64,000 nt of DNA, from positions 124,001 to 188,000 of the forward strand of contig NZ_BBMB01000005.1 in NCBI RefSeq assembly GCF_000971235.1. Reading direction: 5' to 3'. This stretch comes from Demequina subtropica (GTDB lineage: Bacteria > Actinomycetota > Actinomycetes > Actinomycetales > Demequinaceae). Of this stretch, positions 1 through 64,000 are shown piece after piece. How positions within the stretch are numbered: position 1 is the first letter of the stretch; each line of letters opens with the position of its first letter. The position numbers and the translations under genes were made by a program. Below the pieces are notes generated by a model that worked only from the letters and a program-made list of their open reading frames with translations, was not told the DNA's origin and ran no database searches.

Positions 1-2704
1 CGGTGGTGCGCAGCTCGGGGTGCGCATGCCCATGGCGCAGCTGCGTGAGCTGCACCACCCACTCGACGTCGGACAGCCCGCCGGGCCCCAGCTTGAGATG
101 ACGGCGCGGGTCGATGCCGCGCGGCAGCCGCTCGGCCTCCATGCGCGCCTTGAGAAGGCGCATCTGCTTGAGCGCGCTCGCGGGCAGCTCCCGGGGGTAG
201 CGCACGCCGTCGATCATCCTCAGGAAGTCCTCGCGGAGCCCCGCGTCGCCCGCGCACGGACGAGCCCGCAGGAGGGCCTGGGCCTCCCACGGGTCCGACC
301 ATCGGCCGTAGTACTCGGTGCACGAGCCCAGCGAGCGTGCCAGCGGCCCGTTGCGCCCCTCGGGGCGAAGGTCCGCGTCGATCGCGAGCGGCGGCTGCGG
401 ACCCACCTTCTGGAGCAGGCTGCGGATCTCCTGCGCGAGCTGCACCGCGATCGCCTGACCGTCGGGGCCGTCGCCGTCCCACACGAACTGCACGTCCGCA
501 TCGGACGCGTAGCCCATCTCGAGCCCTCCGTAGCGGCCCATCGCGATCACCGCGAAGCGGATCGGGAGCTCCTCGAGGCCGCGCGCCTGCGCGACCGTGG
601 CGCGCGCGATGCGCAGCGCCCCCTCGATGAGCATGTCCGCGCTGTGGGACACCGCGAGCGCCGCGGCCGAGGAGTTGATCATGCCCAGCACGTCCGCGGC
701 GGCCACGCGGGACAGCTCGCGGCGGCGCAGGCCCCGCAGCGCGGTGATCGCCTGCTCGCGGTCGTTCGACCGCCTCAGCACCGCATCGGCCTCGCCCCAC
801 AGGCGCGCGTAGTCGCGCGGGACCAGGTCCTCGTCGCGATCGAGCCACGTCACCGCCTCGCCGCCGGACGCGAGCAGCGCGCGGGCCACGTACTGCGAGG
901 TCGACAGGAGCCGTGCCAGCCGCTCGGCGGCCGTCCCCGAGTCGCGCAGCAGCTTGAGGTACCACTGGGTGCCGGAGAGCTGCTCCGACAGCTGCCGGAA
1001 CGCCAGCAGCCCCGCGTCCGGATCGGCGCCCTGCGCGAACCAGCCGATGAGGGCGGGCATGAGCTGCCGCTGGATCGCCTTGGTGCGCGAGACGCCCTCG
1101 GTCAGCGCCTGGATGTGACGGTACGCGCCGGCGGGATCGACGAAGCCGATCGCGGCGAGCCTCGCCTTGGCCGCCGCATCGTCGAGCCGTGCCTCGTCCG
1201 CGCTGAGCCGCGCGACCACCGGGAGGATGGGCCGGTAGAACATCTCGAGGTGCATGGCGCGCACATCGCGACGGATGTCGGTCCAGACCTCGTCCATGTA
1301 CTCGACGGTCGCGAAGCCGCTCGCGCGCGCGAGGATGCGACGGTCCTGCGCGTTGTCAGGCATGAGGTGGGTGCGGGTGAGCTTGCGCAGCTGAAGGCGG
1401 TGCTCCCAGACCCGCAGCTGGCGGTAGGAGCGGTCCATCGCGGCGGCCTGCGGCCTGCCCACGTACCCGCCGGCGCGGAGCCGGGCGAGGGCGTCGAGCG
1501 TGCCCCTCACCCGCAGCGACTCGTCCGAGCGACCGTGGACCAGCTGAAGCAGCTGGATGGTGAACTCGACGTCGCGCAGGCCCCCGGGCCCGAGCTTGAT
1601 CTGGCGGTCCGCCTCCGCGGCCGGCACGTGCTGCTCGACGCGGCGGCGCATCGCCTGGGCGGACTCGACGAAGCCCTCGCGCTCGACAGCGCTCCACACC
1701 ATCGGCTGGAGCCGCCCGACGTACTGCGCGCCCACCTCGGGATCGCCCGCCACGGGACGGGCCTTGAGCAGCGCCTGGAACTCCCATCCCTGGGCCCAGC
1801 GCTCGTAGTAGGCGACGTGCGAGGCGAGGTTGCGCACGAGCGGCCCGTCGCGACCCTCGGGCCGCAGGTTGGGGTCCACCTCCCACAGCGCGGGCTCGAC
1901 CCCCATGCCGCCGCAGGCCTTGGCCGTGGCGACGGCGAGGCGCGTCGCGACCTGCAGCGAGCGCGCGTCCTCGACCCCCGCGGCCGGCTCGGCGGCGTAG
2001 ATCACATCCACGTCGGAGACGTAGTTGAGCTCGCGCGCGCCGCACTTGCCCATCGCGATGATCGCGAGGCGCGTCGCGGCGTGGTCGGGCTCGTCGTGAC
2101 GCGCGATCGCGAGGCCCGCCTCGAGCGCGGCGCCCGCGAGGTCGGCGAGCGCCGCCCCGACCGCGGGCATGATCGTCTGGGGCGTGCGCTCGTACAGGTC
2201 CGCCGCCGCGATCCGCATGAGCGCGCGCCGGTACGCGATGCGCATCGCCGCGATGCCCTCGGCGCCGCCGATCGCCGCGACCGGAGCGTCGTCCGCCGGG
2301 TCCGCCCCCACCGCCTCGAGAAGCGCGGCACGCGTGTCGACCGCCGTGAAGGGCTCGTCGGCGGGCCAGCGCTCGAAGTCCTCGAGGAGCTCCGGATGGC
2401 GGATCAGGAAGTCGCCGAGCGCGGTCGAGCCCCCGAGCAGCACGCCGAGCTTCGCCCCGGCGAGGGACGATGCGAGGCGCACCAGCGTGTCGAGGTGGCC
2501 GTGGTCGCGGGCGGACTCCGCGAGCCGCAGCAGCTGCAGCAGCCCGGTGTCCGGGTCGGCCAGGTAGGAGACCGCCGTCGCCGGGTCGTCGAGCTCGATC
2601 CCGGTGACCTCGAGGATCTCGCGGACGAGCCCCTCGGCCCGTGCGGGGTCGTCGACGCCCGCGCGCCTCAGCCGGGTGGTGAAGGAGACCTCGCGTGCGC
2701 TCAT
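1..2704 (-). CDS. glnE: Glutamine synthetase adenylyltransferase/deadenylase GlnE (3' end cut by window)
   Basis: Bifunctional enzyme that adds AMP to glutamine synthetase, or removes it, according to nitrogen status and PII. About 901 residues are visible from an ATG at 2704 preceded by an SD-like CGGAG; the C-terminus lies outside the window. Two nucleotidyltransferase modules are seen: the deadenylase copy with MGKCGARELNYVSDVD near residues 218-233 and the adenylylase copy with MGRYGG...SDAD near residue 720. Each is followed by a KLGPGGL(R/S)DVE signature. It lies 10 bp downstream of glnA2 on the same strand, so the two are probably cotranscribed, the usual actinobacterial arrangement. 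Identity is clear; only the end is missing. Confidence 0.97.
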   Translation of the reverse strand, partial: MSAREVSFTTRLRRAGVDDPARAEGLVREILEVTGIELDDPATAVSYLADPDTGLLQLLRLAESARDHGHLDTLVRLASSLAGAKLGVLLGGSTALGDFLIRHPELLEDFERWPADEPFTAVDTRAALLEAVGADPADDAPVAAIGGAEGIAAMRIAYRRALMRIAAADLYERTPQTIMPAVGAALADLAGAALEAGLAIARHDEPDHAATRLAIIAMGKCGARELNYVSDVDVIYAAEPAAGVEDARSLQVATRLAVATAKACGGMGVEPALWEVDPNLRPEGRDGPLVRNLASHVAYYERWAQGWEFQALLKARPVAGDPEVGAQYVGRLQPMVWSAVEREGFVESAQAMRRRVEQHVPAAEADRQIKLGPGGLRDVEFTIQLLQLVHGRSDESLRVRGTLDALARLRAGGYVGRPQAAAMDRSYRQLRVWEHRLQLRKLTRTHLMPDNAQDRRILARASGFATVEYMDEVWTDIRRDVRAMHLEMFYRPILPVVARLSADEARLDDAAAKARLAAIGFVDPAGAYRHIQALTEGVSRTKAIQRQLMPALIGWFAQGADPDAGLLAFRQLSEQLSGTQWYLKLLRDSGTAAERLARLLSTSQYVARALLASGGEAVTWLDRDEDLVPRDYARLWGEADAVLRRSNDREQAITALRGLRRRELSRVAAADVLGMINSSAAALAVSHSADMLIEGALRIARATVAQARGLEELPIRFAVIAMGRYGGLEMGYASDADVQFVWDGDGPDGQAIAVQLAQEIRSLLQKVGPQPPLAIDADLRPEGRNGPLARSLGSCTEYYGRWSDPWEAQALLRARPCAGDAGLREDFLRMIDGVRYPRELPASALKQMRLLKARMEAERLPRGIDPRRHLKLGPGGLSDVEWVVQLTQLRHGHAHPELRTT

Positions 2705-2714
2705 GGCGCTCCGT

Positions 2715-4049
2715 TCAGAGCACCGACAGGTACGTGTCGAGCTCGTACGGCGTCACCTGGGCGCGGTACGCCTCCCACTCCGCGCGCTTGTTGCGCAGCA
2801 CGAAGTCGAACACGCGCTCGCCCAGGGTCTCCGCGACCAGCTCGGACTTCTCCATCTCCGCGATCGCCTCGGCGAGCGACGTGGGCAGCGGCTCGTAGCC
2901 GAGCGCACGGCGCTCCGCGTTGGACAGCTCCCAGACGTCGTCCTCGGCGCCCTCCGGCAGCTCCATGCCCTCCTGGATGCCCTTAAGGCCCGCGGCGAGC
3001 AGGACCGAGAACGCGAGGTACGGGTTCGCGGCGGAGTCCATCGCGCGGTACTCGACGCGAGCCGACTGGCTCTTGCCGGGCTTGTGCACCGGCACGCGCA
3101 CCAGCGCCGAGCGGTTGTTGGAGCCCCAGCACACGTACGACGGCGCCTCGGCGCCGCCCCACAGGCGCTTGTAGGAGTTGACGTACTGGTTGGTGATCGC
3201 CGTGATCTCCGGCGCGTGCTTGAGCAGCCCCGCCATGAACTGACGCGCGGTGAGCGACAGCCCCATCTCCGCGCCGGCCTCGTGGAACGCGTTGCGGTCG
3301 CCCTCGAACAGGCTCATGTGCGTGTGCATGCCGGACCCCGGGGCCTCGAACAGCGGCTTCGGCATGAAGGAGGCGAACACGCCCTGCTCGAGCGCGACCT
3401 CCTTGATGACCGTGCGGAACGTCATGATGTTGTCCGCCGTGGTGAGGGCGTCCGCGTAGCGCAGGTCGATCTCGTTCTGGCCGGGCCCTGCCTCGTGGTG
3501 GCTGAACTCGACGGAGATGCCCATGTTCTCGAGCATCGTGATCGCCTCGCGGCGGAAGTTGTGCGCGGTGCCGCGCGGCACGTTGTCGAAGTACCCGGCG
3601 CGGTCCACGGGAACCGGCTGCTGCCCGCTCTCGAACTGCTTGAACAGGTAGAACTCGATCTCGGGGTGCGTGTAGAAGCTGAAGCCCTGCGCCGACGCCT
3701 TGTCGAGCGTGCGCTTGAGCACCTGACGGGGGTCGGACAGCGCGGGCTCGCCGTCGGGCGTGTAGATGTCGCAGAACATGCGTGCGGCGCCCTGGCGCTC
3801 ACCGCGCCACGGCAGGATCTGGAAGCTCGCCGGGTCCGGCTTCGCGATCATGTCCGCCTCGTAGACGCGCGTGAGCCCCTCGACGGCCGAGCCGTCGAAG
3901 CCGATCCCCTCCGCGAACGCGTTCTCGAGCTCCGCCGGAGCGATCGCGACCGACTTGAGGATCCCCAGCACATCCGTGAACCACAGGCGGATGAACCGGA
4001 TGTCGCGCTCCTCGACGCTGCGGAGCACATATTCCTGCTGCTTGTCCAT
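2715..4049 (-). CDS. glnA2: Glutamine synthetase, GlnA2 type
   Basis: Type I glutamine synthetase fold, 444 residues, forming glutamine from glutamate, ammonia and ATP. Visible signatures are the beta-grasp N-terminus with FTDVLG, the metal/ATP motifs HPEIEFYLF and GPGQNEIDL, the HTHMSL segment, and NRSALVRVP near the active site. The adenylylation site of GlnA1 (NLYDLPPEE type, with the modified Tyr) is not conserved: the equivalent stretch reads VWELSNAERRALG with Trp373 where the Tyr would lie. It therefore matches the GlnA2 branch found next to glnE in mycobacteria and streptomycetes and is probably not a GlnE substrate. GlnA2 homologues are often non-essential, and their physiological substrate could differ. 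Confidence 0.95.
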   Translation of the reverse strand: MDKQQEYVLRSVEERDIRFIRLWFTDVLGILKSVAIAPAELENAFAEGIGFDGSAVEGLTRVYEADMIAKPDPASFQILPWRGERQGAARMFCDIYTPDGEPALSDPRQVLKRTLDKASAQGFSFYTHPEIEFYLFKQFESGQQPVPVDRAGYFDNVPRGTAHNFRREAITMLENMGISVEFSHHEAGPGQNEIDLRYADALTTADNIMTFRTVIKEVALEQGVFASFMPKPLFEAPGSGMHTHMSLFEGDRNAFHEAGAEMGLSLTARQFMAGLLKHAPEITAITNQYVNSYKRLWGGAEAPSYVCWGSNNRSALVRVPVHKPGKSQSARVEYRAMDSAANPYLAFSVLLAAGLKGIQEGMELPEGAEDDVWELSNAERRALGYEPLPTSLAEAIAEMEKSELVAETLGERVFDFVLRNKRAEWEAYRAQVTPYELDTYLSVL

Positions 4050-4111
4050 GCCGCCTATCCTGCACCATCCATGTGTCCATCGTGTGTCCCGGCAAGGCGC
4101 GCCGCCCGCCC

Positions 4112-4126
4112 TACGCTTGACCCATG
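4112..4126 (+). promoter_or_regulatory. Leaderless promoter of nadE
   Basis: The -10-like hexamer TACGCT (4112-4117) is followed by six bases and then the ATG of nadE. No Shine-Dalgarno sequence fits in between, so transcription probably starts at the A of the start codon. The -35 region is not recognisable. Confidence 0.6.
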
Positions 4127-5770
4127 TCCGACCTCCGCATCGCGCTCGCCCAGATCAACACCTGCGTCGGCGACATCGCTGGTAACGCTTCCCTTGTCCT
4201 CGACCGCTGCCGCGCGGCCCATGCGCTCGGCGCGCACGTGGTCGCGTTCCCCGAGATGACGCTCACCGGCTACCCGATCGAGGACCTCGCGCTGCGCGAG
4301 AGCTTCCAGCGCGCGGCCGCCGCCGCGGTCGACGGCATCGCCGCGACGCTGGTCGCGGAGGGCCTGTGCTCGCTCACCGTCATCGTGGGCACGCTCGGGG
4401 TGTCGGCGGGCGGGCGTCCGTTCAACCAGGCGGTGGTGATCGCCGACGGCCGGGTGGCGGCGCGCTACAACAAGCACCACCTGCCCAACTACGGGGTGTT
4501 CGACGAGCGCCGCATCTTCGCCGCCGGCCACGACGCGTGCGTGGTCGATGTCGCCTCGTCCTCGCTGGGCCTCGCGATCTGCGAGGACATCTGGCAGGAC
4601 GGCGGGACCGTCGCGGACCTCGAGGGACGCGGGCTGCGCCTGCTGGTGGTGCTCAACGGCTCGCCCTTCGAGGAGGGCAAGGGCCACACCCGGGTCGAGC
4701 TCGCGGCGCGGCGCGCCCGCGAGGTCGGGGCGCCGGTCGCCTACGTCAACCTGTGGGGCGGCCAGGACGACCTGGTCTTCGACGGCCACTCCTTCATCGT
4801 GTCCCCCGCGGGCGATGTCGTCGCCTCGGCGCCCGGGTTCTCGGACGCCATGATCGTGTGGGACGTGCCCGAGGCGGGGTCCCCGGTCCCGGTGTCCGGG
4901 ATCGCGCCTGCGGAGTCGCTCGACGAGCAGAGCTACTGGGCGTGCGTCACGGGGCTGCGCGACTACGTGGTGAAGAACGGCTTCCGCAGCGTGGTGCTCG
5001 GCATGTCGGGCGGCATCGACTCCGCGCTGACCGCCGCGATCGCGGCCGACGCGATCGGCGGGGAGAACGTGGTGGGCGTGTCCATGCCCTCGGAGTACTC
5101 CTCGGACCACTCGAAGGACGATGCGGCCGACCTGGCCAAGCGGATCGGCGCCGACTACCGGGTCGAGCCCATCGCGACGCTGGTCGGGGCCTTCCAGGAC
5201 CAGCTCGCGCTCACCGGCGTGGCCGAGGAGAACCTCCAGGCGCGGCTGCGCGGCGTGATCCTCATGGCGCTGTCGAACCGCGAGGGCCACCTGGTGATCG
5301 CGCCGGGCAACAAGTCGGAGCTCGCCGCGGGCTACGCGACCATCTACGACGCCGGATCCATCGGCGGCTTCGCTCCGCTCAAGGACCTCGACAAGACACG
5401 CGTGTGGCAGCTCGCCCGGTGGCGCAACGCGTACGCCGCCTCGCGCGGCGAGGTCGAGCCCATCCCGGTGAGCTCGATCGAGAAGCCGCCGAGCGCCGAG
5501 CTGCGTCCCGGCCAGACCGATCAGGACTCCCTGCCTCCGTACGAGCTGCTCGACGAGGTCCTCGACGCGTACGTCGAGCATGCGGAGGGCCGTGACGCCC
5601 TGCTGGCGCGCGGCTTCGACGCCGCGGTGGTGGACAAGGTGCTGTCCCTCGTGGACCGAGCCGAGTGGAAGCGGCGGCAGTACCCGCCGGGCCCCAAGGT
5701 CACGGCGCTGGCCTTCGGCCGCGACCGGCGCCTGCCGATCACGAGCCGCTGGCGCGAGCTCGACGTGTAG
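4124..5770 (+). CDS. nadE: Glutamine-dependent NAD+ synthetase
   Basis: Last step of NAD synthesis: amidates deamido-NAD with ammonia released from glutamine. 548 residues with an N-terminal nitrilase-type glutaminase domain (catalytic triad Glu44 in FPEMTLTGYP, Lys117 in YNKHHLPNYG, Cys153 in AICEDIWQDG) joined to an ATP-pyrophosphatase synthetase domain with the P-loop SGGIDS at 295-300 and a PGNKSE segment. Two-domain architecture and length fit glutamine-dependent NadE rather than the ammonia-only form. Divergent from glnA2 and followed by panB after 133 bp. The start is fixed by the leaderless promoter. Confidence 0.97.
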   Translation: MSDLRIALAQINTCVGDIAGNASLVLDRCRAAHALGAHVVAFPEMTLTGYPIEDLALRESFQRAAAAAVDGIAATLVAEGLCSLTVIVGTLGVSAGGRPFNQAVVIADGRVAARYNKHHLPNYGVFDERRIFAAGHDACVVDVASSSLGLAICEDIWQDGGTVADLEGRGLRLLVVLNGSPFEEGKGHTRVELAARRAREVGAPVAYVNLWGGQDDLVFDGHSFIVSPAGDVVASAPGFSDAMIVWDVPEAGSPVPVSGIAPAESLDEQSYWACVTGLRDYVVKNGFRSVVLGMSGGIDSALTAAIAADAIGGENVVGVSMPSEYSSDHSKDDAADLAKRIGADYRVEPIATLVGAFQDQLALTGVAEENLQARLRGVILMALSNREGHLVIAPGNKSELAAGYATIYDAGSIGGFAPLKDLDKTRVWQLARWRNAYAASRGEVEPIPVSSIEKPPSAELRPGQTDQDSLPPYELLDEVLDAYVEHAEGRDALLARGFDAAVVDKVLSLVDRAEWKRRQYPPGPKVTALAFGRDRRLPITSRWRELDV

Positions 5771-5783
5771 CCCGCCACCGCGC

Positions 5784-5807
5784 CACCCCACCACCCCACC
5801 ACCCCAC
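5784..5807. repeat. Three tandem copies of CACCCCAC
   Basis: An 8-bp unit repeated three times just after the nadE stop, in the 133-bp nadE-panB gap. It is followed by CCCCA/TGGGG arms able to form a weak hairpin. No function can be assigned; possibly a weak terminator region. Confidence 0.6.
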
Positions 5808-5903
5808 CCGGAATGGGGCGCTCATGGTCGTTTTCCGCTCGTCCGTGCTCGCCATGGGGCGACCAGCGTCACTGGGGCTCCCCCATCGTGAGAGGCTGAA
5901 GCC

Positions 5904-6710
5904 ATGAGCCGCAAGAAGGTCCGGATCCACCACTTCAAGGAGATGAAGCAGCGAGGCGAGAAGATCGCCATGCTCACCGCCTACGACTTCCCCACCGCCC
6001 GGGCGTTCAACGCCGGCGGCGCGGACATCCTCCTGGTCGGGGACTCCCTGGGCGACAACATGCTGGGCATGGAGTCGACGGTCCCGCTCACGCTCGACGA
6101 GATGATCCCGTTCGCGCGCGCCGTGGTGCGCGGCGCCGAGCACGCCTTCGTGGTCGCGGACCTCCCGTTCGGGGCCTACGAGGTCTCCCCCGAGCAGGCC
6201 GTCGAGTCCTCGATCCGCATGGTCAAGCTCTCGGGCGCGCACGCGATCAAGTTCGAGGGCGGCCGTCGCATCGCGCGCCAGGTCAAGGCGGTGACGGATG
6301 CGGGCATCCCGTTCTGCGGGCACCTCGGCTTCACACCGCAGTCGGAGACCGCTCTGGGCGGCCGCCGCATCCAGGGCCGCGGCGAGCACGGCATCGACGA
6401 GCTGGTGGCCGATGCCCTCGCCCTCCAGGAGGCCGGCGCCTTCGCGGTGGTGCTCGAGATGGTGATCGCGCCCGCGGCCAAGGCCGTGACCGAGGCGCTC
6501 GACATCCCCACGATCGGCATCGGCGCGGGCCCGGACACCGACGGCCAGGTGCTCGTGTGGCTCGACATGGCGGGCGTGGGCGACTGGCACCCGCGCTTCT
6601 CGAAGCAGTTCGGCGCGGTGGGCCAGGCGATGACCGATGCGGCCGCCGCGTACGTCGGCGAGGTCAAGGAGGTCGCCTTCCCCGCCGCCGAGCACACCTT
6701 CGAGAGCTGA
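5904..6710 (+). CDS. panB: 3-methyl-2-oxobutanoate hydroxymethyltransferase
   Basis: First committed step of pantothenate synthesis: transfers a one-carbon unit from methylene-tetrahydrofolate to alpha-ketoisovalerate, giving ketopantoate. 268 residues, the normal length. Metal and substrate residues line up with the E. coli enzyme: Asp47 in LLVGDSLG, Asp86 in VVADLPFG, Glu118 in IKFEGG, and the catalytic Glu185 in VVLEMV. GHLGFTPQ is also present. No panC or panD lies nearby in the window. The next gene, an epimerase, begins 3 bp after the stop, so they are cotranscribed. Confidence 0.97.
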   Translation: MSRKKVRIHHFKEMKQRGEKIAMLTAYDFPTARAFNAGGADILLVGDSLGDNMLGMESTVPLTLDEMIPFARAVVRGAEHAFVVADLPFGAYEVSPEQAVESSIRMVKLSGAHAIKFEGGRRIARQVKAVTDAGIPFCGHLGFTPQSETALGGRRIQGRGEHGIDELVADALALQEAGAFAVVLEMVIAPAAKAVTEALDIPTIGIGAGPDTDGQVLVWLDMAGVGDWHPRFSKQFGAVGQAMTDAAAAYVGEVKEVAFPAAEHTFES

Positions 6711-6713
6711 GCC

Positions 6714-7565
6714 ATGGCGTCCATCGTCGTCACCGGGTCCGAGGGGAAGCTCGGCCGCCACGTGGTCGCACGCCTCACCACGGACGGTCACGCGGTCCAC
6801 CGGCTCGACGCGAAGCCGCTCCCGCCGGCGATGGACTACACCCGCGTGGATCTCACCGACGCCGGCCAGGCGATGGACGCGATGTTCGGGGTGCAGGACC
6901 GGTACGGCGCGGTCGACGCCGTGGTCCACCTCGCGGCGGTCCCCGCGCCCGGCCAGATGACGGACGTCGCGACCTTCCACCACAACATCGCCGCGACCTT
7001 CAACGTGTTCCAGGGGGCGCGGCGCGCCGGGATCCGGGACATCGTGTACGCGTCCTCCGAGACCGTGCTCGGCCTGCCCTTCGAGACTCCCCCTCCCTAC
7101 ATCCCCGTCGACGAGGACTACGACGCGCGCCCCGAGTCGCACTACTCGCTGGTCAAGCACCTCGAGGAGCAGATGGCGATCCAGCTGTGCCGCTGGGACC
7201 CTGACCTCAAGATCCTCGCGCTGCGCTTCTCCAACGTCATGGACGTCGAGGACTACGCCGCCTTCCCCGGCTTCGACGAGGACCCGAAGGCGCGCCGCTG
7301 GAACCTGTGGGGCTACATCGACGGCCGCGACGGCGCCCAGGCGGTCGCGCGGGCGCTGGCGTACGGGCCGCGAGGGTTCGACCGGTTCGTCATCGCCAAC
7401 GCCGACACCGTGATGTCGCGGTCGAGCGCGGAGCTCGCGGCGGCCGAGTTCCCGGAGGTGCCCGTCACCAAGGAGCTCGGCGTGCACGAGACGATGCTGT
7501 CGATCGACAAGGCGCGACGCCTGCTGGGCTACGAGCCGCAGCACTCGTGGCGCCAGCACGTCTGA
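6714..7565 (+). CDS. NAD-dependent epimerase/dehydratase family protein
   Basis: Extended short-chain dehydrogenase fold, 283 residues. The N-terminal nucleotide motif is VTGSEGKLGRHV (GxxGxxG), with an Asp after the second strand suggesting NAD preference. The catalytic pair is Tyr and Lys in SHYSLVKHL, preceded by SSE as the active-site Ser region. The C-terminal half holds RFSNVMD and a substrate-binding part, resembling sugar-nucleotide or uronate dehydrogenase-like members, but the substrate cannot be read from sequence. It follows panB by 3 bp and is probably translated from the same message. Confidence 0.85.
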   Translation: MASIVVTGSEGKLGRHVVARLTTDGHAVHRLDAKPLPPAMDYTRVDLTDAGQAMDAMFGVQDRYGAVDAVVHLAAVPAPGQMTDVATFHHNIAATFNVFQGARRAGIRDIVYASSETVLGLPFETPPPYIPVDEDYDARPESHYSLVKHLEEQMAIQLCRWDPDLKILALRFSNVMDVEDYAAFPGFDEDPKARRWNLWGYIDGRDGAQAVARALAYGPRGFDRFVIANADTVMSRSSAELAAAEFPEVPVTKELGVHETMLSIDKARRLLGYEPQHSWRQHV

Positions 7566-7577
7566 CGGAAGCGCGCC

Positions 7578-8525
7578 CTACTCCTCGACGGGCACGAGCG
7601 GCGGCGCGGCCCAGGTCCCGTCGACGATCTCCGGCCGGGGCCGGTACAGCCGTAGCACGATGCCCCACGCGGCGGGCACCGGGACGTCGTTCGGGCCCGA
7701 CGGCTCGCCGTGCACCAGGCGGACCGTCACGGCGCCCTCATCGTCCGGCGTCGCGGTGACGCTGTTGACCGTGTAGCGATCGAAGGCGTTCGGCTCGAAG
7801 AAGCCGTCGCCGTTGTACACGGACACGGACCAGAACGCGTCGACCGGAACATCCGCGAGCACCATCTCGTGGTCGCGCGACGCATCGTCCGGTGCCAGCG
7901 ACACGTACACGGCCTCGCTCGTGGGCAGGCCGCCCCAGCCGGACGCCGTGCCGATGAGGTGGTGGATCGGGTCGACCTCGCCCGCGCGGCCGAAAGCGCC
8001 CGTGTAGTCGCTCAGACGCGCGGCGAGCGACAGCAGCGCGTCACGGGTGGCGTCGAGGCTCGCGGTGTCGTAGTCCGGGTAGGCGAAGGGCTCTCCCCCG
8101 CCGCCGGCGAGCGACACCTGGTCCTGCAGCGCGCGGACCGCGGCGACGTCGTCCGCGTCGGCGGGGTCCACCAGGATCCGCAGCGCGACGAGCGCGTACC
8201 TGGTGCCGACCGTCGCCTGCTCGAGGACGTGCGCACCCGCATCGTGAAGGATCACGGGGATGTGGTGGTCGTTGCTCACGATCATCGCGGACAGGTACCG
8301 TCCGCCGGCGTCCGGCAGCGTGAGCGTGACCGGCCGCGCGAGGTCGACCACCCCGAAGCTGTAGAGCGTGTCGCGGTTCATGCGGATGACCGTCTGCTGG
8401 TCGATCGGCGTCGGTGCGCGGTGATGCATCAGCACGCCCAGCCCTCCCGCACCCCGCTGGATGTCCGAGAACATGCGATCGGTCTCGGCGCGCACGAACG
8501 TGTCGACGTAGACACGGATGCTCAT
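7578..8525 (-). CDS. DUF1254/DUF1214 domain protein
   Basis: 315 residues. The N-terminal half matches DUF1254 (NRDTLYSFGVVDL, then a strand-rich segment with LPDAGGRYLSAMIVSNDHH) and the C-terminal half DUF1214 (VYNGDGFFEPNAFDRY, then PNDVPVPAAWGIVLRLYRP). Here both sit in one soluble chain without a signal peptide. The family is widespread and of unknown biochemical role; no function is claimed. The ATG at 8525 follows an AAGGGAGG ribosome site. It converges on the epimerase gene with a 12-bp gap and is followed upstream by the SPOR-like gene on the same strand. Confidence 0.85.
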   Translation of the reverse strand: MSIRVYVDTFVRAETDRMFSDIQRGAGGLGVLMHHRAPTPIDQQTVIRMNRDTLYSFGVVDLARPVTLTLPDAGGRYLSAMIVSNDHHIPVILHDAGAHVLEQATVGTRYALVALRILVDPADADDVAAVRALQDQVSLAGGGGEPFAYPDYDTASLDATRDALLSLAARLSDYTGAFGRAGEVDPIHHLIGTASGWGGLPTSEAVYVSLAPDDASRDHEMVLADVPVDAFWSVSVYNGDGFFEPNAFDRYTVNSVTATPDDEGAVTVRLVHGEPSGPNDVPVPAAWGIVLRLYRPRPEIVDGTWAAPPLVPVEE

Positions 8526-8567
8526 GACGAGCCTCCCTTGGTCAGGGCGGATCCTCCGACGCGGGGT

Positions 8568-8768
8568 CTACGACTCGTTCCGCCAACGGTCGTCATCGTC
8601 GTCCCAGGACTCGCTGCGATGCCTCGCGATCTCGAGCGCACCGGCCGCCTCCTCGGCGGTCGGGTACGGGCCCATGAGGTGCTCCCACGAGCTCTGCTGC
8701 CCCTTCTCGACCTTCCCAGTCTTGGTGTTGAACCAGTACTCCACGGGGTCGTCCGCTCCGTTCGACAT
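8568..8768 (-). CDS. Small SPOR-like protein
   Basis: 66 residues, acidic C-terminus (WDDDDDRW). Sequence such as VEYWFNTKTGKVEKG, followed by HLMGPYPTAEEAAGALEIA, resembles the short actinobacterial proteins annotated as SPOR-domain-like and often found next to map. The start at 8768 was chosen because GGAGG sits 8 nt upstream; an ATG two codons earlier is also possible. Divergent from map: only 31 bp separate the two start codons, so their promoters must overlap. Function unknown. Confidence 0.75.
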   Translation of the reverse strand: MSNGADDPVEYWFNTKTGKVEKGQQSSWEHLMGPYPTAEEAAGALEIARHRSESWDDDDDRWRNES

Positions 8769-8786
8769 CGACATCGCCTCCATGAA

Positions 8787-8802
8787 TAGACTGCCAGGCA
8801 TG
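8787..8802 (+). promoter_or_regulatory. Leaderless promoter of map
   Basis: TAGACT (8787-8792) lies seven bases before the ATG at 8800, with no ribosome site between. This favours 8800 over the upstream in-frame ATG at 8782, which would place the -10 inside the coding sequence. Confidence 0.6.
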
Positions 8803-9681
8803 AGCCCTGTACGCGAGAAGGTCACCAAGGGCGTCGTCTCCCCTTGGCGCGAGGTTCCCCAGTCCATCGCCCGGCCGGAGTACGTCGGGAAGAAGCGGGC
8901 GGCGATGTGGAAGGGCGGAGACGTCCACAGCGCCGAGACCATCGAGAGGATCCGCATCAGCGCGAGGATCGCGGCCCAGGCGCTCGCCGAGGTCGGCCGC
9001 CACGTCGCTCCCGGCGTCACCACCGAGGAGCTCGACCGCATCGGTCACGAGTTCGTCCTCGACCATGGCGCCTACCCGTCGACGCTCGGCTATCCCGGTG
9101 CGGCGGGCCGTCCGCCGTTCCCCAAGGCGATGTGCACCTCGGTCAACGAGGTCATCTGCCACGGCATCCCCGACTCGACCGTGATCGAGGAGGGCGACAT
9201 CGTGAAGGTCGACATCACGGCGTTCAAGGACGGCGTGCACGGCGACAACTGCGGCTCGTTCATCGCGGGCGAGGGCTCCGCGGACGCCCGGAAGCTGGTC
9301 GAGGTCACGCACGAGGCCATGATGCGCGGCATCAAGTCGGCGCAGCCGGGCCGGCAGGTCAACATCATCGGCCGTGTGATCGAGAAGTACGCCGCGCGCT
9401 TCGGCTACGAGTCCGTGCGCAGCTACACGGGCCACGGGGTCGGCCCCGCCTTCCACACCGGCCTGATCATCCCCCACTACGACGCGGCGCCCCACCACGA
9501 CGACATCATCGAGGTCGGCATGGTGTTCACCGTCGAGCCGATGCTCTGCATGGGCGCGGAGGACAACCACGAGTGGGACGACGGCTGGACCGTCGTGACG
9601 AACGACGGCTCGTGGGTCGCGCAGTTCGAGCACACGATCGTCATCACGGAGACCGGACCGGAGGTTCTGACGCTGCCATGA
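8800..9681 (+). CDS. map: Type I methionine aminopeptidase
   Basis: Removes initiator methionine from nascent proteins. 293 residues with the pita-bread fold and all metal ligands visible: Asp138 (VKVDIT), Asp149 (HGDNCG), His212 (TGHGVGPAFH), Glu246 (FTVEPM) and Glu277 (QFEHTI), plus His121 (ICHGIP). The N-terminal extension of about 45 residues with PxxxP-type sequence resembles the MapB class of mycobacteria and streptomycetes. Its stop overlaps the ppgK start (ATGA), so translation is coupled. Confidence 0.96.
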   Translation: MSPVREKVTKGVVSPWREVPQSIARPEYVGKKRAAMWKGGDVHSAETIERIRISARIAAQALAEVGRHVAPGVTTEELDRIGHEFVLDHGAYPSTLGYPGAAGRPPFPKAMCTSVNEVICHGIPDSTVIEEGDIVKVDITAFKDGVHGDNCGSFIAGEGSADARKLVEVTHEAMMRGIKSAQPGRQVNIIGRVIEKYAARFGYESVRSYTGHGVGPAFHTGLIIPHYDAAPHHDDIIEVGMVFTVEPMLCMGAEDNHEWDDGWTVVTNDGSWVAQFEHTIVITETGPEVLTLP

Positions 9682-10517
9682 GCAAGAACATCGCGATCGG
9701 GGTCGACATCGGCGGCACAGGGATCAAGGCCGCTCCCGTCAACCTCAAGAACGGCAAGTTCACCGACGAGCGGTACCGCATCCCCACCCCCCAGCCCTCG
9801 ACACCGGATGCGATCGCCCGCACGGTCGCGAGGGTGATCGCGAAGTTCAACCCGTCGAAGAAGGTCCCCATCGGGGTGGCCTTCCCCGGCGTGGTCCAGC
9901 ACGGCATCGTCAAGACCGCCGCCAACGTCGACGACTCGTGGATCGGCACGGACCTGCGCGCGATCATCCGCGACTACGCGGGGCACGACGTCCACGTGCT
10001 CAACGATGCCGACGCCGCCGGCTACGGCGAGTACAAGTTCGGTGCGGCGCACGGACGCAACGGCTCGATCCTCATGACCACGCTGGGCACGGGCATCGGC
10101 ACGGCGATGATCGTCGACGGCACCCTGGTGCCCAACCTCGAGCTCGGGCACATCATGATCGACGGGCACGATGCGGAGGACCGGGCGGCCGAGTCCGCGC
10201 GCGACCGCTACGGCTACGACTGGGACCAGTGGATCGAGCAGCTCCAGAAGTACTACTCGGAGCTCGAGCGGCTGCTGTGGCCGGACCTCATCATCGTCGG
10301 CGGCGGCGTGTCGAAGTCGCACCACATGTTCCTGCCCAAGCTGCGCCTGCGCGCACCGATCATCCCCGCGGACCTGCTCAACGGCGCCGGGATCGTGGGG
10401 GCCGCGGCGGCCGCGGCGGCCGAGGCCAAGCGGGAGCACGAGGAGGCGAAGGCCGCGGAGAAGGCGGAGAAGAGGGCCGAGAAGCGCGCCGCCAAGGAGG
10501 CCGCCGCTTCCGCGTGA
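9678..10517 (+). CDS. ppgK: Polyphosphate glucokinase
   Basis: ROK-family kinase that phosphorylates glucose using polyphosphate (or ATP); hallmark of actinobacteria. 279 residues. Phosphate-binding DIGGTGIK at 10-17, catalytic NDADAAGYGE near 111-120 and LGTGIGTAMIVDG follow the PpgK pattern, as does the Glu/His-containing LELGHIMIDG. The C-terminus carries a tail of about 45 residues made mostly of Ala, Lys and Glu (from AAAAAAAEAKREHEEAK), probably a charged helix and unusual in length. Starts inside the map stop codon. Confidence 0.95.
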   Translation: MSKNIAIGVDIGGTGIKAAPVNLKNGKFTDERYRIPTPQPSTPDAIARTVARVIAKFNPSKKVPIGVAFPGVVQHGIVKTAANVDDSWIGTDLRAIIRDYAGHDVHVLNDADAAGYGEYKFGAAHGRNGSILMTTLGTGIGTAMIVDGTLVPNLELGHIMIDGHDAEDRAAESARDRYGYDWDQWIEQLQKYYSELERLLWPDLIIVGGGVSKSHHMFLPKLRLRAPIIPADLLNGAGIVGAAAAAAAEAKREHEEAKAAEKAEKRAEKRAAKEAAASA

Positions 10518-10534
10518 CGATGCGCGGGAGGCCC

Positions 10535-10549
10535 TAGGCTCCCGGCATG
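10535..10549 (+). promoter_or_regulatory. Leaderless promoter of the GNAT gene
   Basis: TAGGCT (10535-10540) followed by CCCGGC and the ATG at 10547. There is no SD sequence, so transcription likely starts at the start codon. Confidence 0.6.
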
Positions 10550-11140
10550 GCCTTCCACGAGTCGCCCCTGCTCACGCACCCGCTGGTCCGCCTCGAGCCG
10601 CTGTCGCCCGCTCACCGCGACGACCTCGCGGGCGCCGTGATGCCCGGCGAGCTGTGGCGTACCTGGTACACGCGCATCCCCTCGCCCGAGGAGATGGCGA
10701 GCGAGATCGAGGCGCGCGTCGCCTCGCAGGCCGCGGGACGAATCGCGGCGTGGGCGGTGGTCGATGCGGCGCGCGACGCCGCGGTGGGCATGACCACGTA
10801 CCTCAACCTCGATCCTGTCAACGGGCGCCTCGAGATCGGCAGCACGTGGCTCGGGCGCGAGGCGCAGGGCACGGGGATCAACCCCGCGATGAAGCTCCTG
10901 CTGCTCTCGCGCGCCTTCGACGAGCTCGGCTGCATCGCGGTCGAGCTGCGCACGCATTGGCACAACCACCAGTCGCGGGCCGCGATCGCGCGCCTGGGCG
11001 CGCATCAGGACGGCGTGCTGCGCCAGCACCAGCGCTGGCACGACGGCACGCTCCGGGACACGGTCGTGTTCTCGATCCTCGACCGCGAATGGCCCGCGGT
11101 GCGCAGCGGGCTCGAGGCGCGGATCGCGCCGCGGCTCTAG
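10547..11140 (+). CDS. GNAT-family N-acetyltransferase (RimJ/RimL-like)
   Basis: 197 residues. The family fold is suggested by the N-terminal LVRLEPLSPAHRDDLA, the central GMTTYLNLDP...LEIGSTWL strand, the acetyl-CoA loop region GREAQGTGINPAMK (Q/RxxGxG/A type) and ELRTHWHNHQSRAAIARLGA, typical of RimJ/RimL-type alpha-amino acetyltransferases. The target (protein N-terminus or small molecule) is unknown. A monocistronic gene with its own leaderless promoter, ending at a long hairpin shared with the convergent PadR gene. Confidence 0.85.
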   Translation: MAFHESPLLTHPLVRLEPLSPAHRDDLAGAVMPGELWRTWYTRIPSPEEMASEIEARVASQAAGRIAAWAVVDAARDAAVGMTTYLNLDPVNGRLEIGSTWLGREAQGTGINPAMKLLLLSRAFDELGCIAVELRTHWHNHQSRAAIARLGAHQDGVLRQHQRWHDGTLRDTVVFSILDREWPAVRSGLEARIAPRL

Positions 11141-11141
11141 C

Positions 11142-11207
11142 CCCACCACCCGGACAGCACGAACGGATCTCGCGGCGACGCGCTCCGTTGGCGCTGTCCG
11201 GGGTGGG
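11142..11207. terminator. Bidirectional hairpin between convergent genes
   Basis: The arm CCCACCACCCGGACAGC (11142-11158) pairs with GCTGTCCGGGGTGGG (11193-11207), leaving a 2-nt bulge. An inner AACGGA/TCCGTT pair extends it. It sits exactly between the stop codons of the GNAT and PadR genes; no U-tract is present. Confidence 0.7.
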
Positions 11208-11214
11208 CGGCGGA

Positions 11215-11895
11215 TCAGCCGGCGTCTCCCGCGAGCAGGCGGTAGAGGTCGCGGCGCGCCGCCGCGAGGATCTCGACGGCACGCTCGGCGAGCTCGCCGT
11301 CCCCCTGCCGCGCGACGTGGACGGCGGCGTCGCGCAGGCCCGTCATCTCGTGACGTAGGGCGATGTCGCGCTTCTCCCGCTCGTCGACCTCGAACAGCGC
11401 GTCGAGCTCCTCGGCGTGCTCGGCGGTCCAGGCGTCGCCCGCCTCGGTAAGCGCGGCGGTCTTGCGGCCCTCGACCACCTCGATCGACACGAGGCCCTCG
11501 TCCTCGAGCGCCTGAAGCGTCGGGTAGATCGACCCCGGGCTGGGTACCCAGGCTCCCCCGCTGCGCTCCTCGACGGCTCGGATCAGGTCGTAGCCGTGGC
11601 GAGGCTGCTCGGCGAGCAGCAGCAGGATCGCCGCGCGGATGTCGCCGCGCGAGCGGCCGCCGTGGCGTCCCCTCCCGCGCCCGCCGGGGCTGTGGCCTCC
11701 GCCTCGGCCCGGCCCTCCGTGGCGGCGGCCCCGGGGTCCGGGCCCGTCGACGCCGGGCGCATCGGCGCCGTCGCCGGGCCCGGAGCCTCCCCGACGGCGC
11801 ATCGGCCGCTCCCCCGCGGCCTCGTTCTCCTCGACCCACCCCGGGCCGAAGCCGCGCATCCCGCGCGGCGAGTGGTGCTGATGCGTGCTCCGCAT
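11215..11895 (-). CDS. PadR-family transcriptional regulator
   Basis: 226 residues. Residues 1-80 are a Gly/Arg/His/Pro-rich disordered arm. The winged-helix domain follows at about 84-165 (IRAAILLLLAEQPRHGYDLI, then PSPGSIYPTLQALEDEGLV, the classic PadR recognition helix). The C-terminal helical part, with many charged residues, is the usual dimerisation region. GGGGAG precedes the ATG. The regulator faces a short AT-rich palindromic stretch, so autoregulation is likely. The glycine-rich arm resembles PadR proteins annotated in many actinobacteria; effector unknown. Confidence 0.9.
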   Translation of the reverse strand: MRSTHQHHSPRGMRGFGPGWVEENEAAGERPMRRRGGSGPGDGADAPGVDGPGPRGRRHGGPGRGGGHSPGGRGRGRHGGRSRGDIRAAILLLLAEQPRHGYDLIRAVEERSGGAWVPSPGSIYPTLQALEDEGLVSIEVVEGRKTAALTEAGDAWTAEHAEELDALFEVDEREKRDIALRHEMTGLRDAAVHVARQGDGELAERAVEILAAARRDLYRLLAGDAG

Positions 11896-11910
11896 GAGCC
11901 GCTCCCCTCA

Positions 11911-11958
11911 TCTCGTCTATCGCTGTTCGATCACGATATATCGCGATAAGAGATAGAG
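11911..11958. promoter_or_regulatory. Probable PadR operator/promoter
   Basis: An AT-rich island upstream of the PadR gene holds the palindrome CGATATATCG (11934-11943) inside a wider inverted repeat with TATCGC (11918-11923) and GCGATA (11943-11948) arms, and loosely matching ATCTC sequences outside those. Nested symmetry right at the promoter is typical of PadR autoregulatory sites. Confidence 0.55.
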
Positions 11959-11976
11959 CAAGCGACGCGTCGCTTC

Positions 11977-12960
11977 CTAGCGCTCGCAGACGGTCCCGTC
12001 TCCGTCCCCGTCGCGGTACCACGCGTACTCCTCGTCCACGCCCTGGACGTACGGCCCGTAGCCCGCCGCCACGGCCTTCGCGCACGAGGAGAAGCGGGGG
12101 TCGGTGGACGATGCGGCGCTCGGGGACGGCGACGGCGAGGCGCTCGTGCCGGCACCCTCATCGTCCGCTTCATCCGCGGGGCCGTCGCCGAACCCGGTCG
12201 CGGTCACCGGCTGGTCCCCGAGGTCCGGCATCGCCTGATCAGGGCACGTCTCCAGCACGTCGACGATCGCGTCGCGCTCGTCCGCGGTGACCCACAGCCC
12301 GTACTTGGACTTCACCGCCACCTGGCGCGCGACGTACTCGCATCGGTACGACTTGTTCGGCGGGAGCCACTCCGCGGCGTCGTCGTCGCCCTTGGCGCGG
12401 TTCTCCCCCGCATCGACCGGCTCGAGGTTGAGAGGGTCGTTCGCCAGCGCCACCCTCATCGCGAACTCCCAGTCCGCCGCACCGGTCTGCCACGCGGCGG
12501 ACAGCGCGACCATGTGATCGATGTCGATCTCGCTCGCTCCGCCACGCTCGAAGTGGATCGAGGTGCCCGTGTAGGGGTCGTCGAGGTCGCCCTCGAGCAC
12601 GATGCACGCGCCGTCGAGCGTGACGTCGGTGAGGCGCAGCCGGAGCATGTCGTTGCGCGTGTCGCAGCCGTTGTGGTCGACGTCGGCCCACGCCGACCCG
12701 AACTGCGCACGGCTGTACCCGTCCGTCGACGCCGGCGCCGCGACCACGAGGGCGAGCGCCGCGTCGAGCGCCTTCCCGGTCGCGGCGGGCGACGCGCTCG
12801 CGGACGAGGCGGGGCTCGGAGCCGCCGTCACGCTCGCCGACGGCGCCGCCGTGACGGTGGGGACGCCGCGCAGGTCGGAGCCGTCGCCTGCGCCCGCGCA
12901 CGCCGCGAGAAGGACCGCGACCGACGTGAGGATCGCGATCCGGGACCTGCGGAGGCTCAT
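11977..12960 (-). CDS. Secreted lipoprotein nuclease: HNH (DUF1524-type) plus Excalibur domain
   Basis: 327 residues. Signal peptide with lipobox LLAAC, Cys21 becoming the lipidated residue, then a Ser/Ala/Pro linker to about residue 60. The nuclease core has DIDHMVALSAAW (148-150 DHM) and NDPLNLEPVDAGENRAKGD, the HNH pattern of DUF1524/GmrSD-C-like secreted nucleases. A second Ser/Pro linker leads to a C-terminal Excalibur calcium-binding module (about 287-327) ending in YRDGDGDGTVCE. Likely a cell-surface DNase for nutrient or competence use. Its ATG overlaps the stop of the alcohol dehydrogenase gene by 4 bp, an odd operon partner. Confidence 0.88.
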   Translation of the reverse strand: MSLRRSRIAILTSVAVLLAACAGAGDGSDLRGVPTVTAAPSASVTAAPSPASSASASPAATGKALDAALALVVAAPASTDGYSRAQFGSAWADVDHNGCDTRNDMLRLRLTDVTLDGACIVLEGDLDDPYTGTSIHFERGGASEIDIDHMVALSAAWQTGAADWEFAMRVALANDPLNLEPVDAGENRAKGDDDAAEWLPPNKSYRCEYVARQVAVKSKYGLWVTADERDAIVDVLETCPDQAMPDLGDQPVTATGFGDGPADEADDEGAGTSASPSPSPSAASSTDPRFSSCAKAVAAGYGPYVQGVDEEYAWYRDGDGDGTVCER

Positions 12961-14009
12961 GGGCGCAGCATCACCTTGATCGCGGTGCGCTCGTCCATCG
13001 CGCGGTACGCCTCGGCGGCCTGCTCGAGCGGGAGCTCGAGGTCGAACACGAGGCCCGGGCGGATGCGCCCGTCCAGCACCTCGGGCAGCAGCTCCTCGAT
13101 GTAGCCGCGCACCGGCGCGACGCCGCCCCGCACGCCGACGTTGGTGTCGAACATGGTGCGCACGGGCAGCTCGGGCCCGCCGTTGGGCACGCCGACGAAC
13201 CCGACCTGGCCGCCCGGACGCGCCGACCGCAGCGCCTGGTCCATGGACTCCTTGGTCCCGACGCACTCGAGCACCACGTCGGGGCCGATCCCGCCGCACA
13301 TCTCCTTAAGGCGCGCGACGCCGGCGTCGCCACGCTCGGGCACGATGTCGGTGGCGCCCAGCTCGCGCGCGAGCGCCTGGCGGTCCGCGTGGCGCGACAT
13401 CGCGATGATGCGCGACGCGCCGAGGCGCTTGGCTGCGATCACGGCGCACAGGCCCACCGCACCGTCGCCCACGACCGCGACCGTCGAGCCCTCCGTCACC
13501 CCGCCCGACACCGCCGCGTGGTGGCCCGTGCCCATGACGTCCGACAGCGTGAGGAGGCCCGGGATCATCGCATCGTCCGGCATGCCTCCCGGGACCACCG
13601 CGAGCGTGCCGTCCGCGAGCGGCACGCGCACCCTCTCGCCCTGGCCGCCGTCCGCGAAGCCGAGGCCCTCGGCCTCGCTGCCCCACCATCCGCCGTTCTG
13701 GCAATGCACCGTCATGCCGTTGCGGCAGTTCACGCACGTGTTGTCGCACTGGTAGAACGGCGCGATCACGAAGTCGCCGGGGCGCACGTGGGAGACGCGG
13801 TCGCCCACCTCCTCGACCACGCCGACGAACTCGTGGCCGATGCGCTTGGGCGCCTTCACGGCCGTCACGCCGCGGTAGGGCCACAGGTCGGATCCGCACA
13901 CGCACGCCGCGACCACGCGCACGATCGCGTCGAGGCCGGTGCTGAGCACCGGGTCGGGGACGTCCTCGACCCTGATGTCCCTCTCGCCGTGGATGAGCGT
14001 CGCTCGCAT
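12957..14009 (-). CDS. Zinc-dependent alcohol dehydrogenase (MDR family)
   Basis: 350 residues, medium-chain dehydrogenase/reductase. Catalytic zinc ligands are Cys38 (CVCGSDLW) and His59-Glu60 (RIGHEFVGVVEEVG); the structural zinc lobe has Cys88, 92, 95 and 103. The Rossmann motif is VAVVGDGAVGLCAV. Substrate unknown; probably an aldehyde/alcohol or glutathione/mycothiol-independent reductase. Lies 22 bp after the MarR gene and overlaps the next gene by ATGA, so it is the middle cistron of a MarR-ADH-HNH operon. The ATG at 14009 was chosen from homologous starts (MRATLIHG). Confidence 0.92.
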   Translation of the reverse strand: MRATLIHGERDIRVEDVPDPVLSTGLDAIVRVVAACVCGSDLWPYRGVTAVKAPKRIGHEFVGVVEEVGDRVSHVRPGDFVIAPFYQCDNTCVNCRNGMTVHCQNGGWWGSEAEGLGFADGGQGERVRVPLADGTLAVVPGGMPDDAMIPGLLTLSDVMGTGHHAAVSGGVTEGSTVAVVGDGAVGLCAVIAAKRLGASRIIAMSRHADRQALARELGATDIVPERGDAGVARLKEMCGGIGPDVVLECVGTKESMDQALRSARPGGQVGFVGVPNGGPELPVRTMFDTNVGVRGGVAPVRGYIEELLPEVLDGRIRPGLVFDLELPLEQAAEAYRAMDERTAIKVMLRP

Positions 14010-14031
14010 GCTTCTCCCTGCCGTCCTGCCG

Positions 14032-14490
14032 TCACTCGGTCCCGCCCGCGAGGCGCGTGAGGCCCTCGCGGAGCGCGTCGACCGCCGGGCCGCCCCATGC
14101 GGCCCTCCACTCATGCTCGCGCGCGCGCATGGTCTCGGTGGCGCGCGCGCAGAACTCGGCGCCGGCCGCGGTGAGGCCGACCAGCGAGGCCCGGCCGTCG
14201 CGCGGGTCCGGACGCACCTCGACGATCCCGGCGACCTCGAGGTCGCGCACCAGCGCGGCGACCGCCTGCCTCGTGTGGCCGATCCGCGGAGCCAGGTCCG
14301 CGACGCGGCTCCCCCCTGCGTCGAGCGCCGCGATGACCGGGACGTGGGCCGCCCTGACACCCGAGGTGCCCTCGGGGTCGATCCGGGCGAGCGCATCGTC
14401 CGTCACGGCGCGAGACGCGTCGACGAGCAGCCTGCCGATGTCCTCGCGCGCGGCGGTCGCGAAGGCGGCCAGCTCGACCTCGTACGTCAC
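14032..14490 (-). CDS. MarR-family transcriptional regulator
   Basis: 152 residues with the winged helix at about 45-120: VPVIAALDAGGSRVADLAPRIGHTRQAVAALVRDLE is followed by the wing VRPDPRDGRASLV. GTG start with GGGAG 5 nt upstream. A single Cys lies at about 115 in GAEFCARA; whether it is redox-sensing is unclear. It is divergent from a CxxC redoxin gene and heads the operon with the alcohol dehydrogenase, suggesting it senses an electrophile, a peroxide or a phenolic compound and controls both directions. Confidence 0.9.
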   Translation of the reverse strand: MTYEVELAAFATAAREDIGRLLVDASRAVTDDALARIDPEGTSGVRAAHVPVIAALDAGGSRVADLAPRIGHTRQAVAALVRDLEVAGIVEVRPDPRDGRASLVGLTAAGAEFCARATETMRAREHEWRAAWGGPAVDALREGLTRLAGGTE

Positions 14491-14511
14491 CTTGTCTCCC
14501 GCAAGCCGGAA

Positions 14512-14540
14512 TAGGCAGCCCGCCTGCCTTGTTAGGCAGG
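14512..14540. promoter_or_regulatory. Probable MarR operator
   Basis: The inverted repeat CCTGCC-TTGTTA-GGCAGG spans 14523-14540. A second TAGGCAG half-site lies at 14512-14518, a direct repeat of 14533-14539 two helical turns away. It lies in the 80-bp divergent gap between the MarR and redoxin start codons. Confidence 0.6.
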
Positions 14541-14570
14541 ATGCTTGCCCATCTATCGATCGGAGTCCCG

Positions 14571-15008
14571 ATGACCACCCTATCCGCGCCCCTCACGGCC
14601 GGTGACACGCTGCCCCGACTCGAGCTCGTGTCCCGCGCGGGCGCGCCCGTCGCGCTCGAGACGATCGCCGCATCGTCCCCCCGGACGGTGCTCTACTTCA
14701 TGCGCACGTCGACCTGCCCCGTGTGCCATCAGCACCTGCGCGCGATCGCGCGCCTGGGGCTCCCCGCGGTGGTGATCGTGCCCGGCGGCGCCCCGGAGGC
14801 CGATGCGGTCGCGCGCCGCCATCCCGCGCTCGCGGAGGCCGTGGTCGCGTCCGAGGACGCGCATGCCGCGGTGGGCCTGTTCGTGCGCCATGGCCTGCAG
14901 CAGTCCGGGACCTACGTGGTGGAGGGTGCGCGCATCGTCGCGGCGCGGCACGCGACCGTGCCGCTCGGGTCCTTCGACGCCGCGGAGGTGCGCGCGGCCC
15001 TCGCGTGA
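14571..15008 (+). CDS. Redoxin / AhpC-TSA-like protein
   Basis: 145 residues with a thioredoxin-like fold. CPVC at 49-52 after the FMRTSTCP strand matches peroxiredoxin-like proteins with a CxxC active site; a GTYVVEGARIVAARH strand lies near the C-terminus. It has no signal peptide, so it should act in the cytoplasm as a thiol peroxidase or disulfide reductase. The start at 14571 has GGAG 5 nt upstream; an earlier in-frame ATG at 14529 would overlap the operator and is less likely. Divergent from the MarR operon and probably controlled by it. Confidence 0.8.
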   Translation: MTTLSAPLTAGDTLPRLELVSRAGAPVALETIAASSPRTVLYFMRTSTCPVCHQHLRAIARLGLPAVVIVPGGAPEADAVARRHPALAEAVVASEDAHAAVGLFVRHGLQQSGTYVVEGARIVAARHATVPLGSFDAAEVRAALA

Positions 15009-15022
15009 CGGCCGCGGGCGCG

Positions 15023-16417
15023 TCAGACCGGCGGGCGCGTGAGGACCGTGACGGGGTCCTCGGCCTGGGCGACGTCGTCGGACGGCGCGCCCGTGCGCAC
15101 GAGCGCCGGGTCGACGATGGTGAGCGTGAAGACGCCTGGCCCGGAGACGAACAGCACCACCAGGAGGAACCAGCCGCCCTCCACCAGGAGCCGCGACTCG
15201 GTGAGGGCCTGGAGCGCGAGGGCGGCGGTCAGCAGCGCCCACCCGAGGGGGATGTACGTGTCCCCGCGGCTCGCGCGCTCGACCAGGCGCCACGCGCTCC
15301 CGAACGAGAGCACCACCATCACGATCAGCAGCACCAGCCCGATCAGGCCCAGCTGCAGCCACGCGTCGAGGAACGCGTTGTGGGCGTGCGCCGCGACCAC
15401 GCCGGCGTGGTCGACGATCGTCTTGTAGGGGTCCTCCCAGATGGGCCAGTAGCCCACGTAGCCCCAGCCCTCGGGACGGTCCCACGCGTACTGGACCACC
15501 TGGTCCCAGATCGCGGTGCGGTTCGTCGCATCGGGACCGCGGTCGAACATCGCGAAGATCTCCTCGCGGAACTTCAGCGTGAGCACCGCGACCACCGCCG
15601 TGACGGCGAGCACCGCGAAGGACAGCCGTCGCTTGTTCGCGGCACGCGAGCGGCGGATCATGATCGCCGCGACCGTGAGGCCCGTGAGGTAGACGGCGGC
15701 CACCGCGACCGTCGCGGAGGACGTCAGCAGGTGCACCACCACGGCGAGCGCGAGCGTGAGCGTGCCGTCGAGCACGCGGATGCGGCGCTCGAGCAGGAGG
15801 ATGACGGCGACGATCGCCGTGAACAGCGCGATCGCGGCGAACGGGTTGCGGTTGCCCACGAATCCCTGGATCGGACCGCCGTCGAGGAGGTTGTTCCGCG
15901 ACCACGTGATGGGCTCGCCGCCTCCGTCGACCTTGGCGATGCTCGACAGGTCGGTCGCGAGCGGGGTCAGGTCGTGGCGGACCACGAGCGCGACGAACAG
16001 CTCGAACAGCAGCCCGCCCAGGAGGCTCACCTGCAGCCCCCGGTAGAGGAACGCCATGAACTGGCCGCGTGACGTGCCGCGCGCGATCAGCACCGCGACG
16101 AACGTGGTGGCGGCGAGCACCACCACCGCGAGCACCGAGACTGCGGGCGTGGCCGACCACAGGATGCTCAGGGCCGCGAGCGCGACGAACGTGCCGATGA
16201 GGGGCGGCACCCGCATCTGCCCGAGGAAGCGACGGAAGCTCACCGCGACGGCCGCGACCGTCAGCACGCACAGCGTGCCGTAGAGCGGCACACCGAGCAG
16301 GTAGCGGAAGCCCTGGCCCGAGAAGAGCAGCACCACGGTCCACACCGTCACCCACGCGCGTGCGCGCTGCGAGCGCGAACGCGACCACCACGAGGCGGCG
16401 GACCTGGGCTTGCGCAT
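15023..16417 (-). CDS. O-antigen ligase/Wzy-like polysaccharide membrane protein
   Basis: 464 residues with about ten to twelve hydrophobic segments and a large extracytoplasmic loop. The loop holds the family signature HAHNAFLDAWLQLGL, and NRNPFAAIALF occurs in the middle of the protein, both typical of the PF04932 O-antigen ligase/polymerase family. In Gram-positive actinobacteria such proteins polymerise or transfer lipid-linked glycans to the wall, or export capsular units. No glycosyltransferases are adjacent, so the glycan is unknown. A basic N-terminus (RSRSQRAR) gives cytoplasmic orientation. A hairpin leader precedes it. Confidence 0.85.
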   Translation of the reverse strand: MRKPRSAASWWSRSRSQRARAWVTVWTVVLLFSGQGFRYLLGVPLYGTLCVLTVAAVAVSFRRFLGQMRVPPLIGTFVALAALSILWSATPAVSVLAVVVLAATTFVAVLIARGTSRGQFMAFLYRGLQVSLLGGLLFELFVALVVRHDLTPLATDLSSIAKVDGGGEPITWSRNNLLDGGPIQGFVGNRNPFAAIALFTAIVAVILLLERRIRVLDGTLTLALAVVVHLLTSSATVAVAAVYLTGLTVAAIMIRRSRAANKRRLSFAVLAVTAVVAVLTLKFREEIFAMFDRGPDATNRTAIWDQVVQYAWDRPEGWGYVGYWPIWEDPYKTIVDHAGVVAAHAHNAFLDAWLQLGLIGLVLLIVMVVLSFGSAWRLVERASRGDTYIPLGWALLTAALALQALTESRLLVEGGWFLLVVLFVSGPGVFTLTIVDPALVRTGAPSDDVAQAEDPVTVLTRPPV

Positions 16418-16454
16418 GCACTCTCCTGTTCCGGGTGGGGCGGGTCCCGGTCAC

Positions 16455-16518
16455 GGCGGCATGCATCTGCCGCCCTCGTGGTCGGCTCGGGGCTGAGCGA
16501 GACCGGCGCGCCATCCTA
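16455..16518 (-). promoter_or_regulatory. Promoter and hairpin leader of the O-antigen ligase-like gene
   Basis: On the minus strand TAGGAT (16513-16518) is a consensus actinobacterial -10. The transcript would then start near 16506 and contain a leader of about 90 nt, with arms GGCGGCA and TGCCGCC around a 6-nt loop (16455-16474). The hairpin may affect stability or attenuation. Confidence 0.45.
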
Positions 16519-16539
16519 ACGCGGGGCGATACTGACAGC

Positions 16540-17415
16540 GTGACCCCCACCACCCATCCCGTCGAGCGCATGCGCGCCCGGATGGGCGCGGCGCTCTTCG
16601 CCAAGGTGGGCGGGGACCAGGGCCCCGCGATCCGCGCGCAGGTCCACGAGACCCCCGGTCCACGCTGGTTCGCTCCCGGCAGCGCCATCCGCGTCGTGCA
16701 CGGGGACGCCGCGATGTACGTCGGCGGCGTCCGGGCCCTGCTGCTGCAGTCGCTCCACCCGCTCGCGATGGCGGGCGTCGCGGGCCACTCGGGCTACCGC
16801 TCCGATCCGTGGGGCCGCCTGTCGCGCACGGCGACGTTCCTGGCGTTCACCACGTTCGGGACGGGGGACGACGCCGAGGCGACCGTCGCCCGGATCCGCG
16901 CCGTGCACGAGCGCGTGCGGGGCCGCCTCCCGGACGGGCGCGAGTACCGCGCGTCGGATCCCCACCTGCTGCGGTGGGTGCACATCGCGGAGGCCGACTC
17001 GTTCCTCGCGGCGCACACGCGCTACGGGGCGCGTCCGCTCACCGCGGCGCAGCGCGACGAGTACGTGGCCCAGGTCGCGCAGGTGGGTGAGCGCCTGGGC
17101 GCAGCGGACCTGCCGGTGTCCGTCGAGGGTCTGCGCGAGGCGATCGACGCCTTCCGCCCCGAGCTCGAGGTGACACGCGAGGCGTTGGACGCCGCCGACT
17201 TCCTGCTCCGGGAGCCGCCCGTGAGCCGTGCCCTGCGTGTGCCGTACGGGATGCTCGCCTCCGGAGCGGGCGCGCTGCTGCCCTCCTGGGCACGCGAGAT
17301 GCTCGAGCGTGATCGCTGGTCGACGCGCGCCTTCGGCCCGGTGGGCGGCGCGATCGCGACCCGCGCGATCCGCTGGGCGGGCAGGGCGACCCGCCCGGTG
17401 CAGAACGTGGACTAA
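16540..17415 (+). CDS. MpaB-type (DUF2236) oxygenase family protein
   Basis: 291 residues. Family features seen: GSAIRVVHGDAAMYVGG near the N-terminus, LLLQSLHPLAMAGVAGHSGYRSDPWGRL, RTATFLAFTTFG, and LLRWVHIAEADSFLAAHTRYG; the His residues of this fold bind heme b in latex-clearing protein-like members. Also called oxygenase MpaB family. The native substrate is unknown in nearly all homologues. The GTG at 16540 is chosen because a GATACT hexamer lies 6 nt before it and no SD is present; an ATG at 16570 is an alternative. Confidence 0.85.
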   Translation: MTPTTHPVERMRARMGAALFAKVGGDQGPAIRAQVHETPGPRWFAPGSAIRVVHGDAAMYVGGVRALLLQSLHPLAMAGVAGHSGYRSDPWGRLSRTATFLAFTTFGTGDDAEATVARIRAVHERVRGRLPDGREYRASDPHLLRWVHIAEADSFLAAHTRYGARPLTAAQRDEYVAQVAQVGERLGAADLPVSVEGLREAIDAFRPELEVTREALDAADFLLREPPVSRALRVPYGMLASGAGALLPSWAREMLERDRWSTRAFGPVGGAIATRAIRWAGRATRPVQNVD

Positions 17416-17455
17416 CCGCGCTCCCCTCTCCCCGCCCTGCCCGCCCCGCCAATGT

Positions 17456-17470
17456 GTGCGAATCGTGTCG
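17456..17470 (+). repeat. GTGCGRATMGTG repeat, copy 1
   Basis: GTGCGAATCGTGTCG lies 21 bp beyond the stop of the AbiEi/DUF559-type gene. It matches the two copies on the other side of that gene (18515-18530 and 18557-18572, opposite strand). An eight-base GCGAATCG here also pairs with CGATTCGC at 17510-17517. Confidence 0.5.
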
Positions 17471-17491
17471 CCTGGCGGCATTCATCGACGC

Positions 17492-18409
17492 CTATCGGTG
17501 CTGATCGTGCGATTCGCGGCTCCGCAGAACCGCCGACACGATGTCGCGGCACCATGCGGGTCGACCCATGACGTCCTCGTAGCTGAGGCGGATGGTCTGG
17601 ATCCCGAGGGTCGCGAGATCCGCCTCGCGGCGGTTGTCGCGCACGCGTTGCTCGCCCGGCAGGTGGAACTCGTCGCCGTCGAGCTCGACGTTGGTGCGCG
17701 TCGCGGGGTCGTACATGTCGAGGAAGCGCGTCTCGCCGCGCGCGACCGCCTCATGCTGCCGCACGAACCGCGAGAACTCCCGGTGGGCGAACACCCGCGT
17801 GAGGCCCTCATGCTCGAGGAAGCTGTGGGCACGCGACTCGAACGCCTCGAACACGCGGTGCAGGCCCGCGCGGTCCCGGACCCGGGGCATCCTCCGCATC
17901 GCCGCGCGGACGTCGTCGGGGGTGCAGACCCTCCGCTGCAGCGCCCGGAGGATGGTGCCGACGCGGTCCCGCTCCGAGCCCCGTTGCCACTCGTGGAGCA
18001 CTGACCACGCGGGTCGCGCGATGTCGATCCCCCGCCACCGAGCGGCCGGCGGGAGGCGCGGCTGGCGCACGATGCGCAACCACGGCACCGCTGGAGCACG
18101 CACCGCGGTGGACGTGGTCACGTCGATGACGCCAGGGGCGCGGCGCTCCGCGCCGGCGAGCAGCAGCGCTGCCATGCCGGTCACCACCCCGTGGGTGACG
18201 CACACGCCCGCGTGGGCCCGGACCAGCCACGACCGGGCATGCGGGCCCGACGCGTAGCGACCCGGGAGCACGAGCGCGATCTCGCCCGAGGCGATCGCCA
18301 TCCGGACCGCGTGCGGCGAGGTCGACCGCACGAGCTCGGCACGGCTGAAGCTCAGGCCGCCGTCGTGGACCTCGGAAGGCATTCGGGGCTTGTCGCCGGT
18401 CGCGGGCAT
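17492..18409 (-). CDS. AbiEi-like antitoxin-domain protein with DUF559/Vsr-type endonuclease fold
   Basis: 305 residues. The N-terminal half (about 15-150) has FSRAELVRSTSPHAVRMAI and LPGRYASG, then THGVVTGMAALLLAG, as in actinobacterial type IV toxin-antitoxin AbiEi-domain proteins. The C-terminal half resembles DUF559: SFLEHEGLTR, TNVELDGDEFHLPGEQRVRDNRREADLATLGIQ and IRLSYEDV, where E..D..Q/R positions suggest a PD-(D/E)xK nuclease fold. Such genes are common solo islands in this phylum; no partner toxin is adjacent. Role unknown, possibly DNA processing or defence. Flanked on both sides by a short repeat. Confidence 0.72.
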   Translation of the reverse strand: MPATGDKPRMPSEVHDGGLSFSRAELVRSTSPHAVRMAIASGEIALVLPGRYASGPHARSWLVRAHAGVCVTHGVVTGMAALLLAGAERRAPGVIDVTTSTAVRAPAVPWLRIVRQPRLPPAARWRGIDIARPAWSVLHEWQRGSERDRVGTILRALQRRVCTPDDVRAAMRRMPRVRDRAGLHRVFEAFESRAHSFLEHEGLTRVFAHREFSRFVRQHEAVARGETRFLDMYDPATRTNVELDGDEFHLPGEQRVRDNRREADLATLGIQTIRLSYEDVMGRPAWCRDIVSAVLRSRESHDQHR

Positions 18410-18448
18410 GGCTCCACCTCAGTCCCGGGATCCCCGCGAGGTCCCCCA

Positions 18449-18465
18449 CCACCGCGCCGCGGTGG
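18449..18465. other. Hairpin in the upstream region of the AbiEi/DUF559-type gene
   Basis: CCACCGC-GCC-GCGGTGG, a perfect 7-bp stem with a 3-nt loop, lies about 40 bp before the start codon and about 175 bp downstream of the LCP gene stop. It could terminate LCP transcription or be an operator. The rest of the 230-bp gap holds the two repeat copies and nothing else recognised. Confidence 0.45.
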
Positions 18466-18514
18466 AGAGATCACGCTCCCCGGTTGGCTGGGGACACCAC
18501 GAGCAACTCGCACG

Positions 18515-18572
18515 CCGCACTATCCGCACCGGATCACGCCTCCAACGGCGCGTCGCCCGCACGATCCGCACC
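18515..18572 (-). repeat. GTGCGRATMGTG repeat, copies 2 and 3
   Basis: On the minus strand GGTGCGGATCGTGCGG (18557-18572) and GGTGCGGATAGTGCGG (18515-18530) differ by one base and are spaced 42 bp centre to centre, four helical turns. They lie in the gap upstream of the AbiEi/DUF559-type gene. A third related copy lies downstream of that gene at 17456. Confidence 0.6.
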
Positions 18573-18639
18573 TGTTGTCGGGGGGCGGCGCAGGGGGCGG
18601 CGCAGGCGGAACGGGGCCCGGGGTACACGTGGCGCAGCG

Positions 18640-19887
18640 TCAGGGCGCTCCGCCGACCTCCGTGCCCGGCTCGTAGGCGCCGGTCGCGATGTCCTCCCAG
18701 AACTGGTCGGCCTTGTCCGCGTCGAGCAGCACCGTCGAGCCCACCCCGGCCACCGAGTAGCCCATCGAGGTGATGGGCGGCGTGCCCCTGACCGCGTCGC
18801 CACCGCGACCGGAGTTGAACGCGAGGGCCACCTGGACCAGGTCGAACGGGCCGGCGGACTCGTCGACCCGGAAGGCGTCGAGGCCCGCGCCCACGGTGGG
18901 CACCAGCTGGAACGGGTTGAGCACCGTCCCGGGGCTCAGGACCTTGTCGGCGACCTTCGCGACCACCTGCTGCTGGCGCTCCGCACGGCCGATGTCGCCC
19001 AGGGGATCGCTGTAGCGCATGCGTGCGAAGGCCAGCGCGGTCTCGCCGTCGGCGACATGGCAGCCCGCCTCCCACTTGAGGCGGCTGAGCTTGTCGTTGA
19101 CCGTCTTGTCGTAGCAGAGCTCGACACCGCCGACCGCGTCGACGATGTCCGCCACGCCCGTGAACCCCACCTCGAGGTAGCGGTCCACCGTGAGCCCGGT
19201 GAGGCCCTCGACGGTCTTCACGAGCAGCTGCGGCCCGCCCCATGCGAACGATGCGTTGATCTTGTTCTTGCCGTTGCCCGGGATCTCGACGTACGAGTCG
19301 CGCGGGATGCTGATCAGCGCGGTCGGACCCGACTCCGGCTTGTGCAGCAGCATGATCGTGTCGGTCCGCGCGCCCTCCGTGCCGTCCTCGTCCCACCCCT
19401 CGCGCGAGTCCGAGCCCACGATCAGCGTGGTGAGCCCCGGCGTGCCGGGCGCGCCCGAGAGGGCGTCGACGTGGTTGATGTGGGACGCGACCCACATGTA
19501 GAAGATCACCAGCAGCGCCACGAGGATCACGAGCAGCGCCAGGAGCGTCCGGCGCACCGGGTGACGCTTGCGGCGACGCTTGGCGGTGGCCGGGGCGGGC
19601 GGCGGTGCCTGTCGCGGCGGAGCGGTCCGCGTGCTCGAGGACGATGCGGGCCTCGCCTGCGCGGGCGGCGCCTGGCGGGCGGCGCGCGAGTCCTGCGCCG
19701 CCGCCGCGTGGCTGCGGCCCGGCGGGGTGTCGTACTGCTGACCGTCCGAGGGGCGCACGCTCTGCCGGCGCACGGGCACCGCGGGACGCGCCGTGCCGGG
19801 CCGCTCCTGGCCGCTGCGCGGCTGGATCGAGGGCGGCACGCGCCGGGAGCTCGCGCCTCCGGGGGTGCCGTCGCGGTCGTCTGTCAC
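18640..19887 (-). CDS. LytR-CpsA-Psr (LCP) family wall polymer ligase
   Basis: Transfers lipid-linked anionic polymers or arabinogalactan-like glycans to peptidoglycan. 415 residues: a disordered cytoplasmic region rich in Pro, Ala, Gln and Arg (1-100), a basic cluster KRRRKRHP, one membrane segment (about 113-135), then the extracellular LCP domain. Conserved residues are visible: LIVGSDSREG with Asp160, ARTDTIML, SIPRDSYVEIPG with Arg196/Asp197, KINASFAWGGP, and HVADGETALAFARMRYSD...ERQQQVV. The GTG start is placed by its leaderless promoter. Confidence 0.95.
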   Translation of the reverse strand: MTDDRDGTPGGASSRRVPPSIQPRSGQERPGTARPAVPVRRQSVRPSDGQQYDTPPGRSHAAAAQDSRAARQAPPAQARPASSSSTRTAPPRQAPPPAPATAKRRRKRHPVRRTLLALLVILVALLVIFYMWVASHINHVDALSGAPGTPGLTTLIVGSDSREGWDEDGTEGARTDTIMLLHKPESGPTALISIPRDSYVEIPGNGKNKINASFAWGGPQLLVKTVEGLTGLTVDRYLEVGFTGVADIVDAVGGVELCYDKTVNDKLSRLKWEAGCHVADGETALAFARMRYSDPLGDIGRAERQQQVVAKVADKVLSPGTVLNPFQLVPTVGAGLDAFRVDESAGPFDLVQVALAFNSGRGGDAVRGTPPITSMGYSVAGVGSTVLLDADKADQFWEDIATGAYEPGTEVGGAP

Positions 19888-19900
19888 GTTGCGTAGGCTA
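19885..19900 (-). promoter_or_regulatory. Leaderless promoter of the LCP gene
   Basis: Minus-strand TAGCCT (19895-19900), seven bases, then the GTG at 19887. No SD sequence is present between. Confidence 0.6.
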
Positions 19901-20209
19901 ACCCGTCCGCGTCCGCGAACCCGCGTGGCGGGACCGGACGAGGGCGTTTAGGCGACGCTCGCGGCGCCTGCTCAACAGCACGGTGCTGGCGAGCGCCGCA
20001 CCGCCGGCGCCCTCGACCAACGCATGGGTCGAGATCCCGGTCCGGGCGCGGTCGGGCTCGGGGATCGCCTCCTGGATGCTCTCGCATCCGGCGGGCGGGG
20101 CCTCGTGCGAGGCCTCGGCCGGAGCGGCGACCAGGGACACGCCGACGACCGCACCGGCGACGGCGAGCACGCGCATCGTCCATGCGCGTGACGGCGGGGT
20201 CGGTCGCAT
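19898..20209 (-). CDS. Small predicted secreted/anchored protein
   Basis: 103 residues. A signal peptide is clear (basic start, VLAVAGAVVGVSLVAAPAEA). A short mature part with one Cys and acidic/proline content follows, then a weak hydrophobic stretch ALVEGAGGAALASTVLL and a basic tail RRRERRLN, the arrangement of a wall-sorting signal but with no LPXTG. AAGGAGG lies 6-7 nt before the ATG, which supports it as a real gene. It follows the CPBP gene by 28 bp and is probably cotranscribed with it. No homologue recognised. Confidence 0.6.
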   Translation of the reverse strand: MRPTPPSRAWTMRVLAVAGAVVGVSLVAAPAEASHEAPPAGCESIQEAIPEPDRARTGISTHALVEGAGGAALASTVLLSRRRERRLNALVRSRHAGSRTRTG

Positions 20210-20237
20210 GGGGCTCCTCCTTGGGCAGCGGTCAGGG

Positions 20238-21011
20238 TCAGATGAAGGCGGCCGGGGCGAGCATCGAGACCGAGAACATCGCCCAGTCGTTGAGGATGTG
20301 CGCGCCCGTCGAGACCCACAGGTTGCGAGTAACCACGTAGGCCAGCGTGAGGAACAGGCGGGCGACCGCGATGAAGACCAGGCACTGCAGGACGTTCCAG
20401 CCGTAGGTCGGGAGGTGGAGCAGCCCGAACATCACGGCGGTGGCGATCCACGCGACCGCGAGGGCCGCACCACGCGACCACCGGAGGCGACGGACCAGCA
20501 CCGACATGAGCGCGAGCAGCGGCAGGATGGTGATGAGCTCCTCGCCCAGCAGCTGAGGGATGGTCGCGGCGAGGAAGTTGAGGCGCTCGGGACCCGTCGC
20601 CTCCGCGAGCAGGTTGCCGGCGGGGTTCGCGTTGGCACCGATGACGCCGTTGAGGGTGATCGCCGCGACGAGGCTCACGGTGAGGTTGAGCGCGGCGAAC
20701 CCCAGCATCTGCAGGACCTGCCGGGCGCGCACCTTGCGGAACAGCTGGGTCCAGCCGCGCGGCGCGGCCCAGGCGAGCGCGAGCAGCGGGATGAGCGGGA
20801 ACAGGATCGCGTGGACCCACAGCTCGAGGTCGCTTCCCCCGGGGATCGGCAGCAGCGAGAGCTGGGCGAACGCGACGGCGCAGGCCGCGACCACGACGAG
20901 CCACCGGCCGCCGCTGATCGCGAACGGGCCCGCGTAGAGCGGCAGATCGGGCTTGGCAGAGGCCGTCGGAAGGCTCTCCTGGATCGGCGCGGTGGGGACC
21001 GTGGTGCTCAT
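20238..21011 (-). CDS. CPBP-family intramembrane protease homologue
   Basis: 257 residues, about seven to eight membrane segments. The CPBP (Rce1-like) motifs are recognisable: motif 1 Glu157-Glu158 in QLLGEELITIL, motif 2 FGLLHLP with His199, and motif 3 GAHILNDW with His238. Motif 1 normally reads EExxxR; here the Arg position is Ile/Leu, so activity may be altered. In bacteria the family is linked to bacteriocin immunity and processing of membrane proteins. It is followed on the same strand by the small secreted protein, a possible substrate. Confidence 0.82.
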   Translation of the reverse strand: MSTTVPTAPIQESLPTASAKPDLPLYAGPFAISGGRWLVVVAACAVAFAQLSLLPIPGGSDLELWVHAILFPLIPLLALAWAAPRGWTQLFRKVRARQVLQMLGFAALNLTVSLVAAITLNGVIGANANPAGNLLAEATGPERLNFLAATIPQLLGEELITILPLLALMSVLVRRLRWSRGAALAVAWIATAVMFGLLHLPTYGWNVLQCLVFIAVARLFLTLAYVVTRNLWVSTGAHILNDWAMFSVSMLAPAAFI

Positions 21012-21115
21012 GTCATCTCCTCGTGGGTCGATGTCTCAAGCCTCCCGAGACGCAGCCTTCGGCGCATCGTCCCGGCGTGGACACCTGCGCCTGCTACGGC
21101 TGCAGTACGCGCGCC

Positions 21116-21130
21116 TAGAGTGGGAGCGTG
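21116..21130 (+). promoter_or_regulatory. Leaderless promoter of the patatin gene
   Basis: TAGAGT (21116-21121), six bases, then the GTG at 21128. GGGAG lies within those six bases but is too close to act as a normal SD. Confidence 0.55.
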
Positions 21131-21859
21131 ATCGACCTGCGCCACGCGCCCACGCTGGGGCTCAGCCTGGGCGGCGGCGGGACGCTCGGAGGCGCTCACA
21201 TCGGCGTGCTCCAGGTGCTCCACGAGCGTGGGATCACCCCCAGCATCGTGGTCGGCACCTCGGCCGGCGCGCTCGTGGGCGCCGCGTACGCCCACGGCAT
21301 CGACCCGTACCGCCTCGAGGAGCTCCTGCTCGATCTCCGGTGGCGGGACGTCGCGACGGTCCCGCGACGGCCGGGCCCCGGGCTGCTCGACGCGGCGGCG
21401 TTGCGCGCCTCCGTGACCGAGCTCGTGGGCGGGGACGTCCTCATCGAGGACCTGCCGGTGCGGTTCGCGGCCGTCGCGACGGACATCGTCGCGCGGGAGG
21501 AGCGGATCATCGACCGGGGATCGCTGGTCGATGCGCTCCGCGCGACCATCTCTGTCCCGGGGATCTTCCGGCCCGTGATGCTCGAGGGCCGCCGCCTCGC
21601 CGACGGCGGGCTCAAGTCCAACCTGCCCATCGACGCGGCGCTGCGGCTGGGAGCGACCCCGGTGATCGCGGTGCGCGTGGCGCCCGAGTGGGACGTGCCC
21701 GGCTACGCGAGCTCGACCGCGCTGCGGGCCCTCGAGATCCGCCCCGACGTCCTGGTCATCAAGCCCGCGCTGCGTGGGCGGACGTGGTGGCAGACCAAGG
21801 ACCTCGGCGCGGTGGTCGCCGCGGGGCGCGCGGCCGCCGAGGCGGCGCTGCCGGCCTGA
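21128..21859 (+). CDS. Patatin-like phospholipase
   Basis: 243 residues, single-domain patatin of the RssA/YlbK type. The oxyanion loop GGGGTLGGAHIGVL, nucleophile elbow GTSAG with Ser45, and the catalytic Asp159 in the DGG motif (RRLADGGLKSNLP) complete the Ser-Asp dyad. No signal peptide or membrane segment, so it is cytoplasmic or peripherally membrane-bound, hydrolysing phospholipid or neutral lipid acyl esters. Divergent from the CPBP gene and followed after about 100 bp by the alarmone synthetase. Confidence 0.9.
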   Translation: MIDLRHAPTLGLSLGGGGTLGGAHIGVLQVLHERGITPSIVVGTSAGALVGAAYAHGIDPYRLEELLLDLRWRDVATVPRRPGPGLLDAAALRASVTELVGGDVLIEDLPVRFAAVATDIVAREERIIDRGSLVDALRATISVPGIFRPVMLEGRRLADGGLKSNLPIDAALRLGATPVIAVRVAPEWDVPGYASSTALRALEIRPDVLVIKPALRGRTWWQTKDLGAVVAAGRAAAEAALPA

Positions 21860-21962
21860 GCGGAAGTCGCCCCCGCATCGTCCCCCGGGAACACTGGCCG
21901 CCCCGCGCACGTCAGGACTGTGGAGGGGCGCAGCGCGCCCGCATGGCGACGGCAGGAGCACG

Positions 21963-22652
21963 ATGACGGAGTCGACCGCGATGGAGGCCATCGCGAGGCT
22001 GGGCGAGGACGCCGTGGGCACGATGTCCCCCGGCCAGGTGCGCGAGGTCCGCAAGGAGATCCAGCAGTTCCTGCTCCAGTACGAGTTCGGGCTGCGCGAG
22101 ATCGAGACCAAGCTGTCGATCCTCCGCGACGAGTTCCTCGAGCTGCGCGACTACAACCCGATCGAGCACATCTCGAGCCGCGTGAAGTCCCCGGAGAGCC
22201 TGCTCGAGAAGGTCGCGCGCAAGGGTGTCCCGCGCGATCTCACTAGCATCCGCGAGCACGTCACCGACATCGCTGGCGTGCGGGTCACCTGCAGCTTCGT
22301 GTCCGACGTCTACCGGCTGTTCGAGCTGCTCACCCGCCAGGACGATGTCAGCGTCCGGACGGTCAAGGACTACATCGCCGACCCGAAGCCCAACGGCTAC
22401 CAGAGCCTTCACGCGGTGGTGGAGATCCCCGTGTACCTCTCCTCGGGCCCGGTGGCGGTACCGGTGGAGGTGCAGTTCAGGACCGTCGCCATGGACTTCT
22501 GGGCGAGCCTCGAGCACAAGATCCACTACAAGTACGACGGCGGCGTTCCCGAGTCGCTCACCGAGGAGCTGCGCGAGGCGGCCGCGACCGCCACGGAGCT
22601 CGATGCGCGCATGGCCCGGCTCCACGCGCAGATCCACGGCCCGCGGGTCTGA
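21963..22652 (+). CDS. Small alarmone synthetase (RelA/SpoT-like GTP pyrophosphokinase)
   Basis: 229 residues. Only the (p)ppGpp synthetase domain is present; there is no HD hydrolase, TGS or ACT domain. Motifs: HVTDIAGVRVTCSFVSDVYRL, DYIADPKPNGYQSLHAVVEIP and VPVEVQFRTVAMDFWASLEHKIHYK, with the Asp and Glu/Gln positions of the synthetase active site, as in the RelQ/YjbM group. It would make pppGpp or ppGpp from ATP and GTP/GDP in response to stress. The ATG at 21963 has GGCAGGAG upstream. Converges on the ecfT gene with 23 bp between stops. Confidence 0.92.
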   Translation: MTESTAMEAIARLGEDAVGTMSPGQVREVRKEIQQFLLQYEFGLREIETKLSILRDEFLELRDYNPIEHISSRVKSPESLLEKVARKGVPRDLTSIREHVTDIAGVRVTCSFVSDVYRLFELLTRQDDVSVRTVKDYIADPKPNGYQSLHAVVEIPVYLSSGPVAVPVEVQFRTVAMDFWASLEHKIHYKYDGGVPESLTEELREAAATATELDARMARLHAQIHGPRV

Positions 22653-22675
22653 CCGGATGGGCGCGCGATCGCCCG

Positions 22676-23482
22676 TCAGCCGGTCATCACCCACGGGCCG
22701 ATCGCGAAGGCCGCGATCACCGCCGCGAGGGTGACCGCCACCACCGTCACGTCGAGGGCGCCGATCGAGAGCCGGGCGATCCGCAGCTCGCGGCCCTGAC
22801 GGGCCGTGAACCCGCGCGTCTCGAGCGACTCGACGGTGGTGCGCACGCTCTTCGCGGTGTTGAGGAAGATCGGGTAGAACGCCTGGACGGCGTATGTCCC
22901 CCAGCGCCACAGAGCTCGCAGACCGAGGAATCCTCTGGCCCCCGGAGCCGAGCGGAGCCGCAGTCCCGTGAACACCACGCCGAACTCCTCGAACAGGATC
23001 GGCATCATCCGGTAGCCGTAGCTCACGCCGAAGGCGAGCAGCTCCGGAGCGCCGAGAGCGAGGAGTCCCGTGCTGAGCTTCTCCGGGTCGAGCGACACGA
23101 ACGCGGCGATCGACGCGAGCGACACCGTCGCGAGCTTGAGGTTGATCTCGACGAGCGCGAGCGCGGTGTTCGCGTCGCCGCCGAACATCCACGCGGCGAG
23201 GAACGCGTAGAGGAAGTCGGTGACGAAGCCGACGAGGAACAGGCCCAGCACCAGCGGGCCGACCCTCGCGAGCGCCGCGCTCACCGCCGTGATGACGAAC
23301 AGGGCGATGATGGTCGCGAAGCTGTGCGTCAGCCACGGCGCGACGGCGAGCATGAGGTACCAGCCGATCACCATCCGCGCGTCCATCTTCGCGAACAGCC
23401 CGCCGCGCGTGGCGTACGCGGTGCGGATCAGCTCGAGCTTCACCCACTCGACGGACAGGACGTCCCTGGTCTTGCGGCTCAT
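22676..23482 (-). CDS. ecfT: ECF transporter transmembrane component EcfT
   Basis: 268 residues, membrane scaffold of an energy-coupling-factor importer. About five hydrophobic segments (ARMVIGWYLMLAVAPWL and others), and the coupling-helix motif VESLETRGF, the A-R-G type signature that contacts the ATPases. It starts inside the stop codon of the ATPase gene (ATGA overlap, 23479-23482), so stoichiometry is coupled. Last gene of the operon. Which substrate it helps import depends on the S component and is not known. Confidence 0.9.
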   Translation of the reverse strand: MSRKTRDVLSVEWVKLELIRTAYATRGGLFAKMDARMVIGWYLMLAVAPWLTHSFATIIALFVITAVSAALARVGPLVLGLFLVGFVTDFLYAFLAAWMFGGDANTALALVEINLKLATVSLASIAAFVSLDPEKLSTGLLALGAPELLAFGVSYGYRMMPILFEEFGVVFTGLRLRSAPGARGFLGLRALWRWGTYAVQAFYPIFLNTAKSVRTTVESLETRGFTARQGRELRIARLSIGALDVTVVAVTLAAVIAAFAIGPWVMTG

Positions 23483-25191
23483 GCGTGGACCTCCGCTCCG
23501 GCTGCCGTGAACGCATCGCGCCACTGGCCGACCGACAGCGGCACGGGATCCATGCCGAGCTCGCGCCCCAGCGAGACGATCTGGGGCGGCACCAGCCGCG
23601 CCCGGGTGAGCAGCGCATCGTCCCCGAAGAGGGCGCGAGGCGCGAGGTCGGCGAGGATGCGTCCCTGCTCGAGCACGACGACCCGGGTCGCCCACTCGGC
23701 CACCAGGTGCATGTCGTGGGTCGCGACCACCGCGGCCGCGATCGTGTCGGACAGCTCGTCGAGCATCGCGATGACGCTGTCCCGGCTCGCGACATCGAGG
23801 CTCGCGGTGGGCTCATCGGCAAGCAGGAGCGCGGGTCCCATCGCGAGGCCGATCGCGAGGGTCGCGCGTCGCTGCTGCCCGCCCGAGAGGGTCCGGCCGT
23901 CGCGGTCGGCGAACGGTGTGAGACGCACCCGGTCGAGAACGCGGTCGACCAGCGCGTCCGCGTCCTCACGCCCCCGGCCGGCGGGATGCAGCCGCACGTC
24001 CGAGCGGATCGAGTCCTTGAGGAACATCTGCTCGGGCCGCTGGAACAGGTAGGCGGCGTGGTCGGCGAGGCGCGCGCTCGACGCGGAGCGCGTGTCGACG
24101 CCGTCGAGCACGATGGTGCCCTCCCGGGGCACCTGGAGGCCCCCGAGCAGGCGCATGAGCGTGGACTTGCCCGCGCCGTTGCCGCCGACGAGCGCGATGC
24201 GGTCGCCCGCGTCGACGGTGAGGTCGATGCCGTGCAGCACGGTCATCAGATCGCCCGCGACCGTGCGGTAGCCGTGCGTGAGGGACGATGCGGTGACCAC
24301 CGGGCGCGCGGGACAGGCGGGGCTCTCCCCCGCCGCGTCCTCGACAGACGATGCGCCGCGCGGCGTGACGCCGGCGCCGCGCACGATCGCAGCAGCCTCG
24401 GCGATGGTGCGCGGCGCACCCGGGAGGTCCAGCGCCGCGCACGCGTCGATGATCTGCGGCGCGGGGATCCCATGGGCCTCGAGCTCGGCGGCCCGGGCGG
24501 CGGCCTCGGCCGCGGGAAGATGCCACACCGGCGCGCCATCGTCCATGAGCACCACGGACTTCGCGTACTGAGAGATGAACTCGGCATGATGCTCGATCAC
24601 CACGACCGTGATGCCGTGCTCGCGATTGAGCTGCGTGAGCCGCTCGTAGAGCGCGTGCGCGCCGGCGGGGTCGACCTCCGCGACGGGCTCGTCGACCACG
24701 ATCACCCGGGGCCGCATCGCGAGCACGGAGGCCAACGCCGTGAGGTGCGCCTGGCCGCCGGAGAGCTGCCAGACGAAGCGCTCGGCAAGGTGGTCGATGC
24801 CGAGCATCTCCATCGCCTGCCGGCCACGCTCCGCGAAGTCGGGCATCCCGAAGTTCATGGGTCCGAACTCGACCTCGTCGCGCACGCGCGGACGCACCAG
24901 CTGGTTCTGGAAGTCCTGGTAGACATACCCGACGGTGCTCGACAGCTCGGCCACGCTCGAGTCGTAGGTGTCGAGGCCGGCGACGGTCGCCTCCCCCGCG
25001 AACTCCCCCACCCAGTAGTGCGGCACCAGGCCGTTGAACGTCTTGCACAGGGTCGTCTTGCCGGAGCCGTTGCCGCCGATGACGGCGACGAAGTCGCCCT
25101 CCTCGATGGTGAGGCACACGTTGCGCAGGGTGTCGCGGCTCGCTCCCGGATAGCGGAAGCTCACGCGGTCGAGCTCGATGATGGCGGTCAT
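23479..25191 (-). CDS. ecfA: Fused ECF transporter ATPase (EcfA-EcfA')
   Basis: 570 residues containing two full ABC ATPase domains in one chain. The first has Walker A GGNGSGKTT (39-47), Q-loop YVYQDFQNQL, signature LSGGQ and Walker B VIVVDEPVAEVD. The second (after a linker with an acidic, Ala/Pro-rich sequence, about 255-305) has Walker A GGNGAGKST near 336, QRPEQMF, LSGGQQRR and LLLADEPTASLD. Both look catalytically intact, though the first has Val-Ala where the second has Thr-Ala after DEP. It replaces the separate EcfA1/EcfA2 pair. It is preceded by a very strong hairpin that separates it from the S-component gene. Confidence 0.95.
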   Translation of the reverse strand: MTAIIELDRVSFRYPGASRDTLRNVCLTIEEGDFVAVIGGNGSGKTTLCKTFNGLVPHYWVGEFAGEATVAGLDTYDSSVAELSSTVGYVYQDFQNQLVRPRVRDEVEFGPMNFGMPDFAERGRQAMEMLGIDHLAERFVWQLSGGQAHLTALASVLAMRPRVIVVDEPVAEVDPAGAHALYERLTQLNREHGITVVVIEHHAEFISQYAKSVVLMDDGAPVWHLPAAEAAARAAELEAHGIPAPQIIDACAALDLPGAPRTIAEAAAIVRGAGVTPRGASSVEDAAGESPACPARPVVTASSLTHGYRTVAGDLMTVLHGIDLTVDAGDRIALVGGNGAGKSTLMRLLGGLQVPREGTIVLDGVDTRSASSARLADHAAYLFQRPEQMFLKDSIRSDVRLHPAGRGREDADALVDRVLDRVRLTPFADRDGRTLSGGQQRRATLAIGLAMGPALLLADEPTASLDVASRDSVIAMLDELSDTIAAAVVATHDMHLVAEWATRVVVLEQGRILADLAPRALFGDDALLTRARLVPPQIVSLGRELGMDPVPLSVGQWRDAFTAAGAEVHA

Positions 25192-25216
25192 GCGCGGTAC
25201 TGCTTTCTACGAGGGG

Positions 25217-25252
25217 CGGTCCGGGCCGGGGTCGCTCCCCCGGCCCGGACCG
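25217..25252 (-). terminator. Perfect 15-bp hairpin between ecfS-type and ecfA genes
   Basis: CGGTCCGGGCCGGGG (25217-25231) and its exact complement (25238-25252) enclose the 6-nt loop TCGCTC. It lies in the 66-bp intercistronic gap, 5 nt after the S-component stop. It is likely a partial terminator or a 3' stabiliser giving more S component than ATPase. No U-tract is seen. Confidence 0.75.
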
Positions 25253-25257
25253 TGGTG

Positions 25258-26166
25258 TCAGTTCTCGGCGTCGGACTTGCCGCGCGCGGCGCGGGCCAGC
25301 GCGATGCCGACGAGGAAGGCGATCGCGGCGGCGCCGATCCCGACCCAGATGAAGCCCGGGCCGTAGGTGTCGAGCCACTCGGGCTCGAAGACGCCGAGCT
25401 CGATGTCCCACGCCTCGAGGAAGGCGAAGAGGAACGAGGCGATGCTGAGCGCCAGGGCGACCGCGACGAACAGCGCGTTGCGCGGCGCCGAGCCCTGGAT
25501 CGGCTCGCCCGGGACGCGGGGGCGCATGCCGAGCAGCGGCTCGATGCGGCCGTGCAGCGCCGGGATGAGCCAGATCGCGGGGATGACGCCGAAGAGGATG
25601 CCGCTCATGAGGATGTCGACCGCATAGCCGATCCCCTCGAGCAGGATGATCGACTCGGGCAGACCCTCGACGAACTCGGCGTCCTCGACGCCGATCCACA
25701 CCTTGGAGAGGTCGACGAGCGCCGAGAGCGCCTTGTCGATCACCACGACGGTGACGGCCGCGATCGCGATCTGGAGGCGGTTGCGCGGGTTGCGGACCAG
25801 CGAGCCGGCGATGTAGAGCGCGAGGAACATCTGGATGATGCCCTCGACCTCCGCGAGGCCCGAGAAGTCGCCCATGAGGAGGTCGACGAAGATGACCTCG
25901 CCGATCGGGGCGCCGAGCGCGGCCCAGAACGGGTTGAGCAGCGCGACGAGCGCGAGCGGCACGAACACGAAGTAGCTGACGGACACGTCGACGGGGCCGA
26001 TCGTCACGTCGGGGATGATCTCGAGGACCAGGTTGGCGACGCCGGACAGCGCCATGGACAGCACGAAGACCATGAGCTTCTGCGACGCGCTGAGGTCGCG
26101 CGGAAGGCCGGCGACGGTGCCGCGGATCCTTCCGGCACGCTCGTCGGTTGCGGTGGTCTGGGACAT
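25258..26166 (-). CDS. ECF transporter S component, substrate unknown
   Basis: 302 residues, larger than most S components (about 180-220). After a 25-residue cytoplasmic N-terminus come about eight hydrophobic segments: LSASQKLMVFVLSMALSGVA, YFVFVPLALVALLNPFWAALGAPIGEVIF, IIQMFLALYIAGSLV and others. A charged loop around RVPGEPIQGSAPRNA precedes two to three more helices. The position between the HAD gene and the fused ATPase, and the fold, identify it as the binding subunit. I cannot assign it to a known vitamin group. The start at 26166 has AAGGAG 6 nt upstream. Confidence 0.78.
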   Translation of the reverse strand: MSQTTATDERAGRIRGTVAGLPRDLSASQKLMVFVLSMALSGVANLVLEIIPDVTIGPVDVSVSYFVFVPLALVALLNPFWAALGAPIGEVIFVDLLMGDFSGLAEVEGIIQMFLALYIAGSLVRNPRNRLQIAIAAVTVVVIDKALSALVDLSKVWIGVEDAEFVEGLPESIILLEGIGYAVDILMSGILFGVIPAIWLIPALHGRIEPLLGMRPRVPGEPIQGSAPRNALFVAVALALSIASFLFAFLEAWDIELGVFEPEWLDTYGPGFIWVGIGAAAIAFLVGIALARAARGKSDAEN

Positions 26167-26192
26167 CGAAGGCTCCTTCATCAGGACATGGA

Positions 26193-27824
26193 TCAGGACA
26201 CTGCGAGGTGAGGCTTGGCCTGCTGCATGAGCGCGAGCAGGCCGTTCGCGTCGTCCACCACGTGGGTCGCCGTCCCGGCGGCCACTGCGGTGTCGAGCAC
26301 GTCGTCGACGACCGCCCCGCCGCGCACGAGGACGCGGTGGCCGATGCCTGCCGCGATCGCGGCCGCCGCATCGGCATGGGGCTTGTCGCCGTAGAACCAG
26401 GAGGAGGAGGGATCCGCGTCGGCGATCCTCAACGCCTCCTCGACGACGCTGCGGTGCGGCTTGCGCATCCCGTGCTCGTCTGAGCAGACGTACGCACCGA
26501 TGTACTCGGCCAGTCCGTGCGCCGCGCAGGCATCACGCACGGCACGGCCGGACAAGGTGTTCGACACGACGACGATCGGCATGCCGCGGTCGCGGCACTC
26601 CTGCATCACCTCGGCCACGCCGATGCGCAGCGACCGGCGGCTCTTGGCGCGCCCGTAGCGGTGCATGAGGTCGACCGCCTCGGCGGCGAGGACCGCGCGG
26701 GAGCGCTCGTCGAGGTCCGCACCGAAGCAGTCGACCCAGAACTCCGCGGGCTGCGTCTCGGCGAGCGAATCGCCCTTGCGCTCGGCTCGGCGCTCCTTGG
26801 CGACGCGGATCATGCGCACCGCCTCGTCCGCGGAGAGCGGCGCACCGGGGGTCGCGAGCAGGCGGGACAGGTGCTCGCCGAGCGCGAGCAGCGCATCCGG
26901 GTCGGGGTGCGAGGCGGAGATGACGCCGCCGTGGTCGATCAGCAGCGCGGCGCGCCGTGCGGACCGTGCGGCCGGCGCGGGCGCGGCGAGCGATGCGGAC
27001 GGGGGTGTGGCGAGCGCCGCCTCGAAGGCATCGGCGAGCCCCTCGGGGGTGTCGAACACCGCATCGGCGTCCAGCGCGACATCGAACGGCGGGTGGTCGG
27101 TGTGCTTGTCGCGCGTCACGATCGCCGCGCCGATCCCCGCCCGATGCGCCGCCACGACGTCACGATCGAACGTGTCGCCCACGTACCAGCAGTCGGCGGG
27201 TGCGACGCCGGTCGCAGCCGCCGCGAGCTCGAGCATGCGCGGGTTGGGCTTTCGCATGCCGACCTCGTCCGAGTAGACCTGGACCGCGAACGCGTCGACG
27301 ATGCCGAGCTCCGCGAGGATCCGGCGGTGGCTGCGGCCCGAGTGGGCGTTGGAGACGATGCCCACGGGGATCGCGCGGCTCCGGGCCACCTGGAGCAGGC
27401 GCCGCACGCCAGGACGCAGGTGGTGGTCGTTGATGAGCGTCTGGAGCGCGTCGAGCAGCTCGGCCGCCTCCGCGATCAGCAGCGCCCTCGCGCTGACCGG
27501 GAGCTCCGCCGCGAGGAAGTCGCCCACGATCTCCCGGTGCGTGAGCTCGCGCGGCTCGAGGCGGCGGCTCGAGGCATGCTTCCAGTGCGTGAGAGCGGTG
27601 AGACCCGCCTGGAGGTTGCGACGAACCTCGGCGACCGGCACGGGCACCCGCCCGCGCTCGAGCATCGCCGCGGCCAGCGCCGCCGCCTCGTCGAGGCCGT
27701 TCTCACGCTTCGCGGTGGTCACGACGACTCCGCCGAAGTCGAGGAGGAGGGCGCGCGGCCGGGGCAGGCGCGGAGCCGCGTCCGCCCGGGAGGTGGCAGG
27801 GGTCTCGGTCGTGGAGAACGTCAT
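26193..27824 (-). CDS. Double-headed HAD-superfamily hydrolase (two HAD domains fused)
   Basis: 543 residues made of two HAD subfamily IA domains. First (about 20-250): ALLLDFGGVV (motif I), GIVSNAHSGRS (II), MRKPNPRM (III Lys), WYVGDTFDRDV (IV). Second (about 290-543): ALLIDHGGVI, IVVVSNTLSGRA, MRKPHRSV, WFYGDKPHADA. The SDE(V/H)GMRKP stretch is shared, which indicates an internal duplication. Both heads keep the nucleophile Asp, Ser, Lys and acidic residues, so both may be active phosphatases. As first gene of the ECF operon it may dephosphorylate or recycle the imported compound. The ATG at 27824 was chosen just inside the operator. Confidence 0.85.
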   Translation of the reverse strand: MTFSTTETPATSRADAAPRLPRPRALLLDFGGVVVTTAKRENGLDEAAALAAAMLERGRVPVPVAEVRRNLQAGLTALTHWKHASSRRLEPRELTHREIVGDFLAAELPVSARALLIAEAAELLDALQTLINDHHLRPGVRRLLQVARSRAIPVGIVSNAHSGRSHRRILAELGIVDAFAVQVYSDEVGMRKPNPRMLELAAAATGVAPADCWYVGDTFDRDVVAAHRAGIGAAIVTRDKHTDHPPFDVALDADAVFDTPEGLADAFEAALATPPSASLAAPAPAARSARRAALLIDHGGVISASHPDPDALLALGEHLSRLLATPGAPLSADEAVRMIRVAKERRAERKGDSLAETQPAEFWVDCFGADLDERSRAVLAAEAVDLMHRYGRAKSRRSLRIGVAEVMQECRDRGMPIVVVSNTLSGRAVRDACAAHGLAEYIGAYVCSDEHGMRKPHRSVVEEALRIADADPSSSWFYGDKPHADAAAAIAAGIGHRVLVRGGAVVDDVLDTAVAAGTATHVVDDANGLLALMQQAKPHLAVS

Positions 27825-27837
27825 GCCGTGGACGCTA

Positions 27838-27851
27838 CTGGAACGTTCCAG
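27838..27851. promoter_or_regulatory. LacI-family operator
   Basis: CTGGAACGTTCCAG is a perfect 14-bp palindrome with the central CG typical of LacI/GalR sites. It lies 14 bp before the HAD-ECF operon start codon, in the 91-bp divergent gap with the lacI-type gene. A weaker related sequence, CTAGAACTTCAG, overlaps the lacI-type gene start region at 27903-27914. Confidence 0.8.
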
Positions 27852-27915
27852 GCCTTTTCCGATCCGTTCCCGCAAGTTCGCCTGACGTTCATCTGGCGTC
27901 TGCTAGAACTTCAGG

Positions 27916-28932
27916 GTGACCACTCCCGGGAGAAGCGCGCCGACCATCGTCGACGTCGCCCGGGAGGCCGGCGTCTCCAAGTCCCTCGTGTCGCTCGCGA
28001 TCCGCGGCGACGCCGGCGTCTCGGACGCCACGCGCCTGCGGATCCTCGATGTCGCGGAACGTCTCGGATACCACTCGAACGCCCTGGCACGAGGCCTGGT
28101 CAAGGGGCGCACGCAGGTGGTGGGCCTGCTGGTGAGCGACCTCTCGAACCCCTACTTCGCCGACGTGGTCGAGGGCATCGAGGAGGATGCGGCCGCGACC
28201 GGGCTGGGTACCGTCATCGGCCACGGCCGCGGCTCCGTCGACGTGCTGGCCCGTCGCCTCGACGAGGTGCTCGACCTGGGAGTCGACGGCGTCATCGTGA
28301 TCTCGGCCATGCTCGACGCAGCCACGCTCGACAGGGCGTCGTCCCGCCGCCCCATCGTGATGGTCGGACGCCCGTTCGACGCCCCCCGCCGCGTGAGCGT
28401 GGTGCGCAACCACGACGAGCACGGCGCGCAGGCGGCCGTCGGCCATCTCCTCGACCTGGGCCACCAGCGCATCGTCCATGTAGCGTCCTCGCGGCGCGCG
28501 GCGGCGACCGCGCGCCGCGCGAGCTACGAGAGCACGATGCAGGAGGCCGGGCTCGAGCCTCAGGTGGTCGAGGCCGCGGATGGCGGGGTGTCCCAGGCGC
28601 TCGACCTGTTCGCACGCACGGGCGGCCCGACCGCATGCTTCGCCGGGAACGATCGCATCGGCACGGCCATGATCCACGACGCGCTCGAGCGAGGTGTCGA
28701 GGTCCCGGGCGATCTGAGCGTGGTCGGATATGACAACTCCGAGGTCGGACGGCTGATGCGGCCCGCCCTCACCACGGTCGAGCAGCCGCGCGAGGCGATG
28801 GGCCGCGAGGCCATGCGCCTCCTGCTCGCGCGCATCGACGGCGACCGCGAGGTCGCCGAGGTCACGCTTGAGCCCCGGCTTGTGCTTCGCGCCTCGACCG
28901 GACCCGCGCGAGAGGCACCGCCGTCAGCGTGA
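27916..28932 (+). CDS. LacI-family transcriptional regulator
   Basis: 338 residues. Helix-turn-helix and hinge at 8-60: TIVDVAREAGVSKSLVSLAIRG, then RILDVAERLGYHSNALARGLVKGRT. A periplasmic-binding-protein-like effector domain follows (VVGLLVSDLSNPYFADVVEGIE, DGVIVISAML, CFAGNDRIG, DLSVVGYDNSEVGRLMRPALTTVEQP). GTG start. Divergent from the HAD-ECF operon across a palindromic operator, so it very probably represses that operon and itself. The ligand should tell what the transporter imports. It overlaps the convergent oxidoreductase gene by 9 bp. Confidence 0.95.
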   Translation: MTTPGRSAPTIVDVAREAGVSKSLVSLAIRGDAGVSDATRLRILDVAERLGYHSNALARGLVKGRTQVVGLLVSDLSNPYFADVVEGIEEDAAATGLGTVIGHGRGSVDVLARRLDEVLDLGVDGVIVISAMLDAATLDRASSRRPIVMVGRPFDAPRRVSVVRNHDEHGAQAAVGHLLDLGHQRIVHVASSRRAAATARRASYESTMQEAGLEPQVVEAADGGVSQALDLFARTGGPTACFAGNDRIGTAMIHDALERGVEVPGDLSVVGYDNSEVGRLMRPALTTVEQPREAMGREAMRLLLARIDGDREVAEVTLEPRLVLRASTGPAREAPPSA

Positions 28933-29724
28933 GGCGTTGAGCCCGTCCCGCCACGACAGCCATTCGTCGAGGCCCGGGATCGCGTAGTCGGGGCCGCCTG
29001 TGCCCAGCGTGAACAGCGTGACCCCGCGATCGTGCAGGGCGGACGCCTCGGCGATCGAGCGCCTCCCCACCTCGGTCGAGATCTCGATCTCGCTCACGTC
29101 GCGCCCCACGGCCTCACCGTGCTGCGCGAGGATCCCGAGCTTGCGCTCGAGCGTCGGCAGGTCGGAGAAGCTGTGCCAGATGTCGGCGTGCTTGGCGACC
29201 AGGCGGAGCGTCTTGCGCTCTCCCCCGCCGCCGATGAGCACGGGGATCCTGCGCGTGGGCGCCGGGTTGAGCCGCGCCCAGCGGTCCTCGATCGCGGGCA
29301 GCGCCTCGCCGAGCGCGTCGAGGCGCGAGCCGACGGTCCCGAACTCGTAGCCGTACTCGTCGTAGTCGCGCTCGAACCAGCCCGAGCCCGTGCCGAAGAT
29401 GAACCGCCCCGTGCCGCCCTTCGCGCTGATGTGGTCGATCGTCCGCGCCATGTCCGCCTGGAGGTGCGCGTTGCGGTAGCTGTTGCAGTTGACGAGCGCG
29501 CCGATCTCCACGCGCGACGTCTGCTCGGCGAGCGCCGCGAGCATGGTCCAGGACTCGAAGTGGAGCCCGTCGCGGTCGCCGGACAGCGGGAAGAAGTGGT
29601 CCCAGTTGAACAGGATGTCCACGCCGGCATCCTCGAGCTCGCCCGCGACGTCACGGATGCGCTCGTAGGGGGCGTGCTGCGGCTGGATCTGGACGGCGAT
29701 ACGGACGGGCCGACGTGCGGTCAC
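28924..29724 (-). CDS. LLM-class F420-dependent oxidoreductase
   Basis: 266 residues, luciferase-like monooxygenase barrel. Seen: VRIAVQIQPQHAPYERI, ILFNWDHFFPL, VEIGALVNCNSYRNAHLQADMARTID, GRFIFGTGSGWFERDYDEYGYEFG, and IPVLIGGGGERKTLRLVAKHAD, features of F420-using family members of TIGR-type actinobacterial groups. The cofactor is probably F420; substrate unknown. The GTG start has GAGGAGG upstream. A TAGCCT hexamer lies about 35 bp before the start as a possible -10 for a leadered transcript. Confidence 0.88.
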   Translation of the reverse strand: MTARRPVRIAVQIQPQHAPYERIRDVAGELEDAGVDILFNWDHFFPLSGDRDGLHFESWTMLAALAEQTSRVEIGALVNCNSYRNAHLQADMARTIDHISAKGGTGRFIFGTGSGWFERDYDEYGYEFGTVGSRLDALGEALPAIEDRWARLNPAPTRRIPVLIGGGGERKTLRLVAKHADIWHSFSDLPTLERKLGILAQHGEAVGRDVSEIEISTEVGRRSIAEASALHDRGVTLFTLGTGGPDYAIPGLDEWLSWRDGLNASR

Positions 29725-29779
29725 GATGCCTCCTCGGGGATCGGGTTCCCTCCCGAGGCTACCGAGGCGTCGACGCAGA

Positions 29780-29826
29780 AGGCCCCCGCGCGGCGGCGAG
29801 CTGGGCTCGACGCCACGCGAGGGCCT
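29780..29826 (-). terminator. Hairpin terminator after the first lipoprotein gene
   Basis: Outer arms AGGCCCCCGCG (29780-29790) and CGCGAGGGCCT (29816-29826) pair with one mismatch. An inner CGAGC-TGG-GCTCG stem closes the loop. It begins 18 bp after the lipoprotein stop at 29844. Confidence 0.65.
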
Positions 29827-29843
29827 GGAGGGCGCGGTGAGCG

Positions 29844-30308
29844 CTACTCGGCGATGGTGACCTCACGCACGACGGTGACGTCGTCGTTGGCGATGGAGGC
29901 GAAGTGCGAGGTGTCCGAGGTGGACACGGTGAAGTACTCGCCCGTGAGCACACCGGTGGTGTCGGAGGCGGCCTCGATGTTCGGGAGGTCGGCCTCCTGC
30001 ATGTCGGTGCCCTCGTAGATCGCGACCGTGGTCTCGACCACGCCGTCGCCGTCCACGTCGCACGTGAACTCCCACCCGGCGATGACGCCCTCACCGGCGA
30101 CCTTGCCGCCCGCCCACGAGCCGCCGAAGGCGTCGCAACCGGTCAACGTGTTGATGTTCTCCGCGATGGCGGCGACATCCGGGCCGGCCTCGGCCATGGC
30201 GGTGGCGGTCGCGGTCGCGTCGGCATCCGAGTCGGAGCTGCAGGCCGAGAGCATGAGTCCGGCCGTCGCGGCGACGAGCGCCACCTTCACACCGTGGTTG
30301 ATGCGCAT
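29844..30308 (-). CDS. Lipoprotein, paralogue A of a tandem pair
   Basis: 154 residues with signal peptide and lipobox LMLSAC, then a Ser/Asp/Ala-rich stretch. The folded part has two Cys (LTGCDAFGG and FTCDVDGDG), probably a disulfide, the block GGKVAGEGVIAGWEFTCDVD, a DVDGDGVVET loop like a calcium-binding EF-hand loop, and NIEAASD. AAAGGA precedes the ATG. It is closely related to the next gene, so the pair arose by duplication. No known family recognised; a surface protein of unknown role. Confidence 0.85.
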   Translation of the reverse strand: MRINHGVKVALVAATAGLMLSACSSDSDADATATATAMAEAGPDVAAIAENINTLTGCDAFGGSWAGGKVAGEGVIAGWEFTCDVDGDGVVETTVAIYEGTDMQEADLPNIEAASDTTGVLTGEYFTVSTSDTSHFASIANDDVTVVREVTIAE

Positions 30309-30376
30309 GTTATTCCTTTGTGTTCGGGGGACTGTTATGAGAACCGAAACATCGTAGTCCTCGCCCCACCCCCGGA

Positions 30377-30407
30377 TGACCGGGACCTCGGTCCGCGTCC
30401 CTGGTCA
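30377..30407 (-). terminator. Hairpin at the stop of the second lipoprotein gene
   Basis: TGACCGGGAC (30377-30386) pairs with GTCCCTGGTCA (30397-30407) with one bulged base. The right arm contains the TGA stop (tca on plus). It would separate this gene from its paralogue downstream. Confidence 0.5.
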
Positions 30408-30854
30408 GGACCCGAGCTCGCGCACCACCTCGCCCATGCTCTCGAGCGCGGCCAGGTGGTCGGGGTCGTTCGTCGCGATGATGACCTCGTCGCCCCTGAT
30501 GATGGCCGCCGTCGCATCGGCCGCCTCGACGTTCGCGAGGTCGCTCTCGAGCGCGTCGCCCGAGGTGTAGACGGACAGCGTCGTCTCCACCACGCCGTCC
30601 CCGTCCACGTCGCACGTGTACGCCCAGCCCGCGAGCACGCCCTCGCCCGCGACCCGGCCGCCCGCCCAGGTCTCGCACCCGGTCGCCGTCCTCGCCTCCT
30701 CGACGATCCCGGAGACGTCGGGCACGGACTCCTCCGCCGCCGCCATCGTCGCCTCCGCGCTTGACTCGTCGCCCGAGTCACCGCCGCAGGCCGCGAGCGC
30801 GAACCCCGCCGACGCGGCGATGAGCGCCGCCGTGACCCCTCGGATGATGCGCAT
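30405..30854 (-). CDS. Lipoprotein, paralogue B of a tandem pair
   Basis: 149 residues. Signal peptide with lipobox ALAAC. Shares with the neighbouring gene the blocks TGCE/D..., AGG(R/K)VAGEGV(L/I)AGW, TCDVDGDGVVETT and N(V/I)EAAD, including both Cys and the DxDGDG loop, but the rest diverges. Spacing of 96 bp and a hairpin between them suggest independent expression. The pattern fits an old tandem duplication. Function unknown; two lipoproteins of the same fold could be differently regulated surface sensors or binding proteins. Confidence 0.85.
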   Translation of the reverse strand: MRIIRGVTAALIAASAGFALAACGGDSGDESSAEATMAAAEESVPDVSGIVEEARTATGCETWAGGRVAGEGVLAGWAYTCDVDGDGVVETTLSVYTSGDALESDLANVEAADATAAIIRGDEVIIATNDPDHLAALESMGEVVRELGS

Positions 30855-30949
30855 GTCGATACCTCCCCATCCGGTTCCCGCGCGAGAACCGCACCCTCCA
30901 TTGGACGCCCGCGCGCGCCGATGCGCGACTGGGACGGGGGCTGGGCGCC

Positions 30950-31843
30950 TCAGCTGGGCGACGGCGGCATCGCGACCTCGGCATCGGGACCGGCGTCACG
31001 ATGCACGGGTGCGGTCCGGACGGCCCCGACCCCCGCGACGGTCACCATGACGATGCCGAGCGCGACGGTCCACGTGAGCGCCTGGTCCAGCACCACGAGC
31101 CCCGTGAGCGCCGCCACCGCGGGCGCGAGCGCCATGAGCACCGCGAAGGTCTCGGCGCGCAGCCGGCGCAGCGCGGTGAGCTCGATGCCGTACGGGATGG
31201 CCGAGGACAGCACGGCGACCGCGAAGCCGAGGGCGAGCACCGAGGGCGTCACGAGCACGCTGCCGACCGTCGCGAGCGCCACGGGCACCGTGAGCACGGC
31301 GCCGAGCGCGGTGGCGATCGCGATGCCGGACAGCCCCGGCAGCGCCGCTCCCGCCGATCGTGCCATGAGGATGTACACCGCCCAGAGCGCACCCGCGCCG
31401 GCAGCGAAGGCCACGCCCACCAGGTCGAGGCCGTGCGCCGTCCCTCCCAGCAGCGCGACGCCCACCCCGGCGGTCACCGCCCAGACGAGGCCGCGCATCG
31501 TGCGGCTCTCGACCACGCTGAGCGTGAGCGGGCCGAGCACCTCGATGGTGACGGCGATGCCCAGCGGGATGCGCTCGAGCGACAGGTAGAACAGCACGTT
31601 CATGAGCCCGAGCGCGAGCCCGTATCCCAGCAGGATCCGCCAGTGCCGGATATCGACGCCCCGCAACGACCGGGCGGCGATCGCGAGGAGCACCAACGCC
31701 GAGAAGAGCAGGCGGAGCGCGACCATCCCGACGGGTCCCACGCGCGGGAACAGCAGCACGGCGATCGACGCACCGACCTCCTGGCATGCCAGGCCCAGCA
31801 GCACGAGCAGGGGCGCGGCGGCCGCACCGGGGCGTGACGTCAT
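30950..31843 (-). CDS. DMT-superfamily (EamA/RhtA-like) exporter
   Basis: 297 residues with ten hydrophobic segments in two repeated halves of five, each an EamA domain. The sequence VGASIAVLLFPRVGPVGMVALRLLFSALVLL, the ERIPLGIAVTIEVLGPL region and SSAIPYGIELTALRRL...TFAVLMALAPAVAAL resemble RhtA-type threonine/homoserine exporters. Substrate unproven. The ATG at 31843 is preceded by CATGCT and six bases, a near-leaderless arrangement. Divergent from the GH13 gene across 60 bp. Confidence 0.88.
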   Translation of the reverse strand: MTSRPGAAAAPLLVLLGLACQEVGASIAVLLFPRVGPVGMVALRLLFSALVLLAIAARSLRGVDIRHWRILLGYGLALGLMNVLFYLSLERIPLGIAVTIEVLGPLTLSVVESRTMRGLVWAVTAGVGVALLGGTAHGLDLVGVAFAAGAGALWAVYILMARSAGAALPGLSGIAIATALGAVLTVPVALATVGSVLVTPSVLALGFAVAVLSSAIPYGIELTALRRLRAETFAVLMALAPAVAALTGLVVLDQALTWTVALGIVMVTVAGVGAVRTAPVHRDAGPDAEVAMPPSPS

Positions 31844-31891
31844 GGGTCAAGCATGCCGTCACGCGTGACGCGCCAGGGACGCCGCTGTCGC

Positions 31892-31906
31892 TAGCGTGAG
31901 GACATG
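31892..31906 (+). promoter_or_regulatory. Leaderless promoter of the GH13 gene
   Basis: TAGCGT (31892-31897), six bases GAGGAC, then the ATG at 31904. The GAGG is too close to act as a normal SD. Confidence 0.55.
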
Positions 31907-33256
31907 ACCGACGCCATGCATGAACCGGGCTGGGTCGCGCACGCGATCTGGTGGCACGCCTACCCGCTCGGGTTCACGGGTGCCGAACGCCACGCGCTCG
32001 CACCCGACGCACCGGTGCGCCATCGCCTCCCCCGGCTCGTGGCGTGGCTCGACCACCTGGTCGAGCTCGGAGCGTCCGGGCTGCTGCTGGGACCGGTGTT
32101 CGACTCGGAGAGCCACGGCTACGACACGGTCGACCACCTCCGCATCGACCCGCGCCTGGGCGATACGGCCGACCTCGACGCCCTGATCGCCGCGGCGCAC
32201 GAGCGCGGCGTGCGGGTGATGCTCGACGGCGTCTTCAACCACGTGGGCCGCGCTCATCCCGCCTTCGCCGCCGTCCTCGCGCAGGGGCCGAGCGCCCCGA
32301 CGGCCGGCTGGTTCCGGCTGCGGTGGCCCGACGGGCCCGAGGCGTGGCGGCCGGGCGTCGAGCCCGACTACGACGACTTCGAGGGCCACCGCCACCTGGT
32401 CGCGCTCGACCACTCCTCGCCCGCGGTGGTCGACCACGTGGCGGAGGTCATGACGCACTGGCTCGACCGCGGCATCGACGCATGGCGGCTCGACGCCGCC
32501 TACGCGGTGCCCGCATCGTTCTGGGCCGAGGTGTCGCGCCGCGTGCGCGCGACCCACCCCGACGCGTACCTCATGGGCGAGGTGATCCACGGCGACTACG
32601 CGGGATCCGTCACGGATGGCGGCCTCGACTCCGTCACGCAGTACGAGCTGTGGAAGGCCGTCTGGTCGAGCCTCAACGACCGCAACCTCCACGAGCTCGC
32701 GCATGCGCTCGGGCGCCACGACGCGATGCTCGCGACGTTCGTCCCGTTCACGTTCATCGGCAACCACGACGTCACGCGCATCGCATCCAAGCTCACCGAC
32801 GCGCGCCACCTCGCCCACGCGGTCGTGCTGCTCGCGACGCTGCCGGGGACGCCGGCCGTCTACGCCGGCGACGAGCTGGGCCTCACCGGGGTCAAGGAGG
32901 ACCGCGCGGGCGGGGACGATGCGGTGCGGCCGGCCTTCGCTGAGCGTCCGGGAGACGTCTCCCCCGAGGCCGCCGCGGTCCTCGCGCTCCACCGCGAGCT
33001 GCTGGGGCTGCGCCGCCGCCACGCGTGGCTCCACGCCGCGCGTGTCGAGGTGACGCACGTCGCGAACGAATCCATCGTCTACGTCTGCACCGATGGCGAC
33101 CGTCGACTCGCGGTCGCGCTGTCCACCTCGGACGGCGAGTCCGCGTGCCCGCTCCCGGCGGGGACGCGCGAGCTGATCGCCGGCGACGGCGCCCTGCTCG
33201 ACAACGCCACGACGGTCCGCCTCCCGGCCCACGGATGGTGCGTGGTCGCGGCCTGA
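31904..33256 (+). CDS. GH13 alpha-amylase family enzyme
   Basis: 450 residues with a complete set of family regions: DGVFNHVG (I, about 108-115), DAWRLDAAY (II, nucleophile Asp197), MGEVIHGDY (III, acid/base Glu226) and FIGNHDVTRI (IV, Asp289). The barrel is short and the C-terminal beta domain small. No signal peptide, so the enzyme is cytoplasmic and acts on imported malto-oligosaccharides, or on glycogen/trehalose-type substrates. Exact specificity cannot be assigned. No transporter gene is adjacent. Confidence 0.93.
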   Translation: MTDAMHEPGWVAHAIWWHAYPLGFTGAERHALAPDAPVRHRLPRLVAWLDHLVELGASGLLLGPVFDSESHGYDTVDHLRIDPRLGDTADLDALIAAAHERGVRVMLDGVFNHVGRAHPAFAAVLAQGPSAPTAGWFRLRWPDGPEAWRPGVEPDYDDFEGHRHLVALDHSSPAVVDHVAEVMTHWLDRGIDAWRLDAAYAVPASFWAEVSRRVRATHPDAYLMGEVIHGDYAGSVTDGGLDSVTQYELWKAVWSSLNDRNLHELAHALGRHDAMLATFVPFTFIGNHDVTRIASKLTDARHLAHAVVLLATLPGTPAVYAGDELGLTGVKEDRAGGDDAVRPAFAERPGDVSPEAAAVLALHRELLGLRRRHAWLHAARVEVTHVANESIVYVCTDGDRRLAVALSTSDGESACPLPAGTRELIAGDGALLDNATTVRLPAHGWCVVAA

Positions 33257-33308
33257 CCGGCGCGCGGCGAAGCGGGCCGCGCGTCGCGCCGCCCGCCCCA
33301 CGTGCGCA

Positions 33309-34688
33309 TCAGGCCGCCGGACCCGCGATGAGCGTCACCGTCGCGCTCTGGCTCGTGCCGCTCGCATCGGTCCACGTCAGCGAGATCGAGTCGCCGGGAT
33401 CGTGGGCCGCGATGGCGTCGGACAGCTCGGTCCCGCTCGTCACAGCGCTGCCGTCGACCGCCGTGACCACGTCGCCCGCCTCGAGGCCGGCATCCGCGGC
33501 CGGGGTGCCCTCGTAGACGTAGCCGATCTCGACGCCGCCGGCCGAGGCGCCGGTGCTCGTGCCGGGCGTGAAGCCGAGCTGCGTCTGGCTCGCGAGGCCG
33601 ACCCCCAGGAACGCCGGGTAGCCGAGCACCACCCCGTCCGACTCGTCGCCGGCCTGGATCTGCGCGACGATCGCGAGCGCGTCCTCGATCGGGACGGCGT
33701 ACGCGATGGTGGTCGCGAGGCCGCTCGAGGCGGCGGTCGTCATGCCGATGACCTCGCCCTCGTCGTCGAGCAGCGCACCGCCCGAGTCGCCGGACACCAC
33801 GTCCGCGGAGAACTCGATCATCCCGGTGAGCGTCTCGCCCTCGATCGTGTACTCGGAGGAGGTGGTGACGGAGGAGTCGACGGCGGTGAGGTCTCCGTCC
33901 GCGGCCATGAGGACGCCGCCGCCGGAGGCGTTGCCGACGGCCGTGACCGTGTCCCCCACCACGACGCCGTCGTCGTCGAGCGTCACCGTCGTGAGGCCGG
34001 ATGCCCCCTCGAGCTGGAGCAGCGCGACATCGTCCTCCGCGTCGGTGCCCAGCACCGTCGCGGTGTAGGTCTCGCCCGTGGAGGGGTCCGTGACCGTGAT
34101 CGAAGTCGAGTCCTCGATCACGTGGTTGTTGGTGAGCACCAGACCGTCGCTCGTGAGGATCATGCCGGTGCCGGCCGCCTCGCCGTCCGCGTAGCCGAGC
34201 TCGGTGTCGATCAGCACGACCCCCGTGGACTCGGCGTCCGATGCGGCGGTCGCCTCCTCCTGGGTGGAGGTGGCCGACTCGTCCGCATCGGGCCACGTCG
34301 TCGTCCCGTCGCCGAGCGACGTGTCGCCGGAGGAGCCCGGTGCGCCGCCCGGCATCGTCCCGCCCGGCATCGTCCCGCCCGGCATCGTCCCGCTGGACGG
34401 CGGGAGGGCGCCGTCCCCCAGCGAGGGTGCGGAGCCGAGCCCGCTCGACGAGCCCGCGTCGGTGTCCGTGTCCGTGTCCGTGACGGTGCCGCTCTGCAGC
34501 GCGACCGCGTCAGCCGTGTCCGCGTCGGCGCTGGTGAGGTGGGCGCCCGCGACCACCCCTCCGAGCACGAGCGCCGACGCCCCCGCGACGATGCTCGCGC
34601 GTCGGAGCCGCGAGCGGCGGTGGGGCCGCACCTCGGATTCCACCAGGGTGATCTCGGACTCGGTCGGGGGCAGCAGCGCGTCGGTCAT
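33309..34688 (-). CDS. Membrane-anchored trypsin-like serine protease with PDZ domain (HtrA-like)
   Basis: 459 residues: short cytoplasmic N-terminus, one membrane segment (about 33-52), a long low-complexity linker (Thr/Asp, Ser/Gly, three GTMPG units at about 100-115), then an S1C protease domain with catalytic His189 (TNNHVIE), Asp220 (EDDVALL) and Ser302 (SGDSGGALL), and a PDZ domain (about 375-455, AGLEAGDVVTAVDGSAV). It acts on extracytoplasmic misfolded proteins. GAGGAG precedes the ATG at 34688. It follows the response regulator gene by about 110 bp on the same strand. Confidence 0.93.
   Translation of the reverse strand: MTDALLPPTESEITLVESEVRPHRRSRLRRASIVAGASALVLGGVVAGAHLTSADADTADAVALQSGTVTDTDTDTDAGSSSGLGSAPSLGDGALPPSSGTMPGGTMPGGTMPGGAPGSSGDTSLGDGTTTWPDADESATSTQEEATAASDAESTGVVLIDTELGYADGEAAGTGMILTSDGLVLTNNHVIEDSTSITVTDPSTGETYTATVLGTDAEDDVALLQLEGASGLTTVTLDDDGVVVGDTVTAVGNASGGGVLMAADGDLTAVDSSVTTSSEYTIEGETLTGMIEFSADVVSGDSGGALLDDEGEVIGMTTAASSGLATTIAYAVPIEDALAIVAQIQAGDESDGVVLGYPAFLGVGLASQTQLGFTPGTSTGASAGGVEIGYVYEGTPAADAGLEAGDVVTAVDGSAVTSGTELSDAIAAHDPGDSISLTWTDASGTSQSATVTLIAGPAA
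34351..34394. repeat. Three tandem 15-bp units in the protease linker
   Basis: The unit GGCATCGTCCCGCCC repeats twice in full and once almost in full, encoding the GTMPG repeats of the linker. Likely a slippage-prone microsatellite. Confidence 0.85.
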
Positions 34689-34799
34689 CGTCGTCTCCTC
34701 TTGTGAACTCCTATCCCCCACTTCACCGCCGGGTCCAGGGAGGTCGCGGGGAGGAATCCGAGAGTTTGCCGAGAGTGGGGGCGCCGCGCACCCGAGGCC

Positions 34800-35459
34800 T
34801 CAGCCCCCCGCGAGCCCCGCCTGATACGCGGCCACCACCAGCTGCGCACGGTCGCGCGCCCCGATCTTGGTCATGGCGCGGTTCACATGCGTCTTCGCCG
34901 TGAGCGGGCTGACCCACAGCTGCTTCGCGATCTGGTCGTTGGTGAGCCCCTGCGCGACCAGGAGCACCACCTCGCGTTCACGCTCCGTGAGGTGGCGGAA
35001 GACGTCGCCCTCGACGGACGGCTGCGGGCGGTCCTCGGCCACATGGGCGATCACGGCGCGCGTCGCGGCGGCGGACAGGAGCTCGTCGCCGGCCGCGACG
35101 GTGCGGATCGCACCGAGCAGCTCCGCGGGGCGCACGCTCTTGCCCAGGAAGCCGCTCGCGCCGCCGCGCAGCGCGCGCAGCACGTACTGGTCCTCCTCGA
35201 ACGTGGTGAGCACCACGATGCGCACGGCCTCGAGCTCCGGGTCCGCTGCGATCGCCTCGGTGGCCTCGAGCCCGTCCGTCCCCGGCATACGGATGTCCAT
35301 GAGGACCACATCCGGCCTCTCGCGCCGGATGACCTCGAGCGCCTCGGCGCCGTCCGAGGCCTCGCCGACCACCTCGATGTCGTCGGCCGTCCCGATGATC
35401 GCGACGAACCCGCCGCGGATCAGCTCCTGATCGTCCACGACCACCACGCGCACCGTCAT
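34800..35459 (-). CDS. NarL/LuxR-family response regulator
   Basis: 219 residues. Receiver domain with phosphoacceptor Asp55 (VVLMDIRMPG), acidic pair VVDDQ at 9-11, Thr in VLTTFEED and Lys in LGKSV. C-terminal LuxR helix-turn-helix at about 150-215 (LTEREREVVLLVAQGLTNDQIAKQLWVSPLTAKTHV). It begins within the histidine kinase stop codon (overlap 35456-35459), so the pair is translationally coupled. Target unknown; the downstream protease suggests envelope stress. Confidence 0.96.
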   Translation of the reverse strand: MTVRVVVVDDQELIRGGFVAIIGTADDIEVVGEASDGAEALEVIRRERPDVVLMDIRMPGTDGLEATEAIAADPELEAVRIVVLTTFEEDQYVLRALRGGASGFLGKSVRPAELLGAIRTVAAGDELLSAAATRAVIAHVAEDRPQPSVEGDVFRHLTEREREVVLLVAQGLTNDQIAKQLWVSPLTAKTHVNRAMTKIGARDRAQLVVAAYQAGLAGG

Positions 35460-36628
35460 GATGCGGTCCCCTTCCGTACCGGGAGCGTGGCGTGCACCAC
35501 GAACTCATCTCCTCGCCGCTCCGCCGCGACGCTACCGCCCGCCGCCGTCGCGCGCTCTGCCATGCCGATGAGGCCCAGGCCCGAGCCCTGCCCGCCGGGG
35601 CGCGCAATGTCCACCCGGTTCCGGACGTCGACCGCCAACGCCCCATCACGCAGGGCGACCTCGACGCGCGCCGTGCCAGTGCCGTAACGCCGCGCATTGG
35701 CGAGCGCCTCCTGGACGATGCGATACGCGGCATGGTCCGTGGCGGCGGGAAGCTCGGCGGGCACGTCGACGGTGTCGAGCGCGACCTCGAGGCCCGCGTC
35801 CGCGGCCTGCGCGGCCAGCTCGCCGAGCGCCGCGATCCCCGCGGTCGGGTGGATGTCCTCGTCGGCTTCGCCGTCGGTCTGGCGGAGGACGCGCAGCATC
35901 ACGGGAAGCTCCTCGAGCACCCGCGCGCCAGCCTCCTGCACGCGGACCAGAGCATCGGACGCGCGGGCCGGGTCCGTGTCGATCAGCGCCTCGGCCACGC
36001 CGGCCTGGACGTTCATCACCGCGACGTGGTGCCCCACCGCATCGTGCAGCTCGCGCGCAATCCTCAGCCGCTCCTCGGCGACGCGCCCCCTTGCCACGGC
36101 CTCGCGCGTCTCCTCGGCCTGACGTGTGCGCTCTCGCTCCTGCGCGACCGAGCGCCGGTAGAGGTTCATCGCCACGCCGATCGCCGCGACGAGCGCCATC
36201 CAGATCTCCGCGGACACCACCACGGGGTCGGTGATCGTGCGCTCGGACCCGACCGCGAGCACGCCCGCGACCCCCGCCACGGCGGCGGCGCCGACCGCGA
36301 GCCCCACCGGGATCCGCGGGACCCGCGACACCACGGTGTACAGCGCCACCACGAATGGGACGAGCGCCGACGCGACGTCCCCGGTCGCGATCGTGGGGAC
36401 CGCGAACAGGAGTGCGCACGCGAGCAGGACCGGCATCGGGTACGCCCGGCGCCATGCGAGGGCGACGCTCGCCACGAGGCCCCCGAGAGTCTCCGGCGCC
36501 ACCAGCTCGCGCGCCCCGCCATCGGAGACCGCGAGCAAGGCGAGCGCCGCGGCGACCACGGCGGCGCCGAGCGCGTCACGCCCCAGCGTGGAGGCCGGCA
36601 GCGGCATACGGCTCACGCTGGACGTCAT
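35456..36628 (-). CDS. Sensor histidine kinase, HisKA_3 type
   Basis: 390 residues. Five to six membrane helices form the N-terminal sensor (about 15-155), a coiled linker EERERTRQAEETREAVARGR follows, then the dimerisation box with phospho-His195 (LRIARELHDAVGHHVAVM) and an HATPase domain (DHAAYRIVQEALANARRYG and GSGLGLIGMAER). This fits the NarX/DesK-like class pairing with NarL regulators. The ATG at 36628 was chosen over an upstream TTG. Confidence 0.95.
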   Translation of the reverse strand: MTSSVSRMPLPASTLGRDALGAAVVAAALALLAVSDGGARELVAPETLGGLVASVALAWRRAYPMPVLLACALLFAVPTIATGDVASALVPFVVALYTVVSRVPRIPVGLAVGAAAVAGVAGVLAVGSERTITDPVVVSAEIWMALVAAIGVAMNLYRRSVAQERERTRQAEETREAVARGRVAEERLRIARELHDAVGHHVAVMNVQAGVAEALIDTDPARASDALVRVQEAGARVLEELPVMLRVLRQTDGEADEDIHPTAGIAALGELAAQAADAGLEVALDTVDVPAELPAATDHAAYRIVQEALANARRYGTGTARVEVALRDGALAVDVRNRVDIARPGGQGSGLGLIGMAERATAAGGSVAAERRGDEFVVHATLPVRKGTAS

Positions 36629-36706
36629 GACCGCCAACCTAGCGCGCTTCGCTCGCGCGGCGGCTCAGTCCGGGCGCACCTCCGCGGCCGCCCCGGGCCC
36701 TCACCC

Positions 36707-37360
36707 TCAGCGTGCGCCGGTCGCGACCTCGCAGATGGTCGAGAAGAACCAGTCCTCGTCGAAGAAGTCGTCGAACGACGCGTCGACGTAGCGCGTGGTC
36801 ACTCCGTCCTGGGTGACGTGGCCGGTGAAGGTCGTGTCGCCGCCGTACGGTGTCACCATCCGCCCGACGACCATGTACACGATTGCGCCGTTCGCGCCCT
36901 GGATCTTCCAGTGGACGCCGTCCGCCACGTACGACAAGGTCGCGTCGTCACCCGGCACCGCGAACTCCTCCGTCCACCTCACATCGGTCCGGATGCTCAC
37001 CGTCGCGGGTCCATCGTCGGTCAGCGCGTACTCGTCGATGTCGTGGGTGCGGAACCGCCGGAAGTCGTTGAGGTTGTCCTGGTCGTAGTAGCGGATCTGG
37101 TGACGGTGCTCGGTCCGCCGGTTGTAGACGGGGACGTCGCAGCCGGGCTCATCGTCGAGGGTCCAGTCGTAGTGGAGATGCCGCTCTCCCGCGCACACGG
37201 TGCCGTGCGGCGTGACGTGGCATGACCATGGAGCGAACGACCCGCTCAAGGCCGGGACGAGCAGCGACTCGACGACAGCGTCGGGGCGGGCCACGGCGGG
37301 ACCGGCGAGCGCGACCGAGAGGAGTGCGGCGGCGAGGCCGACCGCGGCTGTCTTGTGCAT
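36707..37360 (-). CDS. Predicted secreted protein, function unknown
   Basis: About 217 residues with a clear signal peptide ending in AGPAVARP. The mature part is acidic and aromatic, has several Cys (SCHVTPHGTVCAGE, PGCDVP, STICEV), and holds HLHYDWTLDDEPGCDV and HRHQIRYYDQ; strand-rich and probably disulfide-bonded. No known family recognised. The second of two adjacent ATGs (37360) is preferred because AAGGAG lies 6 nt upstream of it. Stands alone between the kinase and the reductase-like gene on the same strand. Confidence 0.75.
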   Translation of the reverse strand: MHKTAAVGLAAALLSVALAGPAVARPDAVVESLLVPALSGSFAPWSCHVTPHGTVCAGERHLHYDWTLDDEPGCDVPVYNRRTEHRHQIRYYDQDNLNDFRRFRTHDIDEYALTDDGPATVSIRTDVRWTEEFAVPGDDATLSYVADGVHWKIQGANGAIVYMVVGRMVTPYGGDTTFTGHVTQDGVTTRYVDASFDDFFDEDWFFSTICEVATGAR

Positions 37361-37470
37361 CATGAGCTCCTTCCATGCGGCGCAGCGTGGGGCTTCACGG
37401 TGCGCGCATGGTCCGGGCTATCGGGTCCGGGTATGCGAGCGGTATGCGGTCAGCACAGTGAGCGGCGCGC

Positions 37471-38034
37471 TCAGCGCACCACGTCGTAGACCAGCTTCTG
37501 CACCCCGTTCGGGTACACCTCGTGCTCCGCCACCGTGAGCTTGACCGCATCCCCCGTCAACGGGCCGAAGAGCCGTCTGCCGTCTCCGAGAAGCACCGGG
37601 AACACCAGGAGGTGGTAGCGGTCGACCAGCCCTGCGTCGGCGAGCGCGTGCCCGAGCTCGAGGCTCCCGTGCACGATGATCGGGCCGGCGTCGGACTCCT
37701 TCAGACGCGCGACCTCCTCGAGGGAGCCCAGGATGGTCGCCGGCCACCGCTCGTCGTCCTGCTCGAGCGTGGTCGAGACGACGTAGCGCTGCATGGCGTT
37801 GTAGCCCGCGAACTCCTCCATCTGCGGCCAGACCGGCGCGAACATCTCATAGGAGCGGCGGCCCATGAGCATGGCCGTCGACTCCTCCTGCTCCCGGCCC
37901 TTGAGCTCGTAGATCGCGGGATCGAACTCGACGGTGGTCATGGTCCATCCGGACTTCGCGAAGGCGGGCTCAGGTCCGGGCCCCTCGGCGACTCCGTCGG
38001 CGGTCACGAACGCCGTGACGATCAGCTGGCGCAT
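37471..38034 (-). CDS. Dihydrofolate reductase-like (RibD C-terminal) protein
   Basis: 187 residues. Family features: MRQLIVTAFVTADGVAEGPG at the N-terminus, AMLMGRRSYEMFAPVWP (nucleotide-binding arm), RYVVSTTLEQ and IIVHGSLELGHALADAGLVDRYHLLVFPVLLGDGRRLF. A NADPH-dependent reductase fold common in actinobacteria; the substrate is unknown and it is not a genuine folate enzyme. GAGGATCC precedes the ATG. Confidence 0.88.
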   Translation of the reverse strand: MRQLIVTAFVTADGVAEGPGPEPAFAKSGWTMTTVEFDPAIYELKGREQEESTAMLMGRRSYEMFAPVWPQMEEFAGYNAMQRYVVSTTLEQDDERWPATILGSLEEVARLKESDAGPIIVHGSLELGHALADAGLVDRYHLLVFPVLLGDGRRLFGPLTGDAVKLTVAEHEVYPNGVQKLVYDVVR

Positions 38035-38087
38035 GGTGGATCCTCTCGGGGACCGGCGATGGTGGATCCGTACGCCGCTGGGTCAAG

Positions 38088-39374
38088 TCATACGGCGCTC
38101 GGGCCGCTTGGGCAAGAGGAGCCGCCCCACCGACCCGCCGCGGTCAGCACCGCAAGCGGCACCAATGCGGCGAGAGACACCCATGAGAGCATCGCGAACC
38201 CGGACGCGGCGAGCAACGGACCCGCGAGGAACGCCGTGGCCGCTCCCGTGAGGTTCGACAACGCGTCGAGCGCGCCCTGCGCGGAGGCGCGGGCCTCGGC
38301 CGCGATCGAGGAGCTGAACAGTGCGGAGCCGGCAACGTTGACGAACGACCACCCCACCCCGAGCAGGATGAGCGACACCGTGGTCCACCGCATGCTGGTC
38401 GCGAGCGTCGCCCCGAGCAGCAGCGAGGCGGCCAGGATCCCGATGCCGATCCCGATGGTGAGCCGATGCCCGCGAAGGTCCACGAGCGCGCCCACCACGG
38501 GAGCGAGCGCGTACATGCCTGCCACGTGGAGGCTGATGGTGATGCCGACGATGGTGAGCGATCCGCCCTGATGGACGATGTGCACGGGCGTCATCGTCAT
38601 CACCGCGACCATCACGGCCTGCGACGTCAGCACCGCGATCACCGCGTAGCGCGCGGCGGCGCTCGACCGCAGGGCCTCGCGCAGGCGCCCAAGACGCTCG
38701 CGGACGGACGATGCGCGGCTCGGGTCTGCGTCGGCGTGGAGGCGCGTGGGGCTCGCCAGCAGCGGGTCGGGCCGCAGCCAGACGAACACGATAGTCCCAG
38801 CGAGCGCAAGACACACGGCGGCGATGAGGAAGGCGTTCGCGTAGACGGTGAGTCCGGTCGCGTCGCTCATCGCCTCCCCCGGCGCGCCCAGGTTCGGGCC
38901 GAGGACCGAGCCCAGGGTGCCGATCCAGACGATGAGCGAGAGCGCCCGCGCGCGATGATGAGGCTCGGCGAGGTCGGTCGCCGCGAAGCGCGACTGGAGG
39001 CCCGCGGCCGAGCCCGCGCCGATGAGCAGCAGGCCGATGAAGAGCGGCACCACCGCGCTCAGCTGCGCCGCGGCCACGAGGATCGCGCTGCCGACCGCCG
39101 CCGTCCACCACCCGAGGGCGAGGGCGAAGCGGCGGCCGTGCCGCGCGGCGAGGATGCCGAGCGGAAGCCCCAGCAGCGCGGCACCGAGCGTGCTCGCGGT
39201 GCGGGCCAGACCTCCCCAGGCCTCGCTGTTCGTGACATCCCCGGCCAAGAGCACGCCGATGGACGGCGCCACGCCGACGCCGATCATGCCGACCACCTGC
39301 GTGACGGCGAGCACACGCATGGTGCGCCGCTGCAGGGCGGCCACCCCTGCCGGGTCGACCTCGTGCTCCACCAC
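38088..39374 (-). CDS. MFS transporter
   Basis: About 428 residues, twelve hydrophobic segments. Major facilitator features: the loop GILAARHGRRFALALGWW between helices 2 and 3 (GxxxxRxGRR type) and symmetrical halves, the second starting near AARYAVIAVLTSQAVMVAV. Likely a drug or metabolite exporter; substrate unknown. The GTG at 39374 follows GGAGGGAG. On the minus strand a TAGGCT -10 lies at 39443-39448, giving a leader of about 60 nt. Divergent from a small membrane protein gene. Confidence 0.88.
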   Translation of the reverse strand: MVEHEVDPAGVAALQRRTMRVLAVTQVVGMIGVGVAPSIGVLLAGDVTNSEAWGGLARTASTLGAALLGLPLGILAARHGRRFALALGWWTAAVGSAILVAAAQLSAVVPLFIGLLLIGAGSAAGLQSRFAATDLAEPHHRARALSLIVWIGTLGSVLGPNLGAPGEAMSDATGLTVYANAFLIAAVCLALAGTIVFVWLRPDPLLASPTRLHADADPSRASSVRERLGRLREALRSSAAARYAVIAVLTSQAVMVAVMTMTPVHIVHQGGSLTIVGITISLHVAGMYALAPVVGALVDLRGHRLTIGIGIGILAASLLLGATLATSMRWTTVSLILLGVGWSFVNVAGSALFSSSIAAEARASAQGALDALSNLTGAATAFLAGPLLAASGFAMLSWVSLAALVPLAVLTAAGRWGGSSCPSGPSAV

Positions 39375-39565
39375 GGCTCGTCTCCCTCCGGGCCGGCCCG
39401 CGCGGGCCGCGCGCTGCTCCGCCGTCACGCGGAGCCGCGCCGAGCCTAACCGCGAGACCTGCCTCGCGGACGCGGCGGACGTCCCGGATGGGCCTCGGTG
39501 CGCCGGTCGGTCGGGAGCCCGCTCGCACCCTCCGCGCGTCACGCCGTGCGTCCTGATCCTCCTGC

Positions 39566-39581
39566 TACGTTGTGCCGCATG
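39566..39581 (+). promoter_or_regulatory. Leaderless promoter of the 162-residue membrane protein gene
   Basis: TACGTT (39566-39571), seven bases, then the ATG at 39579; no SD sequence. Confidence 0.55.
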
Positions 39582-40067
39582 TCGAGCGATCCCTTCGAGG
39601 TCCTGCGCCGCGATGGCGCGCCCGAACCCGAGGGGGCGGGTCCCGGTGCCGGGGCATGGACCCCTCGATCGGCCGGGGAACGCCTCCGCGGGGCGAACGA
39701 CCCGTTCGAGACGCTCGCGATGCCGCGACAGCGTCAAGCGAGCCGGGCTACGCCTGGCGTGCCGCCTGTCCGCGACCCGCTCTCCGCGAGCGCGCCACGG
39801 CGTGCCCACGTGGGGACGCCCGGATCGGACCAGCTGGTCGCCGGCCTGTGGAAGTGGCTGCTCTGGGGGCCGATCGTCGGTGCGGTCGGCTACGGCATCT
39901 TCTACCTGGCCGCGCTGTACGCGGAGAGCCCCGGCGGCTGGTTCGTCCTCGCCCGCCTCATGGTGCTGACCGGCGGCATCGTCGGGATCGTGGGCATCGT
40001 CCAGACCGTCCTCGGCGTGCGCGACTTCACCTCGGTGGTCGAGAGCGCCGCGCGGCGAACCCGCTAG
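39579..40067 (+). CDS. Small membrane protein, unknown
   Basis: 162 residues. About 85 disordered N-terminal residues contain two DPFE(V/T)L motifs (SDPFEVLRRDG, then NDPFETLAMPR), followed by two membrane helices (LWGPIVGAVGYGIFYLAALY and FVLARLMVLTGGIVGIVGIVQTVLG). No homologue recognised. The repeated DPFE motif may be a docking peptide. The stop overlaps the convergent helicase stop by 4 bp. Confidence 0.7.
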   Translation: MSSDPFEVLRRDGAPEPEGAGPGAGAWTPRSAGERLRGANDPFETLAMPRQRQASRATPGVPPVRDPLSASAPRRAHVGTPGSDQLVAGLWKWLLWGPIVGAVGYGIFYLAALYAESPGGWFVLARLMVLTGGIVGIVGIVQTVLGVRDFTSVVESAARRTR

Positions 40068-42220
40068 CCGATCCCTTCGGCCTCGAGCGCGTCCACCAGC
40101 AGCGCGATCAGCGCGTCGAGCTGGACGTCGGTCGACGTCGACCCCTCCTCGACGTCGACGCCGTCGAGCGCCGCGGCCGCGAGGCCCGCCTTGGAGTCGA
40201 TGAGCTCGGCGATCTTCGCGTCGATGGTCTGCGCCGCGATGATGCGCCAGGCGGTGACGGGCTCGGACTGGCCGATGCGGTGGATGCGGTCGATCGCCTG
40301 CGTCTGCTCGGCATCGGTCCAGGACAGCTCCGCGAGCACCAGGTTGGACGCGACCTGGAGGTTGAGGCCCACGCCTGCGGCCATCAGCGAGCACACCACG
40401 ATCTGCACGTCGGGGTCCTCGGTGAAGGCCTTGACGTTGCGGTCGCGCGCCGCGCGGGTCTGGTCCCCGCGGATCGAGGCGTACGTGATGCCGCGGTCGG
40501 CGAAGAGCTGCTCGGCGGTGTCCATCACGTCGATGTGCTTGGCGAAGAACACGACCTTGCCGACGTTGCGCGCCAGCTGAGCCGCGTAGTCCGCGGCCAG
40601 CGTCGCCTTCGCCTGGCCGATCCTGCGGACCATGGTGAACACGTTCTCGCCCGACGTCTTCTCGTCCGAGTCCTTGAGCTCCGAGGTCGCGATGCGCTTG
40701 GCGAGCTCGAGGTCGATGCCCTCCACCGCATCGTCCCCACGCGCCGCGACGGCGCGGTGGTACTGCTCGACCATGCGGGCCGCGAGCGCGGCCTCGGCGG
40801 CGCGGATCGACCGTCCCACGGGACCGTCGAGCTCGACGGGCAGGTCCGCGACCCGGCGCGCGGGGATGTCGGCCGCGACGTCGACCTTGCGGCGGCGCAC
40901 GATGCCGCGGTCGATCACCGCGCCGCGCGCGGCGGCGCTGAAGCGACGGTCCGCCGGGGTGAGCCCGGTGTCCTCGAGCGCCTGCATGAGAGCGCCGATG
41001 GGACGTTCGTCGTCGATCCAGCCGAGCAGCTCCCAGATCGCGCGGAAGTCCTCGATGTCGTTGATGAGCGGCGTTCCGGTGAGCGCCATGAGCAGCGGTC
41101 GCGCCTGGCGCTCGCGGATGCGCTCCGACAGCGCGAGGACGTGCTGCGAGCGCTGGGAGCCCTTGTTCTTGATGAAGTGGGCCTCGTCGACCACCATGCC
41201 GCGGAAGCCCAGGTCCCCGAACCAGCCCACGTGGCGGTCCAGGATCTCGTAGTTCACCACCACCACATCGGCGAACGCGTCGACCTGGTCGCCGTCGCCG
41301 TGGACCACGGTCGCGCGACGATGCGGGATCCACAGGTCGACCTCATGCGCCCAGTTGGTCTTGACCACGTTGGGCACCACCACGAGCAGCGGGAAGGCGT
41401 CGGCGGCCTCCGCCGCGAGCAGCGCCTGCGCGGTCTTGCCCAGGCCCGGCTCGTCCGCCAGCAGGAAGGTCCGGTGCCCCTGCGCAGCCGCGGCGACCAC
41501 CTGCGCCTGGTGCGGCATCAGGGTGCGCCCCAGCGGCGGACGCGCGCGCGACTGCGCGAGGGCGGCGGGCTCCGGCAGCTCCATGCACGCGCGCACCCCC
41601 GAGGTGTCGTGCTCGAACGAGCGGAACAGCGGCTCGAGCAGCTCCCAGCCGGCGAGGCGGCGCGGCTGGACCGCACGTTCCTGCGCGGCCGCGAAGTCCG
41701 GCGCAAGGAACGGGTTCGCGAGCTGGTACGAGATCGCGGACTGCGGCACCACGCGCTTCTCCGCGCCCGGCGGAGGCGTGACGGGGGCCGGAGGCTCCGG
41801 CTCGTCGGGCACCTCGCGGCCCGCGGCCTTCAGCACGGTCGCCTTGTAGTTGCGCGCGGCGTCGGAGACGCGCGCATCCTCGGCGAGCAGCGACAGCAGC
41901 GACGTGTCTCGGGCGGCGATCTTCGCGAGGATGGTCGCGAGCCCGTCGAGGCGCTTGAGCTCCTCCTCGCGCTTGGAGGCCGAGAGGGTGCCATCGGCCT
42001 TGACGCTCGCCCGCTCCTCGCGCACCAGCAGCGCGACCACCTGGTACTTGGTGCGGGTGGTGCCCTTGGTCGGCGGCTTCTGGACCGAGCGGTCCACCTC
42101 GCGCGCGATGCCCGCGAGGAGAGGGATCAGGCCCTTCTCCGTGGGCCGCGACGTGCGGCGTCGCTGGCTGCCTGCGGCGCTGCGGGTGCGGCCGGACCGG
42201 CGCTGCCCAGTTCCTGACAC
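40064..42220 (-). CDS. SNF2-family DNA helicase/translocase
   Basis: 718 residues. The first about 230 residues form a basic, poorly conserved N-terminal region. The SNF2 core has Walker A DEPGLGKT (256-263), VVPNVVKTNWAHE, DEAH at 345-348 (VVDEAHFIKNKGSQR), LTGTPLINDIEDFRAIWELL, KVVFFAKHIDVM, and motifs V-VI (GVGLNLQVASNLV and DRIHRIGQSEPV), closest by eye to the SMARCAL1/RapA-distant group that anneals or remodels DNA. No methyltransferase, nuclease or other defence gene is adjacent, so a role in repair or defence is undecided. The GTG has AGGAG upstream, and a perfect 20-bp palindrome lies 20 bp upstream of the start. Confidence 0.9.
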   Translation of the reverse strand: MSGTGQRRSGRTRSAAGSQRRRTSRPTEKGLIPLLAGIAREVDRSVQKPPTKGTTRTKYQVVALLVREERASVKADGTLSASKREEELKRLDGLATILAKIAARDTSLLSLLAEDARVSDAARNYKATVLKAAGREVPDEPEPPAPVTPPPGAEKRVVPQSAISYQLANPFLAPDFAAAQERAVQPRRLAGWELLEPLFRSFEHDTSGVRACMELPEPAALAQSRARPPLGRTLMPHQAQVVAAAAQGHRTFLLADEPGLGKTAQALLAAEAADAFPLLVVVPNVVKTNWAHEVDLWIPHRRATVVHGDGDQVDAFADVVVVNYEILDRHVGWFGDLGFRGMVVDEAHFIKNKGSQRSQHVLALSERIRERQARPLLMALTGTPLINDIEDFRAIWELLGWIDDERPIGALMQALEDTGLTPADRRFSAAARGAVIDRGIVRRRKVDVAADIPARRVADLPVELDGPVGRSIRAAEAALAARMVEQYHRAVAARGDDAVEGIDLELAKRIATSELKDSDEKTSGENVFTMVRRIGQAKATLAADYAAQLARNVGKVVFFAKHIDVMDTAEQLFADRGITYASIRGDQTRAARDRNVKAFTEDPDVQIVVCSLMAAGVGLNLQVASNLVLAELSWTDAEQTQAIDRIHRIGQSEPVTAWRIIAAQTIDAKIAELIDSKAGLAAAALDGVDVEEGSTSTDVQLDALIALLVDALEAEGIG

Positions 42221-42239
42221 TACGGCTCCTACTCGACTC

Positions 42240-42259
42240 CGTGCCGCGTACGCGGCACG
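42240..42259. promoter_or_regulatory. 20-bp perfect palindrome upstream of the helicase gene
   Basis: CGTGCCGCGTACGCGGCACG lies about 20 bp before the helicase GTG, where an operator would overlap the promoter or leader. No local regulator gene fits; the other bases of this 250-bp gap show nothing recognisable. Confidence 0.55.
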
Positions 42260-42469
42260 CTCTCCCAGGCAGGGACGCCCGTCCTCTCGCGCGCCGGGAC
42301 TCGATCTCTACGCGCGGCTGGCGGACGGTGCGCGCTCGATCGGCGGCTTCCCGGTCCATCCACGCGGACGGCGGCGTGCACCCACGACGGCCCTGCGTGG
42401 TCGTGCGTGCGTGAGCATTCTACGGCGCGAGGTCCCGGTTCGACGACAGCGACGCGGCCGCGTCGGAGG

Positions 42470-42925
42470 CTACGACTCGTCGGCGGGGGCCAGGGGCCGG
42501 TTCTCGTAGAACGTCTGGAGGACCACCGTGGTGCGCGTGCTCACCGGCACCGCCTGCCGGATGTCGCGGATGAGCGCCTCCAGGTCGGGCGGCGTGGGGA
42601 CGCGGACGAACAGCATGTAGCTCGCGTCCCCCGCGATCGAGTGGCAGGCCTCGACCGCGGTGAGGTGCTCGAGCAGCTGCGGGACGTCGTCCCCCTGAGC
42701 GGGGTCGAGCGGCGTGATCTCGATGAACGCCGACAGCGGACGGCCGAGCGCCTCCGGGCTCACCAGCGCGCGGTAGCCGGAGATGACCCCGCTGGCCTCG
42801 AGGCGCTTCAGGCGCGCCTGGACCGCGGACGTGGACAGCCCGACCTGCCCCGCGAGCTGCGCGAGCGTGGCGCGAGCGTCGCGGGACACCTCCGCCACGA
42901 GCCTCGCATCCACCGGATCCCGCAT
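42470..42925 (-). CDS. Lrp/AsnC-family transcriptional regulator
   Basis: 151 residues. N-terminal helix-turn-helix (DARATLAQLAGQVGLSTSAVQARLKRLEASGVI) and C-terminal RAM/ligand domain (LSAFIEITPLD, then VEACHSIAGDASYMLFVRVPTPPDLEALI). The ATG at 42925 follows its own leaderless promoter. Divergent from the DUF6421 gene with 154 bp between start codons that contain two short inverted repeats; it likely regulates that operon in response to an amino acid. Confidence 0.93.
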   Translation of the reverse strand: MRDPVDARLVAEVSRDARATLAQLAGQVGLSTSAVQARLKRLEASGVISGYRALVSPEALGRPLSAFIEITPLDPAQGDDVPQLLEHLTAVEACHSIAGDASYMLFVRVPTPPDLEALIRDIRQAVPVSTRTTVVLQTFYENRPLAPADES

Positions 42926-42938
42926 GACACGGACCGTA
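42923..42938 (-). promoter_or_regulatory. Leaderless promoter of the AsnC-family gene
   Basis: Minus-strand TACGGT (42933-42938), seven bases, then the ATG at 42925. Confidence 0.6.
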
Positions 42939-42984
42939 CCGCATCGGCGGCGCGCCCGCGCCGCTCCACGCGCATGTTGACCGA

Positions 42985-43056
42985 CGCAATCCTTGCGACG
43001 GGCCGCTCTAGACGAAATTACTCCCGTCCTGCATGCTCGGCTTAGGAAGATTTCCT
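42985..43056. promoter_or_regulatory. Paired 5-3-5 inverted repeats, probable AsnC-type operator
   Basis: CGCAA-TCC-TTGCG (42985-42997) and AGGAA-GAT-TTCCT (43044-43056) share the same arm and spacer lengths, 59 bp apart, in the divergent gap between the AsnC-family and DUF6421 genes. Lrp/AsnC proteins bind several such phased sites. Confidence 0.5.
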
Positions 43057-43079
43057 GCCCGACGATGAGGGAGGTCCCC

Positions 43080-44495
43080 ATGCCCGTCTCCGTTGAAGCC
43101 CCGCGGCCCGCGTCCGCCACGGACGTCCGCACGGTCGAGCACAGCGCCGAGTGGCTGCGCCTCAAGGCAGCCGCGACCGCGCTGCAGGCGTTGCAGGCCA
43201 AGGACGGCTCCGTGCCCTCCTCCGCGGATCACGCGGACGCACGCGACCACGTCGCGGGCATCGTCGACGCGATCCGTGCGCTCGCCCCGCTGTTCCCTCA
43301 TGACGTGGCCTACCTGGAGTCGCTGCCCCGCGACCTCTCCCGCTGGGCCGACGGCGGCTTCGGGGAACCGGACTTCCTCGACTCGCTGGTGCAGTTCCAG
43401 CCGCAAGAGCACCGGGTCGACGGGATCCGCCACCTCATCGTGTTCCCGATGTACACCCAGAACGGCTCCCCCGACCGTCACGTCGAGGCGCTGATCGCCG
43501 AGGCGATCTGGCCCGACTTCGTCGCGGACCTCGAGGCCGGCGACTACGGCAACCGGATGTTCGTCTCGCTCCGTCTCATCGACTTCACCGCCGGCTACGA
43601 CACGAACTCCGCGGTCCTCTTCCCCGAGACGATCGCGATGCGCGAGATCCCCCGCTTCACGTGGGGCGCGATCTTCCAGGACCGGGAGGCTGCGCGCTAC
43701 CGCCGTGTGGTCGCCGCGGCCGCCGACACCACCCGGCTGGAGATGCCCGACGAGGCAGCGGCCATGCTCGAGGACCAGGACCTGGCGGAGAAGACCTTCG
43801 TGATGTGGGACCTCATCCACGACCGCACCCACATGCGCGGGGACCTGCCGTTCGACCCGTTCATGATCAAGCAGAGGATGCCGTTCTTCCTCTACACGCT
43901 CGAGGAGCTGCGGTGCGACCTCACGGCGTTCCGCGAGGCCGTCGCGATCCAGCGGGCGCTCGACGCGCGCATCACCGCAAGCGAGGAGCTCGCCCCGAGC
44001 GAGGCGGACACGCTCAGGCACGCGGGGCTGGTCCAGTACGCGATCCTGTTCGACCGCATCTTCCGCTTCCCGATCACCGGGAGCCGCATCAGGAACTACG
44101 ACGGGCTGGGCGGGCAGCTCCTGTTCGCGTGGCTGCACCGGAAGCATGTGATCGAGTGGCGCGACGTCGAGCTCAGCATCCGCTGGGACCAGGTGGCCGA
44201 TGCCGTGGTCGAGCTCAGCGACGCCATCAACGCGCTGTACTGGGAGTCCATCGACCGGCCCAAGACGGTGCATTGGCTCAAGGCGTACGAGCTCATCTCG
44301 GAGGTCCTCACCCCGAACCCCGCCTCGAAGTGGGCCGCGGGGCTCCCGCGCGAGGTCCTCGCGGGCCCGCCGAGGGGGTACACCGACGCCGTGATGGATG
44401 ACGAGTTCCCGCTGTCGATGTTCTTCGAGGCGCTCGAGAGGAAGATGAAGCCCGTGATCGAGTCCACCTCCGGTATCCGAGCCACGGCCGCGTGA
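43080..44495 (+). CDS. DUF6421 family protein
   Basis: 471 residues. It matches my recollection of the streptomycete DUF6421 group, with segments such as IRHLIVFPMYTQNGSPDRHVEAL, HDRTHMRGDLPFDPFMIKQRMPFF and YTLEELRCDLTAFREA, rich in His, Asp and Glu that could bind a metal (HDRTHMRGD). Cytoplasmic, no signal peptide. Biochemical role unknown. It is the first gene of a coupled pair with an SDR (4-bp overlap) and faces an AsnC regulator; this AsnC-DUF6421-SDR arrangement recurs in actinobacteria. The ATG at 43080 has GGGAGG upstream. Confidence 0.75.
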   Translation: MPVSVEAPRPASATDVRTVEHSAEWLRLKAAATALQALQAKDGSVPSSADHADARDHVAGIVDAIRALAPLFPHDVAYLESLPRDLSRWADGGFGEPDFLDSLVQFQPQEHRVDGIRHLIVFPMYTQNGSPDRHVEALIAEAIWPDFVADLEAGDYGNRMFVSLRLIDFTAGYDTNSAVLFPETIAMREIPRFTWGAIFQDREAARYRRVVAAAADTTRLEMPDEAAAMLEDQDLAEKTFVMWDLIHDRTHMRGDLPFDPFMIKQRMPFFLYTLEELRCDLTAFREAVAIQRALDARITASEELAPSEADTLRHAGLVQYAILFDRIFRFPITGSRIRNYDGLGGQLLFAWLHRKHVIEWRDVELSIRWDQVADAVVELSDAINALYWESIDRPKTVHWLKAYELISEVLTPNPASKWAAGLPREVLAGPPRGYTDAVMDDEFPLSMFFEALERKMKPVIESTSGIRATAA

Positions 44496-45175
44496 CCGTG
44501 ACTGACCTCAGCGGCCGGACGGTGCTGATCGCGGGCGCGACCAGCACCGTGGGGCTGGCCGCGACGCGCACGTTGCTGGCCGCCGGCGCCCGGGTGGTCG
44601 CCACGGGCCGCGACGCGGGCCGGCTCGCGCCGCTCGCCGCGCTCGGCGCCCGGACGGAGGTGGTGGACCTTGCGGACGAGGCCGCTGTCGCACGTCTCGC
44701 GGAGCGGCTGGGCGGCGACGGCACGGCGATCGACGGCGTGCTGCACCTGGTGGGCGGATGGCGTGGCGGCGGCGGGCTCGCGGGCCAGACCGAGGAGGAC
44801 TACCGGGTCCTCGAGACGTCGTTCAGCGCGCTCCGCCATGTCTCCCGTGCCTTCGACGAGGACCTGCGCCGCTCCCCCGCGGGCCGGCTCGCCATCGTCT
44901 CCTCGACGACCGTCGCACGTCCCCTCGCGGGCGGCGCCAACTACGCGGCGGTCAAGGCCGCGAGCGAGGCGTGGGTGCTGGCGGTGGCGCAGGGATATAC
45001 GAAGACGGCGCGCGACGCCGGCGCACCCTTGCGAGCCGCCGGCGTCATCTTCCGCGTCGCGAGCCTCGCCGGACTTGAGGACGCTGTCGCGCGGGCGTAT
45101 GCCGAGCTGTGGGACGCGACCGCCGAGGACGCGAACGGCTCGGTGATCGAGATCCATGGCGACGGGGTTCGATGA
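44492..45175 (+). CDS. SDR-family oxidoreductase (DUF6421 partner)
   Basis: 227 residues, classical short-chain dehydrogenase. Cofactor loop GATSTVGLAATRTL, LHLVGG in place of NNAG, Ser in IVSSTT, and the catalytic Tyr and Lys in ANYAAVKAASEAW. The GTG start lies inside the DUF6421 stop (GTGA), so they are translationally coupled and probably act in one pathway. Its stop in turn overlaps an ATG of a 14-codon reading frame. Confidence 0.88.
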   Translation: MTVTDLSGRTVLIAGATSTVGLAATRTLLAAGARVVATGRDAGRLAPLAALGARTEVVDLADEAAVARLAERLGGDGTAIDGVLHLVGGWRGGGGLAGQTEEDYRVLETSFSALRHVSRAFDEDLRRSPAGRLAIVSSTTVARPLAGGANYAAVKAASEAWVLAVAQGYTKTARDAGAPLRAAGVIFRVASLAGLEDAVARAYAELWDATAEDANGSVIEIHGDGVR

Positions 45176-45216
45176 CCGAGCCTGTCGCCAACGCGGAGAC
45201 CCTCACCGAGCGCTGA
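45172..45216 (+). other. 14-codon reading frame coupled to the SDR stop, possible vestige
   Basis: ATGA overlap with the SDR stop opens MTEPVANAETLTER and then stops. In related actinobacterial operons, as I recall, a threonine-aldolase-like gene follows the SDR here, so this may be the remaining start of a deleted third cistron. It may equally be chance. Confidence 0.3.
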
Positions 45217-45222
45217 CGCGCC

Positions 45223-45678
45223 TCACTGCAGGTCCGCGTACGCGAGCCTGCGCAACAGGTCGCCCAGCGCCACCTGCTCCTCCTCGGTGAGCGGCGCGTG
45301 CGTCTCGCGCTGCGCCCCCGCGATCGCCTCACGTGCCCGCGCGAACAGCGCGAGGCCCTCGGGCGTGGCCACGACGATGCGGGCGCGCCGGTCGGACGGA
45401 TCGAGCCGGCGCTCCACCAGCCCGCGCTCCTCGAGCCCGTCGACCAGAGCGACCACCTGGCTCGGGTCCAACCGCAGCCTCTCGGCCAGATCGCGCTGGG
45501 ACGGACCGACCTCGGCAGCGAGCGCGAGCACCGAGTAGGACCGCACCTTGAGGCCGAGACCGGACAGCGCGCGGTTGCCGGCGGTCGCCGCGAGCGCGCT
45601 GGCGCGTGCGAGCAGGAAGCTCGTGTCCGCGTCGAGCGCAGGCGAGACGCGCACCGGGGCATCGTCTGCGGTGGCCAT
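45223..45678 (-). CDS. MarR-family transcriptional regulator
   Basis: 151 residues. Winged helix at about 55-125 (LALAAEVGPSQRDLAERLRLDPSQVVALVDGLEERGLVERRLDPSDRRARIVV) with flanking dimerisation helices. It is divergent from a four-gene catabolic operon across a 25-bp nested inverted repeat, so it is very probably its repressor. CAGGAT and six bases precede the ATG, suggesting a leaderless or near-leaderless transcript. MarR proteins in such positions often bind aromatic acids or their CoA thioesters. Confidence 0.92.
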   Translation of the reverse strand: MATADDAPVRVSPALDADTSFLLARASALAATAGNRALSGLGLKVRSYSVLALAAEVGPSQRDLAERLRLDPSQVVALVDGLEERGLVERRLDPSDRRARIVVATPEGLALFARAREAIAGAQRETHAPLTEEEQVALGDLLRRLAYADLQ

Positions 45679-45701
45679 GCCGCCATCCTGCCACGAGACG
45701 T

Positions 45702-45726
45702 GAGAAATTCAATCATTGACATTCTC
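45702..45726. promoter_or_regulatory. MarR operator of the catabolic operon
   Basis: Nested inverted repeat: GAGAA (45702-45706) with TTCTC (45722-45726) outside, TCAAT (45709-45713) with ATTGA (45715-45719) inside, around a single central C. It is AT-rich and lies between the divergent MarR and SDR genes. Confidence 0.8.
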
Positions 45727-45769
45727 AACGACCGGTGCTGTGCTGAGTCCTGAACAAAGGAGTTCTGCG

Positions 45770-46717
45770 ATGTCCTCACAGCTTGCCCCGCTCGCCGGCC
45801 GCGCCGCGATCGTCACCGGCTCCGGCCGCGGCCTCGGCCTCGCCTACGCCCTCGAGCTCGCCCGCCAGGGCGCGTCCGTCGTGGTGAACGACGTCGATGA
45901 GACGGCCGCGCACGACGCCGTCGCCGCGATCGAGAGCGCGGGAGGCGCCGCCGTCGCCGTGGTCGCCCCGGTGGGGCCGACCGAGACGGCCGATGCGCTG
46001 CTCGCCGCGGCGCTCGACAGCTTCGGTCGCCTCGACATCCTCGTGACCAACGCGGGCGTGCTGCGCGACACCGTGCTGTGGAAGATGTCCGACGACGACT
46101 TCGACACGGTGATCTCCGTGCACCTCAGGGGGACGTTCACATGCGTGCGTGCGGCCGCCACCTACTTCAGGGAGAACGGGGTGCCCGGGCGCATCGTCTG
46201 CATCGGCTCCCCCACCGGGCAGCGCGGCAACTTCGGCCAGACCAACTACGCCGCCGCCAAGGCGGGGATCGTCGGCATGGTGCGCACGTGGGCGATGGAG
46301 CTCAAGCGCGCCGGCGTCTCCGTCAACGCGGTGATCCCCGTCGCCGCGACCGCGATGACCGCGACGGTCCCGTACTTCGCCGCCGCGGTCGAGGCCGATG
46401 CCGCGGGCGAGCCGATGCCGGAGTTCTTCCGCCACGATCTCGGATTCGGCACGTCGGACGACGTCGCGGGGCTCGTGGCGTATCTGGCCTCGGACGCCGC
46501 TGCGGACATCACCGGGCAGGCGCTCGGCATCGGCGGCGACCGCATCCAGGTGTGGTCGCACCCCGAACCCGTGGCGACCGCGTATCGCGACGGCGGGTGG
46601 AGCTTCGAGGCGCTCACGGCCGACCTCCCGGGGCTGCTCGACGGGAACCTCCAGTCGGTGGGCGAGCGCTTCCCCCCGCTGCCCGAGTCGCTCGTGCGGC
46701 CGGCGCCCACCGCCTGA
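45770..46717 (+). CDS. SDR-family oxidoreductase, first gene of the catabolic operon
   Basis: 315 residues. Cofactor motif VTGSGRGLGLAYA, NNAG-equivalent VTNAGVLRD, WKMSDDDFD, and the catalytic Tyr and Lys in TNYAAAKAGIVG. It resembles the 3-hydroxyacyl-CoA dehydrogenase module of multifunctional enzymes and the dehydrogenases of ring-acid beta-oxidation. The C-terminal 50 residues extend beyond the usual SDR length. AAAGGAG precedes the ATG. It starts the operon with amidohydrolase (8 bp gap), MaoC and CoA-ligase genes. Confidence 0.92.
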   Translation: MSSQLAPLAGRAAIVTGSGRGLGLAYALELARQGASVVVNDVDETAAHDAVAAIESAGGAAVAVVAPVGPTETADALLAAALDSFGRLDILVTNAGVLRDTVLWKMSDDDFDTVISVHLRGTFTCVRAAATYFRENGVPGRIVCIGSPTGQRGNFGQTNYAAAKAGIVGMVRTWAMELKRAGVSVNAVIPVAATAMTATVPYFAAAVEADAAGEPMPEFFRHDLGFGTSDDVAGLVAYLASDAAADITGQALGIGGDRIQVWSHPEPVATAYRDGGWSFEALTADLPGLLDGNLQSVGERFPPLPESLVRPAPTA

Positions 46718-46725
46718 GCGCCGCC

Positions 46726-47610
46726 ATGACACGCTACGAGCCCGCGATCGATCTCGATGCGATCGAGGCGATCGACGTCCACGTCCACATCGAGGTCGAC
46801 GGTCACGGGCACACGTCCCTGCCGCCCGACCTGGTCGAGGCCGCCTCGCGGTACTTCCGCACCGACGGGCCGCGCCCCGAGCTCGAGGCGATCGCGACGT
46901 ACTACCGCGAGCGCCGCATGGCCGCCGTGGTCTTCACCGTCGACGCCGAGACGCAGCTGGGCCACCCGACGCTCGACAGCGCCGCAATCGCGTCGCAGGC
47001 CGCCGACCACGCGGACGTCCTCATCCCCTTCGGCTCGGTCGACCCGCATCGTCCCAATGCGGTGGACCGGGTGACGAGCCTGGTCGAGGACCACGGCGTC
47101 CGCGGCTTCAAGCTCCACCCCACCGTCCAGGGCTTCGACCCGTCGGACGAGCGCTGGTACCCGCTCTACGCGGCGATCCAGGACGCGGGCGTGCCCGCGC
47201 TGTTCCACACCGGGCAGACCGGGATCGGGGCCGGCCTTCCCGGCGGCCGCGGGCTCCGGCTCGGGCTCTCGAACCCGATGCTGCTCGACGGCGTGGCCGC
47301 GGACTTCCCCGACCTCGACATCGTGATGGCGCACCCGAGCGTGCCGTGGCAGGACGAGGCCCTCGCGGTCGCGACCCACAAGCACCGCACCTGGATCGAC
47401 CTCTCGGGCTGGGGGCCGCGGTACTTCCCCGAGCAGCTGGTCCGCGCCGCGAACTCGTACCTCAAGGACCGCATCCTGTTCGGCACGGATTATCCGCTGC
47501 TCACCCCCGACCGCTGGCTCGAGGACATCGGCCAGACCGCGCTCAAGCCCGAGCGCCTGCCCGCGATCCTCAAGGACAACGCCGTCCGACTGCTGAGGCT
47601 CGGCTCGTGA
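46726..47610 (+). CDS. Amidohydrolase family 2 protein
   Basis: 294 residues, metal-dependent barrel. HxH at His19/His21 (AIDVHVHIE), GFKLHPTVQGFDP, the conserved His of LFHTGQTG, AHPSVPW and LFGTDYPLLTPD with the catalytic Asp. Members of this group hydrolyse or decarboxylate (ACMSD/resorcylate-type). Lying between a dehydrogenase and a MaoC hydratase, it may act on a CoA-ester or a ring-opened product. The substrate cannot be assigned. Confidence 0.88.
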   Translation: MTRYEPAIDLDAIEAIDVHVHIEVDGHGHTSLPPDLVEAASRYFRTDGPRPELEAIATYYRERRMAAVVFTVDAETQLGHPTLDSAAIASQAADHADVLIPFGSVDPHRPNAVDRVTSLVEDHGVRGFKLHPTVQGFDPSDERWYPLYAAIQDAGVPALFHTGQTGIGAGLPGGRGLRLGLSNPMLLDGVAADFPDLDIVMAHPSVPWQDEALAVATHKHRTWIDLSGWGPRYFPEQLVRAANSYLKDRILFGTDYPLLTPDRWLEDIGQTALKPERLPAILKDNAVRLLRLGS

Positions 47611-47659
47611 CAGCGCCGACCCGCCGCATCGTCCCCACCTCCGAAGAAAGGCACCGCCC

Positions 47660-48115
47660 ATGACCACCACCGTCCCCTACGCCGAGGTCCCGTCGCTTGT
47701 GGGCCGCGACCTGGGCTGGTCCGACTGGCTCGAGGTCACGCAGGACCGCGTGAACGTGTTCGCCGATGCGGTGGACGACCACCAGTGGATCCACGTCGAG
47801 CCCGAGCGGGCGCGCGCGGAGAGCCCGTTCGGGGGCCCCATCGCGCACGGCTTCCTGTCGCTGTCGCTCACCACCAGGTTCTGGACCGAGCTGCTCGAGG
47901 TCGACGGCGTCACCACCAAGGTCAACTATGGGTTGGACAAGGTGCGCTTCATCTCCCCCGTGCAGGTGGGCGCGCGGGTCCGGATGAACGCCGTGATCGC
48001 GGAGGTGGCCGAGATCCCCGGCGGCTTCCAGCTCACGGTCGACCAGACCATCGAGATCGAGGGCGGCACCAAGCCCGCGGTCGCGGCGCGGGGGCTCTAC
48101 CGCTTCTACGCCTGA
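47660..48115 (+). CDS. MaoC-family dehydratase
   Basis: 151 residues, single hot-dog domain. The hydratase-2 motif FADAVDDHQWIHVEPERAR...SPFGGPIAHGFLSLSL carries the catalytic Asp/His pair. It resembles mycobacterial HtdX/NodN-like (R)-specific enoyl-CoA hydratases. It would hydrate an enoyl-CoA made by the downstream ligase and an acyl-CoA dehydrogenase encoded elsewhere. Confidence 0.93.
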   Translation: MTTTVPYAEVPSLVGRDLGWSDWLEVTQDRVNVFADAVDDHQWIHVEPERARAESPFGGPIAHGFLSLSLTTRFWTELLEVDGVTTKVNYGLDKVRFISPVQVGARVRMNAVIAEVAEIPGGFQLTVDQTIEIEGGTKPAVAARGLYRFYA

Positions 48116-48157
48116 ACCACGGCAACACCCCACCCCCATTGCATCAGCGAGGATGAC

Positions 48158-49708
48158 ATGAAGAACCAGGGGCTCGGCGACTGGATCGCGCGGCGACGCA
48201 TCAAGTCCGAAGGCGACACGGCGCTCATCTGGCCGGGCGGCACCTACACCTACGACGAGTTCGCGGACAGGGTCGCGCGGCTCACGCAGGCCCTCGCCGA
48301 CCGCGGGCTCGCCAAGCGCGACCGGCTCGTGTATCTGGGCAACAACACCCCGGACTTCCTCACCACGTTCTTCGCGTGCGGCGCGCTGGGCGCGGTCTTC
48401 GTGCCGCTCAACACGCGCCTCGCACCGCGCGAGCTCGAGTACATGATCGAGGACTCGGGGGCGGTGTTCCTGGTGACGCACGAGTCGGTCCGCTCGCTCG
48501 CGCGGGCGGCCGCGTGGTCGAGCGGTATCCGCAAGCGCCTGGTGGTCGACGGGGAGGCCGACCTCCCGGCGGTGGAGAGCCTCGACGAGGTGGTCGCGGC
48601 GACGGAGCCCTGGACGCTCGACGTCGAGGTCACGCTGGAGGACCCCGCGATGATCCTCTACACCTCCGGCACCACCGGACGCCCCAAGGGTGCGGTCCTC
48701 ACCCACGGCAACCTCACGTGGAACGTCATCAACGCGATCGTCGACTACGACGTCACGCGGGACGAGGTCGCGATGATGATGTCACCCATGTTCCACGTCG
48801 CGGCGCTCAGCATGGGCGCGCTGCCCACGCTGCTCAAGGGCGGCGCGGTGGTGCTCCACGAGCGCTTCGACGGAGGCGACGTGCTGCGCGCGGTCGCCGA
48901 GCACGGCATCACCAGCCTCTCGGGCGTCCCGACGACCTTCCAGTTCCTCTCGGAGCACCCCGACTGGGAGTCGACCGATCTGTCGAGCATCCGCAAGCTC
49001 ACGTGCGGCGGATCGGCGATGCCGGCGCGCGTGGTCGAGGCGTACGAGGCGCGCGGGCTCGCGTTCTCGAGCGGCTACGGGATGACCGAGGCCTCCCCCG
49101 GCGCGACGTCCCTGCCGGTGACCAAGACGCGGGACCACGTGGGCACGTCCGGCCTCGCGCACTTCTTCACCGACGTGCGCATCGTCGGCCCCGAGGGCGA
49201 TGTGCTGCCGCCCGGCGAGGCGGGCGAGATCCAGATCAGCGGACCCAACGTCATCCGCGAGTACTGGCGTCGCCCCGAGGCGACGGCCGAGGCGCGCGAC
49301 GGCGAGTGGCTGCGCACCGGCGACGTCGGCCGGCTCGACGAGGACGGCTACCTCACCGTGACCGACCGCCTCAAGGACATGATCATCTCGGGCGGCGAGA
49401 ACGTGTACCCCGCCGAGATCGAGCAGCTGGTGATGGAGATGCCCGAGGTGCGGTCGGTCGCCGTCATCGGCGTCCCCGACGAGCGCTGGGGCGAGGTGCC
49501 GCTCGCGGTCGTCGCGCTCCACGAGGGCGCCGAGGTCACGCCCGACGACATCCTGGGGCACGTGCGCGGACGCGTCGCGAAGTACAAGCTGCCGCGCGCG
49601 GCGATCCTGGTGGACGACCTCCCCCGCACCGCGAGCGGCAAGGTCCGCAAGATCGAGCTGCGCCAGCAGTTCCCGGCGCTGCCGGACACCGCGGCGCGGG
49701 GCGGATGA
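48158..49708 (+). CDS. Acyl-CoA synthetase (AMP-forming)
   Basis: 516 residues. P-loop LYTSGTTGRPKGAVLTH, SGYGMTEASPG, WLRTGDVGRLDEDGYLTVTDRLKDMIISGGENVYPAEIE, and the C-terminal lysine in PRTASGKVRK. A fatty-acid or aryl-acid CoA ligase; chain length not predictable. GAGGATGAC precedes the ATG. It is the last gene of the operon and ends against the 3' end of rnpB, overlapping it by about 6 bases. Confidence 0.95.
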   Translation: MKNQGLGDWIARRRIKSEGDTALIWPGGTYTYDEFADRVARLTQALADRGLAKRDRLVYLGNNTPDFLTTFFACGALGAVFVPLNTRLAPRELEYMIEDSGAVFLVTHESVRSLARAAAWSSGIRKRLVVDGEADLPAVESLDEVVAATEPWTLDVEVTLEDPAMILYTSGTTGRPKGAVLTHGNLTWNVINAIVDYDVTRDEVAMMMSPMFHVAALSMGALPTLLKGGAVVLHERFDGGDVLRAVAEHGITSLSGVPTTFQFLSEHPDWESTDLSSIRKLTCGGSAMPARVVEAYEARGLAFSSGYGMTEASPGATSLPVTKTRDHVGTSGLAHFFTDVRIVGPEGDVLPPGEAGEIQISGPNVIREYWRRPEATAEARDGEWLRTGDVGRLDEDGYLTVTDRLKDMIISGGENVYPAEIEQLVMEMPEVRSVAVIGVPDERWGEVPLAVVALHEGAEVTPDDILGHVRGRVAKYKLPRAAILVDDLPRTASGKVRKIELRQQFPALPDTAARGG

Positions 49709-50080
49709 GCTGGCCGATACGCCGGGTTCTGTCTCTCGCACCCGTTGCCGGGAACGAGGGGCGACCATCCATCTAGGCCCTGGATTGCTCCAGGGCTCAA
49801 GCAACCTACCCGCATGCTCGGGCGAGCAGCCCTCGAACGCATGCTGTCTGGTCTTGCTCCGGGTGGGGTTTACCTTGCCGCTCCTGTCACCAGTCGCGCG
49901 GTGAGCTCTTACCTCACCCTTTCACCCTTACCCCGCTCCCTAAGGAACGAGGCGGTCTGCTCTCTGTGGCACTGTCCCGCGGGTCACCCCGGGTGGCCGT
50001 TAGCCATCACCCTGCTCTATGGAGCCCGGACGTTCCTCGGGACCCTTGTGGGGTCACGCGGCCGCCTGGCCAGCTCATCC
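49703..50080 (-). ncRNA. rnpB: RNase P RNA, class A
   Basis: The RNA subunit of ribonuclease P, which trims tRNA 5' ends. About 378 nt. The conserved 5' block GAGGAACGTCCGGGCTCC (50021-50038, minus strand) and the 3' block ACAGAACCCGGCGTATCGG (49714-49732) form P4 and neighbouring core; AGATGGATGGTCGCC is also present. The ends GGATGAGCTGGCC and its complement at 49703-49715 make the 13-bp P1 helix, which sets the boundaries. The sequence is of actinobacterial type. Confidence 0.95.
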
Positions 50081-50086
50081 GCGCTC

Positions 50087-52819
<2,733 letters not shown>

Positions 52820-52843
52820 GCCGGACCTCCGTGGGGACCCGCG

Positions 52844-53494
52844 CTACCGCACGCGCGGCGACGGCACCGCGCGGCCCACGCCGTGCCGCGGCTCCACCAC
52901 GAGCACCGGCACGTCGCTGTGGTGCACCAGATGGTCTGAGACGGTCCCGAGCACGCGCCGGGAGAGCCCGTGACCCCGCCGCCCGACCACCAGCAGGTCG
53001 ACGTCGTTGTCCGCGGCGCACCGCAGCAGCGCCTCCCCCGGCGGCCCGGCGAGCACCTCGATGTTGACCGGGGCGTCCGGCGCGAGGGCCCGCGCGCGCT
53101 CGAGGTGCGCCGAGGCCGCCTCCATGTCCTCGGGCTCCTCGGGGTCGGTGGCGTCGTATCCCACCACCTCGGCGAGCACCACCTGCCCGCATCGGTCGCC
53201 CATCGCCGCCATCGCGAGCTCGAGGGCGCGCTCCGCCTCCGGAGATCCGTCGACGCCCACGAGCACCCGGAGCCCCGGGCTCGCGTCGCGCGACGCGGGC
53301 GGGCCGTCCGGCGACGCATCGGCCACGCGAGGCGTGCGCTCGACCCGCTCGAGCGCCATCGGCACGAACAAGGGACCCAGCGCGATCGCGACGACGATCC
53401 AGCGACGGTCGTGCCCGCGGCGCACCATCCACGCACCGGTGATGACCCCGGTGCCGACCCACACCGCGGCCGCGATCAGTGGCCATGCGTCCAC
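52844..53494 (-). CDS. Membrane-anchored universal stress protein
   Basis: 216 residues. Two N-terminal hydrophobic segments (about 4-24 and 30-48), then one UspA domain from about residue 75 (LRVLVGVDGSPEAERAL) with the ATP-binding tail VVGRRGHGLSRRVLGTVSDHLV, near the GxxG-x9-GS pattern but with one residue fewer between the glycines. It resembles membrane-tethered Usp proteins next to transporters. GTG start defined by its leaderless promoter; the P-type ATPase follows after 24 bp, suggesting nucleotide-dependent control of the pump. Confidence 0.85.
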   Translation of the reverse strand: MDAWPLIAAAVWVGTGVITGAWMVRRGHDRRWIVVAIALGPLFVPMALERVERTPRVADASPDGPPASRDASPGLRVLVGVDGSPEAERALELAMAAMGDRCGQVVLAEVVGYDATDPEEPEDMEAASAHLERARALAPDAPVNIEVLAGPPGEALLRCAADNDVDLLVVGRRGHGLSRRVLGTVSDHLVHHSDVPVLVVEPRHGVGRAVPSPRVR

Positions 53495-53506
53495 CTCTCC
53501 ACACTA
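53492..53506 (-). promoter_or_regulatory. Leaderless promoter of the universal stress gene
   Basis: Minus-strand TAGTGT (53501-53506), six bases GGAGAG, then the GTG at 53494. Confidence 0.55.
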
Positions 53507-53593
53507 TGCCGATCCATGCGATGCCGAGCGCCCAGCGTCCGCCGTACGCCGGGCCTGCGACCTCCGTCGGGGGGACCGGTGCCGCGCAGCCCC

Positions 53594-53609
53594 TACCCTT
53601 GTCCCCGTG
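53594..53609 (+). promoter_or_regulatory. Leaderless promoter of yaaA
   Basis: TACCCT (53594-53599), seven bases, then the GTG at 53607; no SD sequence. Confidence 0.6.
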
Positions 53610-54380
53610 CTGATCCTGCTCCCGCCCTCCGAGGGCAAGACCGCTCCCCCGTCCGGCGGCCCCGTCGACCTGACCACGCTCTCCCACCCCGAGCTGGCGG
53701 ACGCCCGCCGCCGCGTGGGCGATGCGCTCGCGAAGGTCAGCGGCCAGCGCAACGCGATGGACGTCCTCGGCGTGGGCGCCTCCCTCACGGCCGAGGTCGA
53801 GCGCAACCGCACCGTGTGGGACAACGCCAGCGCCCCGGCGGGCCAGGTGTACACCGGCGTCCTCTACGACGCGGCCGGCATGGCCGCGTGGGATGCCGCG
53901 ACGCTCGACAAGGCGGCCGGCAGCGTGCGCATCGTGTCCGCGCTCTGGGGCGCCGTCTCCCCCGCCGACCGCATCCCCGCCTACCGCCTCAGCATGGGCA
54001 CCACCCTGGGCCGCCTCGGCGGCCTCGCCACGTACTGGAAGAAGCACCTGCCGGCCGAGCTCGACGCCCTCGCGGACGGCGGCCTGGTCATCGACTGCCG
54101 CAGCGCGTCCTACGTCGCCGCCTACAAGCCTGCGGACACCGCCTGGGTGAGCGTGAGCGTCCAGCGCGAGCTGAACGGCAAGCGGGCGGTGGTGAGCCAC
54201 ATGGCCAAGCACACGCGCGGCCTCCTCGCGGCGCACCTCGTGAGGGACGATGCGCGGCCCGGGTCCGCGCAGGACCTCGCCGACGCCGCGGCCGGGATGA
54301 TCGGCGAGGCGCTCGTCGACGTCACCCTCACCCCCAAGGCGAAGGGCCCGGACGAGCTCACGCTCGTGATCGCGGGCTAG
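53607..54380 (+). CDS. yaaA: Peroxide stress protein YaaA (UPF0246/DUF328)
   Basis: 257 residues, normal length. Signatures: LILLPPSEGKTAPP at the N-terminus, YTGVLYDAAGM, SALWGAVSPADRIPAYRLSMGTTL, VIDCRSASYVAAY and SHMAKHTRGLLAAHLV. In E. coli YaaA lowers free iron during peroxide stress and binds DNA. Monocistronic, own leaderless promoter; the next gene begins 25 bp after the stop. Confidence 0.92.
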   Translation: MLILLPPSEGKTAPPSGGPVDLTTLSHPELADARRRVGDALAKVSGQRNAMDVLGVGASLTAEVERNRTVWDNASAPAGQVYTGVLYDAAGMAAWDAATLDKAAGSVRIVSALWGAVSPADRIPAYRLSMGTTLGRLGGLATYWKKHLPAELDALADGGLVIDCRSASYVAAYKPADTAWVSVSVQRELNGKRAVVSHMAKHTRGLLAAHLVRDDARPGSAQDLADAAAGMIGEALVDVTLTPKAKGPDELTLVIAG

Positions 54381-54405
54381 CCTCGAACCCTGGAGAGGAG
54401 CCACC

Positions 54406-55581
54406 ATGCAGCTCTCGCAGCGGGCCGGCACCGTCGAGCCCTTCCACGCGATGGCGTTCAGCGACATCGCCGCCGGGATCGAGCGTTCCGGGCATCGCGT
54501 GGTCCGTCTCAACCTCGGCGAACCGGACTTCGGAGCGCCGGCCGCGGTGCGGCTCGCGATGATCGATGCGATGGACGGGCGCCCGCTCCCCTACACCTCG
54601 GCGCTCGGCACGCGCGCGCTGCGCGAGCGCCTGTCCTGGTTCTACCGGACCCGCCACGGCGTGGACGTCGACCCGGCGCGCATCGCGGTGACGATGGGCG
54701 GCTCCGCGGCGCTCGACCTCGCGGTCGCCGCGACCGTGGATGCCGGCACGGACGTCCTCATGGCCGACCCGTCGTATCCGTGCAACCGGCAGATCGTCAC
54801 CACGTTCGGCGGCAATCCCGTCACCGTCCCGACGTCTGCACGGACCGGCTTCCAGCTCACCGCGGACCTGGTGCGGGACGCGTGGACGCCGAGGACGCGC
54901 GCCGTGATGATCGCGTCGCCGTCGAACCCGACGGGGACCTCGCTGTCCGCGGCGACGCTCGCGTCCGTCTGCGCCGTCGCGCGTGACCGTGGCGCATGGC
55001 GCATCGTCGACGAGATCTACCTGGACCTCGCGGACGTCGACCGGGCAGGGCGCCGCCCGCGCAGCGTCCTCGCATGGGACCCCGACGCGATCGTGGTCAA
55101 CTCCTTCTCCAAGTCCTTCGGCATGACGGGGTGGCGCCTGGGCTGGTCCGTGCTGCCCGAGGCGCTGGTCGACCCCGTCGAGCGGCTCGCGACGAACATG
55201 TTCCTCAGCCCGTCCGCGCCGGTGCAGCACGCCGCGCTCGCGTGCTTCACGCCGGGCTCGCTCGCCGAGGCCGAGGAGCGCCGGCTCGAGCTGCTCGCGC
55301 GCCGCGCGCTCATGCTCGACGGCCTCGCGCGCATCGGCCTCCCCGTGGCGTGCCCGCCCGACGGCGCCTTCTACGCGTTCGCGGACGTCTCCTCCACCGG
55401 CCTCGACGCGTGGACCTTCGCGGACCGCGCCCTGCGCGAGGCGCACGTCGCGATCACGCCGGGCCGCGACTTCGGCGCCACCCACGCCGACACGCACGTC
55501 CGGCTGTCCTACGCCGCGTCCCGCGAGGCCATCCTCGAGGGCATCGAGCGGCTCGGCAGGTTCGTCGCGTCGCTCAGGTGA
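54406..55581 (+). CDS. PLP-dependent aminotransferase, class I/II
   Basis: 391 residues. Fold type I: VVRLNLGEPDFGAP near the N-terminus, ASPSNPTG for cofactor/substrate binding, IVDEIYLDL, and the Schiff-base Lys in SFSKSFGMTGWRLGW. C-terminal Arg for the substrate carboxylate in HVRLSYAASRE. Resembles aspartate-type aminotransferases with broad specificity. GAGGAG precedes the ATG. It overlaps the convergent SDR gene by 8 bp. Confidence 0.93.
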   Translation: MQLSQRAGTVEPFHAMAFSDIAAGIERSGHRVVRLNLGEPDFGAPAAVRLAMIDAMDGRPLPYTSALGTRALRERLSWFYRTRHGVDVDPARIAVTMGGSAALDLAVAATVDAGTDVLMADPSYPCNRQIVTTFGGNPVTVPTSARTGFQLTADLVRDAWTPRTRAVMIASPSNPTGTSLSAATLASVCAVARDRGAWRIVDEIYLDLADVDRAGRRPRSVLAWDPDAIVVNSFSKSFGMTGWRLGWSVLPEALVDPVERLATNMFLSPSAPVQHAALACFTPGSLAEAEERRLELLARRALMLDGLARIGLPVACPPDGAFYAFADVSSTGLDAWTFADRALREAHVAITPGRDFGATHADTHVRLSYAASREAILEGIERLGRFVASLR

Positions 55582-56359
55582 GCGAGTAGCCACCGTCCAC
55601 CGCGATGGTCTGGCCCGTGATGAACGTGCTCGTCATGAGGAACAGGTAGGCGCGCGCGACCTCGCGGATGTCCGCGGTGCGGCCCAGGGGGATGCGCGAC
55701 TCCATCTCCTTGCGCATCGCGACCACGTCCGCGTCCGAGTGGTGGCGCCACAGCGGCGTCTGCGTCCAGGTCGGGGCGACCGCGTTGACGCGCAGGCGCG
55801 GCGCGAGCAGCACGGCCTTCTCGCGCACCAGCTCCTCGATCTCGGCGTTGCCCGTGACGGCGGCAACGCCGTCGTGCTCACCCGGCCGCCGCGTCGAGCC
55901 CGCCGTCAGCACGAACGACCCGCCGTCGCGCACGCTGTGCGCGAGCACCTCCATGAGCAGGCGGTTGTCCTCGACCTTGCGCGCCGCCACCTGGCGGAAC
56001 GTCTCGTCGTCGACCTCCGGGACGTCGTCGGCGAGCCGCCCCCCGAGGGTCGAGACCACGTGGTCGACCATCCCGACGGCCTCGACCAGGCTGGTGCGGC
56101 CGCGGTCGTCGCTCACATCGATCGCGAGCGCGCTCGCCTTCCCGTGCGCGAGCGCGCCCGCCTCCTGAGAGGTCGCATGCGCCTTGGCGCTGTCGCGGCC
56201 GACCACGATGACGTCGGCGCCCGAGATCGCGGCGTCGAGCGCCACCTGGCGGCCGAACCCTGAGGATCCCCCGACCACGAGCACGCGCTTCCCGTCGAGC
56301 GAGTGGCGGGCCACGATCGGGTCCTCGTAGCTGGACGGCGGCTTCGGCGCGGGCGTCAT
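55574..56359 (-). CDS. SDR-like protein lacking the catalytic Tyr-Lys
   Basis: 261 residues. A clear Rossmann start (RVLVVGGSSGFGRQVAL) and the C-terminal INAVAPTW-type block are present. But where YxxxK should stand the sequence reads GVAAVTGNAEIEELV, so the catalytic Tyr and Lys are absent, and LTAGS replaces the Ser region only in part. It could be a binding protein or a reductase using other residues. The second ATG (56359) is preferred, with GGAG 5 nt upstream. Divergent from the formate/nitrite-type channel gene. Confidence 0.82.
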   Translation of the reverse strand: MTPAPKPPSSYEDPIVARHSLDGKRVLVVGGSSGFGRQVALDAAISGADVIVVGRDSAKAHATSQEAGALAHGKASALAIDVSDDRGRTSLVEAVGMVDHVVSTLGGRLADDVPEVDDETFRQVAARKVEDNRLLMEVLAHSVRDGGSFVLTAGSTRRPGEHDGVAAVTGNAEIEELVREKAVLLAPRLRVNAVAPTWTQTPLWRHHSDADVVAMRKEMESRIPLGRTADIREVARAYLFLMTSTFITGQTIAVDGGYSLT

Positions 56360-56478
56360 CATCACTCCTTCTGTCAGGATCCCCCCATGCAACGTCCGGC
56401 GCGACCCGCAGGCTTCCCCGCGCCTCGCCACGGCTGAGGTCCCGCGCCGTCGACCCTGGTCTGTGGGAGCCTGGGGCC

Positions 56479-57330
56479 ATGAGCGATCAGAGCGCACTGT
56501 TCCCGGGCAAGCAGTTCATCTCGACGGTCTTGGACGCGCTCGAGACCAAGACCGCGATGAGCGGCGGCCTCGCACGCGTCTACCTCATGCGTGCCGCGAT
56601 GGCCGGCGTGATCATCGGCCTGATGTACCTCACCAACTTCGCCGTCGTCGCCGCGTTCGCCAGCTTCGGCGATGGCGGCCTCACCAGCATCGGCAAGATC
56701 CTGGGCGCCCTGATCTTCGGCTTCGCCCTGGTGTTCATCTACTACTCGAAGTCCGAGCTGCTGACCTCGAACATGATGGTCGTCACGGTCGGCTGGTACC
56801 ACCGCCGCGTCAACGCGCTCCGCGGCCTGCGCATCCTCGCGATGTGCTACCTGGGCAACTTCATCGGCGGCCTCGCGATCGCCGTGCTCGTGCACTTCTC
56901 AAGCATCCTCGACGGCGGCGCCGGGGAGCAGTTCGACGCGACCATCGAGCACAAGCTCGCCTACCTCTCCGAGGGGGCGGCCGGGTGGGGCGACCTCTTC
57001 GTGCGCGCGATCCTGTGCAACTTCATGATCAACCTCGCGATGATCCTGGTCTACAACGGCATGATCAAGGATGATCTCACCAAGGCGATCGCGATGATCA
57101 TGAGCGTGTTCGTCTTCGCGTTCGTGGGCTTCGAGCACTCGGTGGCCAACACCGTCGCCTTCACCGTCGCGGCCCTCCAGGGCGGCCTCGACTGGGGACC
57201 CGCGCTCGGGAACCTGGCCATCGCGCTGGTGGGCAACTTCATCGGCGGCGGGCTGCTCATCGGCTGGTACTACGCTTACGCCAACGACGACCGCAAGTAC
57301 CTGCGCAAGCAGCTCGCGCGCGACGTCTAG
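56479..57330 (+). CDS. Formate/nitrite transporter (FNT) family channel
   Basis: 283 residues, six membrane helices. FNT features: SELLTSNMMVVTVGWYH (in place of GAELFTGN), LGNFIGGLA, LCNFMINLAMIL, the FEHSVANTVAF motif of helix 5, and LVGNFIGGGLLIGWYYAYAN. A pentameric channel for formate, nitrite or another small weak acid (hydrosulfide or lactate are possible). No metabolic partner lies near. GGGAG precedes the ATG by nine bases. Confidence 0.9.
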   Translation: MSDQSALFPGKQFISTVLDALETKTAMSGGLARVYLMRAAMAGVIIGLMYLTNFAVVAAFASFGDGGLTSIGKILGALIFGFALVFIYYSKSELLTSNMMVVTVGWYHRRVNALRGLRILAMCYLGNFIGGLAIAVLVHFSSILDGGAGEQFDATIEHKLAYLSEGAAGWGDLFVRAILCNFMINLAMILVYNGMIKDDLTKAIAMIMSVFVFAFVGFEHSVANTVAFTVAALQGGLDWGPALGNLAIALVGNFIGGGLLIGWYYAYANDDRKYLRKQLARDV

Positions 57331-57340
57331 CCGCGCCGGT

Positions 57341-57688
57341 CTACACCGCCAAGGCGAGCCGCACCCCGTCACTCACCGCACGCATCACGTGGCTGGGCAG
57401 GTGTCCCACCGCGAACGGATCAACGAACTCCCGCCCCACCGGCCCCACCTGCGACACCACCGCGATCGAGTCGCGGTCGAGCCCGCTCGCCGCGCGCGCG
57501 ACCCGCACGTTGCCGGGGAAATCACCGAGATCGACGTTCGAGGTGAGCGGCACCACCAGCACGGTCGCGATGGCGGTGGCCAGCAGCCAGTCGGCCTGGA
57601 ACACCACCGCCGGGCGCCTCTTCGCCGGCTCGGAGCCGCGCGGCGACCCGAAATCGACCCACACCACGTCACCTCGAGCGATCACCAC
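57341..57688 (-). CDS. MazF/PemK-family endoribonuclease toxin
   Basis: 115 residues. RGDVVWVDFGSPRGSEPAKRRPAVVFQADWL is the classical start of the family, with the conserved RPAVV strand, then TVLVVPLTSN and the SQVGPVGREFV strand. Cleaves mRNA at short sequences when released from its antitoxin. It overlaps the antitoxin gene by 7 bp, normal for this module. Converges on the FNT gene with 10 bp between. Confidence 0.93.
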   Translation of the reverse strand: MVIARGDVVWVDFGSPRGSEPAKRRPAVVFQADWLLATAIATVLVVPLTSNVDLGDFPGNVRVARAASGLDRDSIAVVSQVGPVGREFVDPFAVGHLPSHVMRAVSDGVRLALAV

Positions 57689-57927
57689 TCGGATCCTTCG
57701 AGGACGATGCGCTCGGACTCCCGCAGGAAGGGCGCCTCGAGCGCGCGGACGCCAGCACGCTCGAGGACCGAGTTCGCGAGCGCGGTGAGCTCGGAGCCTC
57801 CCTCGAGATCATCCGCGAGCCGGCAAGCGGCCACCCGATAGAACTCGGACCGGCTCATGCCGTGCTGCGCGGCGACCCGTTCGAAGCGCTCGAAGTCACC
57901 GTCCGGCAAGGAGATCGCAGTCTTCAC
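57682..57927 (-). CDS. MazE-type/RHH antitoxin
   Basis: 81 residues. Ribbon-helix-helix N-terminus (KTAISLPDGDFERFERVAAQHGMSRSEFYRVAACRLADDL), acidic C-terminal tail (LRESERIVLEGSEW) that would wrap the toxin. GTG start seven bases after a TATACT -10. Represses its own operon through the palindrome that overlaps that -10. Confidence 0.9.
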   Translation of the reverse strand: MKTAISLPDGDFERFERVAAQHGMSRSEFYRVAACRLADDLEGGSELTALANSVLERAGVRALEAPFLRESERIVLEGSEW

Positions 57928-57940
57928 AACCTCGAGTATA
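57925..57940 (-). promoter_or_regulatory. Leaderless promoter of the MazEF-type operon
   Basis: Minus-strand TATACT (57935-57940), seven bases, then the GTG at 57927. It is the closest to consensus of the -10 elements in the window. Confidence 0.65.
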
Positions 57941-57951
57941 ACGAGTTATAC
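57936..57951. promoter_or_regulatory. Antitoxin operator
   Basis: GTATAAC-GA-GTTATAC, a perfect 7-2-7 inverted repeat, covers most of the -10 of the antitoxin gene. This is the expected site of autorepression. Confidence 0.75.
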
Positions 57952-57983
57952 CGGCAGGTCGTCGAAGAGATGAGGAATCGACG

Positions 57984-58814
57984 CTACTCGACCGGGACGC
58001 CCAGGCAGAGCAGGTGCGTCTCGGCGATCGATCCGTCCTTGCGGGGCCGCACCTGAAGGATGGTCGACGATGCGGGAGACGGCCAGATCGCGCCCCAGTG
58101 GGAGGCGGGCATGCCCAGCGCGACCCCGACCGTGGACTTGATGGCGACGGCGTGCGAGACCATCGCGACGGCGCGGGGCACGTCGCGCCCGCCCATGCAC
58201 TCGGTCGCGTGCCCGCGGGCCAGGTCCGCGACGGCGGCGAACGCCCTCTCGCCGACCTGCGGGATCGACTCGCCGTCCGGGGCCACGCCCTCGGCACGGC
58301 GCCACGCGTGGATCGCGTCGCCGTCGCGCTCGATGATCTCCGGAACGGTGAGCCCCTCCCACGCGCCGAAGTCGACCTCGCGCAGCCGCTCCTCGGTCTC
58401 GACGTGCGCGCCGATGCGGCGGCCGATCGCCGCGGCGGTCTCCTGCGTGCGCACGATGGGCGACGCGAGCACGCGCGTCACGTGCGGCAGGTGGGTCCAC
58501 GTGCGCCGGCCGATGCCGTAGAGGAGGTCGGCGGCCTTCGCCGCCTGGATGCGGCCGGCGGAGCTCAGCGACGGTCCCGGCACTCCCCCGCCGGACATCC
58601 GACGGGAGGTCGTCATCTCGGTCACGCCGTGACGGACCAGCACCACGAACAGCGGCGCGACCAGGTCCTCCTCGTCCGGGGAGAAGGGCGACTGGACGCG
58701 CGCGTTCGGGGCGGGAGCGGCGACCTCGGCTCCCGCATCGGCGCCCAGGTCGGTGCCGTCGTCGTAGCGGTGGCCGTGGTGCGGCACCGCGGGCTCGACC
58801 TGGGCGTCGCTCAC
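57984..58814 (-). CDS. Histidine phosphatase family protein
   Basis: 276 residues. After a 50-residue disordered, His/Asp/Ala-rich N-terminus comes the phosphatase core: LVRHGVTEM with the phospho-His at residue 62, LSSAGRIQA, ASPIVRTQETA, LREVDFGAWEGL and VSHAVAIKS. In most actinobacteria this phosphatase is fused to an N-terminal RNase HI domain; here none is present. The GTG overlaps the stop of the zinc-ribbon gene (GTGA), the usual neighbour. Confidence 0.88.
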   Translation of the reverse strand: MSDAQVEPAVPHHGHRYDDGTDLGADAGAEVAAPAPNARVQSPFSPDEEDLVAPLFVVLVRHGVTEMTTSRRMSGGGVPGPSLSSAGRIQAAKAADLLYGIGRRTWTHLPHVTRVLASPIVRTQETAAAIGRRIGAHVETEERLREVDFGAWEGLTVPEIIERDGDAIHAWRRAEGVAPDGESIPQVGERAFAAVADLARGHATECMGGRDVPRAVAMVSHAVAIKSTVGVALGMPASHWGAIWPSPASSTILQVRPRKDGSIAETHLLCLGVPVE

Positions 58815-59548
58815 TTCTTCGCGTCCCGCACTAGGATGCGGCCGCACTCCTCGCACCGCACGATCGCGTCGGCGGGGCGGTTCTCGATCGCGCGCAGGTC
58901 GCCGGGGTTGAGCTGGGTGCGGCACCCGAGGCACTGGCCCTGCGCGAGCGCGGCGGCGCCGATCCCGCCCTGGGCGTCGCGCAGCTTCTCGTAGAGCGCG
59001 ACCAGGCCCGCGTCGAGGCCCGCCACCGTGGCGGCGCGCTCGTCGGCGATGGTCGCCAGCTCCGCGTCGACCTCGCGCCACGCCACGTCGCGCTCCGCCG
59101 TGAGCTCGGTGATCTGCGCGCTGATCGCGTCGACCTGCTCCTTCGCGGAGGCGAGCTCCTGCTCGGCGGTCTCGAGCGCGTCCATGGCCTCGAGCTCGAT
59201 GTCCTCGAGAGCCTCCTTGCGGCGCGACAGCACCTCGAGCTCCGACTGGAGCGCCTGGAGGTCCTTCGCGGAGCCCTGGCCGGACTCGAGTCGCGCGGTG
59301 TCGCGCGCGGCGCGATCACGCACCGTCTGGACGTCGTCCTCCGCCTTCTGCACCGCGCGCTTGAGGTCGTTCACCTTGGTGTTCGAGGCGACGCGTGCCT
59401 CGTCGAGGTCGGTGAGGCGCCCGGTGAGCTCCTGGATCTGCACGATCACGGGCAGGTGGCCGCGGCGGTGGCGCGCCTGCTGCGCGCGAAGGTCGAGGTC
59501 CTGCACGTCGAGGAGTCGGATCTGGTCTGCTGCGGGTGCGTCGGGCAC
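58811..59548 (-). CDS. Coiled-coil/zinc-ribbon protein (CT398-like, DUF164 family)
   Basis: 245 residues. Long antiparallel coiled coil (about 25-185, heptad-rich with many Glu, Asp, Arg, Gln), then a C-terminal zinc ribbon with two Cys pairs (CLGC near 205 and CEEC near 230). The CT398 family has been linked to type III secretion in chlamydiae, but its role in actinobacteria is unclear. AAGGAG precedes the GTG by 5 nt. Conserved next to Nif3 and the RNase H/phosphatase genes. Confidence 0.9.
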   Translation of the reverse strand: MPDAPAADQIRLLDVQDLDLRAQQARHRRGHLPVIVQIQELTGRLTDLDEARVASNTKVNDLKRAVQKAEDDVQTVRDRAARDTARLESGQGSAKDLQALQSELEVLSRRKEALEDIELEAMDALETAEQELASAKEQVDAISAQITELTAERDVAWREVDAELATIADERAATVAGLDAGLVALYEKLRDAQGGIGAAALAQGQCLGCRTQLNPGDLRAIENRPADAIVRCEECGRILVRDAKK

Positions 59549-59564
59549 GTGATCTCCTTGCGCG

Positions 59565-60377
59565 TCAGAAGCGCGCGGTCCAGGGGTCGGTGGTGAGGGT
59601 CGAGACGAGGGTGTCGATTCCGGTCGCGTCGCCGAGGTACTCGGCGGCGGCCTCGAGCCACGTCCACTCGGATGCGTAGTGTGCCACGTCCACGAGGTAC
59701 GGCCGACCGTCGCCCAGGAGGGCGGCCTCGCGCGCATCCGAGGTCGGGTGGTGGCGCAGGTCCGCCGTGAGGTAGACGTCGGCGCCCGCCTCGCGTGCGG
59801 CGGCCAGGAACGAGTCCCCCGATCCGCCCACCACGGCCACTGTCTGGACCACGCCGTCGAGGTCGCCGGCGACGCGCACCCCGTGCGCCGTGGCGGGCAG
59901 CACCTCCGCGGCGCGCTCGGCGAAGGCGCGCAGCGTCAGCGGGGCGTCGAGGCGGCCGATGCGGCCGGTGCCCTGCTCCGCATCGTCCCGCAGCGGGACG
60001 AGCGGGAGCGCACCCGAGACGCCGAGCACCGTGGCGAGCGCCTCCGCGACGCCGCTGCCCGCGTGGTCCGCGTTGGTGTGCGCGTTGTAGAGCGCGATGC
60101 CGTTCTCGATGAGCGCGTGGATGACGGCGCCCTTGGGCGTCGCGGCGTTGACCGTGGTCACCCCGCGCAGGAGCAGCGGGTGATGGGTGACGATGAGGTC
60201 GCATCCGGCCTCGATCGCCTCCTGGACCACGGCCATGGTCGGGTCGACCGCGAACAGCGCGCACGTGACGGGCGCATCGGGCCGGCCCACGGTGAGCCCG
60301 TTGACGTCCCAGTCCTCCGCGAGGTCCGGGGGGAAGCGCCTCTCGAGCGCGTCCATCACATCGGCCACAGAGGTCAT
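59565..60377 (-). CDS. Nif3-like dinuclear metal centre protein
   Basis: 270 residues. Metal ligands seen in LIVTHHPLLLRG (His65, His66) and YNAHTNADHA (Asp104), and in the C-terminal AHYASEWTW (His and Glu). Family also called GTP cyclohydrolase 1 type 2/Nif3-like; hexameric toroid, function still poorly defined. The start at 60377 is placed by its leaderless promoter; an upstream ATG at 60434 would lie inside the potassium channel gene. Confidence 0.92.
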   Translation of the reverse strand: MTSVADVMDALERRFPPDLAEDWDVNGLTVGRPDAPVTCALFAVDPTMAVVQEAIEAGCDLIVTHHPLLLRGVTTVNAATPKGAVIHALIENGIALYNAHTNADHAGSGVAEALATVLGVSGALPLVPLRDDAEQGTGRIGRLDAPLTLRAFAERAAEVLPATAHGVRVAGDLDGVVQTVAVVGGSGDSFLAAAREAGADVYLTADLRHHPTSDAREAALLGDGRPYLVDVAHYASEWTWLEAAAEYLGDATGIDTLVSTLTTDPWTARF

Positions 60378-60390
60378 GGGAGACAGGCTA
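60375..60390 (-). promoter_or_regulatory. Leaderless promoter of the Nif3-like gene
   Basis: Minus-strand TAGCCT (60385-60390), seven bases, then the ATG at 60377. Its TAG is also the stop codon of the upstream potassium channel gene. Confidence 0.6.
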
Positions 60391-61239
60391 CTCGTTGGGA
60401 GGTCGCTCGGACCGCTCACGCCGGCGTCCCGCATCGGCAGCCGGCGGAGCCGTCTGATGAGGCAGTCCGGACACCCCCTGCGACGGCTGGACCAGGCCGT
60501 CGATCTTGGCCTCGAGGGCGTCGATCCGCTCGAGCAGCTGGGTCCGCGTGACCTCCTCGCGCTCCTGCTCCCGGGCCTCCTCGGCGCCCTGCGTCAGGCT
60601 CACGAACCACGCCGCCACCGTCGCGGTGACGATTCCGATGAGGGCGATGCCGATGAGCATGAGAAGCGTCGCGACCACGCGACCCTCGACCGTCACGGGG
60701 GCGAAGTCGCCGTAGCCGACCGTCGTGACGGTCACGAGCGACCACCAGATCGAGTCGCCGAAGTTGACGATCTGCGCGCCCTCGTGCCCCCGTTCGGCGT
60801 CGAGCATCGCCACCGCCGAGATCCACAGCAGGAGGAGCACCGCGATGACCACCGCCTGCGTGGACTTCACCACGCCCTTGCGGCTCGCGAGCATCGTCCC
60901 CGAGGCGAAGACCGAGAGGATCTTGAGCGGCCGCGCCGCGGGGATGATCACGGCGACCACGTCGAGCGGGTGGGTGAGGAGGAACCGCCAGCGCTGCTCG
61001 TGGAGCGCGACCCGGATGAGCAGGTCGACGAGGAAGATCAGCCACACCAGGCCCTGGATCGTGAGCAGCGTCGCGCGGACGCTGCCGGGCAGGTGCTCGC
61101 GGAACGCGATGCGTGCCGACCACACCACCAGGAAGACGAAGGCGAGCACGGCCATGGCGCCGTCGGCGCGCTTGGCGAAGGCCTCGTACCTCTGGCCCTT
61201 CTTCAGCCCGCCCTCGTGCTCATCGAGCTCGAACGACAC
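60388..61239 (-). CDS. Voltage-gated-like potassium channel
   Basis: 283 residues. Six-helix type: S1-S4-like helices at about 28-125, including a segment with Arg/Lys spaced in RPLKILSVFASG, pore helix and selectivity filter TVTTVGYGD (TVGYGD at 173-178), last helix to about 205, then a cytoplasmic coiled coil (AREQEREEVTRTQLLERIDALEAKIDGLV) likely for tetramerisation. The voltage-sensor arginines are few, so gating may differ. GAGGGGAG precedes the GTG. Confidence 0.93.
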   Translation of the reverse strand: MSFELDEHEGGLKKGQRYEAFAKRADGAMAVLAFVFLVVWSARIAFREHLPGSVRATLLTIQGLVWLIFLVDLLIRVALHEQRWRFLLTHPLDVVAVIIPAARPLKILSVFASGTMLASRKGVVKSTQAVVIAVLLLLWISAVAMLDAERGHEGAQIVNFGDSIWWSLVTVTTVGYGDFAPVTVEGRVVATLLMLIGIALIGIVTATVAAWFVSLTQGAEEAREQEREEVTRTQLLERIDALEAKIDGLVQPSQGVSGLPHQTAPPAADAGRRRERSERPPNE

Positions 61240-61295
61240 GTGCGGCTCCCCTCGTCAGGTGTCCCGGCTGGTTCGAGGCTAGCGCGCGACGACGC

Positions 61296-62036
61296 CTACG
61301 AGGCGAAGTCCATCCCGTCGATGCCCGTGATGAGGGCGTCGGCGTGCTCGGGGCACACGGTGAACGCGAGCATCGTGCCCATGAGCTGCGACGTGGCGAC
61401 GGCCACCTGCGCCTCCATCTCCTCCTCGGTGGCGTCCTCGTCGAGCCCCGTGAAGGCCGCGCCCATCATGAGGTCGGTGAAGGCCTCCTCGAGCAGGTCC
61501 TCGACGGGCGTGCCCTGCTCGACGGCCTGGCACGTGTCCCACGCGCCGGTGAGCGCGGCCGCCTCCATCTCGGGCGTCGCAGCGATCCCGAGGTCGAGGC
61601 CGTCCAGGGACGCCAGCAGCAGCACCTCGCGCTGCATGCGCGACAGGTCGCTCCCTGCGTCCACCAGGAAGGCGGTGAGGGGATCCTCCCCTGCGGTGGC
61701 CGCCTCGCCCTCGATCGAGCCCGCGAGAGCACCCTCGAAGCCCGCGTACACGTCCGGGTCGATCAGCGCCGTACGCTCCTCGGCGGTCATCCCCAGCACG
61801 GGCGAGTCCTCGCCGGCCCAGTCCTCGTCGCCGGCGGGTGCGGGGCTGGCACCGTCATCGGTGCCGGCGTCATCCGCGGTGGCCTCATCGGTCGGCTCGA
61901 CGCTCGTCTCGACGGTCGCGACGGCCTCCGAGGCCGTGCCGGCGGGCTCAGGCGTGGCACCGGAGTCCTCACCGCTGCTCGAGCAACCCGCGACCAGCAG
62001 CAGCGCCGCGACGGCGACCGTCATCTTTCCACGCAT
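61296..62036 (-). CDS. Predicted lipoprotein, unknown
   Basis: 246 residues. Signal peptide with lipobox LLVAGCS, an acidic Thr/Ala/Asp-rich linker to about residue 75, then a helical domain (PDVYAGFEGALAGSIEGEAA, SDLSRMQREVLLLASLDGLDL) with two Cys (DTCQAV and FTVCPEHA) probably forming a disulfide. No family recognised. It is the last gene before the lower-GC region at the right. Confidence 0.8.
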   Translation of the reverse strand: MRGKMTVAVAALLLVAGCSSSGEDSGATPEPAGTASEAVATVETSVEPTDEATADDAGTDDGASPAPAGDEDWAGEDSPVLGMTAEERTALIDPDVYAGFEGALAGSIEGEAATAGEDPLTAFLVDAGSDLSRMQREVLLLASLDGLDLGIAATPEMEAAALTGAWDTCQAVEQGTPVEDLLEEAFTDLMMGAAFTGLDEDATEEEMEAQVAVATSQLMGTMLAFTVCPEHADALITGIDGMDFAS

Positions 62037-62196
62037 GTGGTGAATCCCCCCTCGGATCAGGACGCCGCCGAGCGGCGGCTGGCCGTAGCGTATCGCCTGG
62101 TCCGCGGTAGTTCCGGTATCGACGCCGGGCCGATGCGGTCATGCGCCGCGCGAGCGTGCGCGTCGCGAGTTGCGTTGATGCCAACCGCGCGATTCT

Positions 62197-62238
62197 GTCG
62201 CACTCCCCAAGCCGCGTTCCGAAACCCTCGAGTGCGAC
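62197..62238 (-). terminator. Inverted repeat after the last gene of the right-edge operon
   Basis: GTCGCACTC (62197-62205) and GAGTGCGAC (62230-62238) are perfect 9-bp arms around a 24-nt loop, 2 bp after the third gene stop at 62241. Likely the operon terminator. The 204-bp gap to the lipoprotein start shows no other recognisable feature. Confidence 0.55.
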
Positions 62239-62240
62239 GA

Positions 62241-62669
62241 TCAGGACGTGGCCGCGGCGAGAACCCCCAGTATGTTTGCCGCGAGGAGCCCCCAACTCCA
62301 TCCCGAGAGCGACACCGCTGTCCACATCGGCGGCCTCGAAGGCGCAGCGCGCGTGGTCGCGAAGATCGTGATGGATACGATCGCGACAATTAGTAGCGCG
62401 TGAGCAAGGTCGGACTCAAGAAGGCTCAAGTCAGCGAACGCGACGGCGGTGAGCACCATGGCGGGAAGGTTCGCGGCGACGTCTGTGAGACGTTCAAACC
62501 ACGACGCCAACACCGCACGCGAGACGCCGTACGGGATGGCTGGCGGTTCGCTGCCGGTCCCGGTGCCAGTGACGCGCCGCTCGTACTCCTTCGCGAATCG
62601 GCTCACAAGGCTCGCGTTCAGCAATGACCCGAGCACCACCACGATGCCGGAGACGATGAAGAGTGTCAC
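62241..62669 (-). CDS. Small membrane protein, third gene of the right-edge operon
   Basis: 142 residues. Three to four hydrophobic segments: the N-terminal MTLFIVSGIVVVLGSLLNA (about 1-20, type of a signal anchor), about 68-85, 90-108 (HALLIVAIVSITIFATT) and the C-terminal WSWGLLAANILGVLAAA. Between the first two lies a polar loop with Tyr/Glu/Arg and TGTGTGS. The GTG overlaps the stop of the second gene (GTGA at 62666-62669). No homologue recognised. Its low GC and atypical codons match the two genes before it. Confidence 0.65.
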   Translation of the reverse strand: MTLFIVSGIVVVLGSLLNASLVSRFAKEYERRVTGTGTGSEPPAIPYGVSRAVLASWFERLTDVAANLPAMVLTAVAFADLSLLESDLAHALLIVAIVSITIFATTRAAPSRPPMWTAVSLSGWSWGLLAANILGVLAAATS

Positions 62670-63085
62670 GTGAGCGGGACGTCCAGCGAACGCACATATG
62701 GCTTTGAGTAGGGCATCCGCGCACTCACGGAGTATTCGATCCGGCAAGATCCCGTCTGCATGCCGTCCGGGGCGTTGATCGCAGCCTTGGCGGATACAGG
62801 TGCCGTCGAGCCCGTCGCGGTCGTGCCTACGTGGCGCCACTTCTTGCCGTTCGAGATCACCTTGTCGGCGATCGCAGTCGCGGCGTAGGTCTGACCGGCC
62901 TCACGCAACTCTGAGGTGAACGAGAAGGTCAGTTGCTCTCCTAGGTGGTTGCGATAGAGCAACTCATGGTTGTGGGTGAGCAGAGTGTGTTCGCATCGCG
63001 ACTCGGCTGCCGCCTGCCCCTCAAGACCGACAATCGTGATATCCGCACGCACGACTCGGAGCTTGTTCTTGTTGCCGCTTCTCAT
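62666..63085 (-). CDS. Beta-rich soluble protein, second gene of the right-edge operon
   Basis: 139 residues. Predicted mainly as strands by alternation of hydrophobic residues: KLRVVRADITIVGL, LLYRNHLGEQLTFSFTSEL, YAATAIADKVISN, HVGTTATG and CRIEYSVSARM, a pattern like an immunoglobulin-fold or jelly-roll sandwich. Two Cys; no signal peptide. ATGA overlap with the first gene (63082-63085), GTGA overlap with the third, so all three are translated as a coupled unit. No family recognised. Confidence 0.65.
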   Translation of the reverse strand: MRSGNKNKLRVVRADITIVGLEGQAAAESRCEHTLLTHNHELLYRNHLGEQLTFSFTSELREAGQTYAATAIADKVISNGKKWRHVGTTATGSTAPVSAKAAINAPDGMQTGSCRIEYSVSARMPYSKPYVRSLDVPLT

Positions 63086-64000
63086 ACGAGGAACTTCCTC
63101 CGCCGTCCCGATAGGAGAACTTCGATTGCGCACTGACCCTGCTCAAGCAGGGCGATGTTCCGCATCGTGCGCCGCGCCAGACTGCGTATTGCAGGGATTT
63201 CGCCGCGCGGGACGATGACTCCGACCGCGCCGACGAGGTGATCGCGATCGTGGAACCGCTGTTGCGGCGCACGCCACGTAGCCGCGATACCGTCCGACAC
63301 GGGAATGCGCGCAGCAGTCGCGCGCGTCACGAGACCTCGCGCGGCTAACTCGTGCCACGTTCCTTCGTGATAGGCCACATATGGTTCGTCGACCTCGACG
63401 TGCTCCTCCGATGTACCGACGAACGCCGAGGAGTTCAGTTGCTCGACTCCCAGCCCCGCGCTCGGCATAGCCGCAATCAGCGTGTGAAGGTCCATGGCGG
63501 AAGACCAGAACGCGACGACCTTGTCGCGCCCAGTTTCGTATGCAAAGTACTCACCACGCGCGTCACGCCAGAGGTGCGCCGGCAGGCTCCTCGTTCCGTA
63601 CTCGAAGTCCTCTACGTCGCCTCCATCTGCATCTGTCCGCTGCACTGCAGCAGATTTGTAGCGCGTCTCGGGAAGCGCGACTACCGCGATGAGGTCACGG
63701 ACCTTGCGCACATTGCCCCACATCGCCGCATCTGAACTTGCCCGCAACGACGCACTGTGCGGATGCCTCAGCCCAAGGCTTCTGAGGGCAGCCGATCTCT
63801 CCGGTGTTTGACCGATAGCGCTGCGAAGCTGAATTAGCAGCAGGTCACCTTCGCGCCCGACAACTCTGTCGAACCCAGTCTCGCGATCGAGGGGGAGCAC
63901 GTAGCCACGCGGCAGTACCGATGCACGCGGAGAGATCGCCGCAACAATCTCATCGCGCGCGGCAAGCGTCGAAGTCGCCAACTCAAGCCCCCCGAAATCG
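63082..64000 (-). CDS. First visible gene of the right-edge operon, uL30-like segment (5' end outside window)
   Basis: At least 306 codons are open to the window edge without a stop. Residue numbers here count from the TTG at 63981, but the frame continues upstream (FGGLE precedes it), so the start is probably beyond 64000. Residues about 46-102 resemble ribosomal protein uL30: LLIQLRSAIG, ERSAALRSLGLR, then AMWGNVRKVRDLIAV. The rest (about 110-299) is soluble, with FEYGTRSLPAHLWRD, VAFWSSAMDLHTLI and VGTSEEHVEVDEPYVAYHEG, and I cannot place it. Low GC and codons such as CTA suggest transfer. Confidence 0.7.
   Translation of the reverse strand, partial: DFGGLELATSTLAARDEIVAAISPRASVLPRGYVLPLDRETGFDRVVGREGDLLLIQLRSAIGQTPERSAALRSLGLRHPHSASLRASSDAAMWGNVRKVRDLIAVVALPETRYKSAAVQRTDADGGDVEDFEYGTRSLPAHLWRDARGEYFAYETGRDKVVAFWSSAMDLHTLIAAMPSAGLGVEQLNSSAFVGTSEEHVEVDEPYVAYHEGTWHELAARGLVTRATAARIPVSDGIAATWRAPQQRFHDRDHLVGAVGVIVPRGEIPAIRSLARRTMRNIALLEQGQCAIEVLLSGRRRKFLV

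Follow-up and report, generated by a model that had tools for sequence, protein, structure and literature searches.

A mobile three-gene cassette with a uL30-like protein at a tRNA-Val site of Demequina subtropica and its possible role in defence

Three overlapping genes on the minus strand (63981-62241) close the window, the whole stretch of 64,000 nucleotides of the Demequina subtropica genome that was analysed. They form a conserved, tightly packed unit, whose first protein combines a uL30 fold with a second domain that matched no known fold. The trio is tentatively read as a mobile cassette 3' of tRNA-Val, which most likely protects its host from phages or other mobile elements; the confidence placed in this reading is somewhat below even. 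The features are as follows, with the basis of each in brackets:

63082-63981, minus strand: gene 1, 299 aa from a TTG start, uL30 domain and C-terminal domain (open reading frame)
63688-63837, minus strand: uL30-like domain of gene 1 (PF00327 match, fold)
63085-63660, minus strand: C-terminal domain of gene 1 (alignments A7 and A11)
63082-63085, minus strand: ATGA shared by the stop of gene 1 and the start of gene 2 (sequence)
62666-63085, minus strand: gene 2, 139 aa, pI 9.4 (open reading frame)
62666-62669, minus strand: GTGA shared by the stop of gene 2 and the start of gene 3 (sequence)
62241-62669, minus strand: gene 3, 142 aa, membrane protein by hydropathy (open reading frame)
62197-62238, minus strand: inverted repeat 3' of gene 3, 9-bp arms (sequence; significance not shown)
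62106-64000 and on to 64140, no strand: strain-specific segment (BLASTN against the nearest relative, G019; tRNA)

Layout of the trio and its tRNA-Val site

The TTG start of gene 1 at 63981 is consistent with the alignment to its homologue in Galbitalea soli. For genes 2 and 3, longer forms are present in the list of open reading frames; the inner starts were chosen, which fit both the overlaps and the homologues. According to hydropathy, gene 2 is without a membrane segment and gene 3 has three hydrophobic segments over the threshold, against four in its counterparts in Galbitalea and Microbacterium sp. T32. An earlier note on this DNA had described the ATGA and GTGA overlaps, which were confirmed in the sequence, and had called the trio lower in GC than everything to its left. 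The latter also holds: the GC content of 62241-64000 is 0.629, and all of the 605 overlapping 1760-bp windows compared further left are higher (minimum 0.673). The inverted repeat which had been said to end the set exists (arms at 62197-62205 and 62230-62238), but it folds no better than shuffled sequences (z -0.40). Terminator-like and promoter-like sites were looked for at the trio and none was found. Further genes had been expected beyond 64000. The sequence was extended on the window's own contig (L003; window position = L003 position + 60000), and instead of further genes a tRNA-Val(tac) stands there, about 160 bp upstream of gene 1 and on its strand; in window numbering it would occupy 64141-64217. 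As this tRNA is next upstream and GC returns to 0.70-0.76 in the first kilobase past it, the trio is complete. Elsewhere in the window, a MazF/PemK-like protein of 115 aa with a short antitoxin-like partner upstream was recognised by eye in the list of open reading frames (57341-57927, minus strand).

The segment 62106-64140 is absent from G019 and starts exactly at the 3' end of the tRNA-Val. From 62105 leftward, both genomes share 91.3% DNA identity over 2105 bp (BLASTN); on the other side, only the tRNA matches, up to its 3' end, in the stretch compared. Between the shared flanks lie 2035 bp in the genome of the window versus 1242 bp of other sequence in G019, which encode a DeoR-type regulator (by eye). 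The best match of this regulator in the window's genome has 36% identity and is located on another contig. A repeat of the tRNA end at the far edge of the segment was not found in the comparison with G019, and no element backbone was seen beside the window's trio.

A match to this tRNA is present in all 41 genomes of the genus, with at least 95% identity in 39 of them, and its 3' flank was fetched for 20 congener genomes. All 20 flanks contain a relative of the second gene left of the trio (a potassium channel by eye) at a distance of 36-7592 bp from the tRNA end, and the stretch in between is variable across these congeners. No relative of the trio was present at this site in any of these genomes at E ≤ 0.01. 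By own ORF calling, 45 cargo ORFs were obtained in 18 of the 20 loci. In one of the 20, G024, the tRNA-Val is followed directly by PycC (PADLOC, 1.1e-90), HEPN_AbiV (2.1e-27) and a small membrane protein. The 42 cargo proteins outside this set gave mainly regulator-type PADLOC matches (CasR, WYL, Csa3, CARF); other matches were PDC-M05A in two proteins (best 1.1e-5) and C3a186 (1.2e-9), JetC, AbiEi and Mads in one each. With cargo that is mostly not recognised as defence across the congeners, the tRNA-Val site is variable in general and no defence site as such.

Two further observations concern the congener loci. The set of G024 (L040:874-2868) is coupled, its membrane protein has 99 aa with two hydrophobic segments, and the pairing of a cyclase with AbiV may deserve attention. 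A DeoR-type regulator (by eye) together with a divergent small gene follows the tRNA-Val in four congeners (L035, L038, L040 and L042).

The uL30-like protein and its family

The uL30-like segment, which the earlier note had pointed out in gene 1, is real. Gene 1 has the uL30 fold with the LRSLGL helix kept and matches PF00327 with 26.5 bits (cut-off 23), and it stays under the equivalog cut-off of TIGR01308 (26.9 versus 44.65 bits). It differs from uL30 (rpmD) in its length of about 300 aa, of which uL30 is one domain, and in its place, since the genome's own rpmD locus is on another contig. A third difference lies in the conserved residues. Eight cassette uL30 domains were aligned with 43 rpmD sequences (42 from fetched loci, one gene twice, and the host's own); most of the rpmD loci had been fetched as best matches to the cassette profiles, so this sample should favour likeness. 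In the tree, the cassette domains fall into a single clade (support 0.92), the branch of which is long. Scored were those 27 positions which have one residue in at least 80% of rpmD, 19 of them uncharged and 8 charged. At the uncharged positions, the eight cassette domains together keep 106 of 152 cells, and at the charged positions 12 of 64. The corresponding values for a fragment of Thermus L30, a control of one sequence, are 13 of 16 and 4 of 6. In the domain of the window itself, 14 of the 27 positions are kept. Judged by these alignments, the uL30 fold and core are kept and most of the conserved charged residues are lost. In true uL30, such residues probably contact rRNA. A core which is kept while charged residues are mostly lost favours a fold in a new role, and the loss makes a bait or interaction module more plausible than a functional ribosomal subunit.

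The motifs GxYF, E..R, W-S and RF.D of the C-terminal domain are common to most family members. The Galbitalea copy was modelled (pLDDT 78.3, pTM 0.76), and the model gave no PDB match at E ≤ 0.001.

With gene 1 alone as the query, nothing was found in 5.8 billion proteins (7995 candidates scored) or in 58 other relatives. Among 347 genomes of the order, one convincing relative was found, in Microbacterium sp. T32 (G335; E 7.3e-6). A two-row profile matched Galbitalea soli (G755; 2.5e-24) among 199 genomes of the family of G335, and a three-row profile yielded eight proteins at E ≤ 1e-3 (7997 scored), namely those of Galbitalea soli and Microbacterium sp. T32, a partial Curtobacterium protein, one soil-metagenome protein and four others. 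Among the matches listed for 394 genomes of the class, all but the window's cover only the uL30 part (rpmD or rpmD-like). For 398 genomes of the family of G755, G755 is the sole whole-model match at E ≤ 1e-8, and 49 others lie in the uL30 part. Of 149 genomes of the order, the window's alone contains two PF00327 matches. In a sample of 203 genomes of the order, evidently without Galbitalea, the profiles for genes 2 and 3 matched in the window's genome only. Given the few whole-length matches across the genomes searched, the unit is rare in what was sampled, and the distribution of the trio is both rare and patchy. In its public record, the Galbitalea homologue of gene 1 (P0005) is named a uL30 family ribosomal protein, which is probably misleading. 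No description of this gene set was found in the literature searched. None of its proteins matched a defence family in the libraries searched.

Relatives on conjugative-type elements

In Galbitalea soli, all three proteins have homologues in the same order, with BLASTP E values of 2e-30 (gene 1), 6e-7 (gene 2) and 9e-10 (gene 3) and with 23-32% identity to those of the window. With GTG taken as its start, the Galbitalea gene 2 begins inside the end of gene 1; gene 3 starts 3 bp past gene 2. This recurrence of three genes in order makes the trio more than a chance arrangement. In Microbacterium sp. T32, the homologue of gene 1 (BLASTP 4e-10) is followed by a 128-aa protein and a membrane protein in the same order, the latter two genes overlapping by 4 bp; these two have no detectable similarity to genes 2 and 3 of the window and can be paired with them only through their position and type. 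For its first part, the T32 homologue of gene 1 (L069:8423-9400) is apparently in another frame, due to either a broken gene or a sequence error. The proposal of the earlier note that the three genes act together is well supported by the co-occurrence of all three in Galbitalea and of gene 1 and the layout in T32. Homologues which never co-occur, or profile hits placing each gene in a known unrelated family, had been named as evidence against it; the homologues do recur together, and profile searches did not assign the genes in this way.

The Galbitalea and T32 loci, from two Microbacteriaceae, are situated on related conjugative-type elements. Common to both elements are a coupling protein (40.7% over 685 aa), a MT-A70 methylase, a RHH-like protein and a DUF3846 protein; the Galbitalea element also has a replication-relaxation gene (9.4e-41). 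On both, the MT-A70 gene lies to one side of the trio and the RHH-like gene to the other, and the orientation of the trio relative to the coupling gene differs, as expected of cargo gained separately. The two elements (L101 and L069) have a shared backbone, with a variable region in this interval, and the variable regions contain mixed genes.

In Galbitalea, a type II methyltransferase (5.5e-87) is encoded 2.2 kb downstream of the trio, followed by PbeA (8e-184), PbeC (1.8e-207; also DndD-like, 3.9e-54) and a MzaA-like protein (3.4e-27), all on the strand of the trio; the methyltransferase and PbeA/PbeC are within 2-6 kb of it. PbeB, PbeD and Dnd genes were not identified near this trio, hence a complete Pbe system is not shown in Galbitalea. 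In archaea, experiments have established PbeABCD with DndCDEA as an antiviral system (PMC6459918). The phosphorothioation-linked Pbe module has no genes in common with the trio and is a neighbour, not a relative. None of four neighbouring genes scanned in T32 matches PADLOC at E ≤ 0.01. The homologues thus lie on mobile elements at both loci, and beside defence genes clearly at Galbitalea only. Among the three loci with known context, a clear defence neighbourhood exists at one (Galbitalea), T32 is mobile and the window's copy is at a variable tRNA site.

A possible role in defence and its alternatives

Counted for defence are the Galbitalea neighbours, the Pycsar cassette of G024 at the same tRNA-Val site and the rare and patchy distribution. 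Like the trio, the G024 set is short and coupled, has a small membrane protein as its last member and follows the same tRNA-Val on the 3' side; unlike it, the window's trio has no recognised sensor or effector domain such as a cyclase or HEPN. Counted against defence are the cargo of the congeners, most of which is not recognised as defence, the single clear defence locus, the T32 neighbours without a PADLOC match, the lack of detectable homology of genes 2 and 3 of T32 to those of the window, the possibly broken gene 1 of T32 and the absence of a PADLOC match for the trio itself: in PADLOC-DB 2.0.0 (library of 2023), the three window proteins and ten relatives had no match at E ≤ 10. The comparison with defence modules which the earlier note had drawn has gained circumstantial support from PbeA, PbeC and the methyltransferase of Galbitalea and from the congener's Pycsar cassette, but none from PADLOC.

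The trio might instead be other cargo, serving RNA binding, antimicrobial action, metabolism or as a counter-defence aid, and the link to defence would then reflect a shared taste for mobile elements. The varied non-defence cargo at the tRNA-Val site in most congeners examined and the mixed genes in the variable regions of the elements agree with this, as does a Lactobacillus uL30 reported to be antimicrobial (PMC10931766). It is considered unlikely in view of PbeA, PbeC and a methyltransferase close to the Galbitalea trio and of the layout of the trio, a sensor-like protein with a membrane protein.

Nor is an addiction module likely, in which gene 3 as a membrane toxin would be checked by genes 1 and 2, similar to toxin-antitoxin pairs, and would keep the element in its host. 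A trio which is small, coupled, mobile and patchy, with gene 3 a small membrane protein by hydropathy and with two of the three copies of known context on conjugative-type elements, would suit such a module. However, no element backbone adjoins the window's copy and no known toxin-antitoxin family was matched above the cut-off. Three genes and a lead protein of 300 aa with a uL30 domain are, moreover, unusual for addiction modules. A translation regulator, with gene 1 binding the large subunit via uL30 and, together with gene 3, tethering or silencing ribosomes at the membrane, for instance under stress, is improbable: the kept uL30 fold and LRSLGL helix and the membrane partner predicted by hydropathy agree with it, but few of the charged residues typical of rpmD are retained (12 of 64 cells, versus 4 of 6 in the Thermus L30 fragment) and the trio is rare, patchy and mobile, unlike housekeeping regulators.

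If the trio acts in defence, gene 1 would sense an attack on the translation apparatus, and it might do so either as a free bait resembling uL30 or by encountering a factor whose usual partner is uL30 on the large subunit. Gene 2 would link gene 1 to gene 3, and the activated gene 3 may perturb the membrane and stop the infected cell. The fixed gene order and tight packing suggest a complex of the three products. In a more specific version, which is doubtful, gene 1 would be a uL30 decoy off the ribosome which catches phage factors seizing the region of the central protuberance of the large subunit, the catch triggering the membrane effector. We know of no earlier immune sensor built on a ribosomal-protein fold. 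At least one early phage protein, phiKZ014, is reported to attack the large subunit in this region: it sits on the central protuberance of the 50S subunit, and uL30, bL35 and bL36 in particular are enriched in its pull-down (PMC10914614). By analogy with this unrelated phage and host, a uL30-like bait could catch factors of the phiKZ014 kind, and with such a protein on record the idea is directly testable. If the defence reading is true, a ribosomal-protein fold moved into a mobile, defence-linked gene set would represent a new way to sense an attack on translation.
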